Made by a program: the position numbers and the translations under genes. From Beroe forskalii (taxonomy: Eukaryota; Ctenophora; Nuda; Beroida; Beroidae), in contig WFMF01000032.1 in assembly GCA_011033025.1 (NCBI GenBank), positions 1 to 64,000 of the forward strand: a stretch of 64,000 nt of DNA, written 5' to 3'. This document shows, one piece after another, positions 1 through 64,000 of the stretch. A model generated the notes under the pieces. That model was given only the letters and a program-made list of their open reading frames with translations. It had not been told where the DNA came from and searched no databases. Each line of letters starts with the position of its first letter. Positions within the stretch are counted from its first letter, which is position 1.

Positions 1-3000
1 AACCCAAAAGGGGAATAAATAAAAATTTTAAAAAAAAAATCCCTTTTTCTTTTCTTTTATTAAAAAGAGATGTTTCTCCAGAAATTGGGTTAAAAATATT
101 CAAAATAAATTTTTAAATTAAACACAATGATATTTTTTAAAAACCCCATGAATTTTTTAAATAACAAACAAAAAGGCCCAACCAAACCCTTTGGGAGTAC
201 TTTTTCCGAATTCGGGGGAAATAAAAAATAATATTAATAAAGGGAATTTTTAAATAAAATTTTAAAACTGTGTGATGTTTTTAAAGTAAACCCTTTTAAA
301 TTTTTTTAAATATCAAAACACAACTTAGAATGTTGTGCCATTTTTGGGGATTTCCCCGAAAAGAATTTTTTATCCAAACTAAAGGGAAAAAAGAAAGGAG
401 GGTTTGATTTCATATTTGAGAATTTTGTGTTTCACTGAAATGATAAATCACTAAAATAAAAATAAATTAAAATAAATTAAACCCGAAAGTCAAAACACAA
501 AAATCTTTTCAAAAAGTTAATTGGGTAAAAATGATCAAAGAAATTTAAAAAAAATAATTGAAAAATTTGTGATTGAAAAGAAAAATGATTTTAAAAATAT
601 TACTGTGAAAAGGTGAAATTGTTAAGTTAGATTTAAAACAACAAAAAAGGATCCATGTGGTTTGATATTAATTATTATAAAGACGGGCCCTAACCCGGGG
701 GTTCAAAAGGGGAATAAATTAACAGGAATTTTCCAGCAGAAGACTTTTAAAACTGTTAAAATTGCAGACGAAAACAAAAAAGTTTTAAAAACAAAGAAAT
801 TTCCCAAAAAATTTACACCAAAACCAAAAAACAAATGGGGAAAAATGTTGGAAACTTTTTTTTACAGAACGAGTTGTTTTACAAAAAGGGGAAGATTTTT
901 AAAACCTTCAAAAATATTAATTGTCTGATTTTTAAAATTTAACTCAAAATACAATAAAAATTTGAAAGTTTTCACTGGGGTTTTCAAACAGAAATTAAAA
1001 AATTTAAAATTTTATTTCGAAACCAAAACCAGAAAGTGTTTTGAGAACCTTTTTTTCCCTAGTGTTTTACTAGGGGCCCTCGTCAATGCAAAAGAAATTT
1101 GTTAAAATGAAAGGGGTTTTAAAAGGGCAAATTTTTTCAAGGGATTTTTAAGATACCTTTAATTATTTGGGGGGAAAGCTTTTGTTAAAGGGAAAAAGGG
1201 AGGTATTTTTTAACACCCTTTTCCCCCTTAAAAGACCCTTCCCGCTTTAAATTTTATTTTAAAAATGAAATTTAGTTTTTAACCCCCTTAACATGTCAAA
1301 ATTTGTAGAACCATAACTCTGATTTCGAAAGAAACTGAAAAAAGGGTTTAACCCCTTTCCCTAAATGAAAAAAAAGGTCAAAGAGAAGTTCGATTTGCCT
1401 TTTAAATTTAGGTTAACAAAAGCCACTTCCCTTAAAATCCTCACCTTTAAATTTTAATCAAGACGGGGAAAATTTTTGGAACATATTGTCAAAAAAATAT
1501 CAAATTTTTGAACTTTGGCGAGAAACCAAGAAAAAAAGCATTAAATGAGTTCCCGGGCCCCTTTTTCCCAGAAAGCCCCTTCTTTTCCTGAGGGCCCAAA
1601 GGGAATGCAATTTTTTGAAGGGGAAATGGGTTATTTTTTAAAAGCTGATTTGAATGAAAAATTTACATTTACAAAATAAAAAAAGGGAAAATCGGGCCAA
1701 AAATATAAAATTTTTTGTAAACCCAACATAAACCAGGGTGAAGGGAAATTTTTGGCCAAATTTTTTATTTTTTTACGTTTAAGTGTCAATTAAAATTTTT
1801 CCCTTTAAAATTTTAAAACTTTAAAAATGCCAAAATTTTTTTCAACTTAAATATTAAAGTTGCCCCAGTGTCACCCTTTTTAAGCAGTTTTCCCAACCCA
1901 AAAAAACATGAATTTGGGAAAAAACCAACTGATGTTAAAACCCCGAAGGGTTGGCGCTTCTTAAATTTCTTAGAATCCCTTTTTCTCCCCCTGTAAAAAA
2001 TTGAAAGAAAAATTACCAAAAGGGAAAGGTTTTTTAGAAATTCCCCCAAGGGAATATTTGATTAAAACTTTTCAAAAATTTCATTTTTTTAAAAGTTCGG
2101 AAATTCCCTTTTAAAAATTTTTGCTTAAAATTTGGCAATCAAGGGTCAATTATAAAAATTAAATAATTCCAATCCCTATTAAAACTGTTTTAAGTTTAAA
2201 AAAATAAAAAACCCTTTCAAAAAATTTAATTGGGGAATTTTTACCAAAAACTGTTCAAATTTTCAAGACCCAATTAGGCGGGATTGAGTAAATTATTTTT
2301 CTGGTTAATTTTAACCAAATTTTACCCAAACCCCAACCTCTGTTACGGGGAAAAGGGAAAATTTTCCCAATGCGGGGTGACGGATGATTTTTTACAAATC
2401 CCGGGGTGTTCTATTCTTCCAAGTTTTTTAATAATATGTTTGAAATAAGAACACCAAAAAGGGGTTTAACAAAAACAGAAATAAAAACACGATATCTAAT
2501 GAAAGGGAGGGGTTTTAAATAAAAACATAAATGTGAAAACCCAAATATCACGGAAATGTTCAATGTTTTTCCCAAAACTGCACCTTTTGGTTTTTTTCCC
2601 AAAATTTTTTTTAAAAATAATGAGTTGAAAAACAAATTTAAATTATCGCTAATTGTTTCAGCCACTTTAAAGAGGTGTTTTACTTATTTCTAAATATGTT
2701 AAAAAAATTTTCACACAGCCCCTTAAAGGGGGGGTTTGGGGAATGGTTCGGGATACTTTCCTTTTATACGAAAGGAAATCTACCCAAGGGGTTTTTCATA
2801 AAATTAAGCAAATCTTAAAGGGAAATTTTTAAAAGGGGATTGGGGCCCCTTTAAAATAAGGGTTTTTGGGCACGTTTTTACTTTAAGAAAAAATACTAAT
2901 TTTGACAAAATCAAATTTTTTTATAGAGAAAGTCTTAGGGGATGTTACTAAAATTAAATTTAATTTTAATTTTTTGGAAATTACGAAATTTACCAAAAAT

Positions 3001-3560
3001 TTTAAAAAATTTACAAAATTAAAAACCCAAGTTCCAATGATAAAATCAAATTCATCCCCCCATTCAACCAATGATTTTTTACAAGCCCTAAACCATATTT
3101 AAAACTTTAAACCAAAATCGTAAGGGGGCAAAGGGACAAAATGCACCTGGGGGTGAGCCCAATCAAAACAGGGGGTTCATACCCCCCAACGGCCCAAAGG
3201 GCCACCCAAACAAGAAAAAAACCAAATTTTTTTAATTTCCCGATGTTTCAGAACCCCCTTAATCTCAAATTAAAATTTATGGGAAAAAGGTGTTTGGACC
3301 TTTAAAGAGATGAAAGTTCCAAACCTTTTTTTTAAATTTCAAAAGGGCAAATTCTTTGATTAAAAATACCTAAATTTTTGAGGGAAGTTTAATGTTGAAG
3401 GAAAAAGGGGGTTTTTTCCCACCCTTCCCTCCATAAAGAGTTTTTCCCCGTTTGGGAAATTTTTATAAAAAATGAACTTAGTTTTAATCACCCTTAACAT
3501 GTAAAATTTTGGTAAAAACCCATAACCTTTGATTTCCGGAGAAAACTAGAAAATAGCGGT
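1..3560. other. AT-rich homopolymer-dominated sequence without genes
   Basis: This stretch is built largely of short runs of A, T, G and C (for example aaaagggg and ccccttttt), unlike the rest of the window. Short ORFs here have lysine/phenylalanine-rich low-complexity translations and match nothing recognisable. About 1100-1350 and about 3330-3560 are divergent copies of one sequence: shared blocks include aaaagggcaaatt, cccttaacatgt, a 'cataac...tttgat/ctgatttc' block and 'gaaa(c)tga/aga'. The copies differ mainly in homopolymer length. I read it as repetitive DNA with a poor consensus, or a highly decayed repeat. Normal-looking sequence begins near 3560. Confidence 0.6.
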
Positions 3561-4344
3561 TGGTATAGAGCACTCTTATACCGATGTGCAAGTAGGGTAT
3601 ACACGTTAAAAGAAGGGATACCTGCCAAATCTGTGGGTCAATGCTACCAGATGATGTGTCATTTAGTATGACTCATGAGTTGCATGGTTGATCAAGAGCT
3701 TTCTATTTGTTTCAAATAGCCCCATGAAGCAGATCTGAGGCCTGAAAATTGGTCTGAAACTCTATCCCATGGATCAAACTGCACCGTTTGATTTAAAGCC
3801 TAAGTGTGGTGAGGACGACCAATTTTGAATATGGAGGGACCAAAAATGGCAGAGCAGTAGTTGTGGTTGGAGAAAGGACACAGTTGCGATTTGCTTCATA
3901 GTGCCCCTTGGGACCACCTGATCTACCACTCAGGGTCAACTAATATCAACTAAACAAGATGCCAATAATTTCTTCTTCTTCTTGCTGTGGTCTTCTAAGT
4001 AATTTAAAATTACATACTGTTTCAAATTGTGTTATGTTATCTATGTTCTAGGCGCTGCTTTGTCCAGCAATGTAACATCTAATCAGAAAGGCCTGATGCA
4101 TCATGTGTACACTCTCATTAAAACATGAAAGCGAATGACATCCATATCGTTCTCTTGTTCATCTTTTAGCAGTATTTTCACTTGTATTGGACTGTCATTC
4201 ACTTTACAACACACTTTAGCCTGTCAAGTCTGGCTTTAAACTACAAAATTCCAGAAGCATAATATTTGTTCGTTACTTGTTTTCAGGTTGGTTTTATGGG
4301 GTTAATCTGGGTTAATAGTTCAAGTGAAAGTTACTTCAGCTTTT
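3561..4344. other. Intergenic DNA, nothing recognised
   Basis: Ordinary-composition non-coding DNA. I see no ORF of note, no splice-flanked coding exon and no repeat structure. Confidence 0.5.
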
Positions 4345-4652
4345 GTTAAAACCCCTTGTCTGACCCCTTAGCCTTCGGCGGTCGACGGACGTTGCCCCGT
4401 CTATTTCTTCTGACTGGATGGCTATCAATGGGCGAGGTTGCAAAGTGACGTCCAAATGTGGAACGTTGCGCCGCGCGCAAGGGTAGGGTAACATCCTACG
4501 ACTTCGGCGGGCGCGCGCGACGGGCGATGTCCGTCCCTTTCTTCTGACTTGACGTCCAAATGTGGAACGTTGCGCCGCGCGCGTGAGGGTAGGGTAACAT
4601 CCTACGAGCCGAAGGCCCGCCGAAGGTCAGACAACGTCTGACAAGTTAAAAC
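4345..4652. mobile_element. hAT-like MITE with 8-bp target duplication
   Basis: The element is about 4353-4644. It is bracketed by an exact 8-bp direct repeat GTTAAAAC (4345-4352 and 4645-4652), the target-site length typical of hAT transposons. The ends are imperfect inverted repeats sharing TTGTCTGACC and CTTCGGCGG. Inside, a GC-rich block of about 55 bp beginning gacgtccaaatgtggaacgt occurs twice in direct orientation (about 4448-4502 and 4552-4608), with GCCGCGCGC cores. There is no transposase, so it is non-autonomous. The hAT assignment rests on duplication length alone. A related fold-back end is at 52512-52568. Confidence 0.65.
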
Positions 4653-4715
4653 AAACCAATTGCTAAACATGAACACGTATATCTTTGTTTGGCTTGCGCT
4701 TGTCTGACGCGGTCG

Positions 4716-5755
4716 TTGACAGACGTCTCCCTGATCCTTGGGAAGACTCTGATCCTGAGAGTCTCCCTAATCTTAGGGAAGACTCAATGATTCTGAGAGA
4801 GTCTCCTTGATCCTGAGAGAGTCTCCTTGATCCTGAGAGTCTCCTTGATCCTGAGAGTGTCTTTGATCCTGAGAGAGTCTTTTTGATCCTGAGAGTCTCC
4901 TTCACCTTGGGAGAGTCCCCCTGATTCAGGGAGACTCTCCCAGGATCAAGGAGACTATCCCAGGATCAAGGAGACTCTCTCAGGAGTTTTCCCTAGGATC
5001 AGGGAGACTCTCTCAGGATCAAGGAGACTCTCTAAGGATCAGGGAGACTCTCCCAAGGTGAAGGAGACTCTCTCAGGATCAGGGAGACTATCCCAAGATC
5101 AGGGAGACTCTCCCAATAACAAGGGGACTCTCTCAGGATCAAGGAAGCAAGGAGACCCTCTCAGAATCAAGGACATGTTTTGCAGGATCAAGGATCTTTT
5201 CCTAAGATCTTGTCTTAGGATCAAGGAATGTACCCTGTGATGAAGGAGCACAGCCTGGATGAAGAGTCTGTCCCAAGATAGAGCCTTTACCAGGTTCAAG
5301 GATTCTTTTCCAGTATCAAGAAGTGCATCTCATAAATGAGTGTATCCCAATATCCAAGGCTAGGATCAAGGAGACTCTTCTAGGATGAAGAATACAATTC
5401 AGGAACAAGGAATCAGTCCTAGGGTGAAAGAGTCTTTCAGGTAAAGGAGTCTTTCAGATGAAGGAGTCTTTCCCAGGATCAAGGAGTCTTTCCCAGGATC
5501 AAGGAGTCTTTCCAAGGATCATGGAGTCTTTCCCAGGATCATGGAGTCTTTTCCAGGATCAAGGAGTCTTTCCCAGGATCAAGGAGTCTTTTCCAGGATC
5601 AAGGAATCTTTCCCAGGATCAAAGAGTCTTCCCAGGATCATGGAGTCTTTCCCAGAATCAAGAGTCTTTCCCAGGATCATAGAGTCTATCCCAGGATCAA
5701 GGAGTCTTTCCCAGAATCAAGGAGCCTCCCCAGGATCAAGGAAACTCTCCTATCA
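4716..5755. repeat. 20-bp minisatellite with an internal inversion
   Basis: Tandem copies of a unit of about 20 bp, ggatcaaggagactctctca. From 4716 to about 4924 the units are in reverse complement (gagagtctccttgatcctga); from about 4925 they run forward, so 4729-5120 is a large imperfect palindrome centred near 4924. After about 5390 the unit drifts to ggatcaaggagtctttccca, giving two sub-families. Open frames across the array exist only because three 20-bp units make 60 nt; the translations are periodic and are not treated as genes. Confidence 0.9.
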
Positions 5756-6082
5756 TCCTCAGTCAAGGTATGTTGGTAAGTTAGAGCACAGCACAACAAT
5801 TAAGAAATAACCAAACACATGCAGACAACAGAATATTCTAACTGACCAAACTTGAATAATCTTTGGCAGATCAGCAAATAAACTTGAAAATTCATTGTGT
5901 ATATACACCAATTTGCAATATTAATATTGGCAGAAAAGTGACAGGCTTTAAAATTAAAACAAAATCGCCAAAAATATAATGGCATAGTAACTATTTGCAC
6001 CATAGAGAACATAAGAACTTTTTCTACATATTGTGAAAAATTTAAATATTTTGAAAATTTTTACAATTTTCGCTGCATATGG

Positions 6083-6345
6083 ACGTGAGAGTGCGCGGCG
6101 CGGCGCTATTGGAATTTGAATCACGAATGTCGCGTCAAATTCTCACATGTACGGCGCGCGCGACCACCGAATTTGCGCGCACCCAGTGCCGGGGGTGCCT
6201 ATAGTGCCATATCGAGAATCAGCGCCGCGCGCGGCGCTGATTCTCAGCCGCTTCGCGGCTTGCGTCAGCGGGTCACACATCGTACGACAAGCTCGCGCAG
6301 CGTATTTCCCCGAAGGGAAGCGCGCGGCGCGTTATACACACACCT
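6083..6345. repeat. GC-rich palindromic island
   Basis: An abrupt GC-rich block in AT-rich DNA, dense in GCGCGC/GGCGCG. It contains a perfect 32-bp palindrome at 6214-6245 (half-site gagaatcagcgccgcg), directly followed by the hairpin agccgc-ttc-gcggct (6246-6260), and another short hairpin at ccccgaagggg. Overlapping ORFs here are by-products of low stop-codon density. It may be a degenerate transposon, but I found no terminal repeats or target duplication. Confidence 0.6.
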
Positions 6346-7828
6346 ATGTGGGCTTAGGAAGCAAACCAGGGGCGTACTTGCAAAACGACGATTACCGAAT
6401 GTGCGTAAGCAGGGAAAATTAATTATGGTGGCAGTAAGAAGATTAATTTTCACTACATAGCATTAAGCATATTCAATTAACTAATAACTATCCAGATTAT
6501 ACAAAAACTAGCAGGCCCGTTGGGCCGGGCCTGCAAACACACAGCTCACTCGGCACTGCTATGCAGCACCTTGTTTGCAAGTTTTAGAGAGAAACAAAAT
6601 ACAGCTTACTGCCCTTTATGGAGAGGTTTAAAAATGCCACTGCCAAAAGAGTTCCATAATAATCTTTAATATACAATGAATTGACACGAGAATAATGTTT
6701 GTGCTTCTGCACAATTAAATTTGAGCTTGCCAAGAAGATATCAAGAGATATTTGGGTTTTGTAAGATACTATAAATACTTAAATCTTGAAACTGGCTGTG
6801 TTTCAAAATCCTGAATGCAGATCAAAGTTTCATTGGTTAAGTAATAAATAAGTCCGGCGGACCACATTGACATGCTGGTCAGTATTCTGGAGATCTCTAG
6901 CATACTTGGGCTTGGGAAAATCTGTGTATAAACGTATAATGATTTTGGTACTAGAGGACTCTCTGCAGTGCAGTTTCATTGGAAAAAGGAGTTTTTCGTC
7001 ATTTACTAGGCTTTTACTTTTCCCCGAAATTTGCGATTTGTCCGCCACCCACCAATATTTAGGAACATCAGAGTACCCAAAGAAAATGGGTTATGGATTA
7101 CCGATTACTGTAACATGTTGACCTTCTACGGCGTGTCTTTAAAAAGACTATCAAGAAAGGAATACCTACTACAGCTCTACAGAAAACAAGACACAAGGAA
7201 AAGTGCAGTCATCGAACTTGTTGGAGCGGCTGGAAGACAATGTCTAAACATCTAAAGAAAAGATGCGGTGCAGTTGAGAAAAGGGTTACTGAAAACAAGA
7301 ACTTACAATTCTACTAAAATGCACTCTTTCTACACAACAACCAGCCGTTGAATGTGTGATAAACCAAACTTATGTCCTGAAATCTCATGTTGAAGTAAAA
7401 GTGATGACATCAGACTACGAACATTGACTGCAGCCGAGGGGCAGTCAGATTACTGCTACATTGCACTGGTATTCTACCTAAATATGGTCCTGTAATTTAC
7501 CTGCTGCTCTGTGCGGTAAACTACAACCGAATTCAATTTACTCATTTAGTCACTATATTGGATTTGTGCTGGTACCCGAATATTTCGTTGCTCTTTCTAC
7601 CTCTTTCTATGTTTCAGGTGATGGAGTATCTTAAAACTTTAGTGTTTAGAAACTTGAATGTAAGGCCTCAGAAATCTAGTTCTAAGATTTTCTTGGCAAT
7701 ACGTTGTGATATCATAATAATATGTGATGTTTCTGTTGGGCCAAGAGAAAAAGTAAAATTTGTTCTAATACAAATTGTTTTCCTATTGCATGTGTTGTTA
7801 TTGGATATTTTCAAATATTGGTAGCTAG
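6346..7828. other. Intergenic DNA, no supported gene
   Basis: AT-rich non-coding sequence. A short imperfect hairpin lies near 6512-6535 (gcaggcccg...gccgggcctgc). ORFs of 62-88 codons here show no recognisable family and no supporting splice context. Confidence 0.5.
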
Positions 7829-9049
7829 TAAGGGATCGTTCACATATTACGTAATCAGCCGAGGGGGGGAGGGGGTTTCCAAATGATTACGTTTGATTAC
7901 AAGGGGGAGGGGGTTTGGCCAATGATTAGGTAATCAAAATATCTAAATTTTCATGAAAATTTCAAGGATTTTATGAAAATTTCACGAAATTTCATGAAAA
8001 TTTAAAGGATTTGCATGAAAATTTCAAGAATTTTATATAAAATTTAAAGAATTTTCATGAAAATTTCAATAATTTTTATGAAAAAATTTAAAGGATTTCC
8101 GAATTTTTATTACCAAAAATTAACCATTTACAGAAAAATTGTCAAAATTTCATAATTATGATTAAAAACATGATCTACTCTAACTCAATATGGTTCAGAA
8201 TGTATAGTTCCTTTAGTGCTACTGCCCATATAGGAGGATGTACTCCATTCGTTGAACTCTTCCAAACCACTTCAGTGCCTCTTTGTATATAAGGTTTGCT
8301 GCTCTGTGCTTGATCAGAGGTTCGGAGGCCTTTCTTTCCCTAGAGCTCTAGAGTTGATGCCAGAGCAGGTCTTGGCGTACATCCGCAGCTCCATTATCCA
8401 GGAATCACTCTTTTTGATGAAGGTGTAGGAAGCTGCAGTTGTCTGTGAAGTTGCCAGACTCTGATCTGGCACTAAGGGGCTAGGGCTGATCTGGATCTTG
8501 GGTTCCGTCGGCTTTGGTGGCAGATGAGCAGGACACGGATACTAAACTTTGGTTCCATCGGTATTGAAGGAGGTTGAGGTGGGACCAAGACGTTGATTTC
8601 TGGCTCTTTAGTGGAACTGGGGGCCTCAGGTGAGGAGGAGGAGGAGGAGGATGATCTGTTGGAGATAAAGGAGGATGATGAGCAGATGAGGATGCGTTGG
8701 AGGAAGAGAAAGAGGAGGAGGTGTATATCTCATTGTCAGAGGAGTTGTCGTAGGCGAGATTTCCGTAGGAAAAACTAAAAGAAGCTTTGATGTTTGAATG
8801 TCATCTTCAGTTCGATGATGTTGATGATTGAATTGAAACACACGATACTGTTCTAATTTTTTGTCAGTTAATATAGTTTTTTGGTGACGTCAAAAATCTG
8901 AAGGAGGGGGGGGGGTTGGGCCATGATTACGTAATATTTTCCGAAAAAGAGGGGGGGTTTGGCCATGATTACGTTTGATTACGGAGGGGGGGGGGGAGGG
9001 GGTAAAAAATGCCCAAAAATTGATTACGTAATATGTGAACGATCCCTAA
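7829..9049. mobile_element. PIF/Harbinger-like non-autonomous DNA transposon
   Basis: The element is 7832-9046 (1215 bp) with perfect 26-bp terminal inverted repeats beginning GGGATCGTTCACATAT (7832-7857 and 9021-9046). It is flanked by TAA on both sides (7829-7831, 9047-9049). A TWA target site and GGG-starting ends fit the PIF/Harbinger superfamily. Sub-terminal tgattacg motifs with G-runs recur near both ends, and 7940-8110 holds a degenerate repeat of about 27 bp (catgaaaatttcaaggat). No transposase is readable. On the minus strand, about 8150-8780 holds broken frames rich in Ser/Pro and ending in a short segment including YTFIKKSDSW, perhaps a remnant of an element gene or a captured host fragment. 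Confidence 0.75.
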
Positions 9050-9287
9050 TTATTGTTATTTGGCCAATCTATGGGGTCAAATATTTGCTGTAACTGGCTA
9101 AATGGCAACATTGCCAATCTCAAATCCTCTTGATATTAATAATGTTTTATGTTTTGTAGAATCAGTCAGAAATCACAATCGATTATCCTGCACCTTTACT
9201 AACTGATTAATATTATTTTCATGATATATTTTGTTCATTTACAACTACCTTTATAAGTAGCAAGTGGCCCATCTGAGTTCAGATGGG

Positions 9288-14846
<5,559 letters not shown>

Positions 14847-17171
14847 ACTTCAGAATATTTATGCGAACTCCTCATTACATTGCAGACATTTAAGGGAAAT
14901 ACCTTTCATATTATTATGAACAGAGTAACATATTATAAATTTTGTCCAGATATTCTCGGAACCAGAAACTTCCAGAATCCCTAATATGAAGTTTAAATTT
15001 TATTTCAGATCCAGTTATTATATTTAAACCAATGCACCCATACTTTATTCAGCACTTCATCAGATATTTATGATTATGGTAGTTATGCTCCTACTGACAG
15101 AAGTAATAATTTAGTTACAATAATTAATCGTGTCTGTGACATGTATGCATGCACTCATATGTCATGTTATTTATGATATTTTCTGGCAATTCAATAATTC
15201 AACCAGATCAAATAATAAGCAAATTACTACTAAGTCAGTACATACTACATCAGCATTATGATTAACTCCTATTTAACCGCTTTTAACTTTTTAATTGCAC
15301 TACTAAATTTATACTTATATCTAAATCATTTGAACGTCCGGTAAAGTTTGCCATATTTGTTTGGGAAGCTTGTGGCTTAGCTGAAACTTTTTTGCCATAT
15401 GACGTAAGATACCACTTGAACACTATAATGAATAAAAGTTCAGTTTCTCAGTTTGATAGGTTTGTTAGCGTTTGTAGTTTTATGTTCTTTTTTACAAAAA
15501 AAAAACTTTATTTTAGATTTAAGATACTGGTTGTGTTGAGTTTTTGTCTTATGTTTATTTCCGTTTTATGTTGGCAACTATCGTTTTAGCTTAAACTGAA
15601 AATGCCAGAAGTCAGAATTAACCGAATTATAGAGCTTTTTGATGATTTGTCCTGTATTTGAGTATTTTGATTGAAGTTATAATCATTAATCAATATACCA
15701 TGGTAAGAGTCAATACAATTAACAAAGTAACAAACCATGAAAAGCAATCTTTATGATACCTCGTGGGGACAAAATTTGGGTGCTATATTTTTAACAAATC
15801 ATCTTATTGAAGGAGAAAACAGTATTTTAATAAAAGGTTATAATTCACCAGCTGTGAACATGCAAATTGTTTTTATTATTGCATTATATGCAATAATGAA
15901 TGAATTTTGAGCGGAATTGTTGAGTTATTGATATGATTATTTATTGATTTGCTATTTACAGTTTAAACTACTACATTAGTCAGAAACCTTCTCTGTTGAA
16001 TGAGAATTACTAAAGTACTAAGCAGTCTGTTACTATATGCTACCGGTGCTGGCATTGAATAAATTCAATATTTGAGTGTAGTGGGTACTTTATTACCAGA
16101 CTAAGTTTACATTGTGTAGTTAAACATTTTCATCAGTGGGTGGGTCGCCTCATTGAGGAAGAAAATAAGATGGGCTCTACATTTTATTATTATTTTGCTG
16201 TGTACTCTTTCGTCATGAAAGTGGGAAATTTGAAATTTTGAAAGTATAATAAGTTTGGGGACTGTTCAAGGTTGAGGAAACTTTAATAATATAATATTAA
16301 CAAGTATTTTATTTGAAGGTGTAAAAATATGCGTATGATTATTATGAAATATGAATATTATTCAAACATCTTATTCATACCGGGTAATTATATAATATGT
16401 TACTGTTTTTTCGAAATTTCGTCAGTTTTATTTCATCGCTAGCTGGTACAGCACCTTAGTACTGTCTTGATTCTGCAAGACTGCCTAAACTAAACAAATC
16501 GTTTGTTCCATGTATTCCAATCCTTGAAGCTTCAATATTTAACGATACCATCGTTAATTCGTGATACCGCTGTATGTAGGTGTATTATTCAGTTAAGTTA
16601 AGAAGTAGTAATTATTGACTTTCTGTTCCAGTAGAAGTCGTAATGTCATGGGAATTCAGCATTAGAACGTTGATGTCAACACATCATATTAACACTACCA
16701 CGTGTGCTAGCATATTATTCTTGTCCGCAGTAAGTTGATAAGTGACCATTCTAATGCTTCTCCAAGTTGTGATACCAGGCAGTTGGTATTCATGACGTCA
16801 TTATCTTGGTCTAGAAAAGTACTTGTTATTGACGTCAAAGTGCGTATTTTTGGCGCACCTTTAATAAATGGAATCAATGGTAGAGTACCCAGAGCAGTAT
16901 TCAGTGAGCAAATGTACAGAATGAAGGTGCGTAGAGCTGTAATCAGTTCAAGATAATTATCATGCAATCCTCCTTAAAAAGTTAAAACGGTTGAAGTATG
17001 CAGTGGTTTTTATAATTTTCTAAAACCCTCTTAGACTCTTTAGTCTTTATCATAACCCATTAAACGAATCCTATACCAGACCATCATTGAATTTTGTTGA
17101 TTCATCATTTTAAAACCACTCAGTAAAATGAATGACGTCACCCTAAACCTCCAATTACTTTAAATGTGCAC
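14847..17171. other. ZAK 3' flank and intergenic DNA
   Basis: AT-rich non-coding sequence after the ZAK stop. Possible poly(A) signals are AATAAA near 15430 and near 16060. ORFs here lack family resemblance. Confidence 0.5.
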
Positions 17172-17299
17172 CATAGACTTATAAACAAGTCTTATTTCAA
17201 GGTGACTTCATGATTCCCAATCTACTGCACCGTGTACAATGTGCAGGGTGAAGATCATGAAGTCACCTTGGAATTAGACATGACTTTATAATCACTATG
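17172..17299. mobile_element. Fold-back (MITE-like) element
   Basis: Inverted arms of about 35-45 nt with a few mismatches surround a short middle. The 16-nt core CAAGGTGACTTCATGA (17198-17213) is mirrored exactly at 17255-17270. The outer parts ttataaacaagtctta and tagacatgactttataa also pair, and the inner segment ctgcac...gtgcag forms a smaller hairpin. No target duplication could be set with confidence. Confidence 0.55.
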
Positions 17300-18342
17300 T
17301 CAGATGGTACGTCTAGTGGTGATGTAATTATTAATGGAATGACACCCCTGCCTACCACAATTTGATATAGCCACACCTGGAGATCTATAGTACGTCACAG
17401 AATGTTGTGAAATCTGGTGGCGTGCAACTGTTGGATGCTGTCTGCAACAGACACACTGTGTTAACATTAATAAAATAGTTGTACTTTGTAGTATGGTGAT
17501 GATCATTAATCACTATCGTTCAGTCCGCAGTAGGTAGGTATTGTATAGTTGTATGATAGTTTATTGACATTCTCGATGATAAGCCCGTCCATGTGTAGAG
17601 GAGTAGTGGTAGTTCTGCTATGACACGCTCCATCATTAAATCTGTTGATAATAACTAGGTAGGTGTGACATGTACATATAATGAACTCAGTACCCACTTT
17701 TACAATTTACAGCCGGTTTAGTTTGTACTCTGTACTTCAGGGATAGTTATACGGCCACACATGGACTCACTTCAGACTATCTAAGCTGCCATTACTCTGC
17801 TGATAAGTCTCGGTGTAATCAAGTGCTGACAATACTGATAACGTGTCTCGTAAATTAGCAACCGGTGCTCTCTTATAACACCTCGTGCGGGTGTACAGTC
17901 AGCGTGATGTCAACAAGGTGCTACTTTGAGTCGTGATAATGACGTCATTTTCGCTTTCATAATATTCGCCATACGCTTGTATTGACGCCTAATATGGAGC
18001 AACAAGCGCCGTGAATCTTGATATATGCATTGAATGTTATGCAGTGCAACTGTGTATACTGATAAGGGCATTTTATGTGTTACATTGGCGTTAGGCATAG
18101 TCATTTGCATACTTTTCCTTGGGTAAATTGTTGGTATTTTATACTGTGGTGTATTTGAGCGATGTATTGATATGACCTTTGTTTCAAGCGTAATTCCTGC
18201 GTACTCCTGACGAAATATAGAATCGAACTAACGGTATTCCACCACTTCAGTCTTTACGTCTTGGTGATGTTAAGGGATCTGATCGGTATTAGGTACTCCT
18301 GTGTGGGCACTCCTGAAGTTTTATATAATCAACTAATCAACA
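17300..18342. other. Intergenic DNA, nothing recognised
   Basis: Non-coding. Several TGACGTCA-like (CRE-like) octamers occur here and just upstream (for example near 17940 and 16795). That is too little to call a promoter. Confidence 0.4.
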
Positions 18343-21300
18343 TTCTAAACTCCACCATTCCCCGTGTCTAGGTGATGTCGGGTGTTCTGATCCCCACGCT
18401 GCGTAGTGCTAACCCCACCCTGTCCAGTGAGACTGTGACTCTGTTCTAAACCCCACCATTCCCCTCTCTAGGTGATGTCAGGTGGTCTGATCCCCACACT
18501 ACGTAGTGCTAACCCCACCCTGTCCAGTGAGACTGTGACTCTGTTCTAAACCCCACCATTCCCCGTGTCTAGGTGATGTCAGGTGGTCTGATACCCACCC
18601 TGCGTAGTGCTAACCCCATGTCCAGTGAGACTGTGACTCTGTTCTAAACCCCACCATTCCCCGTGTCTAGGTGATGTCAGGTGGTCTGATACCCACGCTG
18701 CGTAGTGCTAACCCCCCACCCTGTCCAGTGAGACTGTGACTCTGTTCTAAACCCCCACCATTCCCCGTGTCTAGATGATGTCAGGTGGTCTGATCCCCAC
18801 GCTGCGTAGTGCTGTTCTAAACCCCACCATTCCCCGTGTCTAGGTGATGTCAGGTGGTCTGATCCCCCACTACGTAGTGCTAACCCCACCCTGTCCAGTG
18901 AGACTGACTGTTCTAAACTCCACCATTCCCCGTGTCTAGGTGATGTCAGGTGGTCTGATACCCACGTTGCGCAGTGCTAACCCCACTCCTGTCCAGTGAG
19001 ACTGTGACTCTGTTCTAAACCCCACCATTCCCTCAGGTGATGTCAGGTGTTCTGATCCCACGCTGCGTGCTAACCCCACCCTGTCCAGTGAGACTGTGAC
19101 TGTTCTAAACCCCACCATTCCCCGTGTCTAGGTGATGTCAGGTCTGGTGATGCTAACCCCACCCCCTGTGTGAGACTGACCCTTGTTCCCACCTGTCCCC
19201 CACCCTGTCAGTGCCTGTTCCCCCACCATTCCCCGTGTCTGGGTGATGTCAGACTCTGTTCTAAACCCCACCATTCCCCTCTGGTGATGTCAGGTGGTCT
19301 ACGTGGTGCTAACCCCACCCTGTCCAGTGAGACTGTGACTCTGTTCTAAACCCACCATTCCCCTGTCTAGATGTCCTGATACCCACGCTGCGTAGTGCTA
19401 ACCCCACCCTGTCCAGTGAGACTGTGACTCTGTTCTAAACCCCACATTCCCCTCTCTAGGTGATGTCGGGTGGTCTGATACCCACGCTGCGTAGTGCTAA
19501 CCCCACCCTGTCCAGTGAGACTGTGACTCTGTTCTAAACCCCACCATTCCCCGTGTCTAGGTGATGTCAGGTGGTCTGATCCCCACGCTGCGTAGTGCTA
19601 ACCCCACCCTGTCCAGTGAGACTGTGACTCTGTTCTAAACCCCACCATTCCCCGTATCTAGGAGATGTCGGGTAGTCTGATACCCACGCTGCGTAGTGCT
19701 AACCCCAACCACCATTCCCGTGTCTAGGTGATGTCGGGTGGTCTGATACCCACGTTCGTGAACCTAACCCCACCCTGTCCCTGTGACTCTGTTCTAAACC
19801 CTGTCTAGGTGATGTCGGGTATCTGATACCCACGCTGCGTAGTGCTAACCCCACCCTGTCCAGTGAGACTGTGACTCTGTTCTAAACCCCACCATTCCCC
19901 GTGTCTAGGTGATGTCTGGTGGTCTGATATCCACACTCCGTAGCTCTAATCCCACCCTGCCCAGTGAGACTGTGACTCTGTTCTAAACCCCACCATTCCC
20001 CGTGTCTAGGTGATGTCAGGTGGTCTGATACCCACGTTGCGCAGTGCTAACCCCACTCTGTCCAGTGACACTGTGACTCTGTTCTAAACCCCACATTCCC
20101 CGTGTCTAGGTGATGTCAGGTGGTCTGATACCCACGCTGCCAGTGAGACTGTGTCTGTTCTAAACCCCACCATTCCCCGTGCTAACCCCACCTGTCCAGT
20201 GAGACTGTGACTCTGTTCTAAACCCCACATTCCCCGTGTCTAGGTGATGTCAGGTGGTCTGATACCCACGTGCTAACCCCACCCTGTCCGAGTGAGACTG
20301 TGACTCTGTTCTAAACCCCACCATTCCCGTCCAGTGAAACTGTGACTCTGTTCTAAACCCCACCATTCCCCGTGTCTAGGTGATGTCAGGTGGTCTGATC
20401 CCCACACTACGTAGTGCTAACCCCACCCTGTCCAGTGAGACTGTGACTCTGTTCTAAACCCCACCATTCCCCTCTCTAGGTGATGTCAGGTGGTCTGATA
20501 CCCACGCTGCGTAGTGCTAACCCCACCCTGTCCAGTGAGACTGTGACCCTGTTCTAAACCCCACCATTCCCCTCTCTAGGTGATGTCAGGTGGTCTGATA
20601 CCCACGCTGCGTAGTGCTAACCCCACCCTGTCCAGTGAGACTGTGACTCTGTTCTAAACCCCACCATTCCCCGTGTCTAGGTGATGTCAGGTGGTCTGAT
20701 ACCCACGCTGCGTAGTGCTAACCCCACCCTGTCCAGTGAGACTGTGACTCTGTTCTAAACCCCACCATTCCCCGTGTCTAGGTGATGTCAGGTGGTCTGA
20801 TACCCACGCTGCGTAGTGCTAACCCCACCCTGTCCAGTGAGACTGTGACCCTGTTCTAAACCCCACTATTCCCCGTGTCTAGGTGATGTCAGGTGGTCTG
20901 ATACCCACGCTGCGTAGTGCTAACCCCACCCTGTCCAGTGAGACTGTGACCCTGTTCTAAACCCCACTATTCCCCGTGTCTAGGTGATGTCAGGTGGTCT
21001 GATCCCCACACTCCGTAGCTCTAATCCCACCCTGCCCAGTGAGACTGTGACTCTGTTCTAAACGCCACCATTCCCCGTGTCTAGGTGATGTCAGGTGGTC
21101 TGATACCCACGCTGCGTAGTGCTAACCCCACCCTGTCCAGTGAGACTGTGACTCTGTTCTAAACCCCACATTCCCCGTGTCTAGGAGATGTCAGGTGGTC
21201 TGATACCCACGCTGCGTAGTGCTAACCCCACCCTGTCCAGTGAGACTGTGACTCTGTTCTAAACCCCACCATTCCCCGTGTCTAGGTGATGTCAGGTGGT

Positions 21301-21588
21301 CTGATCCCCACGTTACGCAGTGCTAACCCCACCCTGTCCAGTGAGACTGTGACTCTGTTCTAAACCCCACCATTCCCCGTGTCTAGGTGATGTCAGGTGG
21401 TCTGATACCCACGCTGCGTAGTGCTAACCCCACCCTGTCCAGTGAGACTGTGACTCTGTTCTAAACCCCACCATTCCCCGTGTCTAGGTGATGTCAGGTG
21501 GTCTGATACCCACGCTGCGTAGTGCTAACCCCACCCTGTCCAGTGAGACTGTGACCCTGTTCTAAACCCCACCATTCCCCCTCTCTAG
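18343..21588. repeat. 101-bp tandem array carrying acceptor plus exon start of nicotinamidase
   Basis: About 32 copies of a 101-bp unit, many nearly identical; spacing of 101 is exact between 20681, 20782, 20883 and 20984. Copies near 19130-19330, 19700-19830 and 20140-20340 are truncated or rearranged. Each intact unit starts GTGATGTCAGGTGG and ends CCCCGTGTCTAG, so each is bounded GT...AG. About the first 74 bp match the start of the nicotinamidase exon at 21589; the last 27 bp match the polypyrimidine/acceptor before it. Each unit has an ATG followed by 24 codons (MSGGLIPTLRS...TVTLF) and a TAA. Only the last copy reads on into the gene. Confidence 0.93.
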
Positions 21589-21591
21589 GTG

Positions 21592-23524
21592 ATGTCAGGT
21601 GGTCTGATACCCACGTTGCGCAGTGCTAACCCCACTCTGTCCAGTGACACTGTGACTCTGTGTTTTGAGGATGTCTGTGGCTGCTCCACCACCGACAACA
21701 AGACCACCTCGATGTTCGCTGAGGTGGGCAAGGTGGAGGGCGTGTTGAGGAACTTGGGCGTGGTGGTGGAGGGGAGTGTGTTGGAGGCGTGCCAAGTTGG
21801 GGACCTGCTCTACACGCCAGCTCTTGTTTCTTTGTTACAGGTCAGTTGGAGACTACAGGGTTTGCACTGTCTGTTAAAAATGGTTATTGATCGTGCTTTT
21901 GTTGTTTTTACTGTCCAATAAAACTTAACATTATCTTTAAGTTACACATATCATAAACAGGCAGGAGTTGCTGATGCCGGTAAGAGGGTGTTTGCTCTTA
22001 TTATTGTGGATGTTCAGAACGACTTCATATCAGGAAGCCTTGCTGTCAACGAAGGTAGGTCAGTCTGTGATCACAAAATCACATATAATATGACACACGC
22101 ATTCTATTATTCAATACCTAATTCAGTGTCTATTTGTCTCATATGCACTCGTAATTCGTATACCTTTTTAATTTGTGAGAAAACTCAATGGAGGGATAAC
22201 AAAATGGTCCCAACACTTCACAGTTTCATGCTCTTCCCTCCCCCCTTCCTTCCTCCCCAGGAGCAATGGTAGTCCCCGTTATCAACACCCTCCTGCCCCA
22301 CTTTACCCACGTGTACAAGACGGCTGACTGGCACCCAGCCAACCACATCTCCTTCCACCCCAACGTAGCAAGTGGTCTGTACCCCACCTCTCCCCGGTCT
22401 AAGATCGAGGGTAAGGGTGCTAAGATGTTCGAGACGGTGGTGGTCCAAGGGCCTCCGGAGCTGAATCAGACGCTGTGGCCGATACATTGCGTGCAGGGGA
22501 GTGAGGGGGCTAAGTTTCATAAACAGCTGAAGGAAGTTAACAATGAGACGAGGATTGATAAGGGTAGGACTAATCAGATTTCTGTTCAAGTTTAGAAGTT
22601 TCGTTAGTTCCCCCAACTTTTGTCTGAAGTGTCATTTTCCTTAGAGTTACATGCACCATTCAGCTATTTTCAACTCATATCTACCAGCCCTACGTTTAAG
22701 TTAATACCCCTGAACCCCCAGGTATGAACCCCTAAACCCTCAGGAGTCAGGTTGCATGTATTAACCCCTGAACCCCCAGGTATGAAACCCTGAACACCCA
22801 GGTATGAACCCCTGAACCCTCAGGTATGAACCCCTTTACCCCCAGGTATGAACCCCCAAGTGGACAGCTACAGCGCGTTCTGGGATAACGGAGACACTTC
22901 CCACACGCCTCTCTACTCGCTGCTGGTAAAACAGGGCGTTACTGACGTGGTGGTGTGTGGTTTGGCTACTGATTACTGTGTCGGATTCACTGCTCTGGAT
23001 GCAGCCAGACACGGCTTTAGGACGCTCTTAGTGGAGGACGCTATTAGAGGTGAGATAACAGTCGGATACTGTTATCATATCTTACGATCCGATACCTTCA
23101 GCCGACACTGCAACACCTGGCAATCGATACCAGCGTCTTGCATTATTCTCAATCTGGTGATATCGCCGCTTAACTTGCTTTGCTGACATACTCAAAACCT
23201 CAAAAGATCTCTCACCAGTTCCTTCATTATTCTGTTGAAATAGTCAAATATAGGCTGCCACCCATACAAATGTCAAATTAAACCACTGAATACAACTTAT
23301 TTACGACCCTTACTGATCATTGCTCTTCAGGTGTAGCTGAAGCGACGATTAAACCAATGTTGGCACGATGCCAAGCAGCTGGAGTTGAGTTCGTCTCCTC
23401 CAAAGACATTCCTGGCATTGTCAAATCAGGAGGAGAGACTGAACCTGCCAAGTTGAGTAATGAAACAGAGGCCCGGATACTGAGAGTAATGAAGTACTTC
23501 TCAGCTAACAACAGAACTCAGTGA
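21592..23524 (+). CDS. PNC1: Nicotinamidase (isochorismatase-fold amidohydrolase)
   Basis: Five exons in phase give about 347 aa: 21592-21840, 21961-22054, 22261-22563, 22846-23049, 23331-23524. The enzyme hydrolyses nicotinamide to nicotinate and ammonia for NAD salvage. Visible family features are the catalytic Asp in VDVQNDF, metal ligands in TADWHP and the His of PIHC, the expected Lys in IDKG next to VDSYSAFWDN, and the catalytic Cys in LATDYCVGFTALDAARHGF. All are intact. The N-terminal 83 residues (exon 1) precede the catalytic domain; animal nicotinamidases often carry an EF-hand-like N-terminal domain, but here only a weakly similar helix pair (EVGKVEGVLRNLG) is seen. The first exon follows an acceptor-like TCTAG, so a 5' UTR exon may lie upstream of or within the array. 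AATAAA motifs occur near 24061. Confidence 0.93.
22690..22855 (+). repeat. 22-bp repeats duplicating the intron 3 acceptor of nicotinamidase
   Basis: About six imperfect copies of cccctgaacccccaggtatg (+aa). Most carry CAG|GTATGAA. The last copy contains the real splice acceptor at 22845/22846 and the first bases of exon 4 (GTATGAACCCCC, coding G-M-N-P). Confidence 0.88.
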
Positions 23525-23906
23525 TTGAGGGAGGATTATTATAGTGATTGGAAATGTACTGAGTAAAATACTTAGGTATAAATAGTCTATGTGATTTCAG
23601 AATTCAGAGGGATTCAGATTTAATTGATAAATTAGCAAACTCTTTCTGTGGCATCAGTATTACTTTAGGTGTCTTAAACCTTGCCCTTTATGTTTCAAGA
23701 TGATGAGATTAATTACTTGTTTTTGTTCCAGATTAACTAAGTGAAAATTGATTAATTCAATAGTCAAATCTTTAAATGATTTTGTTTTTCATTTCAGAAG
23801 GTCGATTTAGTTTACGTTGTTATCAATAAGTATTATAAATTTCTAACGATACCAATTTATTTTTTGGTGAGTGACGGTTTTTTCGTCTTAAATCTTAATT
23901 TCCCTG

Positions 23907-24102
23907 TTCCTTTGAAAACATAACTGAAATATCGCATAATCATAATTGTTCATGAGCTGCATAATAGAATGAATAATTTTCTTTATTCTCTTCTTAGCTC
24001 AGCGAAGTGAAACGAACTTTTTCTGAAATTAGTAACAAGTTCGTTTCACTTCGCTGAGCTAATAAAAGAATAAAGAAAATTATTCATTCCTTTGAAAACA
24101 TT
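23907..24102. repeat. Fold-back palindrome flanked by a 15-bp direct repeat
   Basis: Positions 23967-24089 form a near-perfect hairpin with arms of about 53 nt, three mismatches and a loop of about 17 nt; the central arm sequence is agctcagcgaagtgaaacg. It lies between two copies of ttcctttgaaaacat (23907-23921 and 24088-24102). It is downstream of the nicotinamidase stop and could provide poly(A) signals. Confidence 0.85.
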
Positions 24103-25429
24103 TTCCAGAAAATAAGTAATCGTGGTTTATGATTTATCCAGATGATTTGGGATTCAGTGATTTAGTCCTTTATACAAACTTTCTCTTGTTGATTTTAGAC
24201 TTTCAGTAGATTAACCTTAAAATTTGAAATTTTAATTGGTGCCTACAGCAATTAGTAAATCTCTGCACTTTACAACTAAACGTATTTTCTTCAATTTCTC
24301 AAACAGCCGCTCTCATGAACTTGATAAAAGTGAAAATATAAAATATCATAATTATGCAGGTGGTTTGCAGGCACTTGGCTGTTAGCCAACTGTTTCTGAT
24401 GACGTAATCTGACCTTGTGTCACATTATCAACACATCATTATGATGACAGTTCCCTGACACAAGTGCCTACACAGTTTAATACACTTAAACATAACCACT
24501 ACACACCAATCAACATGTTGTGCAGTAATAAAGTAATAACAACTGAGAGCCATGTGTGTGTCTTATTTAGTCTAGTATATGTTGTATTTGGTGATGTTGT
24601 ACGGGTTTCTAGAGGTCGGGAGAGGGAATTTTGCACTTCTTATATTACAGAGATTGCCTTCCGTTTGTATATTTTGCAGTTTTTGTACGGTGTACTGTGT
24701 GCAACATGTGCAATGTATATTATGCCACTTGTGTACAGAACCGGTCTTTGCGTGCCTTCAAATAATTTTTATTACAGTAGAATATGAATATTATGTTTAC
24801 GTGTATCCTTATAATATTATGTTTCAGACGACTTTTTAAACGATTGACTTGAAGTGCGTTTCATTGAACTTCTAAATTTGCTATCGTCTTGAGGGCTGAA
24901 TAAAACCGATGATATTTAAAAAAAACCGATGATTTGAACAAAGCCCTAAACTGTGACTTAGAATTTGGGCTGTGTTGCGTATTTTTACGCTCTACGCTTC
25001 GATGTGCCTATTAATTATCAATTGATCAAATATTTGGTCAATGAAAATGTGAATGTAGGTATCGCATTATCGCAGTAATGTTCTCAACTTCTCAAACATC
25101 TAACAATATACAATGTACAGCAGCTCTATGAATGCAACACCTTATCACTCTGACTCTTGGTTGATGGAGCCCTCCTTCACTAGCTGACTGACATCTTCTT
25201 ACTACATACCTACCTGGATACACCGACTTCAGCTTAAATCTCTTTCGAGACCTCTGGTGCATTGAAAGCAGGAACAAAACCTTCTGATCTCGCATCATCT
25301 GTTACTGATTCCCTCAAATTCTCTGAATATACTAGTAACCTCTATTTGCCTTCTTTTCCCCTTCCCTCTCATTCTCTACTTGTAACCACCCTGGATAGTC
25401 CTCTCTCCTCCTACTCCTCTGGATCACTT
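24103..25429. other. Intergenic DNA between nicotinamidase and RELCH
   Basis: AT-rich sequence without a supported gene. ORFs at about 24460-24840 and 25090-25460 are short and resemble no family. Confidence 0.5.
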
Positions 25430-25516
25430 AGAATCACTTGGATAATCTGCATCCAATAAATCACTTGGGTCACCTGGATCACTTGGATCACCTGGATCAC
25501 TTGGATCGCGTGGATC
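25430..25516 (+). repeat. ggatcacyt repeats directly upstream of the RELCH start codon
   Basis: Degenerate 9-bp repeats alternating ggatcactt and ggatcacct end six bases before the RELCH ATG (25523). They would lie in the 5' UTR or core promoter. Confidence 0.8.
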
Positions 25517-25522
25517 AGCACC

Positions 25523-28500
25523 ATGGAGTGGGAGGACATAGCTCTCCGGCTCCTCGATAAGAAGCTCTTCCTCTCGGCTCTTGAGTTGTACTACGAGCTC
25601 CTCGAGCACAACTGCGAGATCAGCTCCCTTAGGGACTTCTTCAGCAACCCCGGCAACTTCGAGACCTTCTACAATATTCGTGAGTGTGTTTTTGGGCTTC
25701 ACCCCCGTCCCCCATCCCCTTTTTAGGAGCCTCAAATGGATTTAGAGTTATTGCTTTGTAGTTATTCTCATTCAATACTTTATTAAACCCTACACCCCAC
25801 AGCTCAGGCAAGAATAATGTCTCCGAAGCCTGAGAGAATTGTTCTTAAAACAGGTTCTATGAAATTGTATCAGTAAAACTGTCGTGAACCAAATAATAGA
25901 GTAAACTAGGTAATCAAAACTCATTTGATAATAATTCTAGATGATTTATCTGTAATCTGTGAACCACTATTATGTATTTACGATTTAGTGTTGATGCAAT
26001 TTAGTGTCTCGAATCTCAATAATTAAGTTACATGTTTGTCAATTTTCTAGATGATCAAGGTCATAATCTCATGCTGGTTCCATGAAATTTCTATAGCCTC
26101 ACGTGTTGTGGAACTTTCTTACAGAATGAGGACCATTACTCAACTTGATAACACTTTTACTTGTATATTTTCACAGAGGCATGAAGATTTTCTCGTTAAA
26201 TAATTATATCAGAGCATCAGTTGTGCTCCTTGCATGCGTATCATCAATTTAAAAGAATAAAAAATAAAAAAGGATTTGTTACCCCATTAACGCTTTAATT
26301 AAGTTATAAGTCTCAACCCTCACTCAATACTCAACATTCCCAAATCCCTGTCTGATCTTCCTGATCCCCACTCTGACAGCCCCCTCCATTTCCAGCCAGA
26401 TCCACGTCCCTCCAGACGTTCGACTCGCTGGACCTGGTGTCCCGGTACTCTGACGATGACCCGGTCAATGTGGCTGATGAACGGGTCACGGTCCTGGAGT
26501 TCGAGTTGAGGAAAGCCCAGGAAACCATCAACGCTCTCAGGGGGACCATTACTACCAGCGCAGGTGAGGGAAACATAGACAACAACTGGTTTGAACTTGA
26601 TTTATTATTGATTATATTGATCTAAAACTCGAAAACTGAAATTTTTGCAAAAAAAATAAACAAACAGCTGAACAAGGTTTAAAAACTAATTGTCTTTCTG
26701 TATAAAGGTCGGTATAATCGTGATAAATATCATTAGAAAGTTCGAAATAAACCAAACATTAAAGCATAGTCTCCATTGTAATATTTTATCAACATCACTC
26801 TAGATTTGTCTCTGCATAAAATATCCCATCCTCTGCATCATCTCGGTGATAGGCTCCATTCCATTACGCGGCATTGTTTTACCTATTTTTCTAAACCTTC
26901 AGCCCCCGAGCACAAGGAACGGAGTTCCTCGCAAGCTGAGCAGCAGGGACCCATCCTCCCGTACGAAAAGCGATGCCTGAACTTCCTCATTGCGGAGTAC
27001 CTTCTAGAAAACAACTACAAACTCTCAGGTACTAATAGGTACCTGCTAGAAAACAACTACAAACTCTCAGGTACCAATAGGTACCTGCTAGAAAACAAGT
27101 ACAAACTCTCAGGTACCCATAGGTACCTGCTCGGGAACAACTACAAGCTCTCAGGTTACCAATAGGTACCTGCTAGAAAACAACAACAAACTCTCAGGTA
27201 CCCAATAGGTACTTGCCCGGGAACAACTACAAGCTCTCAGGAACCCAAAAGGTACCGTCACAGAAGGTACTGTTAAGAATAGGTTCGGTTTTGTCTTTTA
27301 GAATCTATGCCGTTAGAATAGGTGCTGTTTACAGTAGAGCAGTTGATACAGTTTTCTGGATGAACCTATTATCCTACTTCTTCGATGCGTTGTCTGCACT
27401 GTCCTGATCGTTGGTCAGCGTAACCATTTCAATCACATCAACATCTTGTCTGTGGTTGCCATTGTTCCCAGGAATAACGTAAGACGGTGTCAGGAATCTG
27501 TCGTTAGCTCTGCGAATATCCCCTGATATTACTCTTACTTGCTGAGCAGGTACCTGAATCCTTCTGCTTCGTGACTTGAAGTAGACCCTGACAACACGCA
27601 CTATCAAACCAACACTTAGAACAATACCCAAGCCCACAGCAATGGCTAGCAAGGATACAACAGATTTCTTCTCCTCGCAATCGTGTTCTGATGGTTTAGT
27701 GGGGTCCTGGTGCTTCTCCTCTTGTCTAGCATTATCTGGTGGTTTAGTGGGGTCCTGGTGCTTCTCCTCTTGTCTAGCATTATCTGATGGTTTAGTGGGG
27801 TCCTGGTGACCCTCTTCACCATTACTGTCATCTGGGAGTTTATCGGTGTCATTATAGACCTTGGTTCCATTTGAAGCACAGGAATACTCTGCCGTTGGCT
27901 CACAGAAAACGTCGCAAAGCCCGCCGTAATAGCCGGTTTCACACCACTCACAGTCGGCGCCTGCCCACCCTGGGTCACATATCCTGTACCCTGTCACAGT
28001 ATCGCAAGTGTAGCGGGGTGGTTGTGCTTTACAGTAGCGGCATACCTCCGAATAGTAATGCTCCTCGCAAGAGTTACAACCTGTAATATTAGTACTCATA
28101 TTAGTAAAACCATCGGTTAATCCTGAAGAACATTAATCATTGGTTAGTCATTCATCAGCTAAATATACAATATAATGGTGAGCTAAAGTATAGAATATAA
28201 AATGTCAGTATCAATAGAAATATCACACAACCTATCCCGTGGAAACCGCGATCACACATCAATTTAACCAGGCAGCTGAGCTGGTAGTTGTTTTCGTTTA
28301 TGATATCCACGGCAGTGTACTCCAAGAGATTTAATGTAGGTTCCATGGTGTTGAATTGAATGCTCAGATCACTAACACCAATCTCATCCACTTTTCCCAG
28401 CTGCTTATAATCAACCGTAATGTTGAATGATATTTCCGTGGCTGCTGTAGCGTTTGGTTCTAGATATAGCAGAAACCTATCCCTACTTCCTTGTTACATT

Positions 28501-31500
28501 GGCGCCCCATAGATTGAGAATTATGCGTGGAAACGATACCTCATCATCGGGTGTAACCAAACCACGAATACTCCAACGTACATGGTCCAATGCAGTGTCA
28601 GCGTTGTTTATTCTTATGTTTTTAATCTCAAATTGGAGTTCGCAGTCATAACATTGACGTTGAAGACTTTCGTTGAGAAAAATGAATTTCCGAAATTCGA
28701 CGGATGCTGTTCCGCGGAACTGGCTTGATGTTACCTGAAACTCACCACATTTTAATTATTTCATCAAGTTTTATACCTCATTACATTAAATTAAGTTTAC
28801 ATTTAAATTAAGACCCAAGACCTCAAAAGGGGCCTAATTTCATAATTTCATGTAGTTTGATGAAATATGAACACATTTTTTGTAGGCTTCATTTCCAGTT
28901 TTAGGTTGTTTATTATATCTACGCAATTGGAATTTGGATATATTTTTAGGCGTCAAAATTCGACATATCATACATATTTTATACCTACAAAATACTTTGA
29001 GAGTTTGAGAAACCATTGGAAAAAATAGAAAGCAAATTTGAATTCCTTGATTATATCCTTGATTAAATCATAATTCAAAATAAGAATATTGAATATCGTC
29101 AAAGTATCAAAGATAACTACCATGATATATGAATAAAGCAGAAGCAATATCATCTTGATTCCATGCTCTGTCTCTGCAGATAATAGACGGCTTGATTATT
29201 TAACCTCCTACTCACCATGATTACTTAATCAGCAATAGGTACCTAGTACCTACTTACAACTTTATCACAAAATGTCATGCTGACGTCTGACAGCATGAAT
29301 AAAATGTTTTACCTAGAATATAAAGGATAATCATATGATAAACTGATATAAGCGTCGTAGCTATAGCTCTAAAAGTCATCGTAGACAACACGAGGAATGA
29401 GAGAATAAGCGCGGGATTGAATGGCAGAAGAATGGCAGTCTTTAACAAGACTGTCAAATTCATTACTTTAACTTACCTGAAGTAGTAAATTCGCACACTC
29501 TAGCTAACATGACTGGCGACCTTCCTGAGTTGTTTCGAGATGTTTTATTACCAACGGAACACGTGATACACTGTTACAGGCGGTAATCACACTATTTAAT
29601 TGATTAAGTAATAAGTGACTTTAGGTACTTTGGTACCAAAACAGCTTGTTACTGTACCCTTTAACAGGCATAGTACAGGCATAGTACAAGTATATTGCTA
29701 AAAGTACACCACTTATTGCAGGCATACCACTTGTTACAAATATACTACTTATTGCAGGCATACCACTTGTTATGTAATAACACTACTTATTGCAGGTATA
29801 ACGCTTGCGGAGGAAGCTGGAGATGAGCAGGACGTGGAGGACTGGGAGGACGTGGGTCTGAACTGTCCCCGTCCCCCGTCCCTTTTAGCCGTGTACAGAA
29901 CGAGTGATCACCATCAGGTGAGATGTGAACTGTTGATATACTGTCACATAATTGCGCGTTGTTCATAGGAATTACTTAACTTCCTTCACTGCTTCACTTC
30001 TCAGTGTGAGTCCAGGGTAAGGTTTTTCTTTTGAAGACGGTGCAGACCCAACCTAGGATGCTGGATTTTTCTTACTCCATCATAAGTTGAAAAAAGTCTC
30101 CAGTTTTTGTCTTTTCTGACAAAACTGAGAATCATGAAAAAATTTCAAAAGCGCAGGCAAGGATGCCAGCATCTCCAGCGCCCCCAAAAGAAAAACGCCC
30201 CCAAAACGAAAAACCCAAAAGAAAAAAAGGGGCGAAGCTCTGAAAAACTAGAAAGCTAGAACGAAGGGTCGAAATGAAAAAGTTTAACATTTTTCTTGTT
30301 TCTGGGCCTCTGGGGACAGCGCCTGAAGAGGTGAACACTGGAAATGTACAAAGATTAACACATTAATAACTCATCAGATAGAGTCCCTGGAATAAGAAGT
30401 GCAGTTAATAAAGCTGGAGGAAGAATTGTTCCGAAATGACGGATTTCAAACAGATGAACGCGTACATATCGCAGATTCTTTTCAAACTCAAGAAACTCCT
30501 CTCAGAGTACGAGGAAAACAAGAAAACAGACAGCCCTACTAACGTGAGCTTTGCTTACATTGTCAATTAGGTTGCAGTTAAAGTTGAGAAAAGGAATTGT
30601 ACAGAAAGGAGTTGCATTTCAAACACCGAATACAGGACAGTGCTCTTGAATAAAGAACAGTTCATGTTGATTCCATCACAGGAAAGTACAGCTGAAGGTG
30701 GGAACACTAAGAATTCTGGGTCTGAAGACAATGTCATAGTGTTCCTGGACCGAGGCACTGTCAGAACGGTCGATGAGAGGAACAGGCGCCAGATGTCTGA
30801 CTGGTGAGTATCTTAAAGATAACAATATTCTTCTTCCCTAAATTTAATGCAACTTATTGTTAATTTAGTACAGTTAGTAGCTATCAAAACATTTTCGTAA
30901 TTCAGATGATTTTGTAATGTAAAATGCAGAAAATCAGGATATATCTTTGTCAGAAGTGCTAAATTTCGAAAATTACTCAATACTTCACTAGTAAATTTAA
31001 CGTTTTTACCACTTCGCAGTTCGGTGATAACGCAAGACAGCACTGATAAAGACATTGGCTCTGCTGTCGGCAGTATGAACTCCTACTCAACCAATGACGA
31101 GAGCATCAAGGTACTCGAGTGATCAGTGTTTACATAGCTGCTGAACTACCCTCTGTTGGGGATGGGGGTGCCCTCTCATGCCCTCTGCCCCTCTTTTTTT
31201 ACTCCGTTTTCACACGTCATTGCAAATTTCATGTGACCAATAACCGATCATTGTTACTTATCATTTTATTAATTGACTTTTCGAGGTCTTGGCAGCTTTT
31301 ACTCAGTTCAAAAACTTGCATACGTGCTACTATTTCTCAGAATGAGATGAATGAAATAAGAAGATCAATAAGCTTTTTAAGGACGTTTCTCTTCAGCGTC
31401 ACGAGGTAGAGAGAAGTCTAGCGGACGCTACTCGGGAGTCCCCCATCCCAGGAAGTCACCTCGTCCCCACCCCTCAAACCACAAACACTGCTGAACACGA

Positions 31501-34500
31501 GGCTGCAGCCAGCAGTGGAGAAGGCAGCATCATGTCCGCTTCAGAGGACGAGCAGCAGGGAGAGGAGGAGGAGGAGGGAATCACGAGTAATGCCGAGCAC
31601 AACACGAGTGGGGGGAAGGAGATGGGGAACAGAGAGGAATGTGCTGAGAATGTTAGGGAAAGTGGTGGGAATGATGAGTCAGATAGAGTGGAGTGTGATG
31701 GTGTTATTGGGGATGAGGAGGAGGAGGCACAGGATGACCTGCTCAAAGAGGAAACTATTGTTTGCCAGTCTCCAGCCAGCACTGGTAAGTTGTTGCTTGT
31801 TGAACTCATTTACTTGGAATGTACTTGGAATTTGAGTTATATCAATGAATAATGAATCTGGATGATTGCAGTATTCTTAACTTCTTAATTTTCAGAACAC
31901 GAATTGAACGATTCAGATAAGCTCCTAGATGTTTGTACTGAAGATGTGACCTTGGAAGTTAGCCAAAACATTCCTACTGACCCTGATCATGAACTGCTGC
32001 CACCTGAAAGGGGTGGTGATGGAAATGATGCTGCCATGGAACCTGACGATGAAGTTGATGATGTCATTGATGACATCAACTCTTCATCAGACCTCGTCTC
32101 GCCTTTCTTCGTGACCTGTCTGAGACGTATCGTGGAGGGCAGTGTCCAGTGCCGACTAAGTCAAGAAATATCGCACATCTCAGATAATCCTATCCTAGTG
32201 ATGGGACGGTGTCTGCCTCATATCATGCCACATGTACTCCTCAATAAACGCGAGGTGAGTCCCTTCCTGCCATAAACCAATCAATATCAAGCATTGAGAT
32301 TCACATCGATCCCCGAACAATATCCAATACCAATACTCCATAAAACCCCTCCACTACTCCCTCTCGTCCTCTTAACACACTCCCTGCTCCTTTAACCTTT
32401 TAATTCCCACTCCATTCCCCCCATTATCTCCTCACTCCCTTCCTTACAGGAGCTGCTCCCTGTTATTTTGTGTCTGGCAGTACAGCACCCTGACTCCTCT
32501 CAGCGAGACAGCTTACTGCACCTTCTTTTCAATCTTGTCAAGAAACCAGACTTCGAGCAGAGGTAGGTAAAATCATGGACTTCTAGCAAGTTCCCTTCAG
32601 ATGGAATATGCTTAGTACTATTCCTGATACCATTCGTGGAAGAACTTGTTTTCTTTTATTGAACGTAACATAGCACTAAACTGGACTATAGATCTTGTCA
32701 TTTGTCAAACTATAGAACTTGTCAAGTTGTCATTTCCTAGCCGTTCCAGGCCATATTTGGGTTTTTGGTGAGCTGATCATATAACTCACTAACTCACTAA
32801 CTGCGTGAAATCATTTCAAATGTCCGCGATGACAGGAGAAATATTACAGACAAATTATCCGGGCTGGCTGTGAAGCATTTGCTAAGAATGTGGACAGAAG
32901 AAGGCTAGAGGAAGAGTTGCTGCCTCAATGCTGGGAACAAGTCAGTAAAAGATTCGAGAATTTTAAGAGTAAAGAATTGGAATTATTTTTTAATTTTGAT
33001 TGATTCGTTATAACGATCTCCTACTCAAGTTAAAGATTGAGATATGATGAAATACATTTTGATATTTTATAACTGAAATAAAATTCATGCAAGTAATCAC
33101 TGAACAAAATCCCTCCATCTCATATTATGTTGTGAACACTACAATTTGAGGCCGACACCACCAAACTGTTCGTGAAGTTCTTGGTAAAACTGCTACTACT
33201 CGTGGACCTTGTGTTGAAAATGTCACTAGATTCCGCCACTAAACGAGTTTCTGAGACACTCCTGGGAATACCCTCTCCACCTCCTCCTGTCTCTGAGACC
33301 GCCCTGAAAACTCCGGGCGAGGAGGATCTCACCAAGTACCGGGCTTGTAGATTAGGGGCGCTCCTACTAACCTTCATCCCGGCCACCTTCTCCGGGATCC
33401 CGAGCATCCCACTCCGCTTCCTCCGCTGCAAGTTCATCAGCTCTACCACCCCGTGCCCACCCGTCTTGAGATGGGTGGTCGTCATGGTAACGTGGGTGGT
33501 GGCGTCATTGGACGCCGCGTGGGACGACACTGCGGCTGGGGATTCCTTGGCATATCGCCAGAGAGTCGCCACGTTGTAGGAGAAGAGTCGGAGGTGTCGG
33601 TTACGGGTGTAGAGGATGACCATGTCAGCAGCAGCATTCAGCGGGATAACGTGCACGCAGATAAACTCGTTAGCGAACTTGTAGACCAGATCAGCGACCT
33701 TGTTGGTCATGGTCATGTGAATGATCCTGACCCCCGATAGCATCTCCGCAAAGTGGATAGTGTAGTAGATACAGAAGGGTGCGTTCAGCAGCACGTACAC
33801 CGTCGCTAGGATGATCATAGTCCGACTAGCGCTCTCTTTCGAGTTGCTCGGACACGAAATGGGGCTCCCAGACCTGACCCTCAGCTTAGAAACCGCCACG
33901 ACCGAAGAGACGATCATCACGGCGACGGGCAGGTCGTACTGCCCCACCACGATGAATCCCGTCATGGCAACGTAGCCGGAGGAGCCGTAGGGGACTATTT
34001 CTGCCAGGTTGAAGCTGCAGCTTGCTGTGTGGTAGGCGTAGTGGCGGAACTCAACGCCTGTCATCAGGGGGAGGAGAGAGTGCGCTATGCAGATCTGGGG
34101 AGGGAGAAGGGTTAGAATGCGAAAACTGACTGTAGAAGGCTTCATTAGTTGACTGATGTACATTGTACATTTAATATAATCGTATTCAATCTTAGATTAC
34201 CCACTACTGTGATACGAAAATGAACACTGGATATTTACCGGGCAGAGGAATAAATATCTAAGTATCTACTCGCAATCTAGCATACCCTGTTCTGGAATAA
34301 ACTCATTGAGTCAATGTTATCCTAGTCACACTTACCGCCGTGTAGAGTCCAATGACCATAAGGACCTTGTGTAGCTTGATCGTCAGCAGTGGGAAGCACA
34401 GAGTAAGTGTCCTGGTCACACTGAACACCACCAGGACAAACACTGCCAGTCTGTCCACTACGAACCACAGCACAGCCCACAGTGTGCACAGTGCCTTGTA

Positions 34501-37500
34501 CTTGTACAGCATGGGAGAGTTGTTGGTGACCCCGGACAGTCCCAGACCCAGACTCAGCAGACAGATCAGAGCGTCCACCAGACACACCAGGCCGTAGAGA
34601 TAGGTGCTGAGTCGACGCCGGGCGTGGGACCAGTAGTAGAACAAGGCGAGGGAGTTCCCTGGGGTGCCGACCACGAAACAGAGCAGGGAGAGGGCGCCCA
34701 GGAAGACATTGTAGGGGAGCATCTCACTCGCTCGGATCCAGCCCTCAACCAGCCACGGGTCTGAAGGAGGAGGATGGGGTTGTTATTGTGAAACGGGGTG
34801 TTGAATGCAGCTGATGTGATGCAACTATTCAGCTATTAGTTATTTTTAAACTCGTCCGATCTCGCGGTATCGGAGTGGGCGAATTACGTTTGAATACTAA
34901 AGTTAATACATTTTCATTAATTACCAAATTCTTCTATCATCATCTAATTGTTGCATTACCTGCTTGATTGACGGTCGATGTTGTCCCTTCAAAAGGCCAC
35001 TGGGATGTAGTACCATTTTCCAGCTGCATTTTCCACTAACGAATATTATGTAATGATAAGCTTTATTGTTTTTAGGTCAAAGGTAATAGTGCATTCTAGT
35101 AGATTTCTCATTGAAACTAAGTTGCAGCACTGGTTACCAAGACACTGGGGTTTTTAAGGAGCTTAATGTACTTTTGTCAAGGCACACAGCGAAAAATGTA
35201 ATGATATTCAATTATGCCTTACACAGGGAAAAGCTGAAGTTGCTCCAATACAAGTGAGTCGATAACAGAGCAAAATATAACGTAAGGCAAAAGCAAGGTA
35301 CAGAAGTGAAATTCGTGTCAAACTCGAACAAGCGGATATGTGTGAATTTTATCAAGTTGATTATTTCTGTTACTTGGAAATTGTTCGTGATGCATACATC
35401 CCTATTCTTGCGTCATAACATCATGAAAATGTTATAAACCAGGAGAGGCACGTAGATTCTCTCCACTCCTCCAAGGACGAATCACAACAATTACTCTCTT
35501 ATCTAATAAAGTTACAATCGTGGCAATATTCCGTTTTGACATAATTATTATGGATCTATGGAAACCACTTACGAGGTGTCGTCGAAACAGCTCAAGGTAA
35601 TCAAGGTATCGCAAAGGCAAAGTAATTTGCATTAACAACTGATAGGTTAGGAACCTGAGTATGCACTATGCAACCGTGGCAATATCAGATGGAGCCATGA
35701 TAATTAAACTTCATAAATATTTTATATTATTGTCATAAAATGAACCCCATTAATGCAACTTATCCTGACGAAATCATACACTGAGGTCTGACTATAAAAC
35801 CATGACAGACGCAATAGACTCATAAGATACAAACCAAATTATTAACAACTAGCACCGCAACTTCCTGCCTTGGTATGACGATTGACGAATAGATAGCTGC
35901 TTGATGCTGCCCACGGCGATAGTTTACTGTCCCATCATTGCACTGACATTGATATATTGATATTTTAGTGTCAGAAATCGGTGGATTACAGTTCGCCACG
36001 CCAACTTATATGGTAAATGATTGCATCCGGTCAGTGGCAGCGGTATAATTTGCTGGTTCCAGAGTAATCGGAGGCTGTAGTTCGTACGGGTGTCTGGGGA
36101 CCCGCAGGACCTCCATTATCAGCCAGATAACCACACTTTTAATCATCATGTCAGGTGAACATTTCATAAACGATCTATAAACGCATTAAACCGACTCCAA
36201 GAGATTAACCGTCTGATTAAAGTTGGTGCTACTGTCATTTTGTGAAGTTGACAAGACATCGCCCTGCCCTTAGGCCTTATTACATTATTTGGAAAACCAG
36301 AAAGCAGAAAAACGGTAACTTTTGGAGGAAAGAGAGGATTATCAATCCTTATATCTTTTACGTAAACAGCAAGATTATTCTGTGAGCTCCATCATTTTAT
36401 TATTGATATCATATTAATAATGAATTCCGTAATGAGAAGGTCAAATAACGCTTCAGAAAAGCAAATCATTGCGTGATGCAAAAAGAGATCTCATTAAACC
36501 CTACCGTGACATTGCAAATGAAAGGAGGTGTCGCCTTCCCCAGGACACAAAAGTAATGGCTTCAATATTAATAAAACTGAGCTTCTCTTCGCAGCCAATA
36601 TTGATTAATGGTGTACAGTTCTAAGAAGGTCATTGAAGGTTTAAAGCTCTATTTCCACCAATCGGCACTGTGAAGATAAGAGATGTGCGCGGCATAAAGA
36701 CAATATTATTGTCAAAATCTCAAACAAGAGTATTCTTTCACACATTGATAATATTTTACGTTTGAATTTCGCTGCGGAGTATTTGTGCCTTAAGGTTCTA
36801 AGGCATGGTAAAATCTACCGTCTTTTTTAATCAAGCGATTGCTCAGGAGTTAAGCTTAGGTCTGTGTTCTAAATATAATCGATATATCAATGCATTAAAT
36901 TGATTAAAGAATCCATTGATACTATGCATTAACATTCAACCAATTTATATCTTGGATTTAGGATTATAAAGGTACCCCAAGGTATGAAGGGAATGTAACC
37001 TGAGTAAAAACTGCTGCGCATCAGACAAGACGATATCGAAGTGGTGTGCAAACATTATGAGATTATGAGGATTCTGTAGCCCCCAAGTGAGACTGTAGCG
37101 CTGCAGTGGTATATAACCCATTGACAGGCTATATAATTAAAACATCAAGACAGCAGGCAATATTACTATTCTCCAACAAATGATATAGTTTACCAAGCCC
37201 CCATAGCGCGTGGGCTTCTCACCAATAGGAGTGCAGAACTTGTAAAATACTGTGCGGTGATTGGCGGATCCATGAAGTGCCGTGTGAATGTAATACAGCT
37301 TATACCTGTCTGAACATTTGACGGCTCGCTGTCACTCTCTGCCCGGGTAATCTCCGATTAATCTACTTCTACTCGGGAGAGTATAATGTTCCCATTAAAT
37401 TCCACGGCTGAGACGCCGCTAGAGATCCGGGGGCATTTCAAAGGAATCTCCATTATTATCGAAATAATGGCGGGACAGTTATAATCTCAGAGTACTGCAG

Positions 37501-40500
37501 GAGAAATGATTTGAATAAAATACAAAGTACAGAAAGGAAATGGAATATTTATACCCATCAGGGTGAAGTTGAAATGACTGAATTCAGGCTTTGTCCGGCC
37601 TGCATCAAGTTTCTTCGTAGGTGGTCAATTTTGACAGATTAACTACTGAACTAGATTATTAGATTAATTATGATGCTTCTATAGTTACCGTAAATGGCAT
37701 CTATTTATATACTACTTATTCTAATTCTGGCATTCCTAAATACAGTAACGTCTCAGTTGAACACAAATTGCAAAATATCATGGGTACCCTTGTATAGGTA
37801 TGATTAATTGCACCACTATCGTTATAAGTATATTTGATGTTGGTATAACGTAAGGTTATATCAATTCGATCTCTACCACAATTTACCATTACATCATGAA
37901 TTTTGATTTTTGGGGAACTAGCCTGATATTAGTTAGTACCGACTACTGTATTTGCAAAATTTCTGACTTACAGAAAGTCTCATATCAGAATACTGCCAAC
38001 AGACACCGTCTGTATAATGCAGATTGCCAGATTGGCAGTGAAAACATGTCATATAGCTTTATATGTACAAAATTTCCGTAGTCAAATGACACCAGCTCGT
38101 CTTGTCTAGCTGGAGAGTGGTCTAACGAATTGGTGTCAAAGACTCCTTGACACCAATATGCCAGAAAACTTTGTCTTGACATCATTGTGTCAGAACATGA
38201 GGTTTACTTGACACCTGTTTCTTCACACCTGTTTCTTCACACCTTTACACCACTAACGAATTGCAGTTGACAGTTAGCCAGACCACTGAAGTTTCCTTGA
38301 CTCCATTTCCTCACAACAGATTTCTTCAGATTTCTGACAAGTTCGTTGAAAGGAGATTATTGGTTGCAGAGACCTGCGGCACCTTATCAGCCCACTTATC
38401 CGTAAGTATGATTAGGAACTCTATCAATTCCCATTTCTCTTTCTGGTTTTATGATTTAACAAATTTGACGAAAAGCAATATCACAATTTGCAAAGTTCAT
38501 GATTCAGGTTTTTTTTAAATAGCCACGAAAACGAAAGTAAATTGCGTCAAGAACCCATATCCTGGTCTAATATCATGATTTAGGTCATTATTTGTGACGG
38601 TCAAATGAATTGAACAGTACATAAAGAATATTATATGAGAATATGGCCCCAAATGATTTTTCAACTCGTGATCACTTAGCTCTGTTCATGAAGTGAAACC
38701 ATGTCTTTTATGCTTTCTGTCCTTCAAAGCATCAAAGTAAATTAAAATGTTTGATGCTTTCTCAACATACATAATACTTTACTATATTGTAATTGTGCTG
38801 TAAAATAATATTTCCCATACACGCAGAAGTTAATGAAAATGTCGGTAAAAATGGAAAAGATTCAAGGTTTGAATTTTGATCCCAATTGGCAAATTGCGGA
38901 AAGCCGCAAAATTTATGTTGTTTTTGGAACGCGCGATAGGAATTGCAAGACATTTACTGCGCGCACGCGCTCATTTTATGTTTACTTTTGGCCGATAACT
39001 TTCGTGAATTTCGGATATCATGAAGATTTCGCGATAAATACATTGTTTGTGACTTCCATCTTAAATGCTTCTGTTCAATACAGGACGATGTTTGCTCTTC
39101 GTTGGTTGTCTCTATTCTGAAGCAAGTTCTGGACGACAAAGATGAGTCAGTGCGAGAGAGTGCCGTTAAAAATCTCTCCTTGGTCATTACTCGTGTTAAT
39201 AACGATCACAAAACCACTGAGGTAGGTTGTCTACGATCAGAATACTTTACAAAGTTACTCCTTTCTTCAATCCAATCTTCATATTATGCTACCTTGAACT
39301 TCAAAGTTTTACCAAGTACATTCGTTAACGTTTGAGCGTTTGAATGAAATTCTGACTCCTCCTTTTCAGTTGCTTGAATTCCTGACGACTGCTCTGCAAG
39401 ACTCGAGCAGCAAAGTCCAGCAGACAGCCCAGCAAGTGTACCTGCCTGCTTTGTCGTGCTGGCTGATAGCACACAACCAATACCTCACCAAATGCTACCA
39501 CTCCCTCCTCCAACACCTACTGCAGTACGTCAAGGCTGGCTCCGTTAAACCTACCTCAGTTTACCTCAAATCACTGACTATCAGCAATGTCTTCGTGTTA
39601 ACGAGTTTCTTAAAACCGCTGATCGCTGAAATCGCTCGCGATCCCAGACGCATGTCTGAGAGCATTGAGGAGTCGACCTTCGATCTGTTGGACCCTCATG
39701 TAGTGCTGAATGTGAGTAGGAGCCAGCTCACAGCACTGCTCTCGCAGTTCAACACTCGACTGGTACAGAAGACATTGCCCGAACGTGTCAGTACTCAGGT
39801 ACAGTGGTTTACTGATGTTGCTGTGCCCTCTATGATTGAGTGTATAACGAACTTCCAAAACCAATCGCTCATCTCCGAGTTCTCGACGTTTCTCCTGGAA
39901 ATGCAGGGTGTTCTAGGTCGGACTTTCATCCAACACGTTGTTAAACCTGGGCTCAAATCCCAAGTTTCTGATGTACGGGTACTGCCCGTTTACTGTACGG
40001 GAATGCTTACCCTCACGGAGGAAGACAGAAGTGAACTCAAGGACTTTCTAACTGACACGCTGATGAACTATTCTGCGCAGTATCTCGATGTGGATCCGAT
40101 TACGGAAACATTTGCGGAGTTGAGCCGCAGCCGAGCTGTTCTGACTATTTTAGTGAGCGTTCTCAACACCCTGCTCAAAGAGGCTACAAACCCCCAGATG
40201 AAGGGAATCGTAGCTAAGATCTCCAAGGTTTTTCTTTTGCAAATTTCTTCTATATCATTTACTGTTGGCGAATTCTCGCAAATATTCCCCCCTCCCTTTG
40301 AACAGATTACAAGATCCCTCTCCCATTTCTCATCCCTGAATACAGTATTCATTTCAGGGTCTGTGCGACGCAGCAGACCCGGTAGACATCTCATCACACG
40401 TTCTTCCCATTCTAACACGACTTGCTAACGATCCTGATGAGTTTGTGCAGACCTCCACTATTTCCTGCTACGCAGTGCTCCTTCAGAGATGCCCTGGTGG

Positions 40501-43500
40501 GTAATTTAGTCCTGTAACAATTACTAGAATTACTAGAATTACTAGAATTACCAGAATTACTAGAATTACCATATAATAAGTTGCACTCGCTAGGGCGAAC
40601 GCTGTTATTATGGATCGGCATTCGGCTGTGTTGTGTTTCCCAGCTTCTCCTGTTCAACCTCGTTAATTTCTAGTACCAAATTGTTAATATACTGAGCATT
40701 TAATGTGTTGGCAAGATCACATTATTAAGTCTCACTTTGTCAGGTTCTGTTACAAGTGTTCGAGAACAGCTAGACAAGTTTATCAGCGACGCCGTTTCCT
40801 CGGATGTCCATGTTATGATGTGCGAACTCCTTGACAGCTTTACGCTGATACTGCCCCTCTGTACTGCAGACATTCAGCGCGACTGTGAGTAACTGCAACT
40901 TTTATGCTCCGTAGCTGTATGAATTACGATTTATAATTCTGGCACTCACAGTTTAACTCAACCTTACTCTCACTCTTTCAAAAATCATCCCTTTTTGAGA
41001 TCATTGTGTCTTACCACTTTTCTATGAAAGCACAGAGCTTTGCGCCTTTGAACAGCAAACCTCATTACCTCCCATATAAGGAATAATGTGCCGTGCTTTT
41101 GATTCAATTATCTCGTGACCTCCCTCATGTAATGTGATTGTTGTGTTATAAAGCAGCCACGTGTCCTATCACAAGGGCTATTATATACTGCTGCTAATTC
41201 AGCTGCTGACAGTAATACTGCTCTCATATTTCAAGCACAGGGAAATATCATCACAGCTTGAATATACGCACTGAGCACTCTTCATCTTCAGTTTTAAACT
41301 TTACAACACTACTTTATACAATCAAATTTGAGGTAAGATTCCGTTCCATGTGTATCTGAGTCTCTTCGGAGCTCAGACTCACATCTTTTGGTTTGTCTTC
41401 CACTAGGAGGACTATGACAATCAATGACAGAAAAGGTTAAATACCGAGCCCGAAATTTTGCATTTTTCAAGTTTGCTCCGCAGAGCATAGTCGGTTCCTT
41501 TTATACTTTCTTGACATCACTTTATCTTGGCACAGGCCCGTAATTCCTGGGGGGGGGGGACTAGTCCCACTCAGTCACACGGGAAAAAGCATATTTCAGC
41601 CTTATTTTTGGTCCTTGTGGACAATTATAACCAAAAAGTCAATTTTGAGGCCAAAATTGGGTTTTGAGAGGCTGTAAATCGTGAAAATGGCCGAAATTCA
41701 AAATTCTGAAAGCAGCATTTTCTTAGTTGGATCAAACTGTACTGACCTGCAAAATTTCATGAGTTAACTAGTAAGTTTACTAGGACGACCCCCCCCCCGA
41801 GATACTGATCAAAATTCAGAAAATACTCTGACACCATTGGACTTGTGGAAGACTCTGTTTGTAAATACATCATTATTTGGTTCTAGTACACTCTCTGGAA
41901 GGCAGTCATACGGGAAAAAAGCATATTTCAGCCTTATATTTGGTCCTTGTGGACAATTATAACCAAAAAAGTCAATTTTGAGGCCAAAAATTGGGTTTTT
42001 GAGAGGCTGTAAATCGTGAAAATGGCCGAAATTCAAAATTCTGAAAGCAGCATTTTCTTAGTTGGATCAAACTGTACTGACCTGCAAAATTTCATGAGTT
42101 AACTAGTAAGTTTACTAGGATGACCCCCCCCCCGAGATACTGATCAAAATTCAGAAAATACTCTGACACCATTGGACTTGTGGAAGACTCTGTTTGTAAA
42201 TGCATCATTATTTGGTTCTAGTACACTCTCTGGAAGGCAGTCACACGGGAAAAAGCATATTTCAGCCTTATTTTTGGTCCTTGTGGACAATTATAACCAA
42301 AAAAGTCAATTTTGAGGCCAAAAATTGGGTTTTTGAGAGGCTGTAAATCGTGAAAATGGCCGAAATTCAAAATTCTGAAAGCAGCATTTTCTTAGTTGGA
42401 TCAAACTGTACTGACCTGCAAAATTTCATGAGTTAACTAGTAAGTTTACTAGGAGGACCCCCCCCCCCGAGATACTGATCAAAATTCAGAAAATACTCTG
42501 ACACCATTGGACTTGTGGAAGACTCTGTTTGTAAATGCATCATTATTTGGTTCTAGTACACTCTCTGGAAGGCAGTCACACGGGAAAAAGCATATTTCAG
42601 CCTTATTTTTGGTCCTTGTGGACAATTATAACCAAAAAAGTCAATTTTGAGGCCAAAATTGGGTTTTGAGAGGCTGTAAATCGTGAAAATGGCCGAAATT
42701 CAAAATTCTGAAAGCAGCATTTTCTTAGTTGGATCAAACTGTACTGACCTGCAAAATTTCATGAGTTAACTAGTAAGTTTACTAGGACGACCCCCCCCCC
42801 GAGATACTGATCAAAATTCAGAAAATACTCTGACACCATTGGACTTGTGGAAGACTCTGTTTGTAAATGCATCATTATTTGGTTCTAGTACACTCTCTGG
42901 AAGGCAGTCACACGGGAAAAAAGCATATTCCAGCCTTGTATTTGGTCCTTGTGGACAATTATAACCAAAGAAGTCCATTTTGAGGCCAAAAATTGGGTTT
43001 TTGAGAGGCTGTAAATCGTGAAAATGGCCGAAATTCAAAATTCTGAAAGCAGCATTTTCTTAGTTGGATCAAACTGTACTGACCTGCAAAATTTCATGAG
43101 TTAACTATCAAGTTTACTAGGACGACCCCCCCCCCCTCGAGATACTGATCAAAATTCAGAAAATACTCTGACACCATTGGACTTGTGGAAGACTCTGTTT
43201 GTAAATGCATCATTATTTGGTTCTAGTACACTCTCTGGAAGGCAGTCACACGGGAAAAAGCATATTTCAGTCTTATATTTGGTCCTTGTGGACAATTATA
43301 ACCAAAAAAAGTCAATTTTGAGGCCAAAAATTGGGTTTTTGAGAGGCTGTAAATCGTGAAAATGGCCGAAATTCAAAATTCTGAAAGCAGCATTTTCTTA
43401 GTTGGATCAAACTGTACTGACCTGCAAAATTTCATGAGTTAACTAGTAAGTTTACTAGGACGACCCCCCCCCCCTCGAGATACTGATCAAAATTCAGAAA

Positions 43501-45620
43501 ATACTCTGACACCATTGGACTTGTGGAAGACTCTGTTTGTAAATGCATCATTATTTGGTTCTAGTACACTCTCTGGAAGGCAGTCACACGGGAAAAAGCA
43601 TATTTCAGTCTTATATTTGGTCCTTGTGGACAATTATAACCAAAGATGTCCATTTTGAGGCCAAAAATTGGGTTTTTGAGAGGCTGTAAATCGTGAAAAT
43701 GGCCGAAATTCAAAATTCTGAAAGCAGCATTTTCTTAGTTGGATCAAACTGTACTGACCTGCAAAATTTCATGAGTTAACTAGTAAGTTTACTAGGAGGA
43801 CCCCCCCCCCGAGATACTGATCAAAATTCAGAAAATACTCTGACACCATTGGACTTGTGGAAGACTCTGTTTGTAAATGCATCATTATTTGGTTCTAGTA
43901 CACTCTCTGGAAGGCAGTCACACGGGAAAAAGCATATTTCAGCCTTATTTTTGGTCCTTGTGGCCAATTATAACCAAAGAAGTCCATTTTAGGCCAAATC
44001 ATATTATGTTAGTTCAAGGGTAATGACACGAGAAATATCCCCAAATTGCACTCTCCCAAATTTTTAAACACCAAAATTTTACTCCACATAATAACACCTC
44101 CTAAGTCCTAAGGTTATCTATCTTAACAATAGAATTCGTGTTTCAGTTTTGATTCCGAGGCTTGCCACGATCGGAGTGAGTAACAGCGCGATTAGCAACA
44201 AAACCAAACGGAGAGATATTACGGAGCGACTGATTAGTGCCTACAAAGCTATTCTCAGCAGCTGTATCCTCTTGATTTGTTACGTCGGAACTTAATTCCG
44301 ACAAACTGCAATATCTTTATTGTCATTTCATTTTTACTTCTTTTGTTCTAGAACTACTTGTACTAATGCAAATACTATCCATGCCATGTTGCGATAAACA
44401 CGCCTCTTGTTGTAATAATTTCCAGTATCCACAATATCCGATATGAAAATAATGGATATCTCCATTTAAAGTCATAAAATCGACAGACAGAATTTCAGAC
44501 GGACAATAAAAAATCATGTCCTGATTGGCGTACCTTCATTGGTTGTGCCTACTATAACACCTTCAGACATCTGAAAGTTGTAAGATCTTCCAAAGGCTCA
44601 CATTACGTGAGGGTGAAGATGAAATATTACGTCGATCATTACATGGCCTTTTGTCCAAGTCTTTTATCCGCCTATCGAGATTCCTGACATTTACCCCATA
44701 TGTTACAATCCTTAACTCTTTGGTAGACCTTACAGCAGATACGATAGAGCATTACATCCTGCCTGGTCTACAGGCTCTGTCAGTGGATGCTCAGGTAAGC
44801 AATTAGTTTCTTCGAACTGTACGATCAAATCAGTTACCGTACAGGGTTCGTTCTGTACCTTCTTGTTTGAATGTTGCGATATACCTACTCCTCTTCATTT
44901 TGTTTTGGTTTGTTTTTATACACCAAAGGTAAAACTCAGATGAGAGTTAGACCGAACCGAGCGACCAGTGCCTGGGGACACGGGAAGAGCAAGGTCCAGA
45001 CTCGAATAAGAGCTAGACCGAACCTATCACCACAACCCAAATAATATACTCAAATATAAGCTCATTATAATATAAAGATAATAGAATTACAGTGTTATTA
45101 AAGTGTAATTTCGAATGCTCAGGAGGTTATCCCTGAGAAACAGCAGGTGGTCGACCTCATGTTCCGGGAAGTAGCTGCCAAGACTCAGCTGTGAGTGTTT
45201 TCACTTATCTAAACTTCATTCAAATGTTCATCTTTGATAAATGTCATTTTACATTCATCTTATTTATGCTATATCCATAAATTATTATACAATTGATATT
45301 GATTATTAGGAGTTTAGGGGATAATATTTGACCTACAAAACACAGTTCGAAGCTGCAGTGATTCAGTCTCTGTGTTTTGAACTCATGTCCCTCTGTGTTT
45401 TCTGAGAAATTCACTAAATGGCTACCCCCATCTCACTAAATGACCCTCACCCCTTTCACTACCCCTCATCTTCTGCCCCTCATCTCTCACTACCCTCTCC
45501 ACTCCCCCCTCATCTCACTACTCCTTCTCCAGGTCACTACCCCTCTCCAGGTCGCAAAGAGACAACAAATCGACCAATGTCTTCGGATCCAAAATGAGTG
45601 GATTCTTCAAGAAGAAATAA
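25523..45620 (+). CDS. RELCH: RELCH: LisH, coiled-coil and HEAT-repeat protein
   Basis: Twenty exons in phase, about 1162 aa (human about 1216): 25523-25679, 26396-26563, 26903-27028, 29796-29917, 30454-30543, 30682-30803, 31020-31110, 31397-31784, 31896-32254, 32450-32562, 32850-32940, 38330-38401, 39084-39221, 39370-40227, 40358-40496, 40744-40884, 44147-44263, 44736-44794, 45123-45190, 45551-45620. Family signatures are the N-terminal ALELYYELLEH, QTFDSLDLVSRYSDDD, VLEFELRKAQETI, the LisH motif KRCLNFLIAEYLLENNYKLS followed by EDWEDVGLN, then HEAT-region RCLPHIMPHVLLNKRE, LLPQCWEQ and ERRLLVAETCG. In vertebrates RELCH binds RAB11 and OSBP and tethers recycling endosomes to the trans-Golgi for cholesterol transfer. 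The start is ATG in good context (caccATGG). Exon 5 is the least certain, and exon 18 has two in-frame acceptors three bases apart. AATAAA lies near 45836. Two genes sit antisense in introns 3 and 11. Confidence 0.95.
26997..27255 (+). repeat. 42-bp repeats duplicating the end of RELCH exon 3 with its splice donor
   Basis: The 3' end of exon 3 (gtaccttctagaaaac...ctctcag) is followed by about five tandem copies of a 42-bp unit, gtactaatag + gtacctgctagaaaac + ...ctctcag, starting at 27029, 27071, 27113, 27155 and 27198. Each begins GTAC and ends CTCTCAG. Forty-two is a multiple of three and the frame stays open through the first three or four units, so using a later donor would add 14-residue blocks (YLLENNYKLSGTNR) inside the LisH region. 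The last two units are 43 bp and break the frame. Confidence 0.9.
27374..29153 (-). CDS. DSL-domain transmembrane protein (Notch-ligand-like), nested antisense in RELCH intron 3
   Basis: Exons on the minus strand: 28734-about 28487, about 28480-28232 and 28080-27374 (stop at 27374). The product has an MNNL-like N-terminal region (SSQFRGTASVEF...NLWGANVT, RFLLYLEPNATA...), then CDRGFHGIGC, a full DSL-type module (CEEHYYSEVCRYC...YTCD...CDPGWAGADC) and a partial second one (CETGYYGGLC). Next come three 16-residue Pro/Lys/Gln-rich repeats (DPTKPSDNARQEEKHQ), a TM helix (VVSLLAIAVGLGIVLSVGLI) and a cytoplasmic tail of about 75 aa. Expected role: a cell-surface ligand or antagonist in Notch-type signalling. 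Unusually, there are no EGF repeats. The first exon is uncertain: a 33-nt exon at 29121-29153 (MILLLLYSYIM, phase 0) would supply a short signal sequence; the ORF starting at 29463 is the alternative. A one-base frame change near 28485 separates the two MNNL halves. Confidence 0.72.
29700..29807 (+). repeat. About 37-bp repeats duplicating the RELCH exon 4 acceptor
   Basis: Three imperfect units of acttattgcagg(c/t)ata followed by cacttgtta or, in the last, cgcttgcgg. The last contains the real acceptor TTGCAG|GTATAACGCTTG at 29795/29796. The first two carry the same acceptor core and a diverged copy of the exon start (GCATACCACTTG). The donor end of the same intron is repeated too. Confidence 0.85.
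29918..30453 (+). other. RELCH intron 4, no other feature
   Basis: AT-rich intronic DNA with an A/C-rich low-complexity patch at about 30175-30240. No coding evidence. Confidence 0.5.
33120..35029 (-). CDS. Rhodopsin-like GPCR, orphan, nested antisense in RELCH intron 11
   Basis: Three exons with consistent phases encode about 489 aa: 35029-34960, 34760-34336, 34094-33120. The extracellular N-terminus has an N-glycosylation site (NGT). Seven hydrophobic helices are visible: TM1 with GTPGNSLAL, TM2 with LVCLVDALICL (the conserved Asp), TM3 preceded by Cys (ALCTLW), TM4 GLYTAICIAHSLLPL, TM5 DLPVAVMIVSSVVAV, TM6 ILATVYVLLNAPFCIYY and TM7 ending PLNAAADMVILY. The DRY position reads VTR (Arg kept, acidic residue lost), and NPxxY is replaced by a longer N...Y spacing. 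The C-terminal tail is about 140 aa, Ser/Thr-rich. It is a class A-like plasma-membrane receptor; ligand unknown. The N-terminal exon (MQLENGTTSQWPFEGT...) is supported by phase, a good donor (GCAG|GTAATG) and the acceptor TCCTTCAG. Confidence 0.9.
35030..38329 (+). other. Remainder of RELCH intron 11 (upstream of the GPCR)
   Basis: Three kilobases of AT-rich sequence without a supported exon on either strand. It presumably contains the promoter of the antisense GPCR. A small tandem duplication (gtttcttcacacct, twice) is near 38217-38245, and cagatttct is doubled at the acceptor before 38330. Confidence 0.45.
40517..40575 (+). repeat. 12-bp minisatellite in RELCH intron 15
   Basis: About five copies of attactagaatt with occasional attaccagaatt variants, just inside the intron after the 40497 donor. 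Confidence 0.85.
41550..44000 (+). repeat. 334-bp satellite array in RELCH intron 16
   Basis: Seven full units and one partial copy of a repeat of 332-338 bp; the landmark acgggaaaaagcatattt recurs at about 41578, 41910, 42244, 42579, 42912, 43249, 43587 and 43920. Units are nearly identical. Each contains a run of 9-12 C followed by gagatactgatcaaaattc. Length differences come mainly from the C-run and from A-runs after ataacc. ORFs on either strand (for example about 75 codons at 41809-42036 and 42811-43038) are repeats of each other and read through the monomer. No transposon ends are visible. Confidence 0.93.
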
Positions 45621-48115
45621 CTATGACGCGTCATCCATTGATGACGAGTAACACTTTTATTGTTACTGCTTTTTTCGGACTGGCCTGTGAGTTATTTTGA
45701 CAAGATGAAGAAATGCCATTTCAAGCTAAAGTTGATAATAAGTTGATAGGAAGCTTGTTTGTATTTTTGAGAGGTTTAGGAGTTTAACTATTTGAACGCG
45801 TTTGAGGCTATAAGTGGGTATGATTGACTAGCTGCAATAAAATGTGGATATTGGTAAAAATAATTTAAAAAAAATGATATGGACTATTTTGTGCTAATAT
45901 ACTTACCTACTATAATAAGTAAACAAAATAATTATAACAAAAGTTTACGTATGATCGTTTATGAATAATATGATATATACGTTGTTAGAACTTTATTTAT
46001 TAGCCATGTGTTTCGTTAAATCATAGAATTCAATTTAAATAGAATGATTGATAGTGATAGATAAATCAATTTTATTTCCAATATCTAAATTAAGAGAAGG
46101 ATATTTTGTATAAATGTTTCGATATTAACATTAAATGTGACTATTTCAAAATGATTTTCTGGTGTGGTATTAAATGTGCTTTTATGTAAAAACTTTCTAA
46201 AGAAGACCGAATTGTTTTTTCGTTTTTTATTTACTTTTCGTTTTGAATTTTTAGGACATTTTGTTTGATAATCTGTGACCATTCATGATTTTATAACATT
46301 GAACATTTCTTATCTTTAATCAATGATTGCTATTGATTGATTTATATTATATGAATCCATATGTTTTGCATTATGATAAAGGTACCTAACACTTTCACAA
46401 TTACGTCTAGGTCCATGGCATATGACAGCTTACAGCACTTGCTGCCTGCTTTCTGTATCAGAACCAAAAGCAATGGCCTGCATCTGAGGAGGACTTCTTG
46501 AGATGGCAGGAATTGGATAACATCTGAAAATGTGATGGGAGGTCCCAACTCTCTACAAGGTAAGCGTGTCCTTATAATAGGGCGTTTAGTTTGTTCAATG
46601 GTCATTGTGTTGCCCACTGCAAAAGTACCTATGGGCGTCGCCTATTATATTCTATTATTATAATCGAGAGAGGTAGTTATAAGACCCGCATGAAAACGTC
46701 AGAGGGTTCTATAAGTAGGAGCCTCCGCTTTCCCAGCAGGACTGACACTCTAGGAGTTGAAAACCCGCGATTGTTTGCAGGTAGGGAAAGCTGATAGAAG
46801 AAGCATTCCCGTAGGTGTAGGCTCGCGATTGTATCATGATTTGGGAAGTCACTTTATCGTTAACATACCATGTCAGTAAAACTAAATACTTAAATAAGAC
46901 GGACAACGGTCGTAGATCAAATACCAGCGACAGGGAACAGGAAATTAAGCGCCTGCAAACGGGAACAACGGGCACAAGAAATACGCCGGCAGGCGCAATT
47001 CTTGTTTATATGTCCTTTAGAGGCGTAAGACGAACACGCAGAATATAGCTACCTGCGAGTTAGGGCTCTATATAATGTTAAATGTCGACAGCAGCTGGAG
47101 ACATTTAAAATGATTTAGAGTGCGAGGCGAAGCGAAGCTGAGCCGAGTGCTCTAAATCATATTTCTGCGGTGAGTTTGAGCCTCTAAAGTACTATAATAT
47201 AGTCGAACGGTGTACACACGACACACCCTGTACACAACAAGCACATTACCTTATATGGTAATAATAAAAATGCTTGTTTACACAAAACAAGAAACCGGGC
47301 ATAACTCAGCCGTTTTTGAGCAATTTTGATCAAATTTTCAGGATCTTGTGGATATTATGACCCTTCAACGGCCCCTCCCCAGATATGAATGAAATCCTGA
47401 GTAGCTAACATTTTTGACCTCCAGAAATTGAGATATGACAAATAAACTGGTGTTTTGTTTTAAAGTTACCGCTTAATAAGTGGCTTTTCGGTCATAATTC
47501 CGCTTCTGGAGCTCAAAAATGAATCTAAACTTCACTGAGATGTTGCTTATATCTAGCCAAATACCATTTATCAATAAATATCCTGAAAGTTTCATCAAGT
47601 TTGCTCAAAAACCTCGGAGATATATGCACATTTTTGTAACTGCACAAATACAAAGGTCGCATAGATTTACATTTAAAAGTTGTAAGTCATAAACAGACAC
47701 ATGATATAAAACGCGTGTAGAACACGACTCTACACATATAGTACTACCCTTTAAATCGGTCAAAACTTGTCGTGAGACTACTATAATCATTTATGAACTC
47801 CCTTTTTTTAGTAAACTGAGATCACGTACAACCATTATTGTTTCATTTAAACTGTTTAATCTTTCATTATGGAAAAGGGAAATTTAAGGGCTCGCTGACG
47901 TTAGAGAAAGCGAGTGCGATTCTTTTTATGGTCAAGAAGTATCTTAGCTTGTGCATATTCAGATAAATAGAATTTTTAATGTAAAAATGTCAATATAATG
48001 ATATCAATAAAAATATCATCTTAATGTAAAATGTCAGTATAATACTATTAATAAAATATCATCTTAACAATGCAAAAATTTAGTTAGTAATATCTCCACT
48101 CTCCGCATGACGTGT
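45621..48115. other. Intergenic DNA between RELCH and lipoxygenase
   Basis: RELCH 3' flank with AATAAA near 45836. An exon-like stretch at about 46410-46560 ends with a donor-like ACAAG|GTAAGC; its conceptual translation (GRNWITSENVMGG) is too short to assign. No other gene is supported. Confidence 0.45.
47110..47164. repeat. Short fold-back with GC-rich middle
   Basis: Arms aaatgatttagag and ctctaaatcatattt flank a purine-rich middle, gcgaggcgaagcgaagctga. Similar gaagtgaaacga words occur in the hairpin at 23967-24089. Confidence 0.55.
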
Positions 48116-50556
48116 TTATATCTGAGTGGCAATAGGGACATTGTCCGGCCTCATCACTGTGTAAGGTAGGGTCTCACACTCCTCATTCCTTTCTACGATG
48201 GCATTCTTCAACTCCTCCATCTGCTTTTCCATCTTCTTTATGCACATTTGCTGGTCATGAGAAACCGACATGTTGCCCCCGAGATATTCCATCCTCTCGC
48301 CTGACTCGGATGGGATGTAGAATCTATCTATTGGGGAAAAGTTTCCCAGTACCTCCGTTAGAGCCGTGGTGACAAGTGCGATCTCGTATTTCGGGAGATA
48401 TTTTATGATTTGATGCTCAAGCTCATCCTGATTCAATATTTTTCCCGCAACTTCGGGTATTTGATCGTCCTGCTTTGGTGGGCCTTTGATCATACTGGGT
48501 GGCGCATTGAGTATGTAGGCCAGATATTTGTTGATTTGGAAGTTTACACTGGCATGGAAGGTTGAGGAATTGAAAATAATCACCGTCAAATACTCAGACA
48601 ACTTTTCTTTAGTAGCGATGGAGGTTGGGAAGCCTGCCCCTTTGTTGTCACGAAATCCTCCGAAGCCTTTATCGGCTATTTCTCTAGCGAACTCCTGCAA
48701 CTCAAGGTCATCAGAGACATCCTTATCACTCTTGTACGATATATCCACCATCCCTGTAGCGTATCTGTGTAGGATGTTCCACGTGGAGATTGAATCATCC
48801 CTGTACAGGTACTTTAATTTTACTTTCTCGGTATCCATGACTCCTTTCGTTTCAAACCACTTTGGCATGTTTAAGGTGTCGTATGTCAGGTTTTCGCAGA
48901 CGTTTTCCAGCAACGTATCTAAATGATCGCCTGCAGACATAAACTTAGCGAATGCATTGTTGTTTGGGTTGATTAGCACTTTTCTTGCCTGCACATTGAT
49001 CGCAATGATGCCTTGAAGATGCGGCCAGAGCAGTCTGAAGAGTGGGTGTTGAAAGGGAGATTCCGGTACATGGACACTGCGAACACTTCATTCATTGCAT
49101 GGCCTCTTGCATAGTGAGTTCCTATTGCGTATATCTGCCAGTCAGCGCATCTGAAAAACATCTTAGCTAGGAGCCAGAAGTAGTGATTTCGTCGTTGTTC
49201 TCTCTCGTCGTTGTCTCTCTCGTGATTCTGTCGTTGTTCTGTGTCGTCTTTGGCATCCGGCGGGTACCAGAAAGTTTGCGGCTCATTGCCGTTTTTATAT
49301 TCCAGACGTATCAGAATCGGGACAAAGGACTCGTCCTTAGGACGTTTCTTGCTCTGAAAAAGCAGACAGTCAGCTTGAACTACGTACCACGTTTCCGGAT
49401 CTCTGAGCAATAGTTCGCTGGCGGCTCCCCCGTTTGCAACCCCTTCCAGTTCTTTAGAATTCAAAATCTCGAACAGTCTTCCTTCTTCCAGCACTTCTCC
49501 AAGATCTTCTCCGTCTATAGCATATGATTTCAGAAAACCCATCTCTATTGCTTCTTTCCATGGCTCAGAAATTTCGTTCACTGACTTCGCTCTAAGTTTT
49601 CTCAAATTTACAGAATTAGGGCCCTCAAGGATCTGTCTTCCGAATTCGTGGTCTTTTTGGAAATGTTGTCCCACCCAAAGACCGTCGCTTATATCATCGA
49701 CTTTCCACGCACTCTTTTCTGTCATTTTAACAAACGCCTCCTGGTAGTCGTGGAAGTTTCTCCACTCATGCCTTTGATCATAACGCCCTAGGCTCATTAA
49801 GCTGCAAATATAACCCTTAATTACAGAGGTAACTATCTCACATCCAGCCCTCTTGATGTCAAAAGAAAATGCATCCATTTTGGCAAGTCTAAATTGGAGG
49901 AACCTCGGAAGCTTATCGTATGATTTCTCAGCAATGTAGCCACAACCGTGATTTGGGACCACATTATTTTCCCAATTCACCACAGAACGAACCATTTTTT
50001 TGGATTGATTTCTCGCGTTCAGTATAGCGGGATCTTGATCCTGGTCCTTGAGGGTCCCAGCCCCTGGGATGGTATAGAGATATGGCAGACAACCATTCTG
50101 AAGGATGTCATTTCTGTTTTTAAAAAGCGATTTGTGCGGGCTTAGGAAGTTTTGTATGGGAAATTTGTAAGTTCTGTGTTGCCATTGTATTGCAACTTCT
50201 CGAATGAAAAGAGGGTGCTTTTTGAAGCAATTCCTTTCAATTTCTATTTTAAGCAGCTTTGGTTCTCCTGATACGTTTCTCGGCTCATCTCGGACTGAAT
50301 TGTCTTTCGGCTTAGAATCCCAGAAAACCAGATCAGTGAACCCCATCTTGTGGGTGTTGAAGGCTTTATTTATTCGCAGAACGTGGGTTGAAAAGCCCGC
50401 CATCCCGTCAGGGTTGATGGTTATCTTCACAGTGCCTTCTCGCCACTTTTTTATCTTGTCAGCTTGTGGCAAATTACACCCAGTGTTCAAATAGACGTGA
50501 TAGATTTCGGAAGAAGACGTTATCGGACCAAATGAATTCTTCGAATTGTAATTCAT
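48116..50556 (-). CDS. PLAT-domain lipoxygenase with one frameshift
   Basis: Two overlapping minus-strand frames (50556-48973 and about 49055-48116) together make one protein of about 820 aa, with no intron in the coding part. An N-terminal PLAT/LH2 domain (about residues 18-138; YHVYLNT...REVAIQW...YKFPIQNFL) precedes the catalytic domain. Iron ligands look complete: H481 and H486 in THYARGHAMNEV, the distal His and Asn in FHASVNFQ (about 48535-48555) and a C-terminal Ile (...VPIATQI). The first His of the extended motif is Tyr (Y476). Expected activity: dioxygenation of polyunsaturated fatty acids. The reading frame breaks at the AAAGGG tract near 49052-49057, between MYRNLP and HPLFRLLWPHL, one base short. 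An Arg/Asn/Glu/His-rich repetitive insert (QRQNHERDNDEREQRRNH) sits just before the iron helix. TTTTTCCTCTTAG immediately precedes GAAACCATG, so a 5' UTR intron is likely. Confidence 0.92.
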
Positions 50557-50668
50557 GGTTTCCTAAGAGGAAAAAAGGATATAAATTTAAAAAGGATGTA
50601 AATTTGCTTAGTTGAATATTTTGAAAGTAAAGATACTGATAGAACTAGAAAAGAGGCTTTTTAGGTAA

Positions 50669-50930
50669 ATATGCTAGATTCGAATTGGGGGCTCGCTCTC
50701 GATATAATAATGTCGATAAAGTGAGGAGGTGTGAAGGTAAGAACTTGGAGGAATAATATCTGATAGGTACACGGGAGTGAGATAAGGAAAATGGAAAAAG
50801 AAAGGATAAATGATAAAGAATGAGATAAGTGGCTAAATAAATGGAAATCGTGAATAATAGTTCGGATAATATGGCAAATAAACACACGTTGTCAAAAAAT
50901 TGCATCCATTACTTACTAGGTACAGGGAAT
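50669..50930. repeat. Left copy of a 250-bp direct repeat upstream of lipoxygenase
   Basis: Starts tatgctagattcgaattggg and ends at ttgcatccattactta. It is nearly identical to 51680-51932. A third, partial copy (gagataagaaaaatggaaaa to aaataaacacacgttgt) follows at about 50930-51045. It may contain the lipoxygenase promoter. Confidence 0.85.
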
Positions 50931-51679
50931 GAGATAAGAAAAATGGAAAAAGAGAGGAAAAAGGATAAAGGATGAGATAAGTGGCTAAATTAATGGAAAT
51001 CGTGAATAATAGTTCGGATAATATGGCAAATAAACACACGTTGTATGCAGAACTGGAAAATGAATTGAGATTACTGCCCGTGGGCTCTTTTATAAAGCAT
51101 TTAAAAAACTATTAATATTTGAGAGGGCGAGCCTTTGTTAGGTAAAAACCTTATTACATGAAATTGAGGTTGTCGAGTAACAAAGGTTACACATTATTTA
51201 CGGGCACTTAATTAAGGTGAAATTAATGGCCATAACCTTAATTTTGTGTAACCTTACATATTTGTGCTCTTATGATTAAGTGTTCGATGAAAATTTTTGT
51301 TGGTTAAATTTTGGTTCGACTTTTCGTAATTGCCACAATTTCACGAAAATTTGTCAAATAAATTCAGTTTTCCTGAGTTATAAGCTCTGGTATTCTGAAA
51401 CTGCAAAACCCTTCCATTCATTAATTAACAATTTCTACGATAATTCGTTTTCCGTGCACAGTAACAGAGGGTTAACTTGCCAATATAGTATAAGATGCAC
51501 ACAATCAAATCATGCAGGTAGTCTTTCCCAGTATGACGTCACATTGTTTTTAAAATTAAGGTTACTTAAAAGGTAGGTGTATTTAAAATAAGGTTGGTAA
51601 AATTTACATGAGTTAAATTATCTGTGCTAAATTCGACTCGATCACCTTAATTAAGTGATTTCTTAATTTCATATAATAA

Positions 51680-51932
51680 GGTATGCTAGATTAGAATTGG
51701 GGGCTTGCTCTCGATATAATAATGTCGATATAGTGAGGAGGTGTGAAGGTAAGAACTTGGAGGAATAATATCTGATGGGTACAAGGGAGTGAGATAAGGA
51801 AAATGGAAAAAGAAAGGATAAATGATAAAGAATGAGATAAGTGACTAAATAAATAATGGAAATCGTGAATAATAGTTCGGATAATATGGCAAATAAACAC
51901 ACGTTGTCAAAAAATTGCATCCATTACTTACT
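51680..51932. repeat. Right copy of the 250-bp direct repeat
   Basis: Same orientation as the left copy, starting about 1011 bp downstream of it; it differs at only a few positions (cgaattg/agaattg, gggctc/gggctt, an extra aata). The interior (51046-51679) has no ORF of note but contains inverted words aaggttacaca and tgtgtaacctta. Confidence 0.85.
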
Positions 51933-52511
51933 TAGTGTTTGAAATAACATTAGACATTCCAAACTTTAAAAACTTAATTGACCATAATTCAATTACATAC
52001 GTTTCACAAACATTTGATAATTAATTTCTATGATTTATTATTTATGAAAGTAGGTATTAAATTTGCGTTTGTGATCCATGAATTTTGAAAATGCTGCACA
52101 CTTAAGGCTCCATTACAAGTCTTAAATATTTTTATTCTCTATTTTCGTACCTCTCATCAATTTGTTTATTCAGGTTATTTTTGATCGACATTTTCATTTT
52201 TGTGATAAATTTTGGAATTCAGGACAGTTGCACCGCTATCCACATTGCCACATGCTATGTGTCTCTGAGTCTGTATTTTCGCGAACCTTTTCTCCGAAAA
52301 GTCACAAACACGTGCCCGCGCAAAATAGGTCCACTTCCAGCAACGTAGGACAACTACCAACACGAACTTTAAATTGCTTCGTAAATTGAATTGAAATTTC
52401 ATATCAAAATTGATTCGGTGTACTATCAAGACGATCAAGGTGTTACCTAATCTTAATTATATCTGGTATGGTGGAACCCTGTGGCCGGTATTGAATGGGT
52501 CGAGTGTCCTG
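51933..52511. other. Intergenic DNA, nothing recognised
   Basis: AT-rich non-coding sequence; no supported gene or repeat. Confidence 0.45.
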
Positions 52512-52568
52512 TGACACCTTGTCAGGCGTTGCCTGACCCCTGAAATAATGGGTTTGACGACGTCAGAC
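52512..52568. mobile_element. Fold-back remnant related to the MITE at 4353-4644
   Basis: Begins cttgtcaggcgttgcctgac and ends gacgacgtcagacaag. This closely matches the right terminus of the 4.4-kb MITE (cttgtcagacgttgtctgac in reverse complement). Only the two ends are present, so it looks like an internal-deletion copy. No clear target duplication. Confidence 0.55.
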
Positions 52569-52979
52569 AAGTGGCGCCCTTCTAGTGTTAATAAAACACG
52601 CTGCGCATGAAAAGGTCGAGACACCCTGAAAAGTTCGACACTTTATTGTCTCGCAGCGGATGAGATTGGACCATTTGATCAATAATCGTATCTCCTGTGG
52701 TCTTTGGATCTGCCTTAGCGTGCTCGGATTTCTGCCAGACTGCCAACATTTTCCAACTTCATAGGTGCTTGATTGCAGATTGCAGTTATCACTCCACATA
52801 CCTAACCTAAGTCTAACCTAACACATTGTATAGTTCCATTTATACGCCTACTACATAGGTAGTACATGTTAAAAGTGTTCTAAAGAAGCTGTCAGTAAGG
52901 CTCTGCTACCTGTTTCCTAGAAATACCACTACAACCCGCTACTTCTTGTGCTCGTGAAGCTGAGTGTAGGTAATATAGT

Positions 52980-53036
52980 TAGGTATTATATAGGTTTTAT
53001 ATAGGTTTTACATAGGTTTTATATAGGTATATACCT
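52980..53036. repeat. 15-bp tandem repeat
   Basis: Three to four copies of ataggttttatatagg with one acatagg variant. Confidence 0.75.
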
Positions 53037-53875
53037 TCACTGCTGCTAAAACCCGGACTGTTTCTTGCTTCCTGTTAAGACGGCTCTAGTTCATATCAAA
53101 AGTTCATATACAACGTTTACTCAGTTTGCTTATTTTTCCTAGAAATAATCATATCCGTGAAAATTTTTCTTGGTATGATCCAAAAGATTCGATTTAGAAA
53201 ATTTTATAATTACGCCCAGTAGCAAGATTTATGCTGCGATCAACTACGATGACATTATTGTCAATTCCCAGAATCGTGTTGTACAGTTGTGTTGTTACGA
53301 TTTTTTACTTGTTTTATCCTTACGGTGACTGTTCGAACTGCAGTTTGTGCGTCGTGAGTTTGTGCGGCGTCCAGACATGTTGTTCATACGTCTATACGCA
53401 GCGTAAACTTACAACGAGCACACGAAAGACGCGCAATCTGCTCTTCAATCTTCGAACTGTCACCGTTATACATCTTCATACATATTTTGGAGGATATGAC
53501 ATCGAAATCGAAATCGAATCCCATTCCATGTGATAACACGCCCATGAAAACGGTTTTCAACAAGGTCCATTCCCTCAGGTTGGTATTTGCATTGCCAGTG
53601 CCTCATCACATGAAACCTTTAGAAATTTGAACAAAATGAGTAAATGGAGATCCACTGCCATATCAGTATAAAAGTTTGACAGTAGTTTGTTTTTTAGATT
53701 AACTGAAGCTGTTTCATGCACAATGCAACGATTCGTCGATTCGGCATTAAATTTATCTTTTTTCAGGCGCACAGCTCACGCATTTGGCCTAATTGATCAA
53801 GATTCTCGCTCAATGTGAGTCTTTCGAGCTTCAATGATTATGCTTCAATGCTTCATGTAAAATGTAATTTAGTTT
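53037..53875. other. Intergenic DNA, no supported gene
   Basis: A 100-codon ORF at 53231-53533 is Cys-rich in its middle (CSNCSLCVV...CGVQTCC) but has no recognisable family and no supporting splice context. I do not call it a gene. Confidence 0.4.
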
Positions 53876-54270
53876 ACTTGTAAAGGGTCGTATGAAAAAG
53901 TACCAATGCCCCCTACTAAACCCCTGCTGACCCCTTACTGAACCCCAGCTGACCCCCTGGTGAACCCCTGCTGACCCCTTGGTGAACCCCACAGACCCTC
54001 TGCTGACCCCCTACTGAACCCCTACTGACGTCCTCCTGCTGACCCCCTACTTGTAAAGGGTCGTATGAAAAATACCAATGCCCCCTACTAAACCCCTGCT
54101 GATCCCCAGCTGACCCCTACTGAACCCCTGCTGACCCCCTACTGAACCCCTGCTGACCCCCTACTGAACCCCTGGTTCACCAGGGGGTCAGCAGGGGTTC
54201 AGTAGGCACTAGGCGGTCAGCAGGGAGTCAGTAGGGGGTCATTGGTATACTTTCATACGACCTTGTAAAT
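53876..54270. repeat. Inverted-repeat element with internal C-rich minisatellite
   Basis: The left end cttgtaaagggtcgtatgaa (53877) and the right end ttcatacgaccttgtaaatg pair as inverted repeats. Between them are repeats of cccctgctgaccccctactgaa type, then an abrupt switch at about 54176 (cccctggt-tc-accagggg) to their reverse complement. A second direct copy of the left end occurs at 54051. Confidence 0.8.
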
Positions 54271-55081
54271 GTTAAGATACGAGATACATTGTTGTTGAGG
54301 AATATTATTGTTAGTACTTGATGAATGATACTTTGTAACATATTTATCATTTTATTTATGGAATAACAAAATTGAGTGAAAATTGCCATATATATCAAAA
54401 TTTTTTTGAATATTAGATTGTTACAGACATAATTTATTTAGTATCGAGTGTGGCCGTGTAGCTCCAACTTAGCACACTGTTTAGTCTTACTGTCGGCGTG
54501 TTGCAAAGCAGAAATTAATCATTGTCAATGAAAGAAGGAACGAAGTTATGCATTTATGCAGATCATTAAGTAGTAAGCACTAAGCGTACAATTGTTTGTA
54601 CTGCGTGTGTATTGCGTTTTTGTCACGAGTTTCAGCTTGTATCGTACAATGGTCTATCCCGAATCAAGGTAAATCGCTCAACATCCAATAGCAGTTTTCA
54701 GAATTCACTAATTCAGATGCTTCCATCATCAAACAGAAACATTCGATCATACATAAAATATTTGTTTGCAAACATGGTAGATTCAGTTGTCAACTTTGTA
54801 GTTACAATTTGTCAATAACTTGATTTTCAGCATTTCATGGCATACTAATTGTTCACAATAGTTCGAGAATAATCATGACCATAGCGCTAAAAAGGAGTGT
54901 CTACGAATCTTCAAGCTGAGCAACTGACCAAGATGTGAATTTTGATTTGAAGTGCTTATCTAGAGGAAATATGCTATGGCTGAGTCCATGTTATCAGTCA
55001 CAAGTTATACTTATTTACTTAGGTCCTATTTACCTCCCACTTTTTTACCTCCCACTTTTTTACCTTCCACTTAAAAGTTTA
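54271..55081. other. Intergenic DNA, nothing recognised
   Basis: AT-rich, no supported features. Just before the next palindrome, ttacctcccactttt is doubled (about 55028-55055). Confidence 0.45.
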
Positions 55082-55145
55082 AAACCGTGTACCTTTGCAG
55101 CAAGAATGTAGTGGCCTACATTCTTGCTGCAAAGGTACACGGTTT
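55082..55145. repeat. Perfect 30-bp-arm hairpin
   Basis: Two exactly complementary 30-nt arms (aaaccgtgtacctttgcagc...) with a 4-nt loop (tggc). Confidence 0.93.
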
Positions 55146-56602
55146 AGTCACGTTGCCTTATCGTCACTTGTAATTTGTATTATCTCTTGGAATTTGTAAA
55201 GGAGCTTTGGCACTGTGACAATGAAAACTTATGAACTATGAAGAGATTCCGAACGACGGACTTTCGCTCTCAAAATCTTGGAACAACAATACCGCGGTCA
55301 GGGATCAGCCAGTCAACAACTTCTGTGGTCCAAGATATCGGATCAGTCATAATCTGATGATACAGAGTCTAGGATATAGAAGACAAAGTTCCTGTTCTGT
55401 ATAAAAGCCTCATACCGTCGAGTCAGTCAGTTGGCCGTTAAAGAAGCCGGTCAGATTTCCGGCCTGCAAGCCACTCAGCTTTCGGCCCGCTAGCCGGTCA
55501 ATTTGCTGGCCAGCTGTACAAAGCTGGTGGACTAGCCGGTTGAACAAAGCATTGGGAATTACGCAATTTTAATCAATGTGCAATTAATTAGTGCGTGTTT
55601 ATCAAATTGCACTGATTGAGTGTGTACTATAACGGTAGGTGAGTTTTAATTCTCCATCTGCTGTCTGCAGAATTTATTTTCCCTCCCCATTGGCCTTTTT
55701 GTGTATAAAAAAGGCATTGAGGAGGGATTGGCAATGGACAACTTCTGAAAGTGCCCTGAAAATATGTTCATACTATCTCTACTTTGGTAACCATGCTAAC
55801 AACCAATCAGAGGGCAGTATTTGGTTACACGTGCGCGCGCATGTCCAACCGTCCGTGCTCTTTTATGATTATCAAAGTTTCAGACTGACAGTTACTCGAG
55901 AATGATCCACTGATTTAGTCAGAAGTGGCATCAGCCGCTTCAACGGCGGCTACCAGTCATTCAAGTTGTGAGAAAAAGAATTACTTTCAATCACTGAATT
56001 ATAGTTGCCTCTCAATGATATTATAAGATTCTCTAGCCATGTCAATACAACATATTATTGACGATAGGAATATTGTGCGAAAACACGTCTGACTCTGACA
56101 ATACTGTATGCTTGACAATTAGTTAATTTCATTATGTATGTTCTTAGTAAAAGATTTGTGGAATGCTGGCCCATCTGAAGGCTAATATCATTAGGGAGAG
56201 AAGAGAGCTTTCTAAGAAAGCTGTGCTGAAGTCTTGGCCTGTCAAGAAAGGAAGTAAATTAATCATTCGTATCTTTCTGTTTGGTATTTCTTGACTCCTC
56301 AGCATCTTCGTTACACATAATAACAATATTATCTTGATAGAAATCCAAGCCATAAATTCAAACATACATGTTTCCTCTACATGTAGCGCATGCATAGCTA
56401 TTCATCCATACCTGCAATAGATACAAACATCTTTTTTGAATTATAGTCCTTGCTTAAGAGCTAAATAGCGTGGATCGATATTTGGTCACGTGGAATTAGT
56501 TTGCACTAACCTACTGATTAAATGCGTATCCTTTCGCTCATATCCATCGGCCAAAAGCAACTTGTCGAAAGGGTAGTAGAAAGTGCCAGGTGTAGTCTGA
56601 AG
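55146..56602. other. Intergenic DNA, no supported gene
   Basis: Contains a repetitive patch at about 55435-55550 where gccggtcag/gccggtca words recur (ggccgttaa, agccggtcag, gctagccggtca, gactagccggtt). ORFs at 55639-55905 and 56144-56395 have no family match I recognise. Confidence 0.4.
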
Positions 56603-56809
56603 GTAAAAAGATCTAAGTTAAAAGATTTGCTGCTCTTTTATTGCATTTCTTTTCATCTCAATAACTAGTGATCTATGAGAAAAACTGTCTGTAACCAGGG
56701 TCCAGCTGGACCCTGGTTACAGACAGTTTTTCTCATAGATCACTAGTTATTGAGATGAAAAGAAATGCAATAAAAGAGCAGCAAATCTTTTAACTTAGAT
56801 CTTTTTACC
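56603..56809. repeat. Near-perfect 207-bp palindrome without spacer
   Basis: Arms of 103 and 104 nt meet at AG|CT (56705/56706; centre gggtccagctggaccc). The only difference is one inserted A in the right arm opposite the T-run at about 56640. The arm begins ggtaaaaagatctaagtt. Confidence 0.95.
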
Positions 56810-56983
56810 GAACCTTTTTACAACCCTTTCAACGTGTGTTTCGTGTTGCTGTTGAATGATGAGCACACACTATTGCAGGTACTTTTGCAAGCTTTCATAA
56901 CTTCTCTGGCACACAAACAAATTCATACAGAATACACTCATAAATGTATGTATACGACCTGCAATCTGCATACAATGATTGTA

Positions 56984-57945
56984 GGACTATATAGCTAAAT
57001 TTTTCTGTAGGTTTAGCTATAAAGTCCTAGCTCTAGCTATTTAGTCCGTTAGCTGAAAAGTCCGAACTGCGGACGATATAGCTAAATCTGACCTTACTGT
57101 TCCTCGGTATAGGTAATGTGTTTCTCGGTATGGATATAATGCTCTACGCTTTGCCATAGCGGATCAAACCGTACAATTCCACCTAATCAGAGCACATGAT
57201 CCCCTGTCGGTGTAGTGGGCACACGCGCATGGGAGCTCAATAATTGACAGGGTAGCGTGGCAAAATTTGGGGAGTAACCCAATCAGTAAATCCTCTGCAT
57301 CTGAAACGACAAGTGCGCACTGTGCACATTCAATGATTCAGCTCTGGGATCAGCTCAGCTCAGGTTTAACTCAGTATCTTAGTTCATGTGAGATAAGTCA
57401 TAAACAGAGTTATTTCTGTCTTGCCCTCGTACGCGACGAAGTACGCGTCTCTCTGTGTCTTCTGAAAGGTGGGGGGGGGGGAGAATGAAGTCCTCGGAGG
57501 TTGGTGCTTCTGGCTGTGCTGCTTCGCTCCGGTAGAGAGGGTCTGGTCAGCAGGGTTGAAAAGACTGGGCTGGCCGGTGATGAACTTGCTGAAGCCAACC
57601 ATAACAATAGCTTTCTCCTTATCCCAGATAACCTTCGCAAGTAGACATGACTATCTCAGATATCCCAAGTAGCACGGGTGTTACGTGACCCTTCCTCTCA
57701 CATGACGCGCAGCTCATCGCTATAGCTATGACCCGTGATGTATCGTGATGTTATACAAATACTATGATACAGATTTAGCTAAAAAGTCCGAATCGAGGAC
57801 TATATAGCTAAACATCTAAACTGATAGGGGAGGAGGAAGATTTAGCTAAATAGTCCGAACTGCGGACGATATAGCTAAATGAAAATTCAGCTATTTTGAC
57901 CGGTTTAGCTATAAAGTCCGTTAGCTATAAAGTCCGCCTACCCAT
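56984..57945. mobile_element. DNA element with hairpin-forming gctaaa/gtccg repeats at both ends
   Basis: The left end (attgtaggactatatagcta, about 56984) and the right end (gctataaagtccgcctacc, to about 57945) are imperfect inverted repeats. A self-complementary motif of about 40 bp (tttagctaaatagtccg - aactg - cggacgatatagctaaa) occurs at 57774-57813, 57841-57880 and, partly, at 57010-57095 and 57903-57937. The interior has a G10 run (57470-57479) and no transposase. Confidence 0.6.
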
Positions 57946-58643
57946 ACAATATACACGATATATACAGTTACACATCTTTTTGCTATTGTTTTCCTTGCTC
58001 AACTTTCAAGATTTAATCTGTGGTATTTAGAAATACCACAAGTGTCCCACAAAATCTGTTCCTAGACCACAAGCGGCTCTGAATAGTTCTGGAACCATGA
58101 AAGTCTCCTATTTCTGTATTTTAACATTCAAGGATGCATTCATGTCATTTTATTATGATTCTGATGTTGAAGTCATCGATATTAAACACTTTGGTTGACC
58201 TTAGCAATAATTACTAATACTGACATGGATTGATCAGATTACAGCACTTCTGTACTATGGTTTGTACATAGAAATATTACACCTAGGCTCCAGGAATAAT
58301 ATGCAATTGAATCATTTGATTCATTGACCATATTCATAATATTCTTGGTCGCCTTTCCCTAATATATTTGCCTGTACCACCTTTCACCGATAGCTTCTCT
58401 GTAAAACCTCTTCAGCTCGCTGCATGTCACAATATCTTAATATGATTAGAATATCTCTTAATTCGATGAAACGGAGTTAGAGCCGCTCTAAATCCTGGAA
58501 ATTGAATTTCTTCTCACTCAATTTGGAGTTTGTTTAAACACGCATGCTTGACAAAAGTCTCCGCAACCTCCTGAAGCTTGTCTTATTTCTTCTACTTGTT
58601 TTCTTGTCGTATCCAGTTGTGTGCGTCGTGCTAACATCCGGCC
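57946..58643. other. Upstream region of the glutaminase homologue
   Basis: AT-rich, no coding evidence. The presumed promoter and 5' UTR of the next gene lie at its right end. Confidence 0.4.
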
Positions 58644-61600
58644 ATGGTATCTAAAGCGAAGAAGAGCCATAAGAAAGGTGGTGTCATGGTTCAGCATCAC
58701 GGTGCAAACGATACAGCCCACGCCTCCCCTCACCACTTGACAGTTTCCAAAGCCTGGTGTGTTTCCAAACACCATAATGAGCAGCTGTAAAACACGTGCT
58801 GCCAATATCAATTCATGCGATCATGCACAATAAATTTAATGGTATTGACCACTTTGATAACTCATATTGATAGGTAGATTATCTTGAAATTGTTCGAGGG
58901 ATGCGATAATTTTGACTAGATGAATCAAACTAACAATAGTAAAGCTGACCGTCCTCATCTTCAGCTCGGAAGTGAGTAACGTTGGTACCAATGTGATAGA
59001 CGAGAGTCTCCTGCATGAATTCCTGGAGGAAGATGGGGTAGACGTGTCCACTGCCAAGTTCCTCCATGTGAGTCTGTACCTTCACCTGTACCAAAGAATA
59101 CTGATGGCCCATCAGTAAGCTTTTTTATTGATATTTTATTTGATATTGTTGTAAAAAGTGGTATTTCCTCGGCACTCGATACATTTCGTCAAAATGGAAA
59201 TTCAATTCTCAAGCAAAAGACTTGCTCTCTTGCCGGTACGGGCCTTGCCATTGTCCTCTGCATTATCTAATGCTACGAATTCCCTCAGGGTCTGAGCAAG
59301 AGTGGTCTGAGACCTCTGTCAGATCCCAGATTCAAGATTACAATAGATAAGATTAAAGCCATTTCTACTGACTTTGATAGCATTCCAGAGACCATTGCGA
59401 TGGAGGACTTCAAAAAGTGAGTCCTTCAGAATTTGGAAAATGTATTGATGAGGTCTTCACATTTGAGTGATTGATCTTGAGAAGGAACTATAACTCTTCT
59501 CACTCGTCAAAACTAAGCCATAGAAGTCCTATAGAATAGCTAGATTTTCGAATCGAGGAACTTCCCGAAGTCGTATTTGTTTAATTTCAGGTGTCTCTCA
59601 TCTAACATGGTGTTCATAACCCAAGCCTTGTGCGGCAACCTGGTCATACCGAAGTGGTCTGTCTTCTCCAACATCATCAAGGAGATATTTGAGGAATGCA
59701 GAGGTCTCAAAGAAGGAAAGGTACCACGACTACCAAACATCAATTATTATAAGTTATGATGCGAGGCACAGGCTTTGTTAGTGACTTGCAAATTAAGGAA
59801 GGTTTACGTTCTACTTTATGCCACCAATTCTTATAATTTACTTCCAATGTATCATTACATTTCACCCGTCAGGTTGCCGATCTGACGCCCCAAATGGCAA
59901 AGATTGACCCGGAGCGGTATGCTGTGTCGATCTGCTCCATTGACGGGCAGAGGTTTTCTCTGGGGGACTCGAAGAGTGCCTTCCCCATCCAGGACTTCAA
60001 CAGAGTCCTGCTCTACGCCCTAACGTGCACAGACAAATCAGTCGACTACGTGCATCAGTGAGTGTGGTACTGATCAAGGAATGAAATAAAAACATCAGAT
60101 GAAATAAAAACATCAGATTTCCAGACGATCTTATATTGCAATTTCTTATATTCTACAAAACAGTTTAAACCACCACAGTCCACACTATCTCTACCAGGTA
60201 TATTGGCAAAGAACCGAGTGGTTCTGAAGGAGAGGCTCTGATGCTGAAGAACAAGAAACCCCACAACCCGCTCCAGTTGACTGGGGGACTAACCCTTGCT
60301 TCCCTCCTCAAACCAGACCTCTGCTTCTCCGAGAGATTCGAGTTCTTCCTCAAGAAATGCGTTCAGTTAGTACTCGTTATGTTTTGTTTTTCTGATCAAT
60401 GTACTTTTAATATAGGTTTTAGGCTCAATCAAACGATTTTTATTTACTTTTTCAAATGTTATATAGGCTGGGTTGACTAAACGAAGTTCATCCAAGCATT
60501 GATGTTAAGCTTGGATAAGTTCTTCCTCAATTTACCCTTTCTCAGAAACTTGACTTTATTCTGCCCCATCGCAGGTTTTGTGGGAATGAACCAGTGGGAT
60601 TCAACAACTCTCTAGCCCTTTCTCTGCAGGATCATTCCAACAGACTCTATGCTATTGGGCATTTCTTGCGGGAAAACGGATGCTTCAACAAAGATAGCAA
60701 GGTATTAGGCATTACTCAACCTATATGTTTATCTTTGTAATTTATGTAGTTCTTCTTGTACATTTTAGTAGATTTGATAAATTACGTGGGCCCCATTTCG
60801 TGGGACATATTTTCTCTTTGATTTCCTGCTGCTACTCACCTCAAGAACCGGGATTCCAGATTTAAGAAATCCCCACAGAATCACATCCCTTCTCACCCTC
60901 CTTCTCTTCCAATACCAATTGCCTAACCTCCCTCCCTTGCAGGTGGATTCCCTGGATCAGATAATGGAGCTGTTCATCCACTACAGTGCCATTGAGATGT
61001 CGTGTGACGCTGCCTCTGTCATGGCAGCCACTCTGGCTTCAGGAGGTCTGTGTCCCCTGACAGGAGAGAAGGTGGTGTTCCCCGAGGCTGTCAGGAACTG
61101 TCTCAGCATGATGAACTGCTGCGGCGTCAACGACCACAGTGGCGAGTTCATGTTCGAGGTTTGTTGGGTGGTGCGAGCTGAAACTTTCAGTGAAATTGAA
61201 ATCAGATACTAAATTTTCAATGCCCTCCATCTCTGAACGGAGTGAGATGTGTGCACATTTCCTCTCATTTTTCTACTTTTTATAGTTCAAATCAAATGAT
61301 ATAAACCCCCCCCTCCCCTAGGTGGGACTGCCCGCCAAGTCTAACGTATCGGGGGGTCTGATAGTCGTGATCCCCAACGTGCTCGGAATGTGCATCTACT
61401 CCCCTCGTGTGGACGGAAGCAAGAACTCCGTGAGGGGCGTGGCACTCTGCAAGAAGTTCACGGAGAGATTCGTCTTCCATCAGTTCGATCCGTCCGATAG
61501 GTCCAACAACAAGATAGACCCGAGGAGGAAGGATTTCACTGAAACCAAGGTTTGTTGGTGTTCACATGCAATCCCTGCCACAGTCAACTGTGACAAGTAG

Positions 61601-63939
61601 CAATCAATTTATGAATGTTCAATCTCGTGTCTTCTTGTAACTTCTGTCGTATGGAATAAGAGCTGCCAATTTGCCCTTCTTTCGCAGGGTGCCATTCTTT
61701 GCCCTCATTTTTGCCATGCTTCGCAGGGCACGCCCTGCTTTTGCGAGGCAATTCCAAAAGGGTACCTAAATTTAACGACTTTGGAGCAAAAAGTGATTTG
61801 AATAGGCAAAAACAGCATTAATTCAAAAAGGTGCATTAGTTTTATCACACCTGCAAAATTTAGGTTTTTCAAAAGTAGATGGAAACTTTTACTTACCGAA
61901 AATCATGCCCTGCATCGAGATTAAGATTTGGCAGCTCTCAATTCTGATTCAGATACCAATTTTCCAACTCCAGTGATCCCTCCTTTACCATCCCAATCCC
62001 TCATTTACCATCTCAATCCCTCCTTTACCATCCCAATCCCTCATTAACCATCCCAATCCCTCCTTTACCATCCCAATCCCTCCTTCACTATCCCGATCCC
62101 TCCTTTACCTTCCCAATCCCAATCCCTCATTTACCATCCCAATCCCTCCTTTCCTACCCTCCCGTCCCTCCCAATCCCTCCTTTACCATCCCAATCCCTC
62201 TTTACCATCCCAAACCCTCATTTACCATCCCAATCCCTCCTTTCCTACCCTCCCGTCCCTCCCAATCCCTCCTTTACCATCCCAATCCCTCTTTACCATC
62301 CCAAACCCTCATTTACCATCCCAATCCCTCCTTTACCATCCCAATCCCTCATTTACCATCCCAATCCCTCCTTTACCATCCCAATCCCTCTTTACCATCC
62401 CAATCCCTCATTTACCATCCCAATCCCTCCTTTCCTACCCTCCCGTCCCTCCCAATCCCTCATTTACCATCCCAATCCCTCTTTACCATCCCAAACCCTC
62501 ATTTACCATCCCAATCCCTCCTTTACCATCCCAATCCCTCATTTACCATCCCAATCCCTCCTTTACCATCCCAATCCCTCCTTTACCATCCCAATCCCTC
62601 CTTTACCATCCCAATCCCTCCTTCACCATCCCAATCCTCCTTCACCATCCCAATCCCTTCTTCACTATCCCAATCCCTCCTTTACCATCCCAATCCCTCT
62701 TTACCATCCCAAACCCTCATTTACCATCCCAATCCCTCCTTTACCATCCCAATCCCTCATTTACCATCCCAATCCCTCATTTACCATCCCAATCCCTCCT
62801 TTACCATCCCAATCCCTCCTTTACCATCCCAATCCCTCCTTTACCATCCCAATCCCTCCTTCACCATCCCAATCCCTCCTTCACCATCCCAATCCCTTCT
62901 TCACTATCCCAATCCCTCCTTTACCATCCCAATCCCTCTTTACCATCCCAAACCCTCATTTACCATCCCAATCCCTCCTTTACCATCCCAATCCCTCCTT
63001 TACCATCCCAATCCCTCCTTTACCATCTCAATACCTCCTTTACCATTCCAATCCCTCCTTCACCATTCCAATCCCTCCTTCACCATTCCAATCCCTCCTT
63101 TACCATCCCAATCCCTCCTTTACCATCCCAATCCCTCCTTTACCATCCCAATCCCTCCTTTACCATCCCAATCCCTCCTTTACCATCTCAATACCTCCTT
63201 TACCATTCCAATCCCTCCTTTACCATCCCAATCCCTCCTTCACCATCCCAATCCCTCCTTTACCATTCCAATCCCCCAGGATCAGCAGAGTCTGATTCTG
63301 CTGTTTGCAGCGTACCAGGGGAACATGACGACTCTGTACCGGTACCTCAAGGAGGGCGTGAACTTCGGGTATCCTGACTACGACGGGAGAACGGCTCTAC
63401 ATCTCGCTGTGTGCGGGGGTCAGTAGTTTTAGTACTTTACTGTTTGGCGTAAAAAGGTGTAATTACCCCTACTAACAACAACTCATTGCTTCTTCTGATT
63501 GATGGATACTTAAGTCAGCAGTTTTAGGGACTGATTCACGCCAAGCCGCATCAGTTCTTCCATCATCTTTTATCTGTGTCATCTCTCCCAACTTAACTCA
63601 ACCTCATCGACTCTTCAGCCCTGACTTCCTCTTCCGGTTCCACCAAACCCTCTCCTGCCCTAAAAATCCGCCCTGCTGACTCCCCTCCCCTCTCAAACGA
63701 TATCCCTCATCTTGTTCATAGTCGCCGAGCTAACTTACTAAAGTTCTAACACCCTGTCCCCTGCAGGCCAGTTCGAGGTGGTAAAGTTCCTGGTTGACAA
63801 GTGCAACGTGGACGTGAACCCTGTCGACCGGTGGGAGAACACTCCGCTAGACGACGGAGTGAAGTACGGACAAGACCAGATCATCCTGTACCTACAGAGG
63901 AAGAAGGCACTCAGAGGGGCGGAGGTTATGAACGGTTAA
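58644..63939 (+). CDS. GLS: Glutaminase homologue with ankyrin repeats and a substituted active site (predicted pseudoenzyme)
   Basis: Eleven exons in phase encode 579 aa: 58644-58786, 58965-59067, 59289-59416, 59591-59720, 59873-60057, 60198-60365, 60575-60701, 60943-61158, 61322-61549, 63280-63418, 63767-63939. The whole kidney-type GLS order is present: an N-terminal helical EF-hand-like domain ([20 protein letters not shown]), the beta-lactamase-like glutaminase domain ([35 protein letters not shown]) and ankyrin repeats ([21 protein letters not shown]). Glutaminase normally hydrolyses glutamine to glutamate in mitochondria. Aligned to human GLS, Ser286 and Lys289 are D209 and R212, Tyr249 is L172, Asn335 L257, Glu381 L303, Asn388 L310, Tyr414 F339 and Tyr466 N391; only Val484 (V409) remains. 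The frame is open and splice sites are intact, so it is not a decayed pseudogene. Exon 1 (Lys/His-rich, ATG in ccggccATGG) is the least certain. A role as a regulator or scaffold is inference. Confidence 0.93.
61968..63275 (+). repeat. 20-bp pyrimidine-rich satellite ending at a splice acceptor
   Basis: About 64 copies of tttaccatcccaatccctcc and variants (ctcat, cttcacc, cttctt, ctttcc) fill most of intron 9 of the glutaminase homologue. Higher-order blocks recur, such as tttcctaccctcccgtccc plus following units near 62150, 62240 and 62430. The last unit supplies the polypyrimidine tract of the acceptor (ccattccaatcccccag|GATCAG at 63279/63280). Confidence 0.95.
63419..63766 (+). other. Last intron of the glutaminase homologue
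   Basis: A 348-bp intron, donor G|GTCAGT and acceptor CCCCTGCAG. Nothing else is recognised. Confidence 0.6.
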
Positions 63940-64000
63940 TGGTGGACTTTGCCCATGTTATAAGGAGTTATGAAGGGACCTCTTGAACTTTTTTGCCTAC

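Follow-up and report, generated by a model that had tools for sequence, protein, structure and literature searches.

A candidate pseudo-glutaminase gene retained in the ctenophore Beroe forskalii

Ctenophores are known for their many glutamate genes, and glutamate is thought to be a main transmitter in these animals. In the accessible part of one study, eight glutaminases are counted in Pleurobrachia and nine in Mnemiopsis, compared with one in most animals, and a possible link of the expansion to diversified glutamate signalling and to bioenergetic demand is raised (PMC4685580). In known enzymes, glutaminase activity is tied to filament assembly, and restraint of GLS2 by its ankyrin repeats has been put forward as a proposal (PMC10912226, in part). 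Outside the family, a possible working likeness is offered by PDX1.2, a pseudoenzyme of plant vitamin B6 synthase. This relative is itself non-catalytic and regulates its own pathway; its protein family is unrelated to glutaminase (PMC6829848, in part).

The Beroe forskalii gene described here lies in a stretch of 64,000 nucleotides (the window) and, as in the reported expansion, belongs to a set of several glutaminase genes in one ctenophore genome. The mitochondrial contig fits this source, indicating a ctenophore and very probably B. forskalii. The members of that expansion are described as enzymes, and lost catalytic residues go unmentioned in the accessible part of PMC4685580, whereas the Beroe protein lacks them. 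A retained pseudo-glutaminase is well supported as the product of the gene. The frame is intact while the active site has been almost wholly replaced, and this hints at the conversion of a metabolic enzyme to a non-catalytic role. At least one member of the ctenophore glutaminase family looks to be non-enzymatic. Our searches of the openly licensed literature, including the accessible parts of PMC4685580 and PMC7809476, turned up no description of a GLS-family pseudoenzyme.

Gene structure and family membership

The gene was modelled by hand from three forward frames (Table 1). Its coding sequence of 1710 nt, including the stop, specifies 569 amino acids with no internal stops, and all ten introns run from GT to AG. 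The start context, GGCCATGG, is strong, and an in-frame stop occurs 12 nt upstream of the ATG. A splice-aware aligner whose sole inputs were the DNA and the human KGA row gave the same sites as the hand model from the exon 2 donor to the exon 11 acceptor, except that it started exon 10 nine bases later; it missed exon 1. The 11-exon, in-phase gene of the initial annotation is borne out by the open frame and by the agreement of the hand model with this alignment. The gene does not belong to the pseudogene class, since its frame is open and its ten introns show that it is not a processed intron-free copy; the introns also rule out its origin as a retrocopy of the canonical paralogue described below. 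Its GC3 is 66%, versus an intron GC of 39% (without intron 9), and the canonical paralogue resembles it in having values of 61% and 37% in its clear exons. Seven neighbouring pieces, each trimmed to at most 200 amino acids, were scanned against Pfam, and four of them have matches.

Table 1. Features of the candidate pseudo-glutaminase locus in window coordinates
Feature	Position	Strand	Support or remark
Gene, 11 exons	58644..63939	+	Stop 63937-63939; phmmer, Pfam, splice-aware alignment
Exon 1, N-terminus	58644..58756	+	Start context strong; N-terminal part unsupported by homologues
Exon 2, EF-hand-like domain begins	58965..59067	+	Gene model, Pfam
Exon 3, EF-hand-like domain	59289..59416	+	Gene model, Pfam, splice-aware alignment
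Exon 4	59591..59720	+	Gene model, splice-aware alignment
Exon 5, L162 (human Y249), D199 (S286), R202 (K289)	59873..60057	+	Gene model, 8gwr_B mapping
Exon 6, activation loop altered; L247 (N335)	60198..60365	+	Gene model, 8gwr_B mapping
Exon 7, L293 (E381), L300 (N388)	60575..60701	+	Gene model, 8gwr_B mapping
Exon 8, F329 (Y414), N381 (Y466)	60943..61158	+	Gene model, 8gwr_B mapping
Exon 9, V399 (V484, kept); glutaminase domain ends	61322..61549	+	Gene model, mapping, C296 copy
20-bp minisatellite, 66 copies	61976..63275	+	Occupies most of intron 9
Exon 10, ankyrin repeats	63280..63418	+	Gene model, Pfam, C296 copy
Exon 11, ankyrin repeats, C-terminus, stop	63767..63939	+	Gene model, Pfam, C296 copy

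A phmmer search of the PDB matched residues 53-557 to human kidney glutaminase (5uqe_A; E 1.2e-128, 433.8 bits). Residues 157-445 cover the whole Pfam glutaminase profile (PF04960, positions 1-286 of 286) at 270.1 bits, far above the curated cut-off of 27, which places the protein in the family. An EF-hand_14 domain is found at residues 53-135 (42 bits), and ankyrin families match the C-terminus, with Ank_2 at 473-556; the architecture is that of kidney-type (animal) GLS. Human KGA motifs are also present, and the fold motifs and ankyrin repeats that the initial annotation regarded as retained are indeed there. Identity to human KGA (PDB 8gwr, 5uqe) is 41% (207 of 499 aligned positions), rising to 45% in the catalytic domain (128 of 285). 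The protein is 42% identical to the canonical Beroe paralogue and at most 40% identical to bacterial sequences; a horizontal or lineage origin was rejected, bacterial identity being no higher than that to the two animal proteins. The N-terminus is lysine-rich and differs from that of human KGA in having, by eye, no obvious arginine-rich mitochondrial leader, so the protein might not meet mitochondrial glutaminase.

Loss of residues at the active site

Human residue numbers were taken from 8gwr_B, which carries the full human numbering and to which the Beroe protein was aligned. This mapping upholds the earlier claim that eight of nine active-site residues are lost; the alignment behind that claim was right, although all eight residue numbers given with it were 10 too high. 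Unlike human GLS, the protein has D199 and R202 in place of the Ser286-Lys289 catalytic pair, and V484 is the only one of the seven substrate residues (Y249, N335, E381, N388, Y414, Y466 and V484) to be kept. The neighbouring Q285 is retained as Q198. Leucine occupies four of the eight replaced positions.

Among other glutaminases with a residue at the site, position 286 is serine in 50 of 50 and position 289 is lysine in 51 of 51. Glutamate is found at position 381 in all 53 compared, and none of the 53 has the residue set of the Beroe protein. The comparison drew on 48 bacterial glutaminase loci, with an ORF obtained for every one. Residue loss in the Beroe protein is concentrated at the active site: in columns at least 90% conserved among the 53 other glutaminases, one of nine active-site residues is kept, compared with 46 of the remaining 61 (Fisher P 0.0004), and in fully conserved columns the counts are 0 of 6 and 23 of 29 (Fisher 0.0006). 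The high similarity outside the active site that had been described holds for the most highly conserved columns and less so for the domain as a whole (45%). We consider it very probable that the protein is inactive toward glutamine. Hydrophobic side chains would occupy the former glutamine pocket, and glutamine would then be neither bound nor hydrolysed.

Relatives and a partial copy

The Beroe genome contains further glutaminase loci. One of these (C814:422500-432400, L060) is the second, canonical GLS for which the initial annotation had proposed a search, and it has all nine active-site residues. The two proteins align throughout their glutaminase and ankyrin parts (43% identity in the catalytic domain and 49% in the ankyrin part), but an intron comparison of the two genes found no positions in common. 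Family homology, missing catalytic residues and a paralogue with intact residues in the same genome support classing the protein as a pseudoenzyme, and the initial proposal of one agrees with the specific active-site loss, the intact frame and splice sites, the presence of paralogues with canonical residues and the purely synonymous changes in exons 9-11. Viral contigs yielded 48 pattern matches, with no relatives among them.

Our best trees had the Beroe protein beside C358, whether short bacterial enzymes were in or out (supports 79-93), and apart from the C814/C225 pair, on a long branch (0.85-0.94). The placing is unsafe because of the long branches, and a clade of the protein with C814 and C225 is compatible with the data (AU 0.18). 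Given the best trees and the lack of shared introns, co-evolution of the protein and C814 as partners is no more than a conjecture.

Another contig, C296, carries exons 9-11 together with about ten copies of the intron 9 minisatellite. The match stops at 61311 and 64335 in window numbering, and one end borders a 346-bp satellite; we therefore call it a partial copy and not a simple second allele, although it may be an allele with rearranged flanks. No second copy of exons 1-8 was found in the one assembly. Gene and copy differ in exons 9-11 by five synonymous and no nonsynonymous changes (P 0.0006-0.0016) across residues 391-569, a range that includes one of the nine active-site residues, the kept V484. 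With synonymous differences only, the C-terminal third is probably under purifying selection. For exons 1-8 the evidence on selection is indirect and comes from the conserved columns and a neutral simulation described below. The protein probably retains a function of some kind.

Possible roles of the protein

On balance, we favour a retained pseudoenzyme that works through protein assembly. Folding and assembly would remain glutaminase-like, with the ankyrin repeats as the interaction surface. Our best guess at its job is that of a non-catalytic partner or scaffold within glutaminase assemblies, where it would most likely join canonical tetramers or filaments as a partner, cap or decoy subunit. 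Co-assembly with an active glutaminase, which the initial annotation had raised beside action through the ankyrin repeats, is suggested tentatively.

We compared the seven filament-contact positions named in the accessible part of PMC10912226. F355, F373 and N375 are retained, the change of Q379 to leucine is common to C814 and C358, and that of D412 to glutamate is common to C358 and 25 of the 48 bacterial sequences, leaving five of the seven within family variation. F378A and Q416H are unlike all five animal sequences compared. The activation loop is rewritten relative to human KGA, and F318 is lost. The human residues R317, K320 and E325 are likewise missing from the Beroe protein, and C814 also differs at these positions (G, Q, K). 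A charge swap of R317/E325 to E/K, seen in the pairwise alignment, was discarded, as C814 is without the human pair and MAFFT gaps E325. The 8t0z row, which is used for GLS2, shows an alanine at 320 and is possibly that of the K253A mutant; this cell was not counted as wild type. F378A, Q416H, the lost F318 and the missing obvious leader would count against an assembly role.

It is doubtful, though conceivable, that ctenophores evolved a dedicated non-catalytic glutaminase subunit with a leucine-plugged pocket, a subunit that joins or caps active filaments and so sets glutamate supply. Part of the reported glutaminase expansion would then be regulatory and not enzymatic. If some ctenophore glutaminases are catalytically dead, gene counts overstate signalling or bioenergetic capacity, and a natural inactive subunit would provide a direct test of whether glutaminase filaments need active sites.

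The protein could instead be an independent scaffold or sensor, a homo-oligomer with a job unrelated to canonical glutaminase that acts through its ankyrin repeats or through a pocket rebuilt for another ligand. The long branch outside the C814/C225 pair, the absence of common introns, the rewritten loop and the apparent lack of a leader would all fit; we consider this unlikely, as most filament contacts stay within family variation and nothing points directly to another ligand. Early gene decay, in which the active site is the first to go and no function remains, has in its favour the fast evolution seen in the trees and the partial copy next to satellite DNA on C296, a sign that parts of the locus are indeed duplicated. 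Such decay is nevertheless very improbable given the intact frame and splice sites, the absence of nonsynonymous changes among the five in exons 9-11 and the conserved columns kept elsewhere; moreover, when the frame was left to drift neutrally to 80% identity in a simulation, only 1 of 40 runs was stop-free.

We give slightly less credence still to a new activity, in which D199, R202 and the altered pocket catalyse a reaction other than glutamine hydrolysis. An acidic and a basic residue do stand at the former Ser and Lys positions, and conserved columns outside the active site are retained, but leucine in four of the six other replacements leaves few polar groups for catalysis, and the residue set recurs in none of the 53 sequences. 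An assembly or sequencing artefact, conceivable in that exons 1-8 are present once in one assembly, is the least credible explanation by far, with eight separate codons altered within an open 11-exon frame and a second contig that bears out exons 9-11.

Gene model and family identity

The glutaminase-like gene at 58644-63939 (+) is complete, with 11 exons built by hand from three forward frames. Its 1710-nt coding sequence specifies 569 amino acids with no internal stops, the introns are GT..AG, and the ATG has a strong start context with an in-frame stop 12 nt upstream. A custom-written splice-aware aligner, given only the human kidney-type glutaminase (KGA) row and the DNA, reproduced the splice sites from the exon 2 donor to the exon 11 acceptor, with exon 10 starting nine bases later. 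The hand-built model bears out the complete, in-phase 11-exon gene of the initial annotation.

Exons of the glutaminase-like gene
Exon	Position	Strand	Basis
1	58644-58756	+	hand-built model; without homologue support
2	58965-59067	+	hand-built model
3	59289-59416	+	hand-built model
4	59591-59720	+	hand-built model
5	59873-60057	+	hand-built model
6	60198-60365	+	hand-built model
7	60575-60701	+	hand-built model
8	60943-61158	+	hand-built model
9	61322-61549	+	hand-built model
10	63280-63418	+	hand-built model
11	63767-63939	+	hand-built model

Pfam assigned the protein an EF-hand_14 domain, a Glutaminase domain (270 bits, profile covered whole) and ankyrin repeats. In a phmmer search of the PDB, residues 53-557 matched human kidney glutaminase (5uqe_A, 433.8 bits), and liver glutaminase (8t0z_A) matched at 418.4 bits. 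Against KGA, 207 of 499 aligned residues are identical overall, and 128 of 285 within the catalytic domain.

Active-site replacements and their specificity

Alignment with KGA gave the same eight substitutions among nine active-site residues that the initial annotation had described, although its residue numbers for this protein were each 10 too high: Y249 is replaced by L162, S286 by D199, K289 by R202, N335 by L247, E381 by L293, N388 by L300, Y414 by F329, and Y466 by N381. V484 (V399) and Q285 (Q198) are retained. Leucine accounts for four of the eight replacements; given how frequent leucine is in this protein, a post hoc test puts the chance of this at about 0.004. The nine-residue list is that of the initial annotation. 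Of these, Ser286, Lys289, Tyr249, and Glu381 are supported by PMC10912226, in which the spelling Tyr466 is absent and the mutant Y466W present; PMC13204110 supports Gln285, Glu381, Asn388, Tyr414, and Lys289 by docking and Tyr249 and Asn335 by simulation, the terms Tyr466 and Val484 being absent from it.

Conservation was scored against 53 other glutaminases (48 bacterial, from 48 of 48 loci, two human, and three from this genome), using columns with at least 40 residues and no gap in the protein studied. Among the sequences with a residue at the position, S286 is conserved in 50 of 50, K289 in 51 of 51, N335 in 52 of 52, E381, N388, and Y466 in 53 of 53 each, Y414 and V484 in 52 of 53 each, and Y249 in 45 of 50. 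At columns at least 90% conserved, the protein keeps 1/9 active-site residues versus 46/61 others (Fisher 0.0004); the corresponding values are 1/8 versus 33/47 at 95% (0.003), 1/8 versus 30/42 at 98% (0.003), and 0/6 versus 23/29 at 100% (0.0006). At 90%, with each comparator scored against the others and itself excluded, the glutaminases on contigs C814 and C358 keep 66/70 each, that on C225 47/48, and KGA 66/69. The gene has also loosened beyond the nine residues, because 15 of the 61 other 90% columns are lost. At 95%, the protein loses 14 other columns. Ten of these lie at most four residues from one of the nine (250, 253, 338, 339, 411, 415, 418, 462, 465, and 483); the remainder are in the activation loop (318, 319) or elsewhere (301, 509).

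For some bacterial glutaminases (loci L001-L019 and L038, from Bacteroidota and some other bacteria), the alignment extends into the ankyrin region of the animal enzymes, with 80 to 93 of its 93 columns filled.

Related loci, history, and selection

The assembly comprises 216,145,372 bases in 1134 contigs and may hold uncollapsed haplotypes, given that the published Beroe ovata assembly is 91.6 Mb (PMC11184263). Searches with PF04960, the C814 protein, and the protein studied here converged on the same five contigs, C381 (the window is C381:1-64000), C814, C225, C358, and C296; only best candidates were scored, and more divergent glutaminases could be missed. The search for a second, canonical GLS suggested in the initial annotation found one on C814 with all nine active-site residues, in which the catalytic and ankyrin exons are well defined and the outermost exons uncertain. 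The C358 glutaminase has the nine residues in an alignment from an incomplete gene model. That on C225 is canonical from K289 onward and intron-free there. It has one frame break, and the 5 kb upstream yielded no exon carrying S286. This 5'-truncated copy (C225:924200-925320), which shares 75% identity with the C814 protein along 197 residues, is a retrocopy, a decaying gene, or an assembly error. At C296:181144-183067, a 1.9-kb stretch copies part of the window gene (exons 9-11 only), flanked on one side by a 346-bp satellite. The search of the assembly found the gene's 5' part once. Among the best candidates scored, this genome yields four contigs with glutaminase genes and one fragment. Eight glutaminases are reported in Pleurobrachia and nine in Mnemiopsis, against one in most animals (Moroz and Kohn 2016, PMC4685580).

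The window gene has a long branch (0.94; 0.85 without the active-site columns; 0.90 in a further tree). The best trees place it apart from the C814 and C225 genes, which are sisters (support 100), but a joint clade was not rejected (AU 0.18). None of its 10 intron positions is common to the 14 of C814, whose outer exons are uncertain. An origin as a retrocopy was rejected on these introns. The branch length, tree placing, and absence of common introns indicate that, by sequence, the gene is an old or fast-evolving paralogue.

Between the window gene and the C296 copy, exons 9-11 (540 nt including the stop; residues 391-569 only; 122.8 synonymous and 414.2 nonsynonymous sites) show five differences, all synonymous (chance 0.0006, or 0.0016 with transition weight 3), and the noncoding parts diverge by 1.2, 2.9, and 3.5%, plus gaps. 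Selection on the other residues is suggested indirectly by the intact frame, the kept conserved columns, a GC3 of 66% versus an intron GC of 39% (61% versus 37% in C814), and neutral-drift simulation, in which the frame stayed stop-free in 6, 4, 1, and 0 of 40 runs at 95, 90, 80, and 65% identity.

Possible function and other features

Catalysis in human glutaminases is coupled both to the assembly of filaments and to closure of the activation loop and lid, and a restraining effect on the liver-type GLS2 has been proposed for its ankyrin repeats (PMC10912226). The window protein is without the lid tyrosine, the activation-loop phenylalanine, and the catalytic pair, from which we infer that it could not run this human-type cycle. 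Three of the seven named filament contacts are unchanged in it (F355, F373, and N375). It has L at 379, as in C814 and C358, and E at 412, as in C358 and 25 of 48 bacterial sequences; positions 378 and 416 differ, with A and H respectively. Loss of the cycle residues with partial keeping of these contacts favors a fold that might still assemble without turnover and be used as a partner or scaffold. In the human study, filament assembly required bound substrate, which counts against self-made filaments of this protein by the same route. No work on a GLS-family pseudoenzyme was recognized among the literature matches, part of which were judged by title and the start of the abstract.

Elsewhere in the window, two long overlapping open frames occupy 48119-50562 (-), a stretch with a 90% identical copy on C469. 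The first 200 residues of the downstream frame contain a Lipoxygenase domain (91 bits), and those of the upstream frame had no Pfam match. An Isochorismatase-family exon (50 bits) lies at 22830-23183 (+) and a 335-bp satellite array of 7.3 copies at 41572-43998. At 18343-21661, a unit of roughly 100 bp is repeated in arrays of up to 13 copies. Two upstream pieces tested against Pfam gave no match.

The mitochondrial contig, recognized by COX1 (with in-frame TGA), has 13,339 bp and 17.5% GC; ARAGORN found no tRNA on it, and by eye a long unnamed frame follows a probable ND5. Published B. forskalii mitogenomes have 13,357, 13,339, and 13,338 bp and a mean GC of 17.3%, are without atp6, atp8, and tRNAs, use code 4, and carry a large unassigned frame downstream of ND5 (PMC6991124).
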